This document shows positions 1-64,000 of a DNA stretch of 64,000 bases, one piece after another (position 1 is the stretch's first letter; each line of letters starts with the position of its first letter). The position numbers were made by a program, and so were the translations under genes. The notes beneath the pieces were generated by a model. That model was not told the origin of the DNA. It saw only the letters and a program-made list of their open reading frames with translations, and did no database searches. Source of the DNA: Siphonodentalium dalli (Eukaryota; Mollusca; Scaphopoda; Gadilida; Siphonodentaliidae). The stretch spans positions 204,277,934 to 204,341,933 of the forward strand of contig CP136063.1 in assembly GCA_032622095.1 (NCBI GenBank), read 5' to 3'.

Positions 1-189
1 CTGACATCAAGTCACAGCTTACAAATGGTGCAACAAAGTCTGATTTAGCAATCACGCAGATATAAGGACAAAGCCTTCTATCATCGCCATTGTCAAGACC
101 GTGAAACACCATTCCCTATATAAACTGGCATCACTTTGTACACAAAAAACAAGGAAACGAAAACCTATTTTAAATGTTCTATGAAAACT

Positions 190-2602
190 GACTGAGTATA
201 TCTTATGATCGTGTCATGGACATCTCAAACCAGCTTGGAGAGGTTGTTGTTATACAGTATCAAACAGATGGAGTTCTGTGTCCACCTATATTGAGAAAAG
301 ACTTGTTCACCACATCTGCTTTGGACAATATTGACCACAACCCTACATCAACTACCAGCACATCATCTTTCCACGGGACAAATATTTCCATGTTTCAGCA
401 TCCGCATCCAGATAATCAAGGCGAGCAGCGACCTATTGACTTCAGTTCTGGAAAAACTGCAAAAGGTCTCGTCAACAGAAGTCATTGATGGTAGTACATC
501 AATAATGTGGTAAGCTCATCATGCGACTCAAAAGAGAGGTCACCAGTTTGATGTAGCAATAACCTCAATGTTACCTCTGTTGCGTGATCAGGCTCACTCA
601 TTAGCCATGATATAACATTGCATGCGCAAAATTAATGAATCGGTTCAACTTCTAAACTCAGAACGGACACCGGTCATTGGCTAAGCAGATACAGTGGCAG
701 TGGCCAGACTTATATGGTGAGGACAAATATGTTGTTATGCTTGGAGGGTTACATCTCGAATTGGATGCTCTAAAAATGGTTGGTTCAGTACTTCAGGATA
801 GCGGCTGGACGAGTGCTCTCGTAGAAGCAGGTATAGCAAGCCCAGGCACAGCATATTCATTCATCAAAGCTTCACGTATTACAAAAACCCGACAGGCACA
901 TCATATAACAGCGTGTAGTCTTCTCAAACTCATGAAATTTGCACACTCAGCATACAGCAGTCAGGATTTATCCGATGTTGATAGTATGCACTCAAATGTC
1001 AATGACTGGTGTAAAAGTAAATGTGCTGTTAGTCCACAGTTCCAGTTCTGGAGTTTGGTGCTTGACATTGAATTGACAATTTTACTGCTACCTATATATT
1101 CACATCAGACATGATGACAATAGAGAAGAAACATCACAGCATAGCAAATGATTTCACAGAGGGAACTTTCTTGTACTCAAGACTGAACTCAAGTATGGCA
1201 ATAGTATAGACCAAGCCCATGAACAGCACAATGCAGTCGTGAAAGGGGATGGAGGAGCAATTGGGATAACTGAGGATGAAGCACACTCAATAGATGGATG
1301 GTCGCTAGTCCAGAATTATGTTGCCTTATTTCTGATTATGATAATATTGCTTGTACAAAGGATATCACATAAGAAACCAAACATCACGAGGAGACAATTG
1401 CGTATCAAATTTTTTTTTCAATAATGTGAATAACCTAACAGACATGATACAAGAAATGGTAAATCCGTTTTCTGATGACTCCACAGACCTCTTGGCATTG
1501 GACACCAGATACATTGTAGACCCAGTTAATGCTGAACTGATTCAGGTTGTCTATAAGAAATGCAAGGACTATTCTGCATCTTCCATAAAAGGAATTGGAA
1601 ACCAAAATAAATGTACTTTCTATGATCTAATCAAAAGAAATTCCATTTCAATTTTCCGGTCTTCTCCAGCTGAAATCAAATCAAAGAAAACAGAGCTACT
1701 AGTATTTCACTTCCTTGCTGACAAGATCATAACTGTTAATACGGACAATGGCATTGTTGTTACCAAAGGTGAACACGTACAAAGTAACCATGAACTTGAT
1801 TTGGATATATTATTGCACCATGTACACATGAATTAAGAGGCCGATACACGGATGTGTGTGCATGCAAAACACGCAGTTATCAACCAACACAACAGCATCA
1901 TAATCCAAGCCACCGACACGGATATAGTGATTATAGCTGTAATTGTATACTCAAGTTTGAAAGCATTCGGCCATAGAAAGACATTCAGAAGGATTCCGAT
2001 ACATGAGATTGTTTCATCAATAGGTACAACAAAATGTTATGGAATTCTCTTTTTCCATGCAATTACTGGATGTGATGTGGTATCTGCATTTCGCGGGAAA
2101 GGAAAACAATCTGCATGGTAGGCATGGAATGTATTTCCAGAAGCTTTATCAGTTTTCTCCAGACTTGGCAATTCTCGAGTGTCCATCACAGACCATGACA
2201 TTGTAGTATTCGAGAGATACGTTATAATAATGTACGACCGTTCAAATACATCCAATGACATTAATGAAGCCAGACTAGACTTTTTTTGCACGGAAACAGA
2301 CCATACAATGCTATTCCACCTACAAGGTCTGCGCTGTTGCAGTATGTCAAGCGAGCCGCATACGAGGCAGAACATATCTGGGGACAATCATTGGCACGTA
2401 AACCAGCTTACCCGAGTCCTGCAGATTGGGGATGGGCAGAAAATGGGAACCATTTTGGACGGAGCTTCCACCAATTGCCAAATGTTGCAGTCAGTTGACC
2501 AAATGTGGCTGCAAGAAGGCGTATAGTGCACATGCTACCACATTGGGCTTCCATGCACCACTTTATGCAGTTGTTGCTGCCAAGTTTAAAAGACTCTAAG
2601 AA
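190..2602 (+). pseudogene. Broken gene of an uncharacterised invertebrate-expanded family (PIN/FEN1-like nuclease suspected)
   Basis: Several same-strand coding pieces follow one another in different frames: about 216-488 (CPPILRKDLFTTSALDNIDHNP, then SFHGT), 677-1114, 1351-1836, 1852-2121 and 2179-2600. Together they match my memory of a large protein family expanded in molluscs and cnidarians. Recognisable blocks are a TDTDIVIIAV strand, IPIHEI, FFHAITGCDVVSAFRGKGK, a PPT..ALLQ..KRAAYEA block, and a C-terminal KCGCKKAYSAHATTLGFHAPL piece ending at a TAA near 2602. The D-rich strand and the later H..TGCD motif suggest a PIN/FEN1-like nuclease fold, but that is inference. At least five frame changes or stops separate the pieces, so this copy cannot make one protein. 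The start lies at or left of 190. The sequence after it ends near 3000 in a terminus that recurs near 46.9 kb, so the gene may ride on a mobile element. Confidence 0.6.
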
Positions 2603-2639
2603 CTGATAGTGTAGCTATCCCAGTACTATAACATCATAT

Positions 2640-2999
2640 ATAGTGTTTGAAATTGAATTGTTTTTCACAATATGTAAAATGCCAAATGTGTTGAAACGAA
2701 ACAACTAATTTGTTACAGTATATTGTTTTAACATACTCAGGTTGTTTTTTAATTTCAATTCAACCTTTAGAAATGACATAAGAGCTCTTGTTTGAGTGAT
2801 ACATCGATAAAATCGGTTAACTTTTAAAAATTCGAAAACTGACGTAGCTGAAAATGGCAGCCATCTTGAAAATGGTGGCCATCTTGGATTTTCGCGTGGT
2901 TTGTCGAACAATATTGTTTAGTGGCCCATACTGATCATTCGTGCCAAATTTCATGCTTGTATCACCAAGTGAACGATTTTACACTTAGCCGCCCTACTA
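2640..2999 (+). repeat. 3' flank of the broken gene ending in a recurrent terminus
   Basis: This stretch carries two copies of a GGC.GCCATCTTG motif (near 2853 and 2874). It then has a conserved tail, GTGCCAAATTTCATGCTTG, TCACCAAGTGAACGATTTT and finally CCGCCCTACTAA. A diverged copy of the same tail lies at about 46830-46975. Sequence of the DIRS-like element begins at once after it, so the junction near 2990-3000 joins two truncated mobile sequences. Confidence 0.5.
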
Positions 3000-3161
3000 A
3001 ACATTCTTATCCGCGCTTGCCACATTCCAGGGAAATCTAATGTTTTGCCCGACATGCTTTCTCGCCAACAGGTAGACAAATTCAAAGAGACAGCTCCATG
3101 GATGTCAGCGGAGCCAGTGCCAGTGCCACCCGACTTACATCTCCAATGCTTACTGGAATAG
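3000..3161 (+). pseudogene. C-terminal remnant of a DIRS-like reverse transcriptase/RNase H
   Basis: The frame read from 3000 gives NILIRACHIPGKSNVLPDML followed by SRQQ, then PWMSAEPVPVPPDLHLQCLLE and a TAG at 3159-3161. The HIPGKSN(V/F)LAD.LSR motif marks the end of the RNase H domain in DIRS/Ngaro-type retroelements. Everything upstream (reverse transcriptase and most of RNase H) is missing, because the frame runs into unrelated sequence before 3000. The remnant overlaps the recombinase ORF by 64 bases in another frame, as is usual for this class. This is a 5' truncation of the element. Confidence 0.75.
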
Positions 3162-4048
3162 TTGGTCACCTCCTCAGCCACTCTTTAGCACCAGCCACAT
3201 TTAAACTATACAAGAAAGTCTGGGGCTTATATCAATCATATTGCTATGACCTCAACATCAACGCAACATTGCCAATCAGCCAAAATAACATATTTCAATT
3301 TGTCGCATATCTGTTTCATCATCGTTATGGCCACAAATCTGTACAAACATTTTTGTCAGCCTTAGCATTTTATCATAAATCTAGAGGATTCCCAGACCCC
3401 ACCACCCATTTCTTGGTGAAGAAAACCCTAATGGGAATATGCCGTCTTAAGCCATCTTCGGATGTTCGTTTGCCAATAACACGCAACTTATTGACCCGAC
3501 TTATTGACGCGTTAACTTACTGTTTTTCAGACCAGTCCCTTACCTTATTGTTTCAGTGTTTTTTCTCATTGGCTTTTTTCGCACTGGCTCGGATTGGTGA
3601 ATTGTGCATCACAACTAATTCACAAATTGACAACGTCCTGCAATTTCAGGACGTATCATTCACGGATACGGGAGCGTCTATATGCTTTCGCAACTTCAAG
3701 CATAACCCATCTGGGCAACCTCACAACATACATTTACGGCATCAACTTCCAATTTCAAGCTGCCCCATTCACCTACTCTATCGATTCGTCCAACAGCGCG
3801 GTACAGCGGCAGGCCCTCTGTTTCTTACTAAATCCAGTAAACCTGTAAGCCGTAAAGAATTTGATCATTGCTTACACCGGGCCTTATCCTTCTGCAATTT
3901 GGATCCATCTGTATATAAGGGCCATAGTTTCCGTATCGGAGGATGCTCAGAGGCCGCCGATCGCGGTTTTTCAGATGCGCAAATCCGTCAGATGGGGCGC
4001 TGGAAATCTGATGCATTCCGAAAATACATTCGACCAACTACATTATAG
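3098..4048 (+). CDS. Tyrosine recombinase of a DIRS/Ngaro-like retrotransposon
   Basis: This is an intact 316-codon ORF starting at ATG 3098. The N-terminal half (about residues 30-110) has the SAM-like core-binding pattern (ATFKLYKKVWGLYQSYC, then a QFVAYL helix). The C-terminal half has the catalytic set of tyrosine recombinases: Arg165 in ALARIGEL, His276 and Arg279 in GHSFRIGG, Trp302 in GRWKSD and the presumed nucleophile Tyr310 in KYIR. In DIRS-like elements this enzyme inserts a circular cDNA copy without an integrase and so leaves no target duplication. It overlaps the RNase H remnant just upstream and is followed by a hairpin array. The ORF is complete, but the element has lost its reverse transcriptase, so it could act only in trans. 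DIRS versus Ngaro cannot be decided here. Confidence 0.85.
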   Translation: MDVSGASASATRLTSPMLTGIVGHLLSHSLAPATFKLYKKVWGLYQSYCYDLNINATLPISQNNIFQFVAYLFHHRYGHKSVQTFLSALAFYHKSRGFPDPTTHFLVKKTLMGICRLKPSSDVRLPITRNLLTRLIDALTYCFSDQSLTLLFQCFFSLAFFALARIGELCITTNSQIDNVLQFQDVSFTDTGASICFRNFKHNPSGQPHNIHLRHQLPISSCPIHLLYRFVQQRGTAAGPLFLTKSSKPVSRKEFDHCLHRALSFCNLDPSVYKGHSFRIGGCSEAADRGFSDAQIRQMGRWKSDAFRKYIRPTTL

Positions 4049-4125
4049 CCTTAAAATTTTCATTCGCTAGACAGTATGTCAAGTTGCAACGCGTCAAACC
4101 TCAAGAACCTGTAATGTTCAAGTGA

Positions 4126-4930
4126 GTGCAGGCAAGCAGCCGGGCCACACCCCCCCCCAAGTCACATTGTTATCACAGACATTATTTTCCTTCTGGCGCT
4201 GGCAAGCAGCCAGGCTACACCCGAACACATACGACGAGCATCTCGCTGGCCTCAATTTTCGTGACGCATGCAAGCAGCCTGGTCACTGTACATTTCCGCT
4301 TTCCATCTACCATTTTAATTACCACTCACTAGGACCATCACCAATTTTATCATCGGTAAGCGTCGGTAATCAACCCCCCTCCCCACATTCATGGCCCATG
4401 GTTTTTCAGATAAGTAATTTTCTTCGAGCGCTGGCAAGCAGCCAGGCTCCACCACCCACATACCCCCCCCCCCTGATGACCTTCAATATTTTTGTGAATG
4501 CAGGCAAGCAGCCCGGTCACTGTACAATTAAGCTTATAGTCTGCCCCAGCATCAAACATATCACTGATTAGTATTTTTCCTTCCGATGTCCCATTGTTTT
4601 CTCGGGCCTGTTTTCCTTCGAGCGCTGGCAAGCAGCCAGGCTACACCTCCCCCAAGTACATCAGACAAGCATAGCGCCAGTTTAAATTTTTGTGAACGCG
4701 GGCAAGCAGCCGGGTCACTCTAAGATTTAGCGTTTAATCTGGTCTTGTAATTTCACTCCTTAGATTGTACTCCAATTTTATATCAAGTATATCGGAGGCG
4801 CAGGCAAGCAGCCTGGTCCATTTATACCAGTTACACAAATTGAGTTATATTTGTCATTGTAATTATCAGATTACCAAGATGCTAATCATCCTCTAATGTA
4901 TTGGGTTCAGGCAAGCAGCCTGGCTCATTT
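4126..4930 (+). repeat. Array of nine GGCAAGCAGCC hairpin motifs after the recombinase gene
   Basis: The core (G/T)GCAAGCAGCC starts at 4131, 4201, 4269, 4433, 4503, 4627, 4701, 4803 and 4910. It forms a five-base stem around an AAGCA loop: CTGGC/GCCAG in copies 2, 4 and 6, and CAGGC/GCCTG in copies 8 and 9. Copies 2-7 alternate between two flank types: GAGCG(C)TGG..CAGGCT(A/C)CACC, and GTGA..GC..GGTCACT. The second type follows the first by 68-74 bases. Sequence between copies is much less conserved. The spread-out spacing and alternating flanks are unlike a simple satellite. It probably belongs to the 3' region of the DIRS-like element. Confidence 0.8.
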
Positions 4931-5350
4931 CAGCTGTTCGCCTGAAACTTTACGTTACTCACATACATGTAGTAAGGGTTCATAATGAGTCACCGACATT
5001 ATCAGTAGCTTCAGTTGGATACATAAGTGTCCGTCCGGTTCCGGTTTATCCGAGTGCAGGTTACAAGCTCTCTCTACATAGGTTTCATCTTCATAATTAG
5101 TGATTCATACCTTATATACAATGTATACATGTTACCTTTATTGTGGTCAAACATTGGAGATTTTCTTATACGGTCGTGGTACGTGCATACTTATATCCAT
5201 AGTTAATTCATTCACTTACCATTCTTCAGCCTAATTCGTATGGCTTCGTGCTGCTCTCTTGGTTTGGGTGGGGGCAGGACATCTTTGATACAACGCTGTC
5301 CCTTTGGCGTTTTTTGCCCTCCACCTTCATGACTATATCTATTATATATT
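4931..5350. other. Unassigned spacer
   Basis: I see no coding region, tandem repeat or recognisable element end here. It may be the last part of the DIRS-like element. The string CCCTCCACCTTCATGACTAT near 5320 recurs near 6590. Confidence 0.4.
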
Positions 5351-5945
5351 TTGAAAGATCTGTGTGTGTGTGTGTGTATCTGTCTGTGTGTGTGTAATCG
5401 ATGGACTCGAAAATGGCCCAGCCGATTTCGATGAAACTTGGTATGTGGGGGTATTTTCGGCCGGGGACGAACATAGGCATATTAATTTGTCCGTGCGACG
5501 TCACATTGACCTTGAAATCTGGTCATTTCAAGGTCAAACGCCCGAATATCACGGGATTTCGATAAAACTTGGTATGTGGGGGTACTTTCTTATGGCGAGT
5601 CTCATAAGCATATTCATTTGCCCGTGCGACGTGACCTTGACCTTTAAATCGGGTAACTTCAAGGTCAAATCGCCAATTTTGATGGGATTTCGACGAAATT
5701 TGATACGTGGGGTTACTTTTGTCCACTGATTGTTTTGGACGGGTCCAATCGTGACCTTGACCTTGACCTTCAAAATTATCAATTCAAGGTCAAATCGGGT
5801 AAAACCGGATGGATTTCGACGGGCACGTTTGTCGGGTACTTTTGTCCGGGCAGTGTTTTTGGACTGGTCAAATCGTGACCCCACTTGACCTTGACCTTCA
5901 AAACGGCCAATTCAAGGTCAAAGCCCGGACGAAGTCGGGTCACCT
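5351..5945. repeat. Degenerate ~110-130 bp tandem repeat rich in TCAAGGTCA / TGACCTTGA
   Basis: A GT-rich microsatellite (about 5361-5394) leads into about four degenerate units. Each contains a block like GATTTCGA(T/C)GAAA(C/T)TTG(G/A)TA, a TGACCTTGACCTT block, and on its far side the inverted form TTCAAGGTCAAA. Both strands appear partly open, but the readings are only the repeat translated. The same family recurs at 15735-16275. Confidence 0.75.
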
Positions 5946-5950
5946 TCTAG

Positions 5951-5980
5951 TATATATATATTTTGGTTATGTTAATTTTG

Positions 5981-6013
<33 letters not shown>

Positions 6014-6165
6014 TATATAAATTTTTGGTTGTTTTATCAATAAACAGCTCTATTGAATCTGACCAACTAGTTTAGTCATTGAACGTAGCAAACCCTTAGA
6101 GCAGCCCCTGTTACTATCCCGGGTTATGCGGCCTTGGGTTGACAGTAGGATCTGTAGAACATAAA
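5951..6165. repeat. Interspersed repeat, copy 1 (TA-rich head, CAGCCCCTGTTACTATCCCG tail)
   Basis: This copy has a TA microsatellite, then TTTTTGGTTGTTTTATCAAT, GACCAACTAGTTTAGTCATT and a tail ending in GGATCTGTAGAACATAAA. The block recurs almost unchanged at 6602-6825, so it is a recent duplication or a young repeat family. Confidence 0.8.
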
Positions 6166-6601
6166 TACACGATTACGAAATAATCGCATTTATTTTCAAG
6201 CGATCCGTCTCTACAGTAGTCAAATAAACCATTGGTTTTGGGTATGACGGTATTGAAACACGAGGTGTCGATTTCCAGTTTTGCGCATGCGCACACAAAT
6301 CTTTGAGACGCCATTTCTACAATTCCAAGGTTGGGAAAAAATCTTCTCTTGAAATAATTTAAGAACTCATAAATGTAGAAGATTTTATTTACAACAAAAC
6401 CCACCCACCCCTTTAAGTCTATCTCCTTTGCCTATCACTGCTCACCCCGTGAGGCCCGGGGGAGCATTTTGGAAATTGTTTCCGTTACATTTTATAATTG
6501 TTATGTCATTATATATTGATAATTTTATGTTATGTCAATATATATTGATAATTTTATTTTTCCTTGGTGGATGATGGAGTTTTTGCCCTCCACCTTCATG
6601 A
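6166..6601. other. Spacer between two copies of the same repeat
   Basis: No gene was recognised. A minus-strand open stretch at 6114-6404 has no family resemblance I can name. A TGCGCATGCGCA palindrome (NRF1-like consensus) sits at 6282-6293. A short duplicated TATTGATAATTTTATG string occurs near 6515 and 6540. Confidence 0.4.
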
Positions 6602-6634
6602 CTATATATATATATATTTTGGTTATGTTAATTT

Positions 6635-6679
<45 letters not shown>

Positions 6680-6825
6680 AATTTTTGGTTGTTTTATCAA
6701 TAAACAGCTCTATTGAATCTGACCAACTAGTTTAGTCATTGAACGTAGCAAACCCTTAGAGCAGCCCCTATTACTATCCCGGGTTATGCGGCCTTGGGTT
6801 GACAGTAGGATCTGTAGAACATAAA
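6602..6825. repeat. Interspersed repeat, copy 2
   Basis: This is a near-identical copy of 5951-6165, including the TA tract and the tail. It is preceded by CCCTCCACCTTCATGACTAT, which is also found before the tandem array near 5320. Confidence 0.8.
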
Positions 6826-6879
6826 GATTAATTTTCAACTTATGGTATTCACTCAAAAACCATAGGTATCCTCTATGGA

Positions 6880-6940
6880 TTACATGATACAATCATCGGC
6901 CATTAAAGTGCTGGGTTCAAATCCCCGGCTCTTTAATTTT
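6880..6940 (+). repeat. Possible tRNA-derived SINE fragment (B-box-like)
   Basis: GTGCTGGGTTCAAATCCCCG near 6911-6930 looks like the T arm and B box of a tRNA, and ATGATACAATCA precedes it. A similar ATGATACAATCA occurs in the clearer tRNA-like copy at 12797-12899. No A box or complete cloverleaf was found. Confidence 0.3.
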
Positions 6941-8744
6941 GTTTGCAGTGACATGTAAACTGATACAACAGAGTTTGATGTAGTGTATTGTTAAAAAATG
7001 GAATATATGTCATATACTGAAATTATCAATTACATTACTATGATAAAGAAATTCTCAAGCAAGTGAGAATTTTTTTTAAACTACATAATGTGAATACAAA
7101 TGTCCAAAATACAAACTCTAGAAAAGAAGGGACCCATTTTAGAATAGATTAAATGACTATATCAATGGAAGAGCTTATATATGAATTCTCAATATGCAGT
7201 TATTGCCCAGAATCAATTTGATCAAACGTAACCTATTTGTTCTGTCGTGTATAGCCAAACACATACAACTATTGGTGCATTGTCTTTCAACTTCGTTTTA
7301 AATGTGCCTTCTCTCAACGTATAGAATACAAGTGTTGACCACTCACAGGCAGACAAGGCCAATCTCTTTGAAATGGGATGAACTAACCTCAGATAAGTTG
7401 ATAGGATGCACGAACTATTCAGACTTACGGCAGACAAAGGATACATTAATGTTAGGGGTCGTTTACATTGGTGTAGATATGTGTATATTTCTACACGCAC
7501 ACTAGTGTAATCGGTTGGATATAGAAATGCATACAAAAAGAAAACGGTAATCGTTCGTGTGAGCAAAAATCGTCTGCGTTATAAGTCACGGTCAACACCG
7601 AGGCATTGCGACAGTCAAATCGGATTTGATTAAACATTACTCGGACTTGGTGTATATATATGTGCTTAAACTTTGTCAGTTCAACACACGTATTAAGCTA
7701 TTCCATGGCATCAGATATTCCATGGCTAAGGACTAAGGTAATCACATTTAAGTTGCTAGTATATATATGGCCGAGCAAACATCTGGGACGATTTTGCATA
7801 TTTCTGAATCAGCAATAAGAAACTCGTTTGCAACCAGAAGCAAGGAATCGCAGAGTTTTTTATTCGACTTCAACGCTTTCTGAATTTCGCGTGGTGTTTC
7901 ATTATCAATGGTTAATTGTGTAGTTCGTCGAAATTAGGGGGTGTCAAGTTGGAAATTTCCAACACATGGAAAGCTGCGGCCAATCTAGATGCTAGGATTC
8001 TGCGATTTTCTTGTTTATATTTCACATTTCTCACACGGGGCTGACCATGGTTCTGGTCCTGCCCCCCCCCCGATGCAACAACAGTTAAATGGATCGAGAC
8101 ACACAAGTTTAAAAATAACTTAGAAACGCCACCTTCCCACGAGTTAGACCACTAGATGTTCGGATTTGGCAATTTCGAAGTTCAGATCTAAAAAATTGCT
8201 CAGAACTTGTTCAGATCTATATATAGTCTACCCAGTTAATTCTGTTTCTCCACCTGCATATAGTGACCACATGACTACTTATCAGTGAGAACATGATACG
8301 GATATCGCTACCATCCAAGCCTGTGAGGGAAAAATCTAAACTCAAGGGGGGGGGGGGGGTGTGCAAATGGAATTGGAATCTCGTGTGATTGGTCTAATTC
8401 AAGGAAAAGATGTACCGTTGGAAATTCCAAAGCGGACCCCCTCAACGGAGACCCTATAGATAGACACGTCCATGTGCGGCATATATCAAATCGCTTTGGT
8501 CTGCTGATGGTGGATTCATTTTTTTGCCTGGCCTCCTTGTGCCTCCAGTAATCATATTGTGATCACATTAATCCGTGACGCAAGACTTCATACATTTCTG
8601 TACACAGATCTACACCAATGTAAACTCACCCTTAATACTCGTTACTGTTATCCATGAAGCTGTAACACCTAATCAATTCACAGATAATCATACTATAAAT
8701 TTAATATTCATGTCGTCCCCATTAAAACACGTTGATAGGATGCA
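6941..8744. other. Presumed intron or flank of the dehydratase gene
   Basis: No further dehydratase exon was found on the minus strand here. The stretch includes a short motif, CAAGTTGGAAATTTCCAACA (7947-7966), that recurs at about 43830. A segment around 7450-7490 (TTTACATTGGTGTAGAT) recurs inverted near 8605-8625. A poly-G run lies near 8346-8360. Confidence 0.35.
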
Positions 8745-8749
8745 CTAAC

Positions 8750-8795
8750 ATCAGTTAACTTGAGAAGTGTGTTTCGTGCGCCCCTTTCTTTAAAG
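8750..8795 (-). CDS. Serine/threonine dehydratase-like gene, third visible exon
   Basis: On the minus strand a pyrimidine-rich CTCTTTGTAG acceptor ends at 8796. The exon then completes a split Ser codon from the upstream exon and reads FKERGARNTLLKLTD, ending before a GTTAGT donor at 8744-8749. SFKERGA is the signature around the Schiff-base lysine of fold-type II PLP enzymes of the threonine dehydratase family; the Lys binds PLP covalently. The 46-base length fits phase: one base to finish Ser plus 15 codons. The next expected block (ASAGNHA, a PLP phosphate-binding region) was not found to the left within the window. The gene therefore either continues past position 1 or is truncated. The donor is weaker than the others. 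Confidence 0.75.
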
Positions 8796-8872
8796 CTACA
8801 AAGAGATCAAATAAGGGGATAATTATGTCGCGTTTGGTCACTTTCAGTGGTAAACTGCTCACTATTTGTCAC

Positions 8873-9620
8873 AAATTTATCGCGAAAGGCTGATAGCGGA
8901 CATATTTATCGCGAAAGACTGATAGCGGACATATTTATCGTGAAAGGCTGCTGGCGGACATATTTATTGGAAGAGGCTAATAGAGGACAGATCATTGTGA
9001 CAGGCTTATAGATGACATATTTATTGTGACAGGCCGATAGCTGACATATTTATTGTGACATGCTGATAGCCGACAGCTTTATTGTGAGAGGCTGATAGCG
9101 GACATATTTATCTGAAGAGGTTAATAGAGGACAGATTATTGTGACAGGCCGATAGCTGACATATTTATCGTGACAGGCCGATAGCTGACATATTTATTGT
9201 GAGAGGCCGATAGCTGACATATTTATTGTGACATGCTAATAGCGGACAGCTTTATTGTGAGAGGCTGATAGCGGACATATTTATCGTGACATGCTGATAG
9301 CAGACAGATTTATTGTGACAGGCTGATAGCGGACATATTTATCGGGAGAGACTGATAGCGGACATATTTATTGTGACAGGCCGATAGCGGACATATTTGT
9401 TGTGATATGCTGATATCGGACAGCTATATTGTGAGAGGCTGATAGCAGACATATTTATTGTGACAGCCTGATAGCGGACATATTTATTGTGATATGCTGA
9501 TAGCAGACAGATTTACTCTGACAGGCTGATAGCGGACATATGTATTGTGACAGGCTGATAACAGACATATTTATTTGACAGGCAGATAGCGGACATATTT
9601 ATTGTGACAGGCGGATATCA
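8873..9620. repeat. Minisatellite, 29-bp unit, about 25 copies
   Basis: The unit is close to CTGATAGCGGACATATTTAT followed by TGTGACAGG. Units start 29 bases apart (for example 8890, 8919, 8948, 8977). Variants alternate between CGCGAAAGG, TGTGACAGG and TGTGAGAGG endings. It lies in an intron of the minus-strand dehydratase gene. There are no unique spacers, so it is not a CRISPR array. Confidence 0.9.
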
Positions 9621-10356
9621 GACCCAAACATTGGATATTTGAAACAATAAAATGAGACGTCAGCAAACGAAACTTCGGCATTGTTATCTCTAATCTACTT
9701 CACTTTGTGAACGAAACAAATCAAACAGGCATTGTAAATGTCGTGTCTATAAGCTATATCCTTCTAGGAAGTTCTACATTCACTAAATGCTGAACAGATG
9801 ACAATTGAGTTTAGCACGTGATCAATAAAATAGGTCATCATCATTGATCAAATAGCAATAACATAAAAGTGAATATCATGTTTTAAAAACTGTTTATTAT
9901 ATCATAAAGTGTGCTTCTCATTGGGACCAGTCTTTGCTGCATTTAATCCGGTCCAGAATGAAGTGATAACTAATTAAATATCGACACAGCTCAGGCATTG
10001 TATTTTAAACAATACAAAAAATGTATTGGAATATTCGATTGCAAGAGTCGATTGAAAAGTTCATGATATTAGATGGTACTGTAGTGTCAGTTTTAGTCAG
10101 TTTACAACATTATAAGAAGCTCATAATATAGGTTGAGTCAATGTGACAACGAAGGGCTCTTAAACAGACGTATCTCATTTGAATCTACAAATTATGGAAA
10201 GATAGATTAGATAGGTTGATTGATCAGTACACACACTACTGATCTACAAGCTGTTTATTACTAGTATACTCAGAACAAAACTTGTCAAAATTAAAGAAAT
10301 TTTCCAGTTATTTAAAAAAAATTCGTACAGACGTGAAACAAATATCAGGAATAGTC
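9621..10356. other. Intronic sequence without recognised features
   Basis: This is AT-rich sequence. I see no coding block, repeat family or inverted repeat that I can support. Confidence 0.4.
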
Positions 10357-10930
10357 TTAAAGGGGTACTTTATGCCATTTTCAATAAATTCCCGGTAATA
10401 ACAAATATCTAATATCGATAATATATAGAAAACTAAGTAATTTGAGTCGAAGATGTGTTCTGTAAACGTTTAGTTTAATAGGTTATCTTAAAATCAAAGT
10501 TAATAATTTGATTTAAAGTTAATTAATGGCTGGAGTCATAAATTAAATTACGAATTTCCGTATACAAGACGTAATCAAATAATTCACGGATAGTGGATTG
10601 GGCAAAACGTGACACACGTGACGGTGTACAAAATTATGTTGATACTGGGCGTAAACTCAAGCCACTCTCTGTCTAGTGACTATACAATGACTTAATGAGT
10701 ATATGGGACTAGTATGCATATAACATAACATTTATTTGATACATTTGCTTGAAAACTGTCCAAAATTACTCGACAACGACAATTGGTATTTTCGCATTCC
10801 GGCTAATCTGCCATCCGTAACATAACTTCGTAATCAACAGACTTGCAAATAATGGAAATCTGGTTACCTTATTCTACAACTCCGAGACTAAAGAAACCAA
10901 CAACAACATTTGGGTACATTATCCCTTTAA
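10357..10930. mobile_element. TTAA-flanked MITE (piggyBac- or Kolobok-like ends)
   Basis: TTAA at 10357-10360 is followed by AGGGGTACTTTATGCC. The right end reads GGGTACATTATCCCT followed by TTAA at 10927-10930. The ends are therefore imperfect inverted repeats (AGGG.TA.TTTA.CC) inside a TTAA duplication, typical of piggyBac or Kolobok superfamily insertions. The 566-bp interior has no ORF, so it is non-autonomous. It lies in an intron of the dehydratase gene. Confidence 0.6.
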
Positions 10931-11168
10931 AAGGGATTGTGCTTTATTCTTCCATTCCGAAGGAAGTCTGGACCCAACCTTTTTAAATTCTAAGACTTGA
11001 GTGAAAAACATTCTGGGACATACATGTAACAAGTCTGTGAACGAGTATTTAACGTGTAACAAGTTAACCGTGACAAGGATGTAACAAACGCGAATATAAT
11101 TTAAGGCTTCAAGTCGTTATATGACTTTAATCAATCAGACTGGAAAATTTGTAATAACATTTTCTTAC

Positions 11169-11239
11169 CTGCCGGTAAATTGAAGAAAATCTTTCTTGAA
11201 GTAAACGCTCATTCCAAGAAATTCCGACATCTGTGAAAA
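11169..11239 (-). CDS. Serine/threonine dehydratase-like gene, second visible exon
   Basis: The minus-strand reading after a TTTTTTCCAG acceptor is FSQMSEFLGMSVYFKKDFLQ followed by FTG. The last two bases, AG, precede a GTAAGA donor (11163-11168). This is the block that in threonine dehydratases and serine racemases follows TPC and leads into SFK.RGA. The KKDFLQFTGSFKERGA arrangement is restored exactly when this exon is joined to 8750-8795. The 71-base length makes the split Ser codon fit. Acceptor, donor and phase all agree with the neighbouring exons, so I regard this as a real exon rather than a chance ORF. Confidence 0.85.
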
Positions 11240-11522
11240 CTGGAAAAAAAGAAGGATAATTAATCTGGGCTGTATTGAACAATTACTCTCGCGTGCCAAT
11301 AGTGATGCTACATATTTATGGTTGGAATTAATAAATGCGATGGTGCACGCCAAATAATATTATGACACACATCTATGGATATAGTCGGAAGTATAATATA
11401 AATTTATTCAGAAAAAATGCTGACACTGTCAAATAATTTTAGATTTATGGTATTTGAGTCATTGTGACTGATTGAGTCACTACACAAATTTATTACTGAA
11501 ATTGTATTACTGTATTATCTTC

Positions 11523-11640
11523 ATGCTGTACATGGATCCTCTGTATCCTATCCCAAATCAGATATACTGCCGCGTTAATACTTACTGTACATGGGGTCCC
11601 CTGTATCACGTCCCGAATCATTACGCGCGCGCCGCGTGTA
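11523..11640 (-). repeat. Two broken partial copies of the dehydratase exon end plus donor
   Basis: On the minus strand, the piece at about 11577-11622 reads ATTCGGGACGTGATACAG followed by GGGACCCCATGTACA and GTAAGTATTAACGCG. This matches the last ~30 exon bases and first ~15 intron bases at 12119-12165. A second, more diverged copy (GATAGGATACAGAGGATCC..ATGTACAG) sits at about 11526-11560. No acceptor or upstream exon part was found, so these look like duplicated exon-intron boundary fragments. TACTG(C/T)..CGCGTTAATA joins them as a small tandem series. Confidence 0.65.
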
Positions 11641-12133
11641 TACTGTTGTCCAAATTCTAGCTATGGTTCGCTGAGCGTTTTATTTATAGATAATGGGTTT
11701 TCCAGTTTAAAAGTCGAACTGCGCGACCAGGAGGCCGAGTCCGGTAAAAGGTGTAGTTGGGAATTTCAATTTCGTTAATTGTTCTTTACAATGTTGATTT
11801 TTGGTTTGTGACAAGCTATGTCAATTACAAATAAAATAAATGAAAAAGATAATTTGTAAGTCTTATATTTCAACTTTTATCACTGCTTTTATAGATATTT
11901 TTCGTTCTGCAGCCCACCGATGGTTGTGGTCGGAGACGGCCGAGTCGGCCACCAGTTCGTTAATTAGGTGCTGGTTGTTATTGTTATTTTAACGGAATTC
12001 TGAGTTGGTCATTCGCGAAACCAATATATTTTATATTCTATAATTACAATCATGGGTATATAATATATTATTTTGAGCGCGTTACCATTTCTGACTATGG
12101 TTTTCTTGTATACTCTGTCGCGTTAATACTTAC

Positions 12134-12319
12134 TGTACATGGTGTCATCTGTATCCCGCTCCGAATGTTAGAATATGCCTCCTTTATGTCCTTGAATTGT
12201 ATCTTGATTGGATTCTCCGGGTCACAAAACTTGTCTTTGATGACCGCATCATGGTCATCGTAGAAATTTTTATTTTTGTCATTCAAGTTCAACAAGTGCT
12301 GTCCAAGCTTTAGCTTCAG
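12134..12319 (-). CDS. Serine/threonine dehydratase-like gene (L-threonine ammonia-lyase family), first visible exon
   Basis: A CTTTTTTTAG acceptor precedes 12319 on the minus strand and a consensus GTAAGT donor follows 12134. The 186-base exon is exactly 62 codons. It includes KFCDPENPIKIQFKDIKEAY followed by SNIRSGIQMTPCT. The DP.NP..I.F.DI..A...I..GI..TPC pattern is the N-terminal signature of eukaryotic L-threonine ammonia-lyase/serine dehydratase proteins. These are PLP enzymes that deaminate Thr or Ser to 2-oxo acids in the cytosol. Joining to 11169-11239 gives a continuous family-like protein. The start codon lies in an upstream exon that I did not find. Serine racemase is the main alternative identity. 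Confidence 0.85.
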
Positions 12320-12796
12320 CTAAAAAAAGTCAATGAATGAGAGAGTGTTGAAATTAGATTTTGTTTGGTGTTGTAACTGTAGGTCTGGAAGGCTGAGCAA
12401 ATTGTTATAAGAGTTTGTGTTTTCCCTCTCCCGACACATATGTTTGGGGCTGGGTTGGTAAGTGAAATGTTTGTTTCAGAAGCCAGCATTCTTACATCAA
12501 TAGGGTGTTAATTAATGGATGACAATGCCTGACATACGGTCTGGTCATGGGCCTACACGCTAATGGCTGTCCCATGTACACCAATGTTCGCGCGTTAAAG
12601 AACCCTACCGTGGCGATGAAGTCACGGGTAAAATGACAAACTTACATGATTGAAAGCGGGTCATCACAAAATACTGGAAATAAGGCACTTTTAGAAGCCT
12701 TTTCTGTGCTATCCTGGTCTTTGGGCCGAATAAGTTCACTCAACGCGGCCTGCAATTAATATTAGGCATAGAATCAGTGATGCAACATCAATATTG

Positions 12797-12899
12797 TGGA
12801 AGCAGAGGTTTTCGCCCAGGGTTCGAACCCGTGCCAACATCGTCTAGCACAGACTGTGCTGATTGTATCATTGGCCTAACCACCTCGGCTATGGGGACA
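12797..12899 (-). repeat. tRNA-derived sequence (Ser/Leu-like), probably a SINE head
   Basis: The minus strand reads GTCCCCATAGCCGAGGTGGT then TAGGC (D arm and A box), and later GGCACGGGTTCGAACCCTGG (T arm and perfect B box). The ~90-base span with extra bases fits a long-variable-arm tRNA of the Ser/Leu type. The acceptor halves pair poorly (GTCCCCA against TGGGCGA), so a functional tRNA is unlikely. A pol III-promoted SINE or tRNA pseudogene is the better reading. Confidence 0.55.
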
Positions 12900-13034
12900 T
12901 CCTTGATGAAAGTGTCAATAACACTGTAGCTCAACTTGGGGAGGGATTATGTCATGTGTTACAGTCAATGGAGCGATTAGGAATGCGGAAAGTTAAATTT
13001 CGAAGTAATAGTTTTGATGTGAACATGAAGAGAT

Positions 13035-14220
13035 ATTTTTAAATTTTATAAATTAATGTCCAAGATGGCCGCAGGCGGACACGTTTTTCAACATAATTCG
13101 GAAAAATTTGATGGCACCAATCTAGTGATCACCCCGAAGGTCCATATGATGTCTGGTGATAATATGATGAGGGATATGGTCTGTAATAGGATGTGACGAA
13201 TGATTTTGTCATGCCAAGAGTAGAATCCAAGATGGCCGTTGGCGGAGATGTATTTCAACGAAGTTCACAAAAACAAAATAGCTCCAGTTTTGAGGTCACA
13301 CCGAAGGTCCACATGAAGTTTGGTGATGATCGGATGATGGATGTAGACTGTAGAGTGTGCCAAATGATACAGTCATGCAAACTGATGCAAAGAGTAAAAC
13401 CAATTATGGTTATTGGCGGCCATGTTTTTCATCGAAAATCGTTCAAATTTGATAGCTCCCATATAGAGGTGATCATAAACATGCCTGTACATTTAAAAAA
13501 AGAATTCTCCTATAAATGCGGTGTGCAGTGTGTGCGATGGATTGAAATTTGAAATCCAAGATATCTGCTGTCGGCCATGTTTTTAAACTAATTTCAGTCT
13601 TTGGTCACCCAAAGAATCATATGAAGTTTGGTGATGATCGGGTGAGGGGGGTGTGGCCTGTTGTGTGTGTCCAAGGATTTAGCCTACAAAGAGGAAATCC
13701 AAGATGGCGGCTGGCGGCCATGTTTTTCAGCCAAATTCGGAAGAAAAAAAATCACCCCGAAGATCCATATGAAGTTTGGTGACTATCGGATGAAAGATGT
13801 GACCTGTAGGGTATGCTAACGGAACTTGTTGAGGGGATGTGGTCAGTTATAGGGTGAGCAAAATAATTTAGTCATGCAAAGATTAAAATCCAAGATAGCT
13901 ACCGGCGGCCATGTTTTTCATCGAACATTATTTTTCAAATTTGATAGCTCCCATGAAAAGGCGATCCTAAACATGCTTGTAACTTTTCAAGTCAATTCTC
14001 CAATAAATGCGGACTGCAGCGTGTGCCGATGTATTCAAATTTGAAATCAAAGATGGCTGCTGGCGGCCATGTTTTGCTTTTAACGACTTTTGGCAAAAAT
14101 CGATGGCTCCCATCTAGAGATCACCCTGAAGATTCATATGAAGTTTGGTGACTATCGGATGAAAGATGTGACCTGTAGGGTATGGTAACTAAATTTGTTG
14201 ACGGACGGACGGACGTAGGG
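13035..14220. repeat. Degenerate tandem repeat with inverted ATGGC(C/G)GC cores
   Basis: About five to six units of ~150-230 bp share AATCCAAGATGGC(G/C)GC, then GGCGGCCATGTTTTTCA, TTTGATGGCTCCCAT, and GAAG(A/G)TCCATATGAAGTT followed by TGGTGATGATCGG. The core forms a small palindrome (ATGGC.GC.GGC.GCCAT). Related cores occur near 2860, 23400, 35230-35790 and 37235. Open frames through the array simply translate the repeat. It ends in a short GGAC repeat near 14203. Confidence 0.8.
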
Positions 14221-14499
14221 ATGTGGGGACGTGGAGTGATGACTATAGCTCCACCGGAGACTTCGTCTCATGTGAGCTAAAAAGATATCGATTGTGAATT
14301 GTGCTAGTTATTACGCCACACCGTGGTGTTGCTTGGTACGCAGATTTTCATATTCTGTGGTCGATCGATAATCCACTGGGCGACTGTATTATTATGGTTA
14401 TTTCGTACTGAGTATAAATCGTACCGATAGAGTCACGATAGTACAACAAAGATTAGCACATGTGTTTACGTCACCGGTGTACTTGTGGGGGCATGTTTC

Positions 14500-15275
14500 T
14501 ATTATGAAGGTTCACTATCCCGAAGGTCCGCTATTCCGAAGGTTCTCTATTCCGAAGGTTTTTGTTATTTTTAGGTTAATTCTATATTCTAAAGTATTGA
14601 GACTAATTTGAGAGGGTTCATTTAATATCACAAAGATTCTTTTTACGGAGTGTGCGCTCACATCCGAACTGATCCTGCGCGCATACCGATACAGATACAG
14701 GAGGAAATAACTTAACTTAGAACATTAAATGTGATTTTGTTTTGTTTTCGCGGGTTTTCTTGAGATTTAATGTCATTACGTGGGCCCATACTTTTGAATT
14801 CTTGGCATATAATATGAATGTTGTGGTATATTGTGGACCCTCCCGCATTGGGACATGACACAGGTACAGTTGACTTAAGTGATGTTCTGTGTGGGCTCCA
14901 ATTTGGAGTTCAATGTTTTAAGGGCCAAATTTAGGATTTTATGGGCCCATACCTTTGAACTCTGGGCATATAATATGAATATTGGGGGCATGTCTCTATT
15001 CCGAAGGTTCACTATCCAGAATGTCCACTATTCCGAAATGTCTCTGAATGTTCGCTATTCCGAAGGTTCACCAATCAGAAGGTTCGTTATTCCGAAGGTT
15101 CTGTATTCCGAAGGTTTTTGTTATTTTAAGGTTAATTCTATATTCTAAAGTATTGGGAGGGTTAATTATCACGAAGATTCTTTTTATGAAGGAAATAACT
15201 TAAAACATTAAATGTGATTTTGTTTTGTTTTCGCGGGTTTTCTTGAGTTTAATGTCATTACGTATGACTTTATTT
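14500..15275. repeat. Two-copy segmental duplication with CTATTCCGAAGGTT short repeats
   Basis: Copy 1 (about 14500-14790) and copy 2 (about 14985-15270) share several blocks: an array of TTC(A/G)CTATTCCGAAGG, GTTAATTCTATATTCTAAAG, ACATTAAATGTGATTTTG, TTTTCGCGGGTTTTCTTGAG and TTTAATGTCATTACGT. A third TTTAATGTCATTACGT occurs at about 15329. No coding function was seen. Confidence 0.75.
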
Positions 15276-15734
15276 CTCATTAAATATTCACGCCAAGCAG
15301 CCCACACAATTGCTATGTTTCCATGCGATTTAATGTCATTACGTGTGACCTAATATCTCAATAATCTGAGGCAAGAGTACGCCTGCTAAAGGCGAATTAT
15401 AAGTTTATAACAGTGGGGCTATAACGCTCAATGAATACCGGGAACTATAACAAACTGCGCAGCAGAATATCGCTGATTAAACGAGTATGAGATGAGCCTA
15501 ACTGCAATTGTGACTTTGTTTAAAGGCCCACTTAATTTTCGAGTCATTCATTTTTGTTATAGTATGTACGGTTTTAATAACAATTTATGCCATAAAATTT
15601 GAATAAATTACTATAATTCATCACCATTTGAAACGCATAATCCTTCTATCTCCTAGTTTGAAACACCTTTAAAATACCGCGACAAGTCGTGCGTCGTATA
15701 TCTAGCAATTAGCAACTAACATGTCCTCTTCGGC
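15276..15734. other. Unassigned spacer
   Basis: I see no gene or repeat here beyond the extra TTTAATGTCATTACGT string. Confidence 0.35.
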
Positions 15735-16275
15735 TTTCCATAGATTTCAACGTAATTTGATACTTATGGGTATTTGTGTCCGGGAAGTGTTTTGGACGGG
15801 TCAAATCGTGAGCCCGACCTGACCTTGACCTTTAAAACTGTCAATGCAAGGTCAATTTGGGTAAAACGGACAAATTTCGGCGAAATTTGATACCTAGGGA
15901 TACTTTTGTCCGGGGAGTGTCAAATCGTGACATCGGCGTGACCTTGACCTTCAGTGTGGTCAATCAAAGGTCAAATCGGGTAAAACGGATGGATTTCGAC
16001 TAAATTTGATACCTATGGGTACTTGTCGGGTGAGTGTTTTGGACGGGTCAAATCATGACTCCGACCTTACCTTGACCTTCAAAATTGTTAATTAAAGGTC
16101 AAGTGGGGTAAAACGGACGGATTTCGACGAAATTTGATACCTAGTGGTACTTTTCTCCGGGTGGGGGTGTTTTGGACGGGTCAAATCATGACCCTGACCT
16201 GACCTTGACTTTCGAAATAGTCAATTGAAGGTCAAATCTCCGGAAATCATATGGGAAACATCCCGGACGAAGTCG
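15735..16275. repeat. Second tandem array with TGACCTTGACC / AAGGTCAA blocks
   Basis: Four units of about 125 bp contain TTTCGACGAAATTTGATACC, then TTTTGGACGGGTCAAATC, TGACCTTGACCTT and (A/T)CAAAGGTCAAAT. The array is clearly the same family as 5351-5945. It ends in CCCGGACGAAGTCGGG, also present at 5924-5939, which looks like the shared edge of the element. Confidence 0.75.
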
Positions 16276-17455
16276 GGCCCACCAGCTTGTGTAATAAAGA
16301 AGACAGTTTGAAGAAAGTAATGTATAACACGAGAAACGGGAAAACTTGAAATATAGAAGTATGCAAATTTCCCACATAAAATTTGAAAGCTAGTTTATAG
16401 AATAATTGTATTATAATTTATATTTATGGCCAATAATATGATCTTGGTGGCGTTACCATTTCTGACTATGGTTTTCTTGTTCACTTATGTATTTATGACC
16501 GTGGTGTGGTCCATATAGCATGCAACTCGCCTAACATTTCCATAATTCATCGGTGAAGCTGGTTCCGCTAGGTTGGATTGGTGTATACAGAGGAAAAAGT
16601 GTGGAATGGAACGCACTTCAGGGCGCAAGCAAGCCCAAGTTTGAAAATATCTCCATCATCTTTCGGAGAGGTCTGCAAATGGAAGGTCTGTTGTTAATGT
16701 TGTGTGTAAAATTAGGGTGGGGCGCGTGAGCGTGAGTGTATTCTTATATGTTTGTTTGTGTTTTTTGTTTTAATTTCCTGTTAACAATAGGCTATATTTG
16801 CAATAGTATAGGCCTTGGACAGTACATCGCAGGGGAACATTAAACATCCATAACAAGTTTGATTAAAATCATACACCAAAAACTGTGAGTGAAATGCATG
16901 CTCAGACGTCGTCCGCTGATAAGATTATATTTATTCAGCTAAATATACATATCAAATTACAGTATATACAACATAGGATAACACATGTTCAGTCTTATAT
17001 GCAAAACTTATTTCCACTGTGGATCTGTGAGCCAAAATATAAAATATACAATTAGAGTGTGTATTTAACATGTGTATACATAACAATCATGACATTATTA
17101 AAGTGTCTCACAGAGAGGTATATATATTACCAATAAGTATGTTGTAAAGTAGGTATATATATTATCACATGAAAATCCTATATATCATTTAAAAAGCCAT
17201 TACACATTTCCTTATGTCACCAGAGACGAGTAAGCGCGTGCTTCCCACCAACTTGGCAACGCGCAACAAAATTACTTTACATTGATTATGCGGATTAATA
17301 CTATTTTGAAAAGCCGCGCATGACACAAAAAACATACAATGCAAAGTGATTGATCTGCTCATTAAAGTCAAATTCTTGTCCAACTACAGTACACCAACAA
17401 TAAAGACACAAAAACAAAGAGGCAAATTGTGGGGACTACATTTTTCGTCGCAATC
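16276..17455. other. Unassigned region upstream of the dehydratase exons
   Basis: GGCGTTACCATTTCTGACTA at about 16450 repeats a string at about 12082-12101, so a dispersed repeat is shared with the dehydratase intron. No exon with convincing splice sites was recognised, although the missing 5' exon(s) of that gene should lie on this side. Confidence 0.3.
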
Positions 17456-18545
17456 CTGAGTGCGCAATACTTCGTACACGGTTGTGAAGCTGGTGTCGCA
17501 CGGGCTCGGCGACCCGATAAAATTCGTATCCGGGGCAAGATACATTCACATAGCAAATTTCAAGTCGATAGCTCCACCCGTTTCCGAGATCTCGTCTGCG
17601 CATGCGCGAAGCGGGCGCCGCACGAGCTCGCCAATACGACAACGTCCACCGCCTGGTCAAACTACACACACTTACCAAGTTTCGTCCCGATCGGTCGATA
17701 ATCGTAGATTTGTATAAATGACAAACATACAAACATAAAAACAGAGGTCTTCAAAATATATATGAGACTAGCCGATGAGCCCGACGTTGTCTGCGCATGC
17801 GCGAAGCTGGCGTCGCACGGGCTCGGCGACCCGATAAAATTCGTATCCGGGGCAAGATACATTCACATAGCAAATTTCAAGTAACCAAATTTCAAGTCGA
17901 TAGCTCCACCCGTTTCCGAGATCTGGTCTGCGCATGCGCGAAGCTGGCGTCGCACGGGCTCGGCGACCCGATAAAATTCGTACCCGGGGCAAGATACATT
18001 CACATACCAAATTTCAAGTCGATAGCTCCACCCGTTTCCGAGATCTCGTCTTCAAGTCGATAGCTCCACCCGTTTCCGAGATCTCGTCTGCGCATGCGCG
18101 AAGCTGGCGTCGCACGGGCTCGTCGACCAAATTTCAAGTCGATAGCTCTACCCAGCCCGACGTTGTCCGGGCTATTCAAAAACCAAATTTCAAGTCGATA
18201 GCTCTACCCGTTTCCGAGATCCGGTCTGCGCATGCGCGAAGCTGGCGTCGCACGGGCTCGGCGACCCGATAGAATTCGTATCCGGGGCAAGATACATTCA
18301 CATACCAAATTTCAAGTCGATAGCTCCACCCGTTTCCGAGATCTCGTCTGCGCATGCGCGAAGCGGGCGCCGCACGGGCTCGCCAATACGACAACGTCCA
18401 CCGCCTGGCCAAACTACACACACGTACCAAGTTTCGTCCCGATCGGTGGAGAATCGTAGATTTGTATTAATGACAAACAAACATACAGACAGACAAACAT
18501 ACAGAGGTCTTCAAAATATATATGAGACTAGCAGGTTAGCCCGCC
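17456..18545. repeat. Tandem ~120-bp repeat cluster 1 with TGCGCATGCGCG palindromes
   Basis: Units contain AAATTTCAAGTCGATAGCTC, CACCCGTTTCCGAGATCT, TGCGCATGCGCGAAGC(T/G)GG, TCGCACGGGCTCGGCGACCC, GATAAAATTCGTATCCGGGG and CAAGATACATTCACATA. The cluster ends with CGATCGGT, a (GACA)n-like tract and TTCAAAATATATATGAGACT. NRF1-like palindromes are at 17597, 17792, 17929, 18089, 18227 and 18349. The tail resembles the 3' ends of RTE-type LINEs (inference). Many overlapping open frames here are repeat translation. Confidence 0.85.
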
Positions 18546-19537
18546 ACTGGCGGCATTCGTCCCATGGCTTTGTTTCAGAAACATGACATTTTTGTAATTA
18601 TTTTGTTTTTATTTATTTATTTATTTATTTTTTGAATATGAATTTAATGTTTTTTAAATTTAATATATTTTGTTTCTGAATTGTTTTTTTATTGTTAATT
18701 TTTTTTAATTTTAAATTGTTTTAATTAAATTGTAAATTGTTTTATTTATTTTTTTTGTTTCTGGCGGAAAAATTTACCCGTAGAAATCCCCCCCCCCCTT
18801 CCTAGGAACGACAGACAACGCATTCTTTGTTTCGCGAAATCTCTCTACGATAACATTGCATTGAATTTAAAACAAACGCTTCCCGTCGGGAAATCTGTCT
18901 TCGGGTCGTTGTTGTTGGCATCACGGCTCCCCGAAAACTCTCACATTGCCGAAAACGTGTATTTAGTAATATCGTTGTTGTTGATATTTACGGCTTGGGG
19001 GCTATTTTCTTATTTAGCAAGTTTGAGCTCAATCGGTTAGAGTCTATAAAGGACACACTCATATATATGACACTTCCCGTAGGTAGCAAGTTTGAGCTCA
19101 ATCGGCATTCCCTGGAATTTCCCGTAGATTGGCAGATTCCAGTAGCTTTATAACGGTATATCTGGGGAGAAATCTGATGCTATATTCGTGATTATCTGGG
19201 ATGATTTCTGTATATACCGAAGGTATATACTGTAAAACAGAGCGCGCCATCCGTGCTCGCAGGGAATAAATTTCGAGCGATAACGTTTGCGTTCCCGTAT
19301 AACTCTGCAGATGCGAATAACGTTGAATGGGAAACAGACGCTCTTTATAGAGATGCGTCAAAAACAAACGCTCATTAAATAATCACTTGATTAACCCCCG
19401 CCGTGCCTTTGAGGTGATTGGAGATTGGAGAACGGGTGCTCTGAGCTTCTCTAAACCGCGACTACGGCGGTGTCGGTGGGATTTGACACTTAAATACGAA
19501 ATTTGATCTCAATCTGTACACGCGTTTTGGATTCTAT

Positions 19538-19575
<38 letters not shown>

Positions 19576-19600
19576 CGAAGTCTCAAAATATATAGTATAG
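18546..19600. other. AT-rich spacer between repeat clusters
   Basis: It contains T-rich low complexity (18590-18760), a poly-C tract near 18790, two copies of AGCAAGTTTGAGCTCAATCG (about 19016 and 19086) that look like LINE 3' fragments, and a (CA)n tract at about 19541-19569. No gene was recognised. Confidence 0.4.
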
Positions 19601-20225
19601 ACTAGCCGATGAGCCCGACGTTGTCCGGGCTATTCAAAAACCAAATTTCAAGTCGATAGCTCCACCCGTTTCGAGATCTGGTCTGCGCATGCGCGAAGCT
19701 GGCGTCGCACGGGCTCGGCGACCCGATAAAATTCGTATACGGGGCAAGATACATTCACATACCAAATTTCAAGTCGATACATCCACCCGTTTCCGAGATG
19801 TGGTCTGCGCATGCGCGAAGCTGGCGTCGCACGGGCCCGGCGGCCCGATAAAATTCGTATCCGGGGCAAGATACATTCACATACCAAATTTCAAGTCGAT
19901 AGCTCCACCCGTTTCCGAGATCTGGTCTGCGCATGCGCGAAGCTGGCGTCGCACGGGCTCGGCGACCCGATACAATTTGTACCCGGCGCAAGATACATTC
20001 ACATATCAAATTTCAAGTCGATAGCTCCACCCGTTTCCGAGATCTCGTCTGCGCATGCGCTGCACGGGCGTCGCACGGGCTCGCCAATACGACAACGACG
20101 ACCGCCTGGTCAAACTACACACGCGTACCAAGTTTCGTCCCGATCGGTCGAGAATCGTAGATTTGTATTAATGACAGACAGACAGACAGACAAACATACA
20201 TACAGACAGAGGTCTTCAAAATATA
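19601..20225. repeat. Tandem ~120-bp repeat cluster 2
   Basis: It starts with GACTAGCCGATGAGCCCGAC and GTTGTCCGGGCTATTCAAAA. Four tandem units follow, then the CGATCGGTCGAGAATCGTAG, (GACA)n, TTCAAAATATATATGAGACT tail. Palindromes are at 19684, 19806 and 19928, with a variant ending in T at 20050. Units are nearly identical to cluster 1. Confidence 0.85.
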
Positions 20226-20660
20226 TATGAGACTAGCCGATGAGCCCGACGTTGTCCGGGCTATTCAAAAACCAAATTTCAAGTCCGGGCTATTCAAAAA
20301 CCAAATTTCAAGTCGATAGCTCTACCCGTTTCCGAGATCTGGTCTGCGCATGCGCGAAGCTGGTGTCGCACGGGCTCGGCGACCCGATAAAATTCGTATC
20401 CGGGGCAAGATACATTCACATAGCAAATTTCAAGTCGATAGCTCCACCCGTTTCCGAGATCTCGTCTGCGCATGCGCGAAGCGGGCGCCGCACGGGCTCG
20501 CCAATACGACAACGTTCACCGCCCGGTCAAACTACACACACGTACCAAGTTTCGTCCCGATCGGTCGAGAATCGTAGATTTGTATAAATGACAGACAGAC
20601 AGACAGACAAACAAACAAACAAACATACATACAGACAGAGGTCTTCAAAATATATATGAG
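20226..20660. repeat. Tandem ~120-bp repeat cluster 3
   Basis: It has the same head and tail as cluster 2 but only two full units. Palindromes are at 20345 and 20467. CGGGCTATTCAAAAACCAAA occurs twice at the head (about 20259 and 20285), a small tandem slip. Confidence 0.85.
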
Positions 20661-20739
20661 ATGTGCAAGAAAAATCCGACAGTTAGGCTGAAATGGCCAT
20701 CAGTTACAATTTGTACGGTGAGGAAAACTGTAACTTATT

Positions 20740-20828
20740 GCAGAATGAGGTCCCAGAGGGTGAATTTGTTGATGCTATCTCGCACAGCGGGCTAACATGA
20801 CCAAATTCACGCTCTGGTGACCTAATTC
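20740..20828. repeat. Foldback, imperfect hairpin A
   Basis: GCAGAATGAGGTCCCAGAGG and GTGAATTTG pair with CAAATTCACGCTCTGGTGAC and CTAATTC. It is the same family as 21027-21119. Confidence 0.6.
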
Positions 20829-21026
20829 TTTTTTGGCCTCATCTTCTGGGAGGTATCTATAATCTCAAATTAACATTGTTTTAGTTACTTTTTCCCATCT
20901 GGGAAGTTTCTATACCCTCAATTTTGCAGAAGTTAAAATGCATAATCCTGGTGACTAATGGGTGAACATGGGTGAACAATCATCAAACAATCTGATCCTA
21001 GATCTCCCACAGCAGTTGGGGCCTAA

Positions 21027-21119
21027 GCAGAATGAGGTTCCCAGAGGGTGAATGTGGTGACGCTAGCCCGCTGTACGTGCTAGCGTCACTAAATTCAACC
21101 TCTGGGGACCTCATTCTGC
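21027..21119. repeat. Foldback, hairpin B
   Basis: The ends GCAGAATGAGGT and ACCTCATTCTGC are inverted copies. The inner part GTGACGCTAGC..GCTAGCGTCAC is a perfect 11-bp stem. Together they form a ~93-base imperfect hairpin. Confidence 0.75.
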
Positions 21120-21499
21120 AAATGACAGACACACTATTTGAAGGCCTGTGTATTATCCCAACACAAGGGACGTGGAAGCAAAAAGTGGTACCGTTCGAGT
21201 CAGGGTGCACGGAAGGGCAGAGGGGCACCAAAATTGAAAACAATATTTTTAGCGCCGATTTCCACCAAATTGATAAACATTCTTCCCATTTGTACAAGGA
21301 ATCTAATCGTGTGATTTAAAGACACCAAATTTGTATCGTTTTGGATGAGAGATGGGGGAGGGGCACTAAATTTGATAAGAATTTGTTTAGTCGATCACCA
21401 CCAAACTTATACATAATGCAAAGTTATATCTCTGCTCATTGTGTGTCAACTGACACCCAGGACACTCGGGGTACCGTTCTCCAAAGGAGCCATACCAAG

Positions 21500-22040
21500 G
21501 GGGAGAACTGCGATGTGAGGATCGGTGGCATTCCGATAAAGAGACGGTGGAATTCCGATAAACGAGACGGTTCGATTTCGGCGACAAACGAGATTTTCTT
21601 CGTGTTTGGGCATTCAAACGGAATTGCCGTGACAAATCAGGTTTCATATCATCATATCGTTATTTAAGTTATTAATATCCATCAAAATCTAGACGCTACA
21701 GTGACTAAAACCAAGAGAATAGCCATTTAAAAGTCACGCGACGGTTCGTTTTTCGATAAAAGACACGCGACGGTTCGTTTTTATCGGAAAACGAACCGTC
21801 GCGTGACATTCAAATGGCGATTCTATTGGTTTTACTCACTGTAGCGTCTAGATTTTGATGGATATTAGTAACTAAAATAACTATATGATGATATGAAACC
21901 TGATTTGTCACGGCAATTCCGTTTGAATGCCCAAACACGAAGAAAATCTCGTTTGTCGCCGAAAGCGAACCGTCTCGTTTATCGGATTTCCACCGTCTCT
22001 TTATCGGAATGCCACCGATCCTCACGTCGCAGTTCTCCCC
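21500..22040. mobile_element. Long foldback element, two ~260-bp arms around a ~20-base centre
   Basis: The left arm (21500-21759) begins GGGGAGAACTGCGA, and the right arm (21781-22040) ends TCGCAGTTCTCCCC. Internal blocks such as GACGGTGGAA, GACAAACGAGATTTTCTTCG, CAATCTAGACGCTACAGTGA-like and CACGCGACGGTTCG match across the arms with few differences. The centre (about 21760-21780) holds an extra copy of CACGCGACGGTTCGTTTT. Open frames on opposite strands are mirror images of one another and not independent genes. No clear target duplication was found. Confidence 0.85.
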
Positions 22041-23394
22041 TCGTGCATACACCACCTTAATTTACAAGTTTCCCGTAACATCAACATCTTCACATTCATT
22101 ATCACCTGTTTTCCGGGATAGCGGCTCCCATATGTTTCATATCGTGTTCCCCGATTCACATGCGAACAGACATTCCTAACTGCAATCCTAAACTGTTATG
22201 ATAAATACGATATGGAGTTAATTGCAAAAGTTCAGATTATATGAGCGAGTGTATCAACAGTTAATATACAGTCTTTATTTGATGAATATTTAATATATAC
22301 TGCCAGAAGACGCCAAGACAATGTCGTGTGTATATCGGGCTTTCATTATAGGAACAAAGCGAGGGGATCATATTCGTCTCGGGTCATTTGATGATATCAC
22401 CTTGTCGACGTACATAGGTGTTGGGTTACATATTATTATGGTGTGAGCTATGCTGTGACATATAGTTGAATGCAACACCATTTATATAGATAAAACTTGT
22501 ATTGTATGCACAGGTCGCTAGGGAGGAATGTCAGCTCGTTTTGTGGTAGGGCAGAAATTTTACTATAAATACTTACCAACCAGGACGCCTTAAGGACTAA
22601 CGACAGTCCCGTGCACTCTTCTGGCGTGCATCGGGAGGCTTTTTAGCTGGTGGGCTACATGTAATGTGATAGGGGGAAAGCACTTTTTTTTTTACATAAT
22701 TACATTGTAAATAGGACAACATGGAAATGAATTGGGTTGTAATTAATATCGTATATCAGCACATACATGTAGTGTGATCGACATAATTATCCATGGGGAC
22801 CAAGGGGCTGGATGGGATGTAGCCATCCCAAAACATTTTTGCAAGTTCAAACTTCGAGCATTTTTTGGGGCAAATTGTGTAAATATTCGGGCAATTTGTA
22901 TGGTGATTCTAAGGAAAACATTGTGGTAATTTCATTCATACTTATGCCGGAATTGTGCACAAGTTTACATGCATTATAGTGTATGCAACGATTATTGCTC
23001 AATAGTCTGCAGAAACTGTGTTAAAGTATGTAACCTATAATTATATCATCTTTAAAAATTCGGGCAAATGGCTCAGCTTCCGCTACGGTGCGGCTATGGA
23101 CTGGTCGATTAGGCCCGATACATATTTAACATGAATCGAAACTACATAATAGCGGACTCATCCAGGGGGGGGGGGGGGTGAACAAAATATTTCCGGCACG
23201 TATGCCGGGGTGGGTGGGTGGTCAAAGCCACTAACAAGCAATTTTTTCCGCAACTAAAACAAAACATTCATGCTTGTTTTTTAGTGTTTTGGCAATGAGT
23301 TGGGCTTCAAACCCACTTTGAATGAGAGAAATAATGTAATTATAACTGTAAACTGACTGCAGGCAGTTATCGTGTTGTATTTTGTTGCAAATTT
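22041..23394. other. Unassigned region
   Basis: No coding block was recognised. It holds a poly-T/A tract near 22685 and a poly-G run near 23166-23179. The latter is followed by GGCACGTATGCCGGGGTGGG, which resembles the neighbouring repeat at 23395-23715. Confidence 0.35.
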
Positions 23395-23715
23395 TGAAAT
23401 CCAAGATGGCCGCTGGCAGCCATGTTTTTTTGGCCGAATGACCTCAAAATGACTCATTCCTATTTACATGTCCATGTTAACATCCATGATAAATAGTATG
23501 CACAGAATTCATATACAGCTGTTTACAGTGAATTTCCCCCCGCAAATCTCTGTTTTAGTGTTAAAAGGGGGGGGGTGGATGTAAAAAAATGGTCGGAAAA
23601 AACTGCCGAAAACGGAAAAAAAATTGGCGGTGGGGGTGGGTGGGTACAAAAAATGATCGAAAGGGAAAAAATGCCATACGTGCCTGAATTTTTTTTCCGA
23701 CCCCCCCCCCCCTGA
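23395..23715 (+). repeat. Interspersed ~320-bp repeat, copy 1
   Basis: Ordered blocks are AAATCCAAGATGGCCGCTGG, GGCCGAATGACC, AATAGTATGCACAGAATTCA followed by TATACAGCTGTTTAC, a C-run or G-run, CGGAAAA and GGCACGTATG in inverse sense, then poly-C at 23700-23713. The same blocks occur in inverted orientation at 36990-37270. Confidence 0.75.
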
Positions 23716-24264
23716 CTCATCAACTAAATTCGTCGTTGGTAGGTGCGTGGCGAAGGTGTCCTGGATGGGGAGATGCCCACGTAAGAAATTACGATTTCAC
23801 TACCAGTCATGACTTCCAAGTGTGCACCCCTCTCAGGCCCTCATGCTTCATAAGTATTGTTTGCACCATGCACCCCCTCGTTTCCCAAATTGGACAACTT
23901 TTAATCCACATGTTTCGACTAATCAGGCCAAGCCATCTGAACTACAATACATTTGATTCTCATCCACCCTCTTGAGTAGGAATTTCCCAATTGGGACCCT
24001 AACAAGTGGATATTTTCAGGATTCCCATAACAAAGAACTATACTCTATTCGGAAAGTTAAAATTTAAACACAATTCTACAAGTTTAAATTCTGAAATTTC
24101 CCACCGGAGGCTGCTGGAGGGTCCGAATTTCCAACTATTAATATTTTTGTTTACCAAATGGGGAGGGGGGGGGGGGCAGCTACGGCCTGTCGCCACATCC
24201 CTGTTCCCTGATATATATATCGCGACCTCAATTGTAGGTCTGTGTAAAACGGCGTCATCGAAGT
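23716..24264. other. Unassigned spacer
   Basis: No gene was recognised. There is a poly-G run near 24167-24177. Confidence 0.3.
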
Positions 24265-24676
24265 AGTCTGGTCGTTGAAGAATTGAACCTAGAACAAATT
24301 CGTAATAAGCTATTTTGGTGTGTCATTTTGTCGGGCTGAATCTGTTGACCAACATATCCAAAATCCTCTGAAATCCGCTTTGTGGAACATTTTCTAGAGA
24401 TCTCTGAAAAAAGGTACTATGTATGGCTTTTGTGTAACATTTTCCATTCCTGATGGCATATACACTTCAAAGTCATTTAAATTTAAGTTATAACTATGAC
24501 AGAAACATGCAACAACAAAATTATGTTATTTCGTGTACCATTCGATTGTCAAAATCTAAAATGGCGGACAAAATGGCGATCGGAAGTGGTAAAATTTGGC
24601 CAGTTTTCGCTAAATTTCACAGGATCGTTTTTATTTATAAGAAAACAATTGGATTACATGGACAATTTGTTTCAAC
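24265..24676. repeat. Dispersed repeat pieces around a LINE fragment
   Basis: TAGTCTGGTCGTTGAAGAAT and TGAACCTAGAACAAATTCG (24265-24310) correspond to 44995-45045. TCTAAAATGGCGGACAAAAT followed by GGCGATCGGAAGTGGTAAAA (about 24554-24625) corresponds to 25262-25340 in the same orientation. The LINE fragment at 24677-25060 therefore lies between two related copies. Confidence 0.55.
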
Positions 24677-25060
24677 ATATATCATATCATATATCATATC
24701 ATATCACACATTTCTTGTATAGCGCACATATCACCGAGGTTTCAAGACGCTTAACAACATTAAAATAAATTCACAAATTTACAGTTCAAACGTGCGACAC
24801 TGCATTGAAAGCTGGTTCATTAGTCCCACGCCCAAATGTTCGGAATAATATTCTGTGAATACATGAGTTTTCAAAAGACCTTTGAATTCATCATATCCAG
24901 AACAGTTGCGGATGATCAACGGTAGAGCATTCCATAGAGTCGGTCCGGCTATGAAAAATGAAATGTCACCGAAACTACTGTTTGTTGGCGTAAATATCCA
25001 GTTGCACCACCGTAAACGATGTCGAATCATAATTCGATAATATGCCATGTTAAATAAATA
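24677..25060 (-). mobile_element. 3' end of a CR1/L2-like LINE with an ATATG-type tail
   Basis: Minus-strand translation gives NSSFGDISFFIAGPTLWNAL followed by PLIIRNCSGYDEFKGLLKTH and VF. This is the typical end of a LINE ORF2 (SF..AGP.LWN.LP..IR....FK..LK.H.F). About 100 bases of 3' UTR with GCGCTATACAAGAAATG follow, and the piece ends in an (ATATG)n-like tail at 24677-24708. Such a simple-repeat tail is usual for CR1/L2-group LINEs. The longer open frame running to 25453 continues into unrelated repeat and is not part of the LINE. Confidence 0.7.
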
Positions 25061-25779
25061 TCTAATAATTGTGAGCCATGTCACGAGGATTTGGCCCTCC
25101 GTGCCCCTCAAATTCGAAAAAGATGTAATAAATTTCGAAGACAAATCAAATATTATTTTAATGCCCAGAATATCCTGAATCGAACACTCCAGTGTACTGA
25201 ATACCAATATGTTGTCATAAATTAAAACACTAGTGCCCATTTTAGCAGAAAAGATGGCATCACTTTCTAAAATATGGACAAAATGGCGACCGAAATCTGA
25301 CGAAAGTAGTAAAATTGAGTACTTTTCGCTAAAGTCCACACAATTTCTTCCATTTAGATGAAATTTGTTGGCGTAAATGTCTAGTTGCACCACCGCAAAT
25401 GATATCAAATCATAATTCGATAATAGTGAGCTATATACCGAGAATTTGTCCATTCATTGTCCCAAAATGCCGGTTGAAAGTAAATTTGTTTAATATTCTC
25501 ATTGATTTCTAACTAAATCTTCTCATATTGAATTTAATTTATAGCCAATAGTCATACATTCCATCAGATGAGTGACAAAACCCACCAAATTATAGTATCG
25601 AAATAATTCAATGAATGTCCCAAACATGCAATTAACGAAAGTCCAAAACCATGTTCCATGACCGCGCAAACCGAGTACACAAACAATCTCGTTGTAATTA
25701 TTCTTCTTCAAAGCTTTAAATATCGTGCTTCAAATACTACACGAAAGGAGGCACACTTGAAACTATTGTTCTGTACTTA
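25061..25779. other. Repeat-derived spacer before the large LINE
   Basis: It contains the second copy of the AAAATGGCG.. block (25262-25340) and a second ATTCGATAAT.(A/G)TG string. No gene was recognised. Confidence 0.35.
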
Positions 25780-25914
25780 ATAGTCTTCCTATTGCTCGAA
25801 CACCAATCAATATGTGATAAAAAAAACGATCTTATGTGGATGGTTAAAAACCAAATGACTCGACTTTCTACTTCGAAAAACTTACAAAATACCTCCAATT
25901 GGATATACAATTTA

Positions 25915-26400
25915 ATCATCCTCGGAGGTGACATCCACCCTAATCCGGGCCCTGATACGAATCAAAACGTAAAAATTATGCATTTAAATGTTCAAAGTCT
26001 GACTCCCAAGATAGATATTATTAGTACCGAAATGCCTAACTTTGATATCTGCTGTTTCACAGAGACATGGTTAGGTGTAAACATCCCCAACGAACGATTA
26101 CTAGTTCAAGGGTTTGGCGAACCGGAGCGAAGGGACAGGGCTGATTCATACGGTGGGGTAATAGTCTACATAAGGAATAACATAGCATATAGACGGCGAA
26201 TCGATCTCGAACACCCGGGAATAGAAAGCTTTGGATAGAACTATGCCATGGAAATACCAGAAGCCTAATCGGTGCGATATATAGACCCCCAAATTGCAAC
26301 TGTTGGACTGAAATTACAACTATGTTAGATTCGGCACGTGACCTATCCTCCCCCATAACCTGATAGTCATAGGAGACCTTAATGAAAACCAATAATGCCT
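25915..26400 (+). pseudogene. LINE apurinic-endonuclease domain, broken
   Basis: LGGDIHPNPGP, the conserved lead-in of many invertebrate LINE ORF2 proteins, is followed by KIMHLNVQSL, then FDICCFTETWL (the catalytic Glu of the TETWL motif) and SYGGVIVYIRNN. A TAG at about 26236 breaks the frame. The protein resumes in another frame with SLIGAIYRPPN and then LIVIGDLNEN (catalytic D.N). The endonuclease nicks target DNA to prime reverse transcription. Most key residues survive, but the frame does not. Confidence 0.8.
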
Positions 26401-27174
26401 ATCAAATAACAGAATCTCAACAGTATGTAATCAACTAACATTAAAACAGTTAATAACGGAATCTACCAATTTTACTGAATATTCGGAAACACTTATCGAT
26501 GTTGTCCTGGTAAATAAAAACTGCTCTGTCTTTGAAAGTGGAACCCTTGAACCCTTCCATGGAAATTATGTTCGCTATCATATTCCTATCTTTGTAGATA
26601 TCCTAATTTCGGAAAAGAAATCTCAACAGAAACCGTTTACTATGCGTGTATTTAACTACGATGAAGCAAATTTCACAGATCTAGATAAGTCAATCTTAGA
26701 AAAAGACTGGAAACAAACCTTTTCAAATACCCCCATCAGTGAATGACCAACGTACTAACAACTTTCTTACAAGATCAGATCAATATTTTTGTCCCAAGTA
26801 AAATTGTGCGTTGTAGGAAAGATGAACCAGCATGGCTAAATTCTGGAATAAAACAACATATCAATCAACGAAAGCGCTTGTATGAAAAAGCTAAAGTTCG
26901 TAATACCATCAACGCATGGAAAAACTATAGGAAAAAACGAAACGAAGTAATCTCCCTTATAAGAAAATCAAAATCTGACCACATAGTGCACATGCAAGAC
27001 ATCCTGAATAACACAGAAACACCCTCATCTGCCTGGTGGAAAGCCTTTAATAAACTCTCAGAAAAAACAGCAATAGAGCTATTCCGTACTTGTCGTGGAA
27101 TAACAGCACACATACATCCAACTATGACAAAGCCGAAGCTTTTAATGACTATTTCTGTAGTGTTTCATCTATAG
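26400..27174 (+). pseudogene. LINE linker between endonuclease and reverse transcriptase
   Basis: Frame-shifted pieces include NFTEYSETLIDVVLVNKNC (end of the endonuclease: the D-x-x-L/H region) and FTMRVFNYDEANFTDLDKSI, followed by KDEPAWLNSGIKQHINQRKR, KNYRKKRNEVISLIRKSKSD and SAWWKAFNKLS. This spacing and lysine/arginine-rich linker are usual for the family. The frame ends at TAG 27172-27174 and then continues in the same frame. Confidence 0.75.
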
Positions 27175-28240
27175 ATGACTCAAATGCCAGAATACATCCC
27201 ATTGCAATCTATCCCAGAACTAGATGAAGTATTAATCTCTGAATCGGATATAATAGAAACCTTGAAAAATCTTGTTACTGAGAAATCTTCCAGTTACGAT
27301 GAGATAAGTCCGCGCATACTAAAAAAATGTCCTAGCTTGCATCATCCATTGAAAATAATGTTTAAAACATTCATGGAAAACTCTTTCTTCCCCCGATGAA
27401 TTGAAACGTGCAAACGTTGTTCCAATTTTAAAAAAAGGAGACGCAACAGACCCAGGAAACTACAGACCCATATCCCTATTAAGTTATATTGGTAAAGTAT
27501 ACGAGAAATACATAGCCAAACATCTACTCACATTTCTTATCAAAAATAGTTTACTGTGCAAACACCAAACCGGAATCCTCCCCGGGCAGTCAATATCACA
27601 CCAATTATGCGAAATTTATCACGAAATTAGTAAAAGTTTGGACGAAGGCCAGGATGTCAGAGTCTTATTCTTCGATATAAGCAAAGCATTCGACAAAGTG
27701 TGGCACCGTGGTTTAGTTTATAAATTAAAAATAATGGGTAGCACAGGTAATCTTCTCAGATGGATTTAATCATATCTAACAAACCCCAAGCAAAGAGTAG
27801 TTTTAGGCTCAGAATCTTCTTCTTGGGGAGGGGTTAAAGCTGGTGTGCCCCAAGGATCCGTCCTTGGGTCAATTTTATTTTTAACCTACATTAACGACAT
27901 TGTTAAAGGAATTAAAAGTGACATTAGACTATTTCCGGACGATACGTCCATATTTCTGCCTATTAAAGACCCGATACAAAGTGCCAAAATATTGCAAAAC
28001 GACATAAACACACTGGAAGCATGGTCGAAGAGATGGCTAGTAAAATTCAATGCCAGTAAATCAGAAGCTATGTGCATATCACGTAAACAAAATACACAGT
28101 ATCAAACCACAAACACCTTGGTGTCGTTTTTGAAAACAATTGCTCATGGGAGGCCCATATTGCGTCTATATCTAAACTTGCATGGTATCGAATATCTATG
28201 TTACAAAAACAAAAATACGTTCTTAATAGAGAAACCCTAG
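27175..28240 (+). pseudogene. LINE reverse transcriptase domain, broken
   Basis: Motifs appear in order: NVVPILKKGDATDPGNYRPI followed by SLL (motifs 0-1), LFFDISKAFDKVWHRGL (motif A, catalytic Asp), AGVPQGSVLGSILFLTYIND (motif B), and RLFPDDTSIF (motif C; usually FADD, here Ala to Pro next to the two catalytic Asp). Breaks include a frame change near 27400 and an in-frame TAA at 27767-27769. The Pro substitution alone would be expected to harm the active site, consistent with a dead copy. Confidence 0.85.
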
Positions 28241-28970
28241 AAAAATGTTATTTCACTCTTGTAAGACCAATCATAGAATACGCAAACGTTATCTGGGACA
28301 ATTGCACAATAGCAGAATCTGACAAGTTGGAAGATATACAACTAGAAGCTGTGCGTATTGTAACAGGATGTACCAGATCCACGAGTAATAATAACCTTAT
28401 AATTGAAGCAGGTTGGGAGACTCTAAAAAGAGACGTGAAAATTCGAAACTTTATTTATATCACAAAATGATCTATAATTCGGCCCCGGAGTACCTACAAA
28501 ACTTAGTGCCCCCACTTGTATCCGAGGTATCGAAAATTAATACCCGCAACTCAAAAAAACTGTCGGCTACCCCAATTTAACGCCAATTCACACGACCGGT
28601 CATTCATATTAAATACAGCAGCCCTCTGGAATTCACTGCCGATGAGCACACGCGACATAGTGAATTACGACGAATTTAGAACAACAATAAACACTAGTCA
28701 TAAAAAGAAGAATTCAAGCTTCAAATATTGTTACACAAGCAAAAGCACAAGTAATCCACACACGTCTTAGAAACTATTGTAGTGACCTAAACGCGCACAA
28801 ATACCAAAATTATATCTCTGTCACTGATCGCTGTGTTTGTGGCCAAATAGAAGATAGCTACCACAACATATTCCAATGTCGGCGTTACCGTTCACATAGG
28901 CAAATTCTTCTTGGAAAGATCCCAGACGCAATAGTTCCCCCAGTTTATACTTTCCTCAATGGTGACGATA
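28198..28970 (+). pseudogene. LINE C-terminal region with CxC..H..C knuckle, broken
   Basis: Readable pieces are REILEK-like leader, YFTLVRPIIEYANVIWDNC, DKLEDIQLEAVRIVTGCTRS and AALWNSLPMSTRDIVNYDEF. A frame shifted by deletion then gives HTRLRNYCSDLNAHKYQNYI and CVCGQIEDSYHNIFQCRRYR. The last piece is a C-x-C-x(7)-H-x(4)-C putative zinc knuckle, shared with the minus-strand LINE at 51838-52740. The coding end is displaced to 30799-30870 by an insertion. Confidence 0.8.
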
Positions 28971-28975
28971 CAATG

Positions 28976-30794
28976 GCCGGATTCGTCATCTCCGGTTTAA
29001 ACCTCCGAGTTTAAACCTGGTTTAAACCTACATTGGCGGTCCAGCCAAACCGGATCTAAGGGGGAGTTTTTGTCGTTAAGTTACCAACTAATTGACAACT
29101 CGATTTGGTGATATGAGCATGCAGTCAAACTACCCTCTTACCTATCGGACCAAAAGACAAGCCGATGTAATGGTTATTGACATGTCATAAATCATCGCGA
29201 ACACGTCCACGATTTATTCATTGAGAAATGAGTTATCGCTCATGGACCATTAATCCGATCTCTTTGTCGGTTTAAATCAATTTGACAAAGGGCATGTTTC
29301 TCAACACGAGCTGCACGCGCTGTTTATCACTTTGTTTGTGATTGATTTTCTACAAGATGCTTTACCCGCAATTCCAAAATTTGGTGTATTTACATGTATA
29401 TCTGTATATATTAAAGGATATAGGAGCTGTATATATGTTTGTCCGTTTGTCTGTTTGCAACTGTTCTAAACTGATTTAAAAATAAGAACAATTTAATTTG
29501 AAAAAAAAGGAAAACATTGTGTTGTTAAATTGAGCAAGGAGTTGTATCTAACAAGAAACAATATTTAAAATTTATATTAATATTTGTTTGTTTCAATATA
29601 ATAAAAACATTTTTTAATTAAAATGTTCAAATGATCAAAATGTGCGCAAATGTGACGCAGGCTCCTGTCGCACGAAGGGGCGCAGGCCCCTCTGACGCCG
29701 AATAAAGGCTCCATAATCGAGTCAATCCTGGACCAAGAGGTCAGTCAAGTAAATTTGCTTATGAGTACACACCAGAAGCGGAATCTGAACTGTTTAAAGT
29801 GAGCAACTATACAGAGGCACAGCATTTAATAAAGAAATATATTACATGCGTTGCTTTTTTTCAATGTAATAAATTTTCCGTCATGCAGAAAATCAAAAAG
29901 TTCCCAGGTTTTGAACTGGTGGAATATTATGGGAATTAATGGGCGGAGCCAGAGTAGAGCTTTGTGGCATGATCAACATCAAAATAAGTTATCAAATTTG
30001 ACTCATATAGCAATATAAGTTTTGGATGGCAAAATATATGTATAGCATATCTGGTCATGCAGTAGCATCGTTTTGGTGTCAAAATTAAAACGTTGAACCA
30101 TTCAAATGAATTCGTAGAAAACACCAGAATTTGTGATTGCCACAAGCCAAAAAGAAAACCCACAAGATAGTTGTAAAAATCATACTGAAGGAACATGTCA
30201 ATATCTGAGCAAAGCTCGGGTGCTAATGAATCAACTGTGACATGATTACACCAGTCGGCAACCGCCACTTGGAAACGCCCTCACTCGAGATAATTTACAG
30301 CTCCACCCTTTGATTGATTGTTTGACAATTCTAAACCGCGATGAAGAAAAGACGGATTCGTCATCTCAGGTTTAGCATCGGGAAAGCTGGTTTAGCTGGA
30401 CCGCCGAATTAGATGGTTTAGTTGCCGGTTTAAGCTTATAAAACGCAAACAAAATATCGAAATTGACAAAAACTTATCCCCACACGCTTTATAGGTGTGA
30501 GTGCTTCTCGCTTATAAATTTCCAATCAAAATATGGTCGCTGTCGTAACTATTGATTTTTGCAATCAATAAAACGAGGCGGTCCGCATTAGGAAAGTACG
30601 ATTAATTTTCTCGACGATGCAGAGACACTACTGCTAAACCACTGGTCTGGCTGGACCAGGTTTAAACCAGAGATGACGAATGCGTCACCTAGACTTGCGG
30701 CCGCGGGTTTAAACCATGGATCTTGCTGACTCACGGCGGTTTAAACCTAGAGGTTTACGTAGACCAGGTTTAAACCTGAGATGACGAATCGGGC
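28976..30794. mobile_element. 1.8-kb non-autonomous TIR element inserted in the LINE
   Basis: The left end GCCGGATTCGTCATCTCCGG and right end GAGATGACGAATCGGGC are inverted copies, flanked by CAATG at 28971-28975 and 30795-30799. Removing the element rejoins the LINE reading FLNGDDTMSLQTNLTIFEEF followed by QKFIIHTQRF and a stop, which confirms the insertion. Subterminal parts carry many GGTTTAAACC palindromes (about 29000, 29018, 29031-type on the left; 30660, 30704, 30739, 30768 on the right). There is no transposase. A 110-codon minus-strand open frame at 29936-30268 has no recognisable domain. A 5-bp duplication fits few superfamilies, so I leave it unassigned. Confidence 0.8.
30351..30686. 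mobile_element. Nested copy of the same TIR family
   Basis: GACGGATTCGTCATCTCAGG at 30351 and GAGATGACGAATGCGTC ending 30686 are inverted, matching the ends of the 1.8-kb host element. This suggests self-insertion or an internally duplicated terminus. No clear target duplication was seen. Confidence 0.55.
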
Positions 30795-31134
30795 CAATGA
30801 GTCTACAAACGAATCTAACTATTTTTGAAGAATTCCAAAAATTTATTATCCACACACAACGATTTTAGTGGCTTAATTATAAATCGGTCAGCAGCATCTT
30901 AAGCATCATACTTAACATGTAATAAAATGAAAAATCCGTTCCATTCCACTCCCCACACCACTCCCCTCCATCTTTGTCTTCTTATCTTAAATTCTCCTCT
31001 TATTCTTTATACCCAACAAATCACAGGACCAATGTAATATCCGAATTATCTATCTACTGTCCGGTCCCGACACTGACGTCAAATTCCATGATGATTTATA
31101 TATTATATTATACAGGGGCCCTAGATGATACATG

Positions 31135-31179
31135 GGGAGAACGACACCTGAAAAGCCATGTGCTTACTGTCGTTCTCCC
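31135..31179 (+). other. Perfect 12-bp hairpin in the LINE 3' UTR
   Basis: GGGAGAACGACA (31135-31146) and TGTCGTTCTCCC (31168-31179) form a perfect stem with a 21-base loop, about 100 bases from the LINE 3' end. LINE reverse transcriptases of this group often recognise a 3' stem-loop, so this is a candidate template-recognition structure (inference). Confidence 0.7.
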
Positions 31180-31290
31180 TTTCTACCAGATATATCACAT
31201 ATTACCATTATACATTATATTAATTCCTTGTGTATTCCCTCGTTCAATTTATATTATGTATATTATATATTTGGTGGATAAATAAACTAT

Positions 31291-33147
31291 GCTTAAACCA
31301 AAACCACCTAAAGAGCTTAAAATCACACAACGAACCATATTATAGTGCAATTCCCATCACGGCAATGTTCCGATACGTACCCTAGAAATATGCGTATAAT
31401 GTCATATATATAATATTTTGGGAGAAAAGATCGTCAGGCAGCGATGATTGACGGTCGCATGGATACCTGTCACTGTTCAAATATGCACTCACCTTAAACT
31501 GATTGAAACGGATGATTAAGATGCTGTCATTTGGGGAAAAACTCGAGTCTCCAAGCTGAAAACAATGTCTAAAAATAAATTGACGGCCCAGAAATTATGC
31601 CTGCTGAGAAATTCCATGCACACGACAAAACAGAAGCATATCACGAGGGATTCCTGAAATCCTGAAATCCTGAATGTTACGCTGAAACCAAAATACATAA
31701 ATTATTCTATGAATGAATACGTTTATTCTCATTCTCGAACCACACGCACGTTTACTTTGGAACCACACGCGCAAGAACGCAGGTTCTCGCTCACATGTGT
31801 GTTAGGAATAGCACCCTGACATACCCGAGTATACTGAAGTGCCATTTTTCTTCTGCGTGCACACCAACACGGCAACAGGTCGACTGAAGTATGGTATGTA
31901 TCCGCCGCCCACTAATGATGTACTTTATAACGGGGTCAGCTTGCTACATCATGCCCCACTGAACGCCGCCCACTAAATGATTTACTATGCGGGATATGCT
32001 TTCTGCAGCCTACGTGCACATTTGAACGACGCTCGGAACGCACATGAAGGCAACTTTACCACATTATCCGAATCTTATAAGCCAATATGTTAAAAAGCAA
32101 GCACTGAAGCACTGACCCCGTGTTACCATTCTTTAGTTGGAGATAGTTTGCATTCTTTGTTCATTGATAGTTTGAAGTGCAAAAATTAAATGAAAATGCC
32201 CGTTATGTTGTCCTTTAAACTTGTGGGTGTGTCCAACCCAACAAGCACATGCAGCTTCACCCCACCAACAACGTCTTCGGACTTTGATTATGTACGATAT
32301 AACGGGTGCCTTCTTTGTCAAGCGATATAGTCTGAAGAACATTGATGAACAAAAACGTCCGTTATTTCGTAATTGGTGGTCCAATCTAACCTCCACGTAA
32401 ACACCACACGCACACATCTTCTCCGGGTGGTGATTATTGACGAAATACGAGCATGTTCTTTATTTGGCGATAGTTTGAAGAATATTGATGAAAAATAACT
32501 CCCGCCAATTAAACTGGAGGCGGGGGTCAATGTAAAATGAACACACCGTTAGGTGATCCAGGCAACGGAACACAAAATGTAGTAACCAGAAAGTAAAGTG
32601 AGTATAGCAAACAGGACCTAACCTCTCTCATAAATAGACATTTACACCATATCTGCCGGACTAATTCAAGCACGTGACTGGTCGTGTCATACAATTGGCA
32701 AATACGTCTGTTGACTGTGAGACTCATCTGTTAAATCTGGACAAGTTATTGTTATGTATTATTATTTATTAGATGATCCGACCCTTCATCGCCTCAATAA
32801 ACCTATTCTATAATAACGATATATATGTAACAATAATTGTATAAATTCAGGAAATAGCGTCAGGTGTACCCAAGTGTATTGTTGCCCAAACACGACTTTT
32901 GACTTCCGGCTTGTCGTATGTTTACATTCCATACGAGGAATGAAGAAGAATTGGTGTCTGTGACTAATGTTGAATATAGTTTGAATAGGTGTTTCATTAA
33001 AGTTACACGAGTCTATTTTTGTCTGGGACTATATCTTTACGCAGAGACCGCGCGGACAGACAACGCATAGTTACTTGTAATGCAGGCCTTATAGAAGTCG
33101 CTGTAAGTTTCACGCCCTAAATTGGGTCTATTTACGTCGGAGTGTTA
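31291..33147. other. Unassigned region
   Basis: Weak internal duplications only: CGCCGCCCACTAA near 31900 and 31965, and GATAGTTTGAAGAA.ATTGATGA near 32330 and 32465. No gene was recognised on either strand. Confidence 0.35.
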
Positions 33148-34732
33148 GTCTGCCCACATGAGCTTGGAATTTGGTCAAAACCACTCTTTTATTGGCGGAA
33201 CCACCACCCGGGACCAAAGGTCACGGAAGGAACGAAACAGAAAATTGTTGCCACCTATTTTGAACTCAACTGTATTCCTACAAAACATATATTTTCACTA
33301 AAAACTTTTGGTACCTCTTACACCTTAGATGCCAATCTACAACATTCCATAGGTATATTTTTCCAGTTCTTCGAAAACCTCACTTTATTTCGGTAATGTA
33401 TTGTAAATTCACCAACGAACACAAATCTGCTACACCTACATCACCCGTTCTAGAATCTGAATGACAAATGGCACAAAACCATTTTTCCGGAATAACAAAG
33501 TCGGAACGAAATAAAATCGAAACCTAAATTTAAAGCCCGCGAAATTCAAAAATATTTGAAAGTGCGTGCGGTTTTCGAACTTAGGCGCCAGAAAACTTAA
33601 ATCTGTTTATGTTTGCGTCATACTATGCGCGTTTTTGAAGATCTAATCCTGATGTTTTGTGCATTTTCCTGAAAATTTCTGTATTTTTCTGTGTCTGCTG
33701 TTCTTCATTAGACTGAATGGTAATTTGTACATATATTTCATATTTAATTTATTTCTATTTATGGCACGACCACCTGGTATTGTTTTTTTCTTCTTGTTTT
33801 ATGTTCGTTATGTACAGGTAGGCCTATATGTACTACTTGACTTGGTAATGCTACTGGTTGCAATGATTGGTCATACAGGGACCAAAACTTTCTAGCTCCC
33901 TCTCTCTCTCATAGGAGCTTGTGTCGCGCTCCGTTGTATAGGCCTAAAATATCCATCATATTATAGTAATAGTAATCAACCAACTGATTACTGGTCGAAT
34001 ATCCCGAAGTAGAAGAAAAAGATATATAGACTCACGGGGAGGCCTGGTATATATGCCTATGCATGAAGCGATTCCTTTGTGCGTTTTGGTGCAGATTCGT
34101 TGCCAGAATATCTTAATTATTTCCACATCAAATGCTGTTTTTTACTAGTTCTGACGAACAAATATATGTCTTAGTTGATGAGAGAAGACATTTTTCTTGA
34201 GTTAGGTAACGATATTGGCCATGCATATATAGAACGAGTGTTTAGTTTCGCGAAATTCAAATTTGTCAATGTAGGGTACAAAAACTCGCCATTAATATGC
34301 CAAATACAGTAACAAAATGTAATAAGATTCTTTAATGTAAGAGCACAAAATTAACCTGCGTATTCTTCACAGTATACGTTTTATTTGTGCGTTTGCAAGT
34401 TGTATATAATACAAACTGGTTTACCGAATAACTAGTTTATAAATTTGAGTTAGTTATAAACTCGCTAACATAAATTTTATTTAATAAGCAACTATAAGTA
34501 TTGTCAACTGTAACGGTACCAGGATCTATAAATAGTATTCGTGACTCGTGTGTCGTAACGAATCAGCACCAAAACTCTCAAAGAATGGCTTTATGCATAT
34601 GATTATATAGCCTGTGCTCATGGATTGGAAATTCAATTTTTAAATTCAAGACAGCTAGCCACCATCGGCATTGTTTTTCTCAAAATCAAAAATACCAAAA
34701 AAATATTTAAAACATTACTTAATGTAACTTTC

Positions 34733-35203
34733 GCTGATGGGGTCACTGTCACAAGGCTCCGCGATCCGATCACATTCGTAGCCAGGTTTATTAATCGATC
34801 ACAAATGTAGCCAGCTTTTCTATGGCGATCACATTTGTAGCCAGCTTTTCATATTCAGGCGAGCCTCAATGAACACGATCAGGTTAATCTAATTTTTCTG
34901 AGTTGATGGATGAAAACAACTTGAATTTAGTTTTGATATAAGTTCATTTATAACCTGATGTTTCGGATCAATGTCGTTGGAATGCTCGAATTATATTCCA
35001 ATATAAGTTGATAAACGAAGTCAGTTTTTGGAGCATGACGTCGACATTTTAGTCACGAACGTGATGACGTCATATTTCGGGCAATATAAACCACGAATTA
35101 GAAAAGCTGACTACGAATGTGATCGCCGGTGAAATAAGCTGGCTACACTGGCTACGAATGTGACCGTCACTGACCGGAGTCTTGTGACAATGACCCCATC
35201 GGC
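34733..35203. mobile_element. 471-bp MITE with 9-bp target duplication (MULE-like)
   Basis: Ends GC(T/C)GATGGGGTCA(C/T)TGTC and ACAAG(G/A)CTCC are inverted, and GTAACTTTC flanks both sides exactly (34724-34732, 35204-35212). Subterminal (G/A)TCACA(A/T)(T/A)(C/T)GTAGCCAGCTT blocks repeat several times in both orientations. A 9-bp duplication with no coding content suggests a Mutator-like non-autonomous element. It is nested in the element at 33155-36299. Confidence 0.85.
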
Positions 35204-35224
35204 GTAACTTTCATGGTCGATGAA

Positions 35225-35890
35225 ACGAGTGGCTGAAATCCGACGGCGGCCATGTTTCTATGACTAATTACACGACGATCACACCAATGTTACAGTCTCT
35301 AGCAATGATTCGTTCTCATTTTAATACCAATGTCATGACCCATGAACAATTTAACGATGATCGGTTCATCGACATAGGCCTAGGCTCTAGACAGTGTTAT
35401 TGATTTAATTATATATGCGGTGTTGTCGCTGAAATCCGACGGCGGCCATGTTTCTTTGAGAATTCACAGCAAAATGACTCGTTCCCATCTATATGTCAAT
35501 GTCAACCTCCGTGACAAATTTAATTATGATCGGACCAACACTGCGACCTCTTGCCCACGGTGCTAAATGATGCAATTTTGAAATCCAAGATGGCTGTTGG
35601 CGGCCATTTTTTTCATGCAAATAAGCCCAAAATGACTCGGTGTCGTCTATATATCAATGTCCTGATCGATGAACAATTTCGTGATGATATAGGAGCATCG
35701 ACACAGGCTCTAGGCTGTGTAATTGATTAAGATTTATCTAGTATTATCACTTAAATCCACGATGGCTGCCAGTGGCCATGTTTTTATGCAAATGAGCCCA
35801 AAATAATTCGTTCCCATCTAGACGCCAATGTTATCATCCATCAAAAAGTTCATGATGATCAGTGCATCGGTACGGTCATGTAATAAACAT
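35225..35890. repeat. Tandem ~180-bp repeat with GGCGGCCATG cores
   Basis: Three to four units share AAATCC(G/A)(A/C)(C/G)(G/A)(G/A).GGC..CCATGTTT, AATGACTCGTTCCCATCTA and ATGATGATC. It is related to 13035-14220 and is contained in the long-TIR element. Confidence 0.65.
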
Positions 35891-36306
35891 GTAATCAGCA
35901 GCTATGTTCGAAATTATAAACGGTACTTTCATGCTATCCATCTCCGGATCATAGTTTTAAAGTTTCCGCATATTTTGGTACCAGTTCCGCTACTCAGATT
36001 CTAGAACGGGTGATGTAGGTGTAGCAGATTTGTGTTCGTTGGTGAATTTACAATACATTACCGAAATAAAGTGAGGTTTTCGAAGAACTGGAAAAATATA
36101 CCTATGGAATGTTGTAGATTGGCATCTAAGGTGTAAGAGGTACCAAAAGTTTTTAGTGAAAATATATGTTTTGTAGGAATACAGTTGAGTTCAAAATAGG
36201 TGGCAACAATTTTCTGTTTCGTTCCTTCCGTGACCTTTGGTCCCGGGTGGTGGTTCCGCCAATAAAAGAGTGGTTTTGACCAAATTCCAAGCTCCTGTGG
36301 TCTGCC

Positions 36307-36989
36307 GTAATGTTGAAACTCAGCGCGCCAACTTGGCTTTTAGGTTCCAACGTCATGACAAAATGATAAACGGGAAAATAATCCCATTTAATTGCATATT
36401 TTTCGACGTGGGAAGATCCAAGTATATACAATGAATAAAAATAAAAATAATAATATGATATATATATATACGACAGGCAGACCTAATAATGTCAAGATCA
36501 CAGTCCTGGCCATTGCCCAAAAGAAAACCAAATCACTAACCATTCCGCTATAAACACCTGCAGTCAAAATGAGGGTATATATTTTTGTCAACACAAAACC
36601 GGACCAGTGCACTACACTATATATTTCAGATAGTGATTCTGATATGACTGGCTGTCACACTGTTTGACGAAGTCACAGGACATTCGCGTTCAAACAATAC
36701 TACTAATTCGCCTCTCTTATCTTTTGGCACCAAGGAACACGAAAATGCGACAAACAGAGGCTCGATCCAAACCTAATTTACTAAACTCGTTTTGTAAATT
36801 TCGCTATAAATTGGGGAATAGTTGAAGATCCCCTAGTTATTACTATTTAATTCTTGATCAAGTTTGGTACTGCCATGCAGTGGATATATTCTGCTCAACG
36901 TCAAAGTCATCGCCATATATACCAGGACCGTGTATAGTAGCATTGCGCGAATATGGTTTATATTTATGAAAGAAGTTATTTCCAAGCGA
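36307..36989. other. Unassigned spacer
   Basis: There is a TA tract near 36458. A minus-strand open frame running 36431 to 36300 (LEPKSQVGAL..) is cut by the long-TIR element. Whether it was coding before insertion is unknown. Confidence 0.3.
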
Positions 36990-37270
36990 AGCAAGGGGGG
37001 GGGGGGGGTCGGAAAAAAATTCAGGCACGTATGCTGATTTTTTTCCTTTCGACCCTTGTTGGGACCCACCCACCACCGCGTCCAAATTTGTTTCCGTTTT
37101 CGGCAGAGATTAAAGGCGGGGATTCACCGTAAACAGCTGTATATGAATTTCTGTGCATACTATTTGTCATGGATGTTAACATTGACATGTAAATAGGAAC
37201 GAGTCATTTTGGGTCATTCGGCCAAAAAAACAACATGGCTGCCAGCGGCCATCTTGGATTTCAAAATTAA
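36990..37270 (-). repeat. Interspersed ~320-bp repeat, copy 2 (inverted)
   Basis: It is the inverted counterpart of 23395-23715. It has a poly-G run (about 36996-37009), TCGGAAAAAAATTCAGGCAC, TAAACAGCTGTATATGAATT, CTGTGCATACTATTTGTCAT, CATTCGGCC and CAGCGGCCATCTTGGATTTC. Confidence 0.75.
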
Positions 37271-39236
37271 ATCCATTAGCATGGGCGACAGGCTATACTG
37301 TTTGTCTCATCATCATGAATTTTTTCATTTCTGTTAATATTGACATTCTAAGGTGCTTTAAGCCAAACTCATTGTAAACAGTCAAAAAGACTTGCGCCCC
37401 CCCCCCCCCCCTGAGCGAAACGGAAATGGCCGTGTAGTTGAGAATTGGGCGCGGCATTAAAATATAAAAAATGTTTCAATATAATGTTAGATCGAGACAT
37501 TTTTCAGTGGAATATCGATGTGCCTTTCTGATGGACGCATGTCCATTTCGGTAAGAAATGAGAATTTGTTCAATGGTCACTCTCACTGAAACAAGCACAT
37601 TAGAAGAATTTAACTTTCATACTGAGATCGTGCCTCCATAACTATTATCTATATACGCCGGCTACAGATACAAATACGAAGGAAGTGCATTGTGCTGTTC
37701 CTATAAAATGGTAGATCCGTTCTGTGTCAGCGATGACTCCACAGGGAATTGAACCCATATCGCAAACGCTGGGTAGAGATGCCCCTCATTCTTGTATCAA
37801 ATATACAGTTAAATAAAACAAGCAATGCATATTTAAGATTATCCCATCTTTGACATTCATATGGAATGTCGGCTGGGCCAAATGACTTCACATTTGTAGT
37901 ATTTCCTAAAACTAGACTGTCAACTCATCGATTCCAATAGATCCAATTTACTCTAGGATTAGTTTCGTATAAGGGATCTAGAAATTTATCTTCAATGAAC
38001 ATAATTTCCTTTGAAATTCCCCTCTTGAAACTGTCATCACAATTATTTAATGTATAATCAGGATTATGTAATTTCTCAAAATCTTCCTCCACACATCAAG
38101 TGCAGTTTCGGGATACTTGGAAATCGATGTATCATTATCCACCTATACTTCGTTGGGGATCGAAGAAGTCCGTTTCGGGCCTATTTTTTATGGAGTCCTA
38201 GAAAACTTTTGCATTACTGCAGTCCATTTAAAAATTTGTCATAAAATCTTTTTTCTTCATAGACTTTGGAAACGTTTTAAAGCTCGGTACTTTATTTCTC
38301 AATTCTTTTGATAAAATTCGACCTAGACCCCGAAGCCACGACACATAGTTTTCACGGCTGGCTCAAACGATTTCGTGGCTGGTTAGCTAGCTAAGCCGGC
38401 TCAGTCACGATGTTCGTGGCTGACGAAATATGGCGGCTCAGCCGGCTGAGATGTTATCATTCATCGTATTTTCGTTTCCGAAATGTTCCTAATCCCCGGT
38501 TATAGGCGCCGTTTTTTTAGCGTTTGTGGTGAACCCGTACGTAGACCACACGTAATCTTTTTATGTTGGGCTTTTCCATTATGGCGAAAATTCACGAAGG
38601 ACTGGCATGGATATACTATGTAGTTTCCCATCTAATCGGTATAAGTAGTTACACTGGAACTTCTGTCGACTTCAGACTGCTATCATCACTGCCATCTTGC
38701 GATATAAGCATGCATCATTGAATGATGAACCCGATAGTAATGATATATAATATTTCAAACTATTTTCTATTCTTGTGTGTATATATTGACAAATGCCAGC
38801 GATGTCTGAGACTGTGTGTTGTCGATATAAACAATTTATATTTTAACCCTTTCAACACCGAATGGATGCGCCCATTCAGTATTATGAAAGCATGCATTGT
38901 GATAGTCTATTCCACATTAAGGGGCCCGGTGTTCTGATAATATAACAACCATGCCGTGTCCATGCGAGTATGACAATATTAGGGAAATATATAATGCGGT
39001 TTAGTTCTTTGCGATTCACAGTACAGTTGTGCTTCAGTGACATATAAGCCCATGCACACGGCTCAGCCATTTTACAATTCCGACGGCGGAGATGTTTAAA
39101 TGTGGCTGGCGTTAGAGATAATATGGCTGGTGGCGGCTTGTGGCCAATATGGCTGGCGGGGGCGGCGTGCGATGACGGCTTCGGGCTCTAATTCGACCTT
39201 TGAGGATTTGTTAAAACTTACAATTGCACAAAGGTA
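37271..39236. other. Unassigned region
   Basis: There is a poly-C run at about 37397-37413. A minus-strand B-box-like GATATGGGTTCAATTCCCTG at about 37738-37757 may be a tRNA-derived SINE fragment. GGCTGGCT/AGCCGGCTCA-type short inverted repeats lie at 38340-38455. No gene was recognised. Confidence 0.35.
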
Positions 39237-39965
39237 GGATTCGTCATCTCGGGCTTAAACCTGGTTTAAACGTAAACCTTTAGGTTTAAACCGCCGTTCG
39301 ACAGCTAATTCAGTGGTTCAAATCCAAGACCGCATATACAGGTCTGAATGACGCGTTACTTATCTCTGGTTTAAACCTGGTACAGCCAGACCCATGGTTT
39401 AGCAGTAGTGTTTCTCTATCCTCAGGCTAATTAATTATACTACGTGATGCAGGCACCGTGTTCTATGGGCAGCTAACATCGATAATACAACGACACAGTT
39501 CGATAGGAAATGTACATGCGAGAAACTCTCATGCCTGTAAAGTGTAAACCATATAATTCGACCCAGCTAAACCAGGTTTATTGGGAGGCTAGACATGAGA
39601 TGACGATTTTTGTTTCTGGACCGCGGTTTACATGGGCGGGGCTGTACATAACATTGATTGAAGGTGCGTCTAAAAGGTGTGAGTGGCGGCTTGGTATTAT
39701 TATGTCACAACTGATTCATTCTCACACGAGCGTGTGGGCGCTTGTTTGCGTTAATTGAGAGCGTGATACTAATCACTCTACCGGCCTACTTGTGGGTCTC
39801 CTGGTTACTGGGTTGTTTTATTGTATGCTGATCTCACCGAATCAGCTATATAGTCACTGAGCGATCACAAACGCCCCCTTGGACACGAGGTTTTGCGGGA
39901 CTCTCAATGTAGGTTTAAACCGGGTTTAAACGGGGCGGTTTAAACTGGAGATGACGAATCCGGCC
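39237..39965. mobile_element. Second, shorter copy of the GGTTTAAACC TIR family
   Basis: GGATTCGTCATCTCGGGCTT on the left and GGAGATGACGAATCCGGCC on the right are inverted. GGTTTAAACC-type palindromes occur at about 39259, 39285, 39369, 39912, 39922 and 39937. AAAGG occurs close to both edges, but the exact ends are unclear. There is no transposase, so it is a non-autonomous relative of 28976-30794. Confidence 0.7.
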
Positions 39966-41109
39966 AGAAAGGTTGCCGACAGATATTTATTCAGTTTCAT
40001 TGGTTCTCGCGATTTCCCAGACTCAGCTGATTTTGTTTCTGTGGGAAAAATATGGATTCACATCGTATACCACGCTCAAGTTGTTCAACGCACAGTGATC
40101 GGGTGGCTTACAGTCGTGGCTGATGATGGTTGTCAATCAAAACACTCTGCGTAGTAACCCAAGACATGTGCTACACAAAATTAATCAATCAATAGTTTAT
40201 TATCTCCGTCCATATTTTGGAACTGGAGGTATACGAAATAGAATTACATGCATTTACATAATTGGTGTAAACAAACAAAAAACAATAAGTGTGCAGAGCC
40301 GAATAATCCCAAAGTATTTGACCGCGCGGCAAACCTTGTATCCCAGGTTACTTCATGTCTCTCCTGGTCTCTCTATCATTTTATTAAATGCTATGGCTTC
40401 ACGCGTATAGCCGCTATCATAACCGGTCCGACATAACCTGCCGGACCCACCACAGACCTTCCGACAAGTGAATCCCTGAAATCAAGGAACTGTTCGTCAG
40501 GGTAAATACAGCAACTACTCATCAGAGTGTACACAATTAAACATAAACGTACACACGCTGTCATCTATAACGATATTACCGGTTATAGTTTCCACGCTAA
40601 ATAAATTACTGTGAATCAAGTAACTACTCTTCAATGAACATTCCTTTATCAAAGAAATGCTATGGATTCACGCGTTCTGCCGCCTATATGAATGAATGAA
40701 TGTTTATTGGATAATGTATATAACATGTCATGCCGTACCCGCCATATAAACCTCCAGCCAGACAATTGAATCCCTGTAATCAAGTAACTATACCCATCGG
40801 GGTAAATCAAGCAACCACTCGTCAGCTAGTATTTATTTACCTTATAGCCTTAGTGAGTAATCCAACATTGAAATGTGATCTGTATTCATATGTATGAATA
40901 CTATCTGCCTTCTATTTAGTTTCCATTAAATGGAAGCTTACATGTATCACAAATTTCGACAAGGAACACCGTACTGGGATTATACAATATGTATGTATGA
41001 TAATGTAACAGCTAGGCGCATCCAAGTGATCCCAACATATTAGACGGCATGGCTATCATTGTATACCGGGTTACTTTAAGTATCTCTATTCATTTTATTA
41101 AATTTCTTA
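39966..41109. repeat. Region with two related ~120-bp segments
   Basis: ATGCTATGG(C/A)TTCACGCGT followed by ..CCGCC, then GACAA(G/T)TGAATCCCTG(A/T)AATC and CGGGGTAAAT-like blocks occur at about 40390-40506 and 40659-40808. No coding function was recognised. Confidence 0.45.
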
Positions 41110-41510
41110 GTGAGTAACGTCGTTTCAAATGCAAGGATGGCCTTCGCGGTGGGTATTGCTGTTAAAATAGTTACATCCGTTAAAAACTGCCATAAACAGA
41201 AAGAATAAAAATTAAAATATTGACATATTTTGTTCTTATACCAATCATAAATATCGCGCATATATATGGTATGCTATTGTCACTTTAGGATGCTTTGTAA
41301 ACAAATGCCAAACATTACAGAACCTGGCTTTTGCTTACATAACAAAGCGTATGAACTTGACATTAACATACTGTTTAAGCGATATATATGGTTTGTATAA
41401 GAACAAAATATGTCTATATTTTAATATTCTTTCTGTTTATGGTAGTTTTATCGGGTGTGACTATTTTAACAGAATAACAACCGCGAAGGCCATCCGCACT
41501 TTTAAACCTG
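41110..41510. repeat. Imperfect inverted repeat with ~140-bp arms
   Basis: Left arm blocks GGATGGCCTTCGCGGT, ATAAACAGAAAGAATA and CATATTTTGTTCTTATACCA are matched in inverse order on the right by GGTTTGTATAAGAACAAAAT, TATTCTTTCTGTTTAT and CCGCGAAGGCCATCC. Mirror open frames on both strands (YKNKIC..) come from this symmetry. Confidence 0.7.
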
Positions 41511-41863
41511 CCGCGGGGGCGCCGCTATGTCATTATAAGGCAGTGTCGCATTGGTGAGAAATGTTCGCCTGTTTTCAAACACTGTTATAATACACTGATA
41601 CGCGTCACGTATCCGTTCAGTTAAAATTAGCGGGCCAATCGATGCTTTATGGTTGGCTGTTTCCATATTAGGGATTACGATTTACGCTATGTTTACCAGC
41701 GTCGCTATTGTATTCCAGCGCGCGACACACCTAACAGTTTTCCATACTATCCTGCTGTGTGACCCTGTTTCAGATTAGGTTAGATGCGAATTACATGTAT
41801 CTCATTATGTCGCTTGAGTGTCATTTTGTCAAATGACCACTGTTGACAACATGCTTGCATTAT
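41511..41863. other. Unassigned spacer
   Basis: No gene or repeat was recognised. Confidence 0.3.
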
Positions 41864-43392
41864 ATTTAGAGAGTAAGGGTACTTTCATACGCTGGCAAGT
41901 TTGCACGGTATGTTTTCCAGGCATTTCATCATAGAAAACCACAAGGTGCCATAATATGAAAGTAAATGTGCATATAACATGCATCTTTACCACAGGGGCC
42001 TGTGACGCGCTCTGCTGTCCGCCCCCCCCCCTTTACGCTTCCCACATACGCCGCTTCTATATGCGCGCCTGCTTCACGTTAATGGTAGTATTATATAGAC
42101 AAGGGGAACTGTAGATATTCACCTTTTTACCATCTTGTCTCCGGAGAGCGTAAATTTCCAGTTTGATCCGTCTCAAAAACAATAGACGATATGTTCCTCT
42201 AAATTCACACCCGCACGGCTTACACTAATTAAAAATCGGTCAAACGATAAACTAAACATCTAGCGCTCAGGGATTTCTTGTCGGCTAATAATTTATTTAC
42301 TCATAGAAATCAACACATCGTCAGTAAACAAGTTCTATAGAGGAGAAATCTGTCGATAATTCCAAAAAAAATTTGTTTACGATTCACGCAGCTCCTCATT
42401 TTAATATTCATTACGACCTGACCTTTCCATGACTGCCATAGTAGAACAGCCAATCACCACTCTGTATTAGAATCGAGGTCAGGTCGTAATGAATATTAAA
42501 ATGAGGAGCTGCGTGGATCGTAAAAAAAATTATGAAAAAAAGTTGGAATTATCGACAGATTTCTCCTCTATAGAAATTGATTACTGACGATGTGTTGATT
42601 TGTATGAGTAAATAAATTATTAGCCGACAAGAAATCCCTGAGCGATAGATGTTTAGTTGATCGTTTGACCGATTTTTAATTATAGTAAGCCGTGCGGGTG
42701 TGAATTTAGAGGAACATATCGTCCATTGTTTTTTGAGACGGATCAAACTGGAAATTTACGCTATCCGGAGACAATATTCCGTGGTTAAACATTTATCAAA
42801 TGCTATGTATATTGAATGGTTCTGATGGGAGTTTGTGGTATTGATTGAAAGATGAATTCTTCGCCGATACATCCGTGGCTATATCGTTAGCATTACTGGT
42901 GTGAATGGGCTAAATTTGTCCGATTGCCGAGCGATGGTAAAAATGGTGAATATCTACAGCTCCCCTTGTCGCTATAATACTACCATTAACGTGAAGCAGG
43001 CGCGTATATAGAGGCGACGTATATGGGCAGCGCAAAAGGGGGTCGGACAGCGGAGCGAGTTACAGGTCCCTGTGATCTTTACCAAATCGAACGACGTGAG
43101 AAGTAGATTTTTTGTAGTTCCACTTGTATAACGGCCCTACTGACATTTGCCTTCAAATACCTGTATGATTGATTCTTGCGAGATAATTGCACGCTATTTA
43201 CAGGCAAATTCCGGTAGCATGGCTACAGGTGGAACTACGGGGATTTTTCTTCGCGTGTAGTTAGCTGTGGTACAGATGTATTATATATTTTTGTTTCCAT
43301 TCATATTCTGGCACCACATCGTTTTCTACGACGAAATGCCTGCAAACCATACTGTGCAAACTTGCCAGCGTATGAAAGAACCCTCTAAGTGT
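41864..43392. mobile_element. 1.5-kb giant foldback element
   Basis: Outer ends share TTAGAG, then CTTTCATACGCTGGCAAGTT and TGCAC in inverse orientation. The inner arms match over hundreds of bases, for example TCGGCTAATAATTTATTTAC, AGAGGAGAAATCTGTCGATA and ATTACGACCTGACC. The two arms meet at a ~50-base centre (about 42425-42476). The right arm carries extra sequence (about 42775-42940 and 43085-43320) that the left lacks. GCATTAT at 41857-41863 and 43393-43399 may be a target duplication. No coding capacity was seen. Confidence 0.8.
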
Positions 43393-43438
43393 GCATTATT
43401 TGAAGGACAACTGTTTATTATATAAATAATGCACACTT
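43387..43438. other. Perfect 15-bp hairpin at the foldback edge
   Basis: AAGTGTGCATTATTT (43387-43401) is the exact inverse of AAATAATGCACACTT (43424-43438), with a 22-base loop. It overlaps the right end and possible target duplication of the foldback element. Confidence 0.8.
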
Positions 43439-44994
43439 TTTAGGAGGTGTCGAAATATTGCACATTTTGTGATTACGACGATCATTCGAAAATAGCGTCC
43501 GTGACGTACGTGCATTTAAGGGACGCCGATTGGGGTAGAATTTAGGTGGGGTATTTAAATGCAACCTTCACAGAATGAAAAATCAGATACAGAACTAAAG
43601 TTTATCATCACATTAATAAACATCGAATAATACGCACACACAAAACGACTACCGTAACATGTACTCAGATGTGGCGACAGGAGGGTGGGGTGTGTAATTA
43701 GTAATTAGCGTAGAGTTTGTTTGGTTATTGAGACAAACAGTAGCACATTTTCTGACTTTTGGTCCAAACGTTGGACGGAAATATAGCCATTAGTTCAGAG
43801 TTGGAAATTTTCTAATCATTGGCGTATCAAGTTGGAAATTTCCAACACTTGGAAAGCTTTAGGTAAGTTTAGATGCTATAGGTAGCAGTACACGATTTCG
43901 AAGGTTGTAGGGGTCAGAAAAATATAAAAATAAGTATCTGGGTGCCATAAAAGCCAGTGTAGCCTGTGTTAAATGTGTCATTACTGGTTTGAAGGTTTAA
44001 TTATTTTACAAAACGGGGAAAGTTCTCAAAAAAGTGGAAAATTTGGATACGCAACAGGATTTTCGTATTCAGTGAAGGCCAACTCGGTGTTACTGGTTAC
44101 AGGAAAATAGCCCGATTTGTCTCCCCTGAATTCTGTCATCTGCCCTTGCAAGACATTTTTTTCAAATTGATGCGATAACTTTTTTTCTGTTTCAAATATT
44201 TCTCAGCTCTATCAGGTGGAAGAAGCTTATGTGCTGACATTCGCTCTGTCATGGTCTGTTTTTGGGTTGAAAATGGTCAATTTGAGTAACAAAATGGGTA
44301 AAAATTGAGCGTTTTGTGTGTGCAAACCAAGGGGAATAACTCAATGACATATTTTACAAAGAAGCTAAAGTACACACATATGATTACACCTTGTCACACT
44401 TTTGAGAGCGCATGTTGTACTAAATGGTCGATTGGGCTGAAATTTGACAATTATAGTCGCTTCCGTGTCAGAACTGGACATGTCAAACAACAAGTCCAGA
44501 CATGGTCAGGGTCAACGAATAACCAACTGACAATTACATTCATTCGATGTTCGCGACTTAAAAAAAAAAAAATCTATTTTCGTTTTATGCGTGAGGGGTG
44601 CATCATGCGTCCAATTCGTGCTCTCCCACCGAAATGTCGTCAGAATGTCCACGCTTTTCCTGTTTTCCAGACAATAGCTGGACTTAAATTTTCACTTACA
44701 CAATATATTGCTTTTGAGAACGCAGGAGACTTTGCACTACAAGTGTGCGGCCGATAGCGAAATATTGTTGCAACGTACGTATGGACCCAGCATATGTTAG
44801 GCCAATCATGAAAAATAGAATCTTTGCAGCGAAGAACATCTCAACTAGTGAAAGGCCTGCGCAATTGTGCATATTAAATTTGACATCGATGAATGATAGG
44901 ATATTTCGCAGTGTTATCATTGAAACGTACCAAATTCTGGAAAAAATGGATTATTTTTAGTTGGAGAGCACGAATTAGGTCAATAGCAGTCTCC
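43439..44994. other. Unassigned region
   Basis: A 150-codon open frame at 44305-44757 has no recognisable domain and biased, repeat-like composition. CAAGTTGGAAATTTCCAACA recurs at about 43830 (compare 7947). I make no gene call. Confidence 0.35.
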
Positions 44995-45085
44995 TATTAG
45001 TCTGTCGTTGAAGCATTGGACCTTGAACAAATGGTTGACAAGCTTTTTTTGGTGTCATTCTGTGTCATTCTGTGTCATTCCGTGA
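44995..45085. repeat. Dispersed repeat, second copy
   Basis: TAGTCTGTCGTTGAAGCATT and GGACCTTGAACAAAT match 24265-24310. A triple TCATTCTGTG repeat follows at about 45054-45080. Confidence 0.55.
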
Positions 45086-45764
45086 AGGGTTTTTTTGCCT
45101 GCAAATGGACCTATGGAGTTTTATATGACTAATTACGTACTTTGGTATTTGGCTTTATTTGACCATGGTTTGTTAGCCGCGATACTAGTTATTGCAACGG
45201 GAATTACCGCGTTAACCATTACGCAATGCGCGGTGTGTGTTTCTATTGTTATTTGAAAATCTGTCATTTATTTTCAAATCGGAATGATCCTATCTACAAT
45301 TATATTGCATAGGGTTTTGAGGATGGTATAAGACAATTTAATTCACACATGAACCCTTCGAGCTGTTTGTCTATGTCGGTGTTTAACTTGAACGTGTTAT
45401 TTAACATCGTTTAGTCAACTTTTTCATTTATTGATACGCGACAAATATCGGCATGTTATATTCTAAATGAGTTGGGATGGCAATTATATTAACCAATTCC
45501 CACTTTACTCATTCATGCTGTTTGTAAATATTGACGTTTAGTATGTCGTTTAGTGAACTTTAGTCTTGGTCTCTAAACTTTTTGTTTTCATTTCTTCGTA
45601 TGCGGAATATATCTGAGCTATGAATATAGATGTTATTTAAAAAAAGTTCAAGTACTGACCCTTCACATTGGTTGTTTAACATACAATGTGGCCTTATTGT
45701 AAACATCAATTTTATTTCTGTGTACGCAACATAATATCATGGCACTATAATTTATTTACCTCCC
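45086..45764. other. Unassigned spacer
   Basis: No gene or repeat was recognised. Confidence 0.3.
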
Positions 45765-46150
45765 CCATGGGACCGTAGTTTATTAAACACTGCTGACACC
45801 ATATTTTAATATTAATTAACCCTCATAATGGGACCATATCTTAATTCAATTAACCCTCATGTTACCATAATTATTTTAATTGACCATCATATGACCATAT
45901 TTCAATTAACACCCTTGGATCCATATTTGTATCAACCCTCATGGGACCATAATTTATCAATTAACAATCATGGTACGTTTTAAATTAACCATCGTGGGAC
46001 CATATTTGTATTAACCCTCATCGGACCATATTTTATTTAACCCTCATCGGACCATATTTTACTTAGCCCTCTCTGGATGTGACATATTTTAAATAACCCT
46101 CATGGGACCATACATGTATTTTAATTAACCCTCACGAGAGACCATATTTT
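45765..46150. repeat. Degenerate ~30-bp tandem repeat (TTAACCCTCATGGGACCATA)
   Basis: About 12-13 units of TTAACCCTCATGGGACCATA plus an AT-rich filler of variable length. Divergence is high, so this is an old array. Confidence 0.8.
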
Positions 46151-46269
46151 CAAAGTTGATATCAGGAGTGCGTTACCTGAGGCCATTTTTAGATCAGCAC
46201 TAGGCCCTCTTATTGTGTATACTGGCAAGTATATCAGGCCCTGTCGTAGGATGTGGTGGACTAGCTGTG

Positions 46270-46765
46270 TACTCGGTATTTGTGTACTTGGATGGAATAA
46301 ATGTGATTAGAATCGTACTCGGTATTTGCGTACTTGAACCATGTAACGAAAATTGACAATTTTGGCCTGATTATTGTTCTGCATGCAAATGCATGCACTA
46401 TTCAGACCTCTGTTTCAATAGAAATTAAAACAGGTATTTGCGTACTTGGATGGACTAAATGTGATTAGAATCGCGCGGTATTTGCGTACTTGGATGGAAT
46501 AAATGTGATTAGAATCGTACTCGGTATTTGCGTACTTGAACCATGTAACGAAAATTGACAATTTTGGCCTGATTATTGTTCTGCATGCAAATTCATGCAC
46601 TATTCAGACCTCTGTTTCAATAGAAATTAAAACAGGTATTTGCGTACTTGGATGGACTAAATGTGATTAGAATCGCGCGGTATTTGCGTACTTGAACCAT
46701 GTAACGATGATCGAGAGCTTTTGGTCTGATTATTATTCTGCATTTTATTTCATTCACTATTCATA
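46270..46765. repeat. Two and a half tandem copies of a ~204-bp unit
   Basis: Each unit contains GGTATTTGCGTACTTGGATG, ATAAATGTGATTAGAATCG, CTTGAACCATGTAACGAAAA, CTGATTATTGTTCTGCATGC and CAGACCTCTGTTTCAATAGA. Units 1 and 2 are almost identical (about 46272 and 46476); the third is partial and diverged. Confidence 0.85.
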
Positions 46766-46829
46766 TCTCTATTTCAATAGAAATTAGAATAAATACAAAG
46801 AAACGATAAACTCGTCAAATTCGGAAAAA

Positions 46830-46975
46830 CCCTCAAATTAGGGGTTAAAGTGAAATTTCAGCGTGGCCCGACATCTAATATCAATTAGTATGTGGATGTG
46901 TACATATGTGCAAAGTTTCATGCTTTAGTCACAAAGTGAGCAATTTTGTTACTAATCTACTCCACTAATTCAAAC
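46830..46975 (+). repeat. Diverged copy of the terminus seen after the broken gene at 2890-3000
   Basis: GTGCAAAGTTTCATGCTTTA, GTCACAAAGTGAGCAATTTT and CTACTCCACTAAT parallel 2938-3000. This supports a multi-copy element with that end. No matching gene pieces were found upstream of this copy. Confidence 0.5.
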
Positions 46976-48472
46976 ACACACATGCCTTGTAATTATCAAC
47001 GCAATAATGTGCAGCCATAAAAAGCACTCAGCCAATTCACGACTTTTTAAAAACAAATTTAATAGTCCCTCAATTAACATCGCTCTTACCGATATAAATA
47101 CTGATAAAGATGAAAAATAATGGCACATCAAATAGAAATATGCACAATTAGTTTATGCAGTAACTGATATCTTTGTCAGATTTTTATCGGCGACCTGACC
47201 CAGATCGGCCGGTTTTGATTTGACCCTGAACTTGAAAAATGGAAAATTGTTTACTCAATGTATGAGTATTTCACACCGCCTCTGTATCGGTTCAAGAAAT
47301 TTTGTCATATGATATCAAGACGATGATATTCAGGGGATAAAGTTGTGTTCGGAAAGGTACATGGCGAATATAGTATCTGTCAAATTTACTAAATGACGAC
47401 GCCACAAGCGACGCCGTTGTTTTGTTTATATAGCAACCAGGTATCTGAAATAAGCTTCTGTCAAAATTCACGCCTAAGAATACCGAACGTTGGCGCCGGT
47501 CGGGTCTACTTAAATTTCTGACAGTTCATCGATATTGACCCGCCCCCCATTTCAAGCGATATATTTGCAGCTATTGCATTAGAATTTGGATTAATATTTG
47601 TAAAAATAATTATAACTATACATTGAGAAAGATTATTCTCCATTTATATTTGATCACCCTATACCGAAGTGTTTCACTTCACTTTAAATCACAGAAGAAC
47701 GCGTCTTTGAATACATACGTATACAAACCCATGACTGACTCGGGGGAGGGGTGACCGGTGGTCAGTATATTTGTTCAACTTTTTTGTTTTGTTTTTGGTA
47801 GTCATGTTGCTTTGCCATTACTCTTTATTTATTTTTCAGTGTAATAACCAATGGGAGATGTGGCACCCATATGTGTGTCAGCACTTAATTGTACTCCAAT
47901 TCCATTGTCTGTATAAAAAGTGTATATGTTATATATCATGTGTTACATAAATTAGACTAATAAATATTAAAACGAAAGAAAAAAGCTACATATCTAGAAA
48001 AAAGGGCATAAAATTTGATAGAAATATAGCTCACACTAGCCGAATCCACAGCGCAACGGCAACGGAGGAAACATGTACCTTAACGATGGCAACTCCCCAT
48101 TCAAATTAAATAATAATTGAAACGTGTTGCTTTTCGTCGTTGATAAAAATAAGTGCCTGTGGTAAACTGTGGGCGTATAATCAGGCAACCAAGACAGAGC
48201 CGTTATATCACGCTGGTCATATATACGTGAACTCATACACCGGTGAGAAGACTCGCACAACGGGACAATGTTTTCATTTTTTGTCGACTCGCTACAGAAA
48301 AGTCGGGCAGTATTAACAAAATAAAACTTAGAACGTTTGGGAGAGAACGGTCTATGGAATGCATTTGTCCATTTACCTCAATTATGTGTCATATTTGTGA
48401 AAAATATATTCGAAATACTAATCTCATTCATTTCCCTCTATTTTAGTATTTCCGCCGTTTATGGGGGCTTTC
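46976..48472. other. Unassigned region
   Basis: No gene was recognised. Small open frames lack domains. Confidence 0.3.
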
Positions 48473-48604
48473 TGTAGCGAATTTGGGTATTGTAATTTTA
48501 CGTCGTGGACTATAAAATAAACACCGTTTGACCTCGTCTGAAGGCGGTCACATTGCGTCACATTTGACCCCAGTAAACAACTGTGGGACAGCCAATCAAC
48601 GTGT
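48473..48604 (+). repeat. 132-bp direct repeat, left copy (LTR-like) with TATA box
   Basis: It begins TGTAG and ends CAATCAACGTGT. It matches 54009-54140 base for base in length, with only about three differences, all near its start. It contains GTGGACTATAAAATAAACAC, a good TATA box. The gag-like gene lies between the two copies in the same orientation. It is short for an LTR and lacks a standard TG..CA frame, and I saw no clear primer-binding site. Confidence 0.6.
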
Positions 48605-49239
48605 TTACCTTGCATAAATTATTTTTGCCTGATAATATGTCCATTTTTTCTAGTTTTTCAAATAATTGATAATTTTTGCTCTGATATTGCCATTTTTTGC
48701 CATAAATGTTTTCATATACAATGCCTATTATCCATTTTTGTATGCCAATCCAGATTTTGACATCCAATTTTGCCATGTTTGTCCTTATTGCATACCAAAA
48801 TGTTCAAATGTTTCAACTTCAATTTTGCATTTATTTTATTGCTCTAATGAATGTCAACAAAACCTAATTAAAAGTAACATCAAGCTCATAAGAAGTCAAA
48901 TACTACTTCAGGTCATTTGTTACATGTATTTATATGCCAATATTAACATATTCTTATATTCTGTAACATTTTTGAGGACAGCTATTCCACAATGTTTACC
49001 ATATCAAAGAGGGAGTAGGTGTGGAAGATATTAAATGACAAATTAAATCAGACTAATGTTCTGCATGAACTATAAGGACTGTAAATAAAATGTGAATGCA
49101 GATTCACCTTACCACATGTCCAAACACATGCAAACAATACATAGTCTACAATGTCTATATTACCAGTGAGTTGCAATAGCAACTGTTATGTTATTTATGG
49201 TCTATCAACTGTAAATTCACCCAACAGTACCCAATATAT
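48605..49239. other. Leader region of the gag-like element
   Basis: This is AT-rich sequence, and a 122-codon frame at 48666-49034 is composition-driven. No domain was recognised. Confidence 0.35.
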
Positions 49240-50418
49240 CAGCAATTGGAATCAAAAAGTTTGAATAACCAAACTAATCTCTATGCTCAGCAATTGGAAT
49301 CAAAAAGTTTGAATAACCAAACTAAACATCCCTATGCTCAGCAATTGGTATCAAAAAGTTTGAATAACCAAACTAATCTCTATGCTCAGCAATTGGAATC
49401 AAAAAGTTTGAACAACCAAACTATATATAAACATCTCTATACTCAGCAATTGGAATCAAAAAGTTTGAATAACCAAACTAAACATCTCTATACGCAGCAA
49501 TATGTTCAAGGTGAAACTATTGGTGCAAATTCCACATAGGTGCATAGTTTTAATAACCATACTTTTAAATTACAAACATACTCACAATGCAGTGTGTCAA
49601 GTAAAACGATTCTTAATGTCACTTATTACAATTCACTGATGCCAAAGTCATCTACTGAAATTCATGATCAAAATGTGTTAGCATTCTGTGGTACTTCTGT
49701 TCTTCAGAGCAGTCATCGGGAACTTAACACTGAAAATAACATTCCACAAACAAATGCTTTACCAAAAGAGCCACAAAAGGTTATTTCGCCTTCCTGGTCT
49801 CAACCTAATTATTGAGCTTTGAATGAAACTTTGGATAATAAAGTTCAAAATATCATCCAGCCTGTATCAGTTATACTAACCTCATATTTATCATATGCAC
49901 CTGCTGAAAACATAAATAATTATCAACCATTTATTCCAAATCAGCAGACATCATCTGCAATGAAGTTGAATGACATATCTATGACATTAAGTGCTAACCA
50001 TCATTCCATTCAAAAAGCACCTATTGACTTAAAAATCCAAAAATCACCTGTGATACATGTAGGTAATTCATGTGTTCACAAATCAAGCAGTACAAACTGT
50101 GAACAACCATGTGATCCTATACCACAAACATTATATTACATGTATAATGACAAAGAAGATTGGCTAACATATCAAATAAGATTCTGTCAGTTTGCCAATC
50201 AGGAAAACCTAAGTGAAATTGAAAGAATTGCCACTCTTCAACAATGTTTGTCTGAATATGCTCTCAAAATATTTAAGACATGTTCCATGAAAAATCCAAT
50301 CATGACACCAATAGCTATTATGTATGAAATGGAACACATGATGCAAAAGTCTGAAAATACTCGGACAGAATTGGATGACGAAACAATGCCCCAAATTCTA
50401 GGAAATAAACCCCGATAA
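49240..50418 (+). pseudogene. Gag-like ORF with N-terminal repeats, two in-frame stops
   Basis: One frame runs from about 49246 to 50418, interrupted by TAG (49537-49539) and TGA (49813-49815). Its first ~85 codons are five repeats of QQLESKSLNNQT plus a variable linker (LYA, KHPYA, IYKHLYT). Near the C-terminus, DWLTYQIRFCQFANQENLSE and IERIATLQQCLSEYALKIFK resemble the helical Gag core of LTR retroelements (W..Y..RF..FA.....E..R...L..CL...A). No zinc knuckle, protease, reverse transcriptase or integrase was found downstream, so the element looks non-autonomous. The DNA of the N-terminal repeats is the hairpin array described at 49258-49563. Confidence 0.55.
49258..49563 (+). repeat. 5' hairpin array: AGTTTG-AATAAC-CAAACT
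   Basis: Five 18-base hairpins at 49258, 49306, 49357, 49405 and 49462 (one has loop AACAAC), plus a degenerate sixth at 49546. They lie inside the gag-like reading frame and encode KSLNNQT. Arms and loop match the pattern of the 3' array at 53054-53780. Confidence 0.8.
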
Positions 50419-51300
50419 TTTCCAATTGATTGGGTAGTAAATAATAACTCTAAAGGTACCCTTGGTGAAATCCAAATTATTGACACAAAACGCGGAGAGC
50501 CACTGATCAAGTATTCTCCACAACATACAAATAAAGGTAGCTTAACTGATGCATACTCAAAAAGCGGGGAGAATTTAACCAGAAATTCCCCCACAGCATA
50601 TAAATTCAGAAAGCTTAGATGAGTCATGTGTTTCCCATCAAAAGTCAGATAACAGTGATAATGCAATATCTGACAAACTCTGTTCATATTCAGAATGTTC
50701 AGAAATATGGGAATCTTTTGATATTTTAACTGATGTGTCAGAAACAATTCTCAATGAAGATATTGAGGAAATCGAAATCATATATCCAACTAAAAGTGGT
50801 ACAAATGGTGCTCATGGAACTGAAGCAACCAGCCTTACCGCAATGACATGTGATAAAATAAGTCTGAAATAACCAGACATAACCAAATCAGACAATGACA
50901 GATGTGAGCTGGAGCAAATATGTGAAATATTCCACAATAATACAATAAGTGGAATGATCCAAAATAAAGCCCACACAAATGAAATGAGTCATGGCTACCT
51001 GCCAGATGTTGAAACTATAAATTCAGAAGGTAGATGCCTGTCATTGGAAATCCCAAACTTCACTGAAACATTCGGTCATGGTACAGTAACGTCCCCCAAA
51101 TTGACAAATATTTACCAATGTATAAATCAGAAGCTCAAAGTTTTGTTAATAGTTTCACAAACAATAAATCTGACAAATTGCCATTGTATGACAGTTCAAT
51201 TGAAAAGATCAGTCAATTTGCTGATCAGCATGATGATACATCCAAATGTGATGAATGGATGTTCGCTTTAAATTGGAGGAAAAATAAAGTCAATTAAAGA
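50419..51300 (+). pseudogene. Decayed continuation of the gag-like element
   Basis: Frame-shifted pieces (SDNSDNAISDKLCSYSECSE; EDIEEIEIIYP; 50954-51271) are acidic and Ser/Asn-rich, with no enzyme motif. A purine-rich TTGGAGGAAAAATAAAG lies near 51274-51290. GAATGGATGTTCGCTTTAAA (51253) recurs at 52924 as GAATGGATGTTCCCTTTAAA. Confidence 0.35.
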
Positions 51301-51789
51301 CTGACCAAGTAGTAGTATTAGTAGTAGTAGTAGTAACATATTTATTGTGCCATGAAATATAATGGATTAAATTACAAATTAGATATATTTATACATGTGA
51401 TGTGGCAACAGGGGGTTGGAGTACAAGTTATGCAACTTATTGATGATCCTCTCCCCGTATTCAGAAGCACTCATGAGGATATAGTAAAGAGATGATAGTG
51501 CTGATCAGAAAAGGATATACCAAGTTTAGATGGTTAAAGTAGGGGAAGATGTATACATGGGTTCGGACCTCAATTTTTTTAGAAAAGGATAAGATCCAGG
51601 TTGTTTCATTTTTCTCTGTGGAAATGGTGGTTAATCAAATGTAATCTGTGAAATATGTTTCATGCCTTATACTAGACATCAATTGTTATTAAGGTAAATT
51701 TCCTCATAATAGGTCCGGAGCCATGGATACACCCTTAAGTATATGATGGCGGTGTTGTTGCTGCAATGGGATCAGAAAAGGGTGTCGTA
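51301..51789. other. Unassigned spacer with an AGT microsatellite
   Basis: An (AGT)n tract lies at about 51310-51335. No gene was recognised. Confidence 0.35.
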
Positions 51790-52740
51790 GTCATAGAATT
51801 CATATTATTATTATTATTATTGCGCTCGTGTTAGGCCTCAGATAAAACGACCAGATGTCGAAATATAAGATTGTACTATTTCAAATAAACGACTATTTAA
51901 TTCATTGCTCATCTTTGGTATACCGAATAACAGGTCGATTACAGAAGTAACATGGATATTCGATCTAGTAAATTTTTCCAGCATTAATTGCCTGGCTTGG
52001 TTGTATAAAGAACACTGTAAAAAATAATGATATGCGTCTTCACAATGATGACCGCATTGGCAAAATGAGTTGTCGCCAATATGATTCCGTTGTTTATCGA
52101 AATTTAGGTCACTACAATTATTTCGTAATCTACATTGTAATACGTTCAATTTTCGTTGTCCTGTTTTTTAGAATGGTGGCGGTTTCGGAATATCTACTGT
52201 AGCCCTACAAGCAGTATACATTTTGGCAAGCACTGTGTTTTTATTGAATTCGCCCTCTACTTTCGTGGTGACAGTGTTCCATTCCGAGATCATAGACGGA
52301 ACAAAGGAGGATCTCATGTGTGCACTTCTATTATTGTCATGTCTCATCCATAGAGGGTTTCTAAGTGGGTAATCGGTCAATTCACCAGATGTTTTGGGTA
52401 TCAAAGATGTTAGGTATATTGGAGATTTCCCATCAATTGTTTTATGCCATATACGTAATTTGTGCATTTTTCGTCTTTCTTTGAGTTTGGTCCAATCAGT
52501 TTATATTAGCACCCTGTCAGATGAGGCTGATCGTGTAAGGCCAGTAACAATGAGACCGGCCTTGATCTGTAATCGCTCTAATTTGTCCAAAAGATTGTCA
52601 GGAACATTGCTCCAGTCTACATCACCATATTCAATTAGAGGTAAGATATATGTTTTATACATAAGATCAAGAATTTCTCTGTTAACTAAATTTTTTATTT
52701 TACGGAGCTGTGCTGACCAAGTCAGTCGACAATGACTGGA
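51790..52740 (-). mobile_element. 5'-truncated LINE, C-terminal part and tail
   Basis: Reading the minus strand from about 52735: REILDLMYKTYILPLIEYGD, DNLLDKLERLQIKAGLIVTG, LKERRKMHKLRIWHKTIDGK and SPIYLTSLIPKTSGELTDYP. After one in-frame stop, LQCRLRNNCSDLNFDKQRNH is followed by CQCGHHCEDAYHYFLQC (putative zinc knuckle), and the coding part ends at 51838. An (AAT)n-like tail at about 51798-51820 marks the 3' end. It is the same general family as the LINE at 25780-31290 but a different copy. It is inserted antisense within the gag-like element. Confidence 0.8.
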
Positions 52741-53053
52741 ATCCTAATTTCAGATTAAGCCAAAAGTTAATGAAAAAGTGATGAAGCCCATCACACTGTG
52801 TCCCATGTTATATTAAAACAAAAGAGATGAAATAATTTAGTATGGCTACCAATTTACCATATTCAAGTTAACTCATCTCTCCCTAACAGTGATAACAGAT
52901 ATATGTGTTATCTATTCCAGTATGAATGGATGTTCCCTTTAAATGGGAGAAGAAAAACAATTAACTTAGTCTATTAAAGAATGTCTCATTCGCCACTGAC
53001 GTAGTAGAAGGCTTGGTCATCAATCCAGCAGTGGTACATTAGTTGATTTGAAA
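52741..53053. other. Gag-like element 3' region, purine-rich duplicate
   Basis: GAATGGATGTTCCCTTTAAA and TGGGAGAAGAAAAACAA (52924-52960) resemble 51253-51290. Either could be a polypurine tract; this is inference. Confidence 0.35.
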
Positions 53054-53780
53054 GACTTGAATCAACCAAGTCTGGATCAACAGAATCATGGTGATTGCAC
53101 AATAATTTGCACAATAATCCTCCTAATGAAATAGGTTCAACCAACTGAACCAGCATTAAAAGGTGCATGTACAAAATGTTCAATTACTAAATCGCCAATA
53201 AAAATTTGTGAATTCTAATAAGATCTATATTATTCCAAAATACTCACATATGGGGACGATTAAAATGAAAGTAAATGTCTGTCCAGACGACACTTTCAAA
53301 ATATGTGAGGAATATACATAGTTACAATTTGGAGGGCTAATCCAAACAAGCACACATCTACGTGTATTCTGTACCTGGCTAAGCATATGTAAATTTAACA
53401 TGAGAGAGCGGTATAAGCCTATATAAACTATTTCCATAAATGACTTGAAAAACCAAGTCACCTTTGCCAGTTGTTACCGGTATACTTAAGGTTTGAAATA
53501 CCAAACCAGAAGGTACATACTCTAGAAAGTTTTGAAATTCCAAACTAGGTGCCAGTTGAATACATGTCGGTAGTTTATCTAAGATCCAGTATATTTAAGG
53601 TTTGAAACACCAAATCAATTTATACTGCGTCAAAAGGTTTGAAAGACCAAACCAATTCAAGTTACATAAAGTATCAAGACTCAAATGGTTTTAAACACCA
53701 AACCAACTTATATAGAGGGTCAAAAGGTTTCAAACACCAAACCAAACTGTATAAAATTAAAGGCTTGAAATACCCAAGCC
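53054..53780 (+). repeat. 3' hairpin array with covarying six-base arms
   Basis: Ten copies start at 53054, 53134, 53441, 53490, 53528, 53599, 53636, 53687, 53726 and 53762. Left/right arms are GACTTG/CAAGTC (two), GGTTCA/TGAACC, GGTTTG/CAAACC (two), AGTTTTG/CAAACT, GGTTTG/CAAATC, GGTTTT/CAAACC, GGTTTC/CAAACC and GGCTTG/CAAGCC. The loop is usually AAANAC. Five of six stem positions change in pairs, while sequence between hairpins differs. No reading frame runs through them. Confidence 0.85.
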
Positions 53781-54008
53781 AGTATCTGTCTTAAATCTTG
53801 AATAAATTATAAATTCAAAAATCAATAGTCAGAGAGCGGTAACCTGGTTATAGTACTGAAGAACTAATCACTGGTTCAAACTATGATCGGAAAACCCGGT
53901 AACCCTATTTTTGCGATGTCAGGGTTTTGGCTCATATAGTCATTGTACACTCCACCTATTTTGGCAAGCAAGGTGTTTTCATTCTTTTCAAAATAAAACT
54001 TGGTGGTG

Positions 54009-54140
54009 TGTAGTGAATTTGAGTATTATAATTTTACGTCGTGGACTATAAAATAAACACCGTTTGACCTCGTCTGAAGGCGGTCACATTGCGTCACATT
54101 TGACCCCAGTAAACAACTGTGGGACAGCCAATCAACGTGT
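54009..54140 (+). repeat. 132-bp direct repeat, right copy (LTR-like)
   Basis: It is almost identical to 48473-48604, with differences only near the start. Its TATA box, CTATAAAATAA, is intact. It lies about 230 bases after the last 3' hairpin. An AATAAA lies downstream at about 54248. Confidence 0.6.
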
Positions 54141-54833
54141 ATGATTCGGCCAATTCCGGGAAACATCACGGAGAATCCCCGATGATGATGACAGAAACAC
54201 TCGATCCACGACAGCTACAACATTAACTGAAAAGTAACTCTTGGATTCAATAAACTGCATTGAAGATGATTCGTTATAAATGATGTTGACATGTTCCTGA
54301 TATTAAATATATGTGAGTAATAATGTTGTTCTATAATATTCATTGTAGTAGATAAAACCCATTCCCAACTATACTACATTTCTAGTCTCTCTCAGAGAGT
54401 ATTTAGTATTTCATTAGACGGATTAACATCTTGGCTTTCTTCCATGTGAAAACCAGCTGTTTTGACAAGATGAAACCTGGGCAAATTGTGTGTGTTTTGA
54501 AACTCGGTATTCTCATGACGCAAACTCCCACAACGGGTTTGAATGCCACGCTCTTTAGATGATCGAAGTGTGTTTGCACCAAGTATACGCCGGGTAAATG
54601 CTGATATAAAATACGATTAACACACATATAATAGGTCTGTTGAGAACGAATTATGGGTCATTTTAAAAATGCTTTCAACTACAGATGATGCACACATAAA
54701 TTGACACAAATGAGTGGGTTAGTTGCCATTATTGCATTATTTTTTTGCATTAAGAGACAACACAACGAAAGCCCGATTTCTGTAATTGCACTACGGTATG
54801 ACATATAATATGAATGTGGACTCATATAAGGAT
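54141..54833. other. Unassigned spacer
   Basis: No gene or repeat was recognised. Confidence 0.3.
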
Positions 54834-54988
54834 TAACTGTCATGTGGACTGTTTTTATGGAGATGTAACCGTGAGGTAAGTTGTCATAAATTGTGTAAAA
54901 CCCGAAGGGTTTTACATACAAGTTATGACCACTTATCTCACGGTTACATCTCCATAAAAACAGTCCACATGACAATTAATCCTTATAT
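54834..54988. repeat. Long hairpin, ~60-bp arms with an inner hairpin
   Basis: ATATAAGGATTAACTGTCAT, GTGGACTGTTTTTATGGAGA and TGTAACCGTGAG are matched inversely by CTCACGGTTACATCTCCATA, AAAACAGTCCACATGACA and ATTAATCCTTATAT. The centre contains a second stem, GTAAAACCC/GGGTTTTAC. Few mismatches are seen, so it is a young foldback. Confidence 0.85.
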
Positions 54989-55499
54989 TTATATACATTT
55001 AGCGAAAAAGCCGATTTTGTAAATGTATTTAAATCGAAAAGTGTATCGTGACAAAACCAGCCCAAAATATCCCATAGCACCCTTGGCAAAAGTTAACAGG
55101 AACAATTGAAACCCGATAATTTATTAAGTCAATCCTGCGCGATTCCAAATGCGCCAAAAACATTACGCGTTCGTCTTTCCAAACCCAAATGACGTATCGA
55201 TGTTGTTATGAGCTTGCAGTTATGAGCTGTTACGCATTCACCGAGAAATAATTGCAACTAGCCACGTGGGCGCCGACCAATCGGAATGCTGGATTTAGTG
55301 ATGATCACACTTAGTGTGTAAATATACAACTATCCATGTATAAATGTGCTGCTATATATGCTTTATCACACAACATACATATGTCAAAGTTGTTATTATG
55401 ACACATCTCGTCTGAAAGTTGTTTTGCCTCAACCATTGTAATAACTTACATTTATGCAGGTACCTTTTAAAAATTGACGGTCGCTATATGTCAATACAC
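54989..55499. other. Unassigned spacer
   Basis: No gene was recognised. Confidence 0.3.
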
Positions 55500-55620
55500 A
55501 AATTATTATTATACCCCACTCTTGAAGAGAATGGGGGTATACTGGATCGACCTAATCGTCCGTCCATCCGTCCGTCCGTCGGGGCGCCCATCCGTCATTC
55601 GGTGCATCCAGCCGGACATA
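55500..55620. repeat. Interspersed repeat edge with CCGTCCGTCCGT tract
   Basis: TTATTATACCCCACTCTTGA, then GAGAATGGGGGTATACTGGA, is an imperfect hairpin. A GTCC microsatellite follows at about 55557-55580. Confidence 0.55.
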
Positions 55621-55639
55621 TATATGGATTGGCCGAACA

Positions 55640-56352
55640 AGCTATACACTGACCTTGTAAGCCAGAGTATTCTCTTAAATATGCGAGACTCGCATATATA
55701 AGAGAGACCATTGGCACAGGATCTTTAATGCTGCACCAGCCTGTGACGCCATGAAACGTTCTTGTTAAAGAGCCCACCATCCGCCTTATGATATTTCAGA
55801 GTGATTAATGTTTGTGTCGCAACACTCACGGTGTGCATGTTGACGTTGGTAACATATACATTATTGTCGTGTGTATTAGTTCTTATTTGCACTTTTAATA
55901 GAAAAAGTATGATCAGACACGATTTCCCTAGCAATTTTGCCAGCAGATGGTTCGTGCTCAAACCAAGAACTGGCGTCACGGGCTGGTGCAGCATTAACAC
56001 TTTCAGTGCCAGGGGCCGATCTCATCGGCCCTAATTTACGGTCTGTAGTCTGTTAAAGAATATAAGAAAAAATTATTAAAATTGTAAAAAATTGTAAAAA
56101 ATAAGAACAAATGATGAAAATTTGTTAGGCCAATGCATTCTCTTATATATGCGAGGCGACATATGGTCGACTCGCATATATAAGATAATGCATTGACACA
56201 GGGTATATGGGTAGATACAAAAATCGAACCTGGCACTCAAAGGGTTAAAGATCCTGTGCCAGCGGTCTCTCTTATATATGCGAGTCTCGCATATTTAAGA
56301 GAATACTCTGGCTCACAATGTGAAGATAAATCTTGTTCGACCAGTGTATTCT

Positions 56353-56399
<47 letters not shown>

Positions 56400-56790
56400 A
56401 TTTCCTCCGCAACGGAGAGTTTAACATTATACATCATACACAAGGGAGACTCGCCTATATGGAGAATGTATTGGAACAGTGTTTTTTGCAAAATTTCAGT
56501 AAGGCTCAGTCATGGGACTTTATTAATTCAAACCCCCGTGGACGAGATGGGCCACTTCCCTCTTGCCACGACCATGCATGCACGTTAAGCAACACGTAGT
56601 CACGGGCATGTGGGTAAGCCATTTTATAACGACCAGTATACCGTGCTAAGCAACTATGAGAGAGTGTATATGTTACCATGTCAACATGCACACCGTGAGT
56701 TTTGCAACACAAAAATATATCACTCTGAAATATCATAGGCCGGATGGTGGGCTCTTTAACAAGAACGTTTCATGGCGTCACAGGCTGAAT
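55640..56790. mobile_element. Foldback region with repeated TATATGCGAG palindromes
   Basis: Palindromes of the form CTCTTATATATGCGAG plus the inverse CTCGCATATATAAGAG lie at about 55669-55706, 56138-56185 (split by a short insert) and 56266-56304. Larger inverted pairs are also seen. GTGACGCCATGAAACGTTCT and TGTTAAAGAGCCCACCATCC (55742-55785) match in inverse 56741-56787. GATCC/TTTAATGCTGCACCAGCCTG and CACTCACGGTGTGCATGTTGA have weaker mates. A TA tract lies at 56355-56393. No coding region was recognised. Confidence 0.65.
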
Positions 56791-58018
56791 TAACCATATT
56801 TAATTGTCGACTTCTGACCGTAGCATAAGGGTCAGATGCACGTTTGGCCAAAATTTCCTGGTATTTCTGAATGGATTTTCTCAAAATCTGTCAGGAATTG
56901 ATTTGTGAAATTTGGTACAAGCCATTATTGTGATAAAATATTTAAGAACCGTCGAACATCTGGTTTTTATAATCTCATTTACTTCACTTTTATGGCAAGG
57001 AAACTATTAAAAATTTCACCGTTTTCAGGTACCAAGAACTTCTGTAAATTAGATTAGATCCATGATATCACATCTTAAGATCACGAGAGGAGACTTAATT
57101 TTTCTTGATTCATGAAATTTTATGATTATTTTCACTCACAAAGACAAATACCCACAAACAATTTTTTATATTTGAGAATTTTCATGTCATTCATGTTGTT
57201 CAATGAAAAATTGGGCTGAGATGAGTTATGTGTCATGGCTTCATAACGAAGTTAAAGCTGACCACCATATCTCTTAACACTGTGGCCTAATTTATGTTGA
57301 TTGCTCCCTGCTTGAGTGGACCACACTGCATATCAACAGTAGTTTTCATTGGGATGGAATGTTTGTGACCGCATTATTCTTCATTATAATATATGGGGTG
57401 TGACACTATATTATGCAATTAAAAATCTAACTCCACGTAATGATACAAATGAAGCCTCCTCTCATGGAGCCAAGACAATAAGCTGTTTGATGATTGAAGT
57501 GTGTGATATTATTAATTATTCTAGAAGTTCTTGGTACCGAAATGGACAACAAAGAAAATAATATTTTCAACCTCATAATTGTATTATAATCCATTGTTTT
57601 TGTCACCTCGTAATAATTGCTCAGATTATGCAGATAATGAAGATGATGATATGTGAAATTCAAGATTTTTTAGATCGAGAGAAATACTTTGTTGAAAATC
57701 TCTTCCGATATTTGGCTGTATTTATGCAAAAACGTGCATCTCCATCTTAAGAGAGAACCGATAACTGTTCAAAAGTATAAACAACGAGACTCCGGACAAT
57801 TAATATTAACTATTTATTTTGTATTCGTGACAATTAATATTAACTATTTATTTTGTAGACCTGTTAAAGCAACATTTGTTCATAATTATCATCAGCAAAT
57901 GAATCCAACATTGCCAAGTATTTCAAATAAATAATTCTATAAATTGTTCTGCTTGTTACAAGTATGATGCTCAAACAGTTCTATCAAAGTTTATTGGTGA
58001 CGATATTGAATCATATAT
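56791..58018. other. Unassigned region
   Basis: There is a small direct duplication of ACAATTAATATTAACTATTT (57796 and 57829). No gene was recognised. Confidence 0.35.
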
Positions 58019-58026
58019 ACCGCGAT

Positions 58027-59081
58027 CAGGCACGTACCGACATTGGGTGTGTGGGGTGTCTCAACCCCCCCCCCCCCCTGAATGAGGACCATATTTTTCA
58101 ATAGTTGGAAATTTCATGACTCAAATTCCAATAGTTGAAAATTAAAAGTAACAAGTAAATCGAATGATCTAAGTGTTTCAATCAAAGTTCGCGATTTTCC
58201 GAGTCTGAATTTGTACCGGTTGTCTATTTTCCGATTCGGATTTCCAATTCTAAATAGTCGTCACCGATTTTCGTACAAATTGTTTTTTCCGACTCAGAAT
58301 TCCTAACCAGGATTCTATTATGTTTTACGTTTAAGCTTTTCAAATAATGTGATGCCTTTCACTCAGTATATTGTTAACTTGTTGATATGTATATATGTTA
58401 AACATGTTTTTTTATTGTTATTTTAAATGTTCAAGGGGACATTGCACTTATACAATAAGTTCCTCTCATAGTAGTATATTGATCAGTTTATTAAATTTGT
58501 CCTGGAAGGTACGTAGCAATGTAATGTCAATGTTACAAGTTAATACACAGTCAGATTGGTCTGTTTGACCAAATATAGCTTCATCGTTACTAGTCTATTA
58601 GTAATTTCAAAACTCCATATCTTTCTGATGACAGCTTTAACGATATAACAATCATTCAGCATGCATAATTGTTACCATTGTGTGAGTTATAACTTGTGAC
58701 TCCTATGGAAATTTTGAATACCTGTAACTCGTATTCGTTCCTCAACCATATTCTGATTAATATCATGTACAATGTACTTGTACTTCATCACAGTGTACTC
58801 AATACGTAACACATGTATCAATGATATGTCATTCTTGTTACCAGTGTCTTTATTTACACAGTCCATGCTCTTAAAAAGAACATATAGAAACCCAAATTAT
58901 TTTCCCATTAAGCCAATATTGGAATTTTGCATTACTCAAAACCAAATCCTATATAGCTGGAAAATTATTAGACCAAATCCTATATAGTTGAAATTATATA
59001 AGACCAAATCCTATATAGTTGGAAATTTTATTGTCTCACCCCCCCCCCCTCGTCGTTGGAAACCCCACAGAAACGTCCCTG
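58027..59081. mobile_element. hAT-like non-autonomous element with 8-bp target duplication
   Basis: ACCGCGAT occurs at 58019-58026 and again at 59082-59089. The ends CAGG(C/G)ACGT are short inverted repeats starting with CAGG, as in many hAT elements, and 8 bp is the hAT duplication length. Poly-C runs lie near both ends (58064-58077 and 59038-59050). Near the right end, AGACCAAATCCTATATAG(C/T)T repeats three times (58942-59020). There is no transposase. Confidence 0.75.
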
Positions 59082-59089
59082 ACCGCGAT

Positions 59090-59478
59090 ATCATTTGCAG
59101 TATCGTAGTCGGTATTAAAATCTGGATATCGTGAAGCCCTAGAAAACAATTCATATCTCGAGAAATAACATATTTCAAAAATCTATATCTGAGCTTTGAT
59201 GTGTGGGTTTCACGATTATGTATCTTTAAATATTTACACAATCTTTGAGCAAAATCAATCCGCTGTTGAGCGATTTCACTTTCGGTGTTGAGCAAAACTT
59301 TTACTCAACTCGTTGAGTGCAAATAGTTTACTCAAACACATTAGTCAACGTTACTTGGTGGTATACTTAAACTGTTGGTAAGTTATTATTGCTGAGTAAA
59401 ATTTTAGTGAACCAAATTTTCAGTGCATGATCATAACAATAAGGGCATGTTAGTATCATTAGAGCATTAAGATTATAG
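59090..59478. other. Unassigned spacer
   Basis: No gene was recognised. The minus-strand open frame 59011-59295 crosses the hAT-like end and so is not a gene. Confidence 0.3.
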
Positions 59479-59519
59479 AAAACTTAATCAGATTTCGCGA
59501 AGCGAAATCTGAAAGTTTT
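59479..59519. other. Hairpin CAGATTTCGC-GAA-GCGAAATCTG
   Basis: A perfect 10-bp stem with a three-base loop (59489-59511) is extended by AAAACTT/AAGTTTT with a small bulge. Confidence 0.8.
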
Positions 59520-60616
59520 CATGACGGTAACGCGCATGAGATCCGTATACCTATGAAGCTGTATTATTGTGTTCTATATATAGTTCACGTTACCTGAGAA
59601 TAGTATCAAAGCACGCGCTTAACGTAACGTAAAGTGGCGCTCTCTTAAATGAAAGGCGCAATAAAAACGATTTTCCTATTGGTCAGATTATCTATCTTAA
59701 CCAATCATATTTGACGTTGCATAGACATGGTTGTTGCTAAGCCTTGTAGTTCAAATACAGAACTCACCACCTCGGCGTTAGTATTTCCACAAATTACCTA
59801 TTATCACACAACAAAAGGATGAGATGAAAACTATATACATAGAAGGTGAGTGATCTAAATAAAAAATTGTACTTCATATATTGTTTCGGACCGAAAAATG
59901 TCACCAAAACACTTCATTTACTGTGATTTGAGACTTCCGTTGTTTGAGTCTGACTTGGTCAGGTTTGTGTTTGAAACTGACAGTTTCAAACTCTGAGTCT
60001 TTGTTATTGCCGTTCGTGTTTCAATGAATGATTAACTGAAAGTTAACTTGGCAAGATAACTAGATCATAGGTGCCATCAACTGAATGAATTTAATCGCAA
60101 AAGTGCGTCTAATTTATCAATTCTCAGCAGTCTCTGTTCCAACTCCAAAGCTTAACAACAGTTGTCATTAGCGAAGACCGGAAAAAAAATCTAAACACAT
60201 TTCCGGTTATTCCAACAAGGTGAAGGACAATGTCAGGACAATTCTCAAAACAAGAATTAAAATCCTTGAAATTGAAATGAAATTAGGCTTCATCTTGGAC
60301 GTGAGGAATTATTCTGACTTCGTCTTTTCAATGTCGATTTAGCGGGCGTTAGTTCAAAATTATCTGATTCTAATTAATGGCCAGATTTCCGGTGACCAGG
60401 TGAATACCGTGAATCGTGATCACATTTACCAGTTTACACTAGTCACAACGTGAATTCAAGGATTGTACTATTTGTATATACATTCCGCTTTGTTTAATTT
60501 GAATGTGAATACTACTAGTGCTAGTTTTGTGAAAGTAACATAAATAGGTTACATAAATACACGGAGACACACTTGTCCCAAACGACATACATGTATCAAC
60601 ACAAGTAGGAAGAAGT
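59520..60616. other. Unassigned spacer
   Basis: No gene or repeat was recognised. Confidence 0.3.
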
Positions 60617-62095
60617 AAGATGGATGCTGACTGTTTATGTCTAGATCATGCCATGATTCATGAATCTCTACTGAGGCTAGAACGCCGTAGAGATCATATT
60701 CCACCTTTACAATTCCCAGGATTTTGTTTTAAGTTTTGACAGGGAACCTTATAAAGTACGGTAACGCGGGGAATTTACTTCTTTGTTCATACCTGTTGCT
60801 TAATGATTTATTCATCGGTAAGTGAAGTTCCCAGCTCGAGATTATATTATTTACGTGACTTTTGAGACCCGATTCCGCGATAAATATTTATTTTATTCCC
60901 TGTCACGAAAATTATTGTCGTAAGGCCAAAGTAAAAATATACTATGTTTCCGCACATCGGCCGACCCTAAAAATAACCCGCCGACCCTAAACTTTTTATT
61001 GATATTTTGAGGAAAAAGTCAAAATTTTCTAAAATTTACTGTTTTTTACCACTAATGCTCATAAATATTGATGACCTTTAGTGTGCAAAACACATGGTTT
61101 CTAACATATCCCTGTGAACAGTTACCATGAATTGACGGCTGTCTCAAAGGCCCCAGGTGTGTGATGGGTTGTGGATTGATGGGCATACATTTTGCAATTT
61201 TAATTTCCTGAGAGTGTATCTCAGACTATCTCCTGCCTGCTTTTACAGTGCTTTATGTCTTGTTTGGGACTTATGGAACACTATCAACAGACATCGTGTG
61301 TGTATATATACATGTATAGAGGTTATCACCACATATGTTAGGGGTATAGCTACTGTCTCCAAAAACCAGGCATGCTCGGTCACGGTGTATGTACTGGCCT
61401 ACTGGGTACCCCCAGACAATGGGATGTAGTCGTCACAATTACAAGTACAGTACAGCATATATAATGGCGGTATTATTGGTAGAATTCTTATAAAAAGTTA
61501 GTGACATCAATTTCCTACCAAGTTTATAGCCAAATTTATGAAAATGTGCTACATGTACATGTCATGTATGTGAATAATAAAAAACACACCAAAGCATGAA
61601 ATTTGATTTTTTATCAACCTTAATGTATATTTCCAGTTTCCACTGTGTTGATCAAGTAATACTTTCCCCACAACACGGGTTGGCATTTTATGTCACTTCG
61701 GTCGATCGATGTAGTTCAATATTTCTGCAGCTGGATAAAAAATATCGAAATAAAATTAAAAACAAAAATTTCCCTACATACCTACCCTAATTTTTTCGCT
61801 CTGTTACCGGAAACATACAATCTTTTTTCTTTGGCCAAAGCGACATAATGCAAAAGCAATTCTGTAATATCGAGCTGGGAACTTCACGTACCGATGAATA
61901 AATCATTAAGCCACAGGTACGTACATGTATGAACAAAGAAGTACATTCCCCATGTTATTTTTTTTTACTTTATACGGTTCCCTGTCAAAACTTAAAAAAA
62001 GTTCCCGGGTTTTGTACAGGTGGAATATGATCTCTACGGGCATCAGCATTAGTAGAGATTCATGGCATGATCTAGTTTATGTCATGATGACATGT
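60617..62095. mobile_element. Element with ~230-bp inverted arms and ~1-kb interior
   Basis: The left arm (about 60617-60845) has CTAGATCATGCCATGATTCA, CGTAGAGATCATATTCCACC, AAGTTTTGACAGGGAACCTT and TTAATGATTTATTCATCGGT. The right arm (about 61868-62095) has the same blocks inverted (ACCGATGAATAAATCATTAA, GGTTCCCTGTCAAAACTT, GGTGGAATATGATCTCTACG and CATGGCATGATCTAG). Arms differ by several small indels. The interior (including a 90-codon frame at 61157-61429) has no recognised protein domain. No target duplication was identified. Confidence 0.75.
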
Positions 62096-63895
62096 AAATC
62101 CTACCACACAGTGGCGCTCTCTATTTGTGGAACTTTTGGGCAAATTGCATGCTGCTTCGGGGAAGGTTGTGCAAACTTACTGTAATTTCTACATTTCAGT
62201 CCGTTTATACCTATAATTCAAGTTATTTGAAATGTGTTTTGCTGCGTACATGCAATGCATATTCTCAACTGATAGTGTGCCTTTTTTTTGGAACTTCTCC
62301 GGGTACCAAATTCATTTGTTACAGATTGTTTATTTTAGCTTAGGCATGGAATAGGATGCTATTATAAATGAGAAACAAAATTATCATTATACGAGGTCAC
62401 CATTCGTCACTCCGTGCTGAAATTTCAATAATTTTTCCAAGTCTAAAAGACTAAATTGAATTGCGATATGCATATAATATCATATCATGAGCACAAATAG
62501 TGCTATCAAGTACCAATCACTGTAGCAGAAGTGTACATGCAATATCCAGTTCATTGAATGAATCATGAGTATAGCCTGGTTGAAATACTACTGTGTGGCG
62601 AGTCACACTCGTCTTCGGGCTATTGAGGCCATGTATGCATGGTGTTATGAACGGTTTGTATTGTGAATGGGTTAAATTATCTGCTCGTAAACCCTCACAG
62701 TAGACAATTTTATACCAGGTTCTATTCAGTATTCAGAAATAGCTCGCAATGGAAATTTGCATGGTACATATTTTGTTAAGATTTTTTGGTCAAAGGTGGT
62801 AGCCGGATATTTGGTTTAAATAACCATCAGTGGCAGTGCTTTGGTTTGTTTTGCCATCAGTCTGTCTGGATCACTTTATGTTTTACTTTTACAAACATAT
62901 TTCAGAGTTAATAAATGGCTGATATATAGAGTCCTGACGAATCTTCCAAAATGAGGACTTAGCCCACCAGATGTACACAAGTACAATGAACCTAAATGCC
63001 TGACTTAAATAACTAATAGTTGTATTAAATGCTATTTCTAAATCATGTATATGAACCCCATGTTATGTAAACAAACAGTATGTATGAGATAACCAAAACA
63101 CTAATCGCCAGATATACCCCATGCATTAAGTGAACTTTGGTTAGAAGTTCCACCAAATTGTTTATAACGTATCAGTATAGCGCTAGCTAACCCTCACCTT
63201 TCAAGATATCGGTGTTGAATGAGTCACTGCGAATAAGTCTCTTAAACACATTTCCTCGGTGTTGTTCTTATTGCTCACTCTCTATGTGCTGTATATAAAC
63301 AAACGCTCGACTCACACAATGTGTGTTTTGAGGATAATATGGCATTCATACTATCATACATGTAGTATTATTATACTATTATAGTATAATATTAGTATAT
63401 TCTTTACAACATAGAGGGTCAGGGTATTATAATTTAGTAACTGGTATTCCTAAATTATAACCTATAACGAAGGCCATCCATGTCTTAACCAATAATGTCC
63501 AAATGATATGTATGCTTTCAGTAACAGTGCGTGGAACATACCGGTACATTCAATTGTTAATTTGTTATATGCCGGTACATGTCTGTGAAATATAAATACA
63601 CGGCACCATTGAAACCGGATTTAAACCGGCACATGTGACTTGAGAATATACTTCAATGTATCAACCTGTGCGGGTACAATTATTATTCATCTAATCTAAT
63701 TGTATATTTACATATCATGGCCTTGGATGGAGTAAGTTTTCGAATAACGTAGTACGTTCTTATCATATTATGTCGTTTTATAAACGTGCACATGGGTCTG
63801 TGACACCACCATAACATCATCGCGCAGCCCTGATGCGCCGTACTATATACGTGCCTGTTATCAAACTCCATACAGCGCCCTCTACGTTATCACTG

Positions 63896-63898
<3 letters not shown>
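62096..63898. other. Unassigned region
   Basis: An AT-rich imperfect palindrome of TATTATACTATTATAGTATA type lies at about 63367-63400. No gene was recognised. Confidence 0.3.
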
Positions 63899-63941
<43 letters not shown>

Positions 63942-64000
63942 CTGAGATGCTAAGCAAAGCGGCCGCATATCATTTATCCCACGGGGGGGGGGGGGGGGGG
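63899..64000. repeat. TA microsatellite and terminal poly-G run
   Basis: (TA)n spans about 63899-63939, and an 18-base G run fills 63983-64000 at the window edge. Confidence 0.9.

What the first reader, a model, noticed from the sequence alone, without database searches (positions are those of the whole stretch)
53054..53780. 3' array of ten small hairpins with paired (covarying) arm changes in a gag-like element
Seen: ten hairpins of 18-20 bases with six-base arms and an AAANAC-type loop. Arms change together: A-T with G-C at position 1, G-C with A-T at position 2, T-A with C-G at position 3, also at positions 5 and 6. Spacers are not conserved. Inference: the folded form, in RNA or single-stranded DNA, has been under selection, perhaps as a packaging, dimerisation or protein-binding array. 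I know of no described retroelement with such a terminal array.
Basis: partly seen in the sequence, partly recalled or inferred. Interest (0 to 1): 0.82.

Follow-up and report, generated by a model that had tools for sequence, protein, structure and literature searches.

The report
Loop-matched RNA hairpins in linked retrotransposons
A self-copying DNA element in this genome carries many small RNA hairpins with different stems but the same loop, and a larger, protein-making relative carries them too, so they may be handles by which the small element's RNA is recognised and copied by the larger one's machinery.

Summary
The hairpins are real. They belong to a 5.9-kb LTR retrotransposon copy (48473-54378, 4-bp target duplication) of a short family, F1, whose gag-like frame shows no protein-level selection (N/S 2.9, neutral 2.8). 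The array is only part of the pattern. In F1 copy L021, hexamers AANNAC are flanked by six-pair stems in 15 of 40 cases against 14 of 4499 other hexamers, on six distinct stems (four unrelated) in leader, gag region and 3' UTR, and in 0 of 15 on the antisense strand. The same holds for F2 (10 of 134 against 37 of 11736), a Ty3/gypsy-like element with protease, RT, RNase H, integrase, PHD finger and an added TatD nuclease, which shares F1's ends, leader hairpin and 3' hairpins. Stems change at 1.7%, flanks at 4.2%. An F1 copy with F2-type R-U5 and leader suggests joint reverse transcription. Best reading: AANNAC hairpins are repeated, loop-recognised protein-binding sites in sense RNA, probably packaging signals that F1 uses in trans. 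Binder and packaging are inferred; independent compensatory events are few, and decaying copies show no wobble bias.

The parts
48473..54378 (+). whole F1 retrotransposon copy (with a nested LINE-like insert and a deletion of about 0.8 kb behind the 5' LTR remnant)
   Evidence: LTR ends TGTAG...CTACA and comparison with six two-LTR copies
48469..48472 (.). target site duplication TTTC, left
   Evidence: 5 of 6 other two-LTR copies show 4-bp duplications, L022 does not
54379..54382 (.). target site duplication TTTC, right
48473..48604 (+). 5' LTR, truncated remnant of 132 nt
   Evidence: 98% identical to 54009-54140; LTR longer in other copies
54009..54378 (+). 3' LTR
48892..48909 (+). leader hairpin 2, GAAGTC-AAATAC-TACTTC, 5 of 6 pairs here, 6 of 6 in L021
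49180..50415 (+). gag-like frame remnant, interrupted by stops; one segment related to F2 gag capsid
   Evidence: neutral N/S
49258..49479 (+). five hairpins AGTTTG-AAYAAC-CAAACT in 48-57-nt tandem units (starts 49258, 49306, 49357, 49405, 49462)
50349..50366 (+). hairpin GTCTGA-AAATAC-TCGGAC in the gag region
51311..52712 (-). nested LINE-like insert; duplication CTGACCAAGT at 51301-51310 and 52713-52722
   Evidence: duplication; LINE identity rests on a sub-threshold zf-RVT match (E 0.2) and on the look of the frames
53054..53072 (+). hairpin GACTTG-AATCAAC-CAAGTC (6-nt AATCAC loop in most copies)
53134..53151 (+). hairpin GGTTCA-ACCAAC-TGAACC
53442..53459 (+). hairpin H1 GACTTG-AAAAAC-CAAGTC (in F2 it spans the TatD stop codon)
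53490..53743 (+). GGTTTG-type hairpins, starts 53490, 53528, 53599, 53636, 53687, 53726
53762..53780 (+). hairpin GGCTTG-AAATACC-CAAGCC
53850..53884 (+). hairpin H6 GAACTA-ATCAC-TGGTTC with outer stem ATAGT/ACTAT; in F2 GAACCA-AAATAC-TGGTTC with outer TAGC/GCTA
   Evidence: alignment A1 and pair counts
53989..54008 (+). tract before the 3' LTR, conserved in F2 and in the other TatD families aligned

Best explanation
F1 is a short, probably non-coding LTR retrotransposon that depends on F2, a Ty3/gypsy-like element with Gag, protease, RT, RNase H, integrase, PHD finger and an added TatD nuclease. Both RNAs carry a set of small hairpins: a 6-bp stem of almost free sequence and a six-base loop AANNAC. 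They sit in the leader (79 nt behind the LTR in L021, about 93 nt in L029, on top of a longer stem), in the gag region and in a 3' UTR array. The loop is read, in sense-strand RNA, by a protein made by F2 (most likely Gag), and several hairpins per RNA act together so that this RNA is selected, packaged and reverse-transcribed. F1 keeps and multiplies the hairpins because they are its ticket into F2 particles. Shown: anatomy, loop-stem association, strand, sharing with F2, slower stems, no protein selection on the F1 frame, an F1/F2 mosaic copy. Inferred: identity of the binder, packaging as the step served, cooperation between hairpins, dependence on F2.
For: Loop-stem association: L021 15 of 40 AANNAC against 14 of 4499 other hexamers; repeated left arms counted once 6 of 30 against 8 of 1919 (p 2e-8); the three related arms merged 4 of 28 (p 2e-5); similar in the other four F1 copies tested. 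A scan of loop lengths 4-8 and all end-dinucleotide classes gives AA-AC, length 6, as the only sense-strand class with three or more distinct stems in L021 (p 2.4e-9) and in both F2 pieces scanned (3.4e-7, 2.5e-4), and none in L062-L064 from three other TatD families (those three pieces end at TatD, without the 3' UTR). F2 pooled 10 of 134 against 37 of 11736; antisense 1 of 36. Rest of the window 5 of 678 against 634 of 115514. Stem substitutions 37 of 2160, flanks 861 of 20631, loops 36 of 1080. Leader: one pair G-C in 12 and A-U in 11 of 26 copies, another C-G, U-G or U-A. F1 gag-frame N/S 2.93 pooled (neutral 2.79) against 0.66 for F2 TatD (neutral 2.56). L015 mosaic.
Against: No binding or packaging was measured. 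The F1/F2 covariation rests on few events: parsimony gives 3 changes per side at the best leader pair, and the number of pairs with a change on both sides and the number of pair types did not exceed shuffles (127 and 500 of 500; 87 and 248 of 500). One-sided stem changes in copies were 3 to G-U, 9 to A-C, 12 to other mismatches and 3 to Watson-Crick, so no wobble bias. In F2 coding sequence one hairpin (GGGAAT) lies in a stretch alike in other families and may be chance. Several F1 leaders have mismatches in the outer stem, and L017 has lost the leader hairpin. The F2 3' UTR has only four hairpins with this loop, so a long array is not essential.
Confidence: 0.5

Rival explanations
1. The hairpins are binding sites for a host RNA-binding protein that serves nuclear export, stability, translation or silencing of the element RNA; both families keep them for that reason, not for packaging.
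For: A sense-strand loop motif with nearly free stems and a place in the 3' UTR directly at the F2 TatD stop codon fit a host factor as well as Gag.
Against: A host factor would be available to the other TatD families too, yet the pieces of three of them scanned show no such loop class (3' UTRs not in those pieces). The strongest structure lies in the leader behind the primer-binding region, where packaging signals usually lie (recalled).
Confidence: 0.25
2. Mostly duplication and inheritance: one hairpin-bearing unit of about 37-51 nt was amplified in tandem, and conservation reflects recent common ancestry; the fold has little function now.
For: Neighbouring units share spacers and unit number varies between copies; LTR identity is 98-100% in 5 of 6 two-LTR copies; AGTTTG, GGTTTG and GACTTG stems are alike; few independent compensatory events.
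Against: Unrelated stems with the same loop in leader, gag region and 3' UTR cannot come from tandem duplication of one unit. With related arms merged the association stays (4 of 28 in L021, p 2e-5; 8 of 132 in F2, p 3e-8). Stems change less than flanks.
Confidence: 0.15
3. The palindromes are DNA sites: dimeric DNA-binding protein sites, cruciforms or recombination points.
For: Arms are inverted repeats; F2 Gag begins with a helix-hairpin-helix motif, a nucleic-acid-binding fold.
Against: Half-sites differ while pairing is kept; orientation is one-sided (L021 15 of 40 sense, 0 of 15 antisense; F2 10 of 134 and 1 of 36), unexpected for duplex DNA sites.
Confidence: 0.05

Closest known systems
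Multiple packaging signals of satellite tobacco necrosis virus (loop -A.X.X.A-) and MS2 (PMC3662417, passages seen)
   Same: many small stem-loops along a genomic RNA with a short loop motif of fixed A's and free middle bases
   Different: plus-strand RNA viruses, with in vitro assembly data there; here an LTR retrotransposon, a hexaloop AANNAC, and binding untested
TR-GAG elements: plant LTR retrotransposons with a lone GAG frame (PMC8704663, passages seen)
   Same: two LTRs, one gag-like frame, presumed help from a relative with the full set of proteins
Ty1 RNA dimerisation and packaging region (PMC5454406, listing and start of abstract only)
   Same: structured 5' region of an LTR retrotransposon with packaging and dimerisation roles
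   Different: kissing loops there; AANNAC loops cannot pair with each other
GACG tetraloop hairpins of gammaretroviral packaging signals (recalled, from no call)
   Same: a loop motif repeated on different stems in the leader, recognised by Gag
   Different: confined to the leader; other loop
Ty3/gypsy (Metaviridae) elements
   Same: F2 has gag, aspartic protease, RT, RNase H and integrase in that order
   Different: F2 adds a PHD finger and a TatD-family nuclease frame behind integrase

Membership tests
LTR retrotransposon (F1) | two direct LTRs with TG...CA ends and a short target duplication | tested here: met
   six two-LTR copies, LTR identity 98-100% in 5 of 6 (L017 85%), TGTAG...CTACA; 4-bp duplication in 5 of the 6 (not L022) and in the window copy
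TR-GAG-like gag-only element | single frame coding for a maintained GAG | tested here: not met
   701-aa open frame in L021 holding the gag-like segment (its window copy matched F2 gag), but N/S 2.93 pooled over seven comparisons, neutral 2.79; no Pfam gag or CCHC match for it
Non-autonomous partner of F2 | shared LTR ends, tract before the 3' LTR, leader and 3' structures, no pol | tested here: met
   no pol match among the F1 frames searched (window pieces; L021 frame); other F1 frames not searched
Non-autonomous partner of F2 | mobilised by F2 proteins | not testable with these tools
   indirect only: mosaic L015
Ty3/gypsy element (F2) | PR-RT-RNaseH-IN order | tested here: met
   frames of L020; the copy has in-frame stops in gag and between protease and RT
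Ty3/gypsy element (F2) | placement in an RT tree | not tested
   no tree of RT built
STNV/MS2-type multiple packaging signals | many stem-loops with one loop motif and differing stems in one RNA | tested here: met
STNV/MS2-type multiple packaging signals | loop-specific binding by the capsid protein | not testable with these tools
   no binding data
Structured RNA with covariation | compensatory changes beyond relatedness | tested here: inconclusive
   covariation score reached by 4 of 500 shuffles (leader) and 0 of 500 (H6), but few independent events and two measures not above shuffles; R-scape not available
Known Rfam family | match at gathering score | tested here: not met
   0 matches in the window

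The most novel reading that the evidence does not exclude
A Ty3/gypsy lineage selects its genomic RNA through many dispersed AANNAC hairpins read by Gag, in the manner of small RNA viruses, and a non-coding satellite element has survived by keeping and multiplying these hairpins, travelling in the larger element's particles and recombining with it.
Probability: 0.4. Interest if true: 0.8.

Novelty: new variant of a known kind. Interest (0 to 1): 0.62.

Why it matters
How LTR retrotransposon RNA is chosen for packaging is known in few cases, and how non-autonomous elements are recognised in trans is mostly guessed (recalled). Here a short loop motif, which an unguided scan also returns, marks both a protein-coding element and its likely parasite on several unrelated stems. 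That gives a testable code (AANNAC on a 6-bp stem) with natural variants, and would extend the multiple-packaging-signal idea from RNA viruses to retrotransposons. It also brings to light a Ty3/gypsy-like lineage carrying a TatD nuclease.

Tried and rejected
Rejected: dimerisation by kissing of AANNAC loops with each other (not self-complementary). Not borne out: that TatD-carrying families in general have AANNAC hairpins. Twenty other 3' regions were fetched; other hairpins or tandem units were seen there, no AANNAC class was counted over all of them, and the loop-class scan of three longer pieces without 3' UTR gave nothing; the L042 repeats look like a separate satellite. A wobble test on copies gave no support for RNA (3 G-U against 9 A-C). 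Not pursued: primer tRNA (candidates read are ambiguous) and host species. Never answered: the whole-genome search with the L021 frame, so F1 copies were not counted that way.

Rows dropped: L015 from the leader alignment because an insertion broke the search pattern. In one search: hits of the other family, hits under 80% identity, hits with a gap in the hairpin, loci L010 and L062-L064, loci not in the database made (L042-L044, L065 on), and array units of F1 beyond H4; the reference copies themselves were counted. In one search: F1 hairpins gagA (stem 0 of 83) and gagB (0 of 94), whose loops are of another type, were left out of the pooled test.

Literature. TatD with retrotransposon and gypsy gave one unrelated paper; TatD with LTR retrotransposon two, unrelated by title and start of abstract; Ty3, gypsy, PHD finger and mollusc none; packaging signal with retrotransposon, stem-loop, gypsy and gag one unrelated. 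Passages were seen of PMC3662417 and PMC8704663; all other papers only as listings.

Full report
1. Where the finding lies. The ten hairpins lie towards the 3' end of an LTR retrotransposon. In this copy the 5' LTR is cut to 132 nt (48473-48604) and the 3' LTR runs to 54378; the copy is flanked by the duplication TTTC. A LINE-like piece is nested inside (51311-52712, minus strand; duplication CTGACCAAGT), and compared with other copies about 0.8 kb is missing behind the 5' LTR.

2. The observation. Strict hairpins of at least 6 pairs in 53054-53780: 8, against 0.97 on average and at most 4 in 200 shuffles; with G-U allowed the count (10) is within the shuffles' range (maximum 11). The motif with up to three mismatches is found 12 times in the window, all on the plus strand and all in the element, against 0.31 expected. 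The stretch 53436-53786 folds better than 100 of 100 shuffles.

3. Copies. A pattern search of the whole genome with up to two mismatches gave 804 places against 548 for the reversed control pattern. Of the 20 places fetched with long flanks (all chosen for a perfect GGTTTG hairpin), 10 are F1 (gag-region or LTR match to the window), 9 are a second type (F2) that in this comparison matches only in the 3' region at 72-79% identity, and one (L010) is a third type. Six F1 copies with two LTRs have LTRs of about 350-385 nt, identity 100% (L021) to 85% (L017), with 4-bp duplications in 5 of 6.

4. F2. The F2 copy read in pieces as L029 and L020 holds: an LTR; a gag with a helix-hairpin-helix motif (E 4.6e-9) and a PNMA-like capsid (2.8e-6); protease, RT, RNase H, integrase and PHD finger; then a frame ending in a TatD DNase domain (2.6e-36; nearest solved sequences are TatD/YcfH nucleases). 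This copy has in-frame stops within gag and between protease and RT. Hairpin H1 spans the TatD stop codon, and the 3' UTR ends in the same tract and LTR start as F1. F1's gag-like frame is related to F2 gag (BLASTP 1e-6 for the pair). F2 frames show protein selection: N/S 0.44-0.85 in the TatD frame over eight comparisons and 0.62-1.0 in pol over the four of five copies that aligned (neutral about 2.6), weaker in gag, 1.0-1.82 over three (neutral 2.7). The F1 frame does not: N/S 2.35-9.5 over seven comparisons, all with L021, 2.93 pooled, neutral 2.79. So F1 looks like a non-coding rider with a gag relic.

5. The hairpin code. Taking every hexamer of an F1 copy as a possible loop, without regard to stems, AANNAC stands out: L021 15 of 40 flanked by six pairs against 14 of 4499 other hexamers; L014 14 of 42 against 12 of 4507; L025 11 of 34 against 16 of 4397; L015 15 of 42 against 11 of 4543; L017 10 of 45 against 18 of 4793. 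With repeated left arms counted once: L021 6 of 30 against 8 of 1919 (p 2e-8), the others 4-5 of 28-37 (p 5e-5 to 1e-6). AGTTTG, GGTTTG and GACTTG are alike; merged, L021 has 4 of 28 (p 2e-5). On the antisense strand the count is 0 in all five. A scan over loop lengths 4-8 and all end-dinucleotide classes found AA-AC with length 6 as the only sense-strand class with three or more distinct stems in L021 and in both F2 pieces scanned; the antisense scans show the mirror class GT-TT with fewer stems, as they must, and one weak class (p 0.0012) in L020. Pieces of three other TatD families, ending at TatD, gave no class. The rest of the window: 5 of 678 AANNAC against 634 of 115514 others. In F1 the stems are GACGCT and GAAGTA (leader), AGTTTG and GTCTGA (gag region), GACTTG and GGTTTG (3' UTR), and with related loops GGTTCA, GGCTTG and GAACTA (3' UTR). 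In F2 they are GACACT (leader), ACCAAA and GGTGCA (gag), GGAACA, CTTTTG and GGGAAT (pol), GACTTG, GGTTTG twice and GAACCA (3' UTR): 10 of 134 against 37 of 11736 (p 9e-11), coding parts alone 6 of 129 against 34 of 10996 (p 6e-6). The GGGAAT case lies in a stretch alike in other families and may be chance; without it the coding parts give 5 of 128 (p 8e-5).

6. Conservation. Over 19 hairpins in F1 and F2 copies (within-family matches of at least 80%, reference copies included), stems differ at 37 of 2160 positions, loops at 36 of 1080, flanks at 861 of 20631 (p 5e-10 against flanks and 0.003 against loops). For five single-copy F1 hairpins: stems 9 of 475, flanks 278 of 6222 (p 0.003). Copies are related, so these p-values are too small, but the direction is consistent. 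Against the RNA reading, one-sided changes do not favour G-U (3) over A-C (9), with 12 other mismatches and 3 to Watson-Crick; most are probably decay after insertion.

7. Leader and 3' structures. Behind the primer-binding region of both families a longer stem carries the AANNAC hairpin. In 26 copies (A2, 17 distinct) one inner pair is G-C in 12 and A-U in 11, and one outer pair is C-G, U-G or U-A. Covariation score and doubly changed cells are reached by 4 and 1 of 500 shuffles, but pairs with a change on both sides (127 of 500) and pair types (500 of 500) are not unusual. Parsimony on a leader tree gives 3 changes on each side at the best pair. Predicted folds have z -3.3, -4.0 and -6.6 in the three leaders tried. 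H6 with its outer stem gives 17 doubly changed cells and a covariation score that 0 of 500 shuffles reach, on 19 aligned copies that include five of a distant family which does not form it; pairs with a change on both sides (87 of 500) and pair types (248 of 500) are not unusual. In L047, of a family about 50% alike in TatD, the aligned place reads GGGCC-T-AACTAC-T-GGCTC: same loop class, another stem, one mismatch.

8. Mosaic. At sites that separate F1 from F2, copy L015 follows F1 in 104 of 110 in its first 200 nt (U3), F2 in 138 of 155 from 201 to 550 (R-U5 and leader start), is mixed from 551 to 850 (6 F1, 15 F2, 1 neither) and follows F1 in 21 of 29 beyond; its 3' LTR shows the same switch (96 of 99 F1, then 81 of 97 F2). 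Its gag region matches F1. A second place (C3:290895147) with an F2-type leader (L076) lies 4.1 kb before hairpins with F1-like spacing at C3:290899286 (that array was not fetched). Template switching between F1 and F2 RNAs in one particle would give this, though recombination between DNA copies is not excluded.

9. Mechanism and rank of certainty. Shown: element anatomy, loop-stem association with differing stems, sense strand, sharing between F1 and F2, slower stems, neutral F1 frame, mosaic. Inferred: recognition by F2 Gag and a role in packaging. A host protein is the main rival. The closest known behaviour is that of the -A.X.X.A- loop signals of satellite tobacco necrosis virus (PMC3662417, passages); gag-only elements of plants (TR-GAG, PMC8704663, passages) are the closest element type, but F1 fails the test of a maintained gag. 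Searches for papers on TatD in LTR retrotransposons and on gypsy packaging stem-loops found none on the subject; the library holds only part of the literature.

Noticed in passing
L020:1775-7793, L018:4661-7793 and the places: Ty3/gypsy-like elements with a PHD finger behind integrase and a further frame ending in a TatD-family nuclease domain; one search lists 107 matches from the 104 candidates scored of 1463, many with long open frames at 37-55% identity, so the lineage looks large and diverse.
   Followed up: partly
L029:1535-2545: The F2 gag frame begins with a helix-hairpin-helix motif (HHH_3, E 4.6e-9), unusual for a Gag as far as I recall.
   Followed up: no
window 53948-53956 with 54002-54010; same place in L047, L043, L049: The tract before the 3' LTR and the LTR start could pair with a stretch upstream (CACTCCACC with GGTGGTGTG, one mismatch; CACACCACC in L047; ACACTCAA with TTGAGTGT in L043 and L049), read; the partners differ between families. 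The one automatic listing of this stem was out of register.
   Followed up: partly
L056, L058, L059 (3' regions of another TatD family): A tandem array of about 38-39-nt units (for L058) with repeated GCTGATT...AGTCAGT hairpins behind the TatD frame; L055 and L057 show yet other repeated units.
   Followed up: partly
L015 and G000:C3:290895147-290899576: F1-like elements with F2-type leader: a mosaic lineage with probably at least two copies.
   Followed up: partly
window 54813-54999: Inverted repeat with 82-nt arms, 89% complementary, 23 nt apart, just outside the element.
   Followed up: no
window 8871-9617: 29-bp tandem repeat, about 26 copies.
   Followed up: no
L042:1-554 (stored strand): 164-bp tandem repeat, 3.4 copies, with ATGGCTGCTGGCGGCCAT; similar sequence stands beside the LTR in L009.
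   Followed up: no
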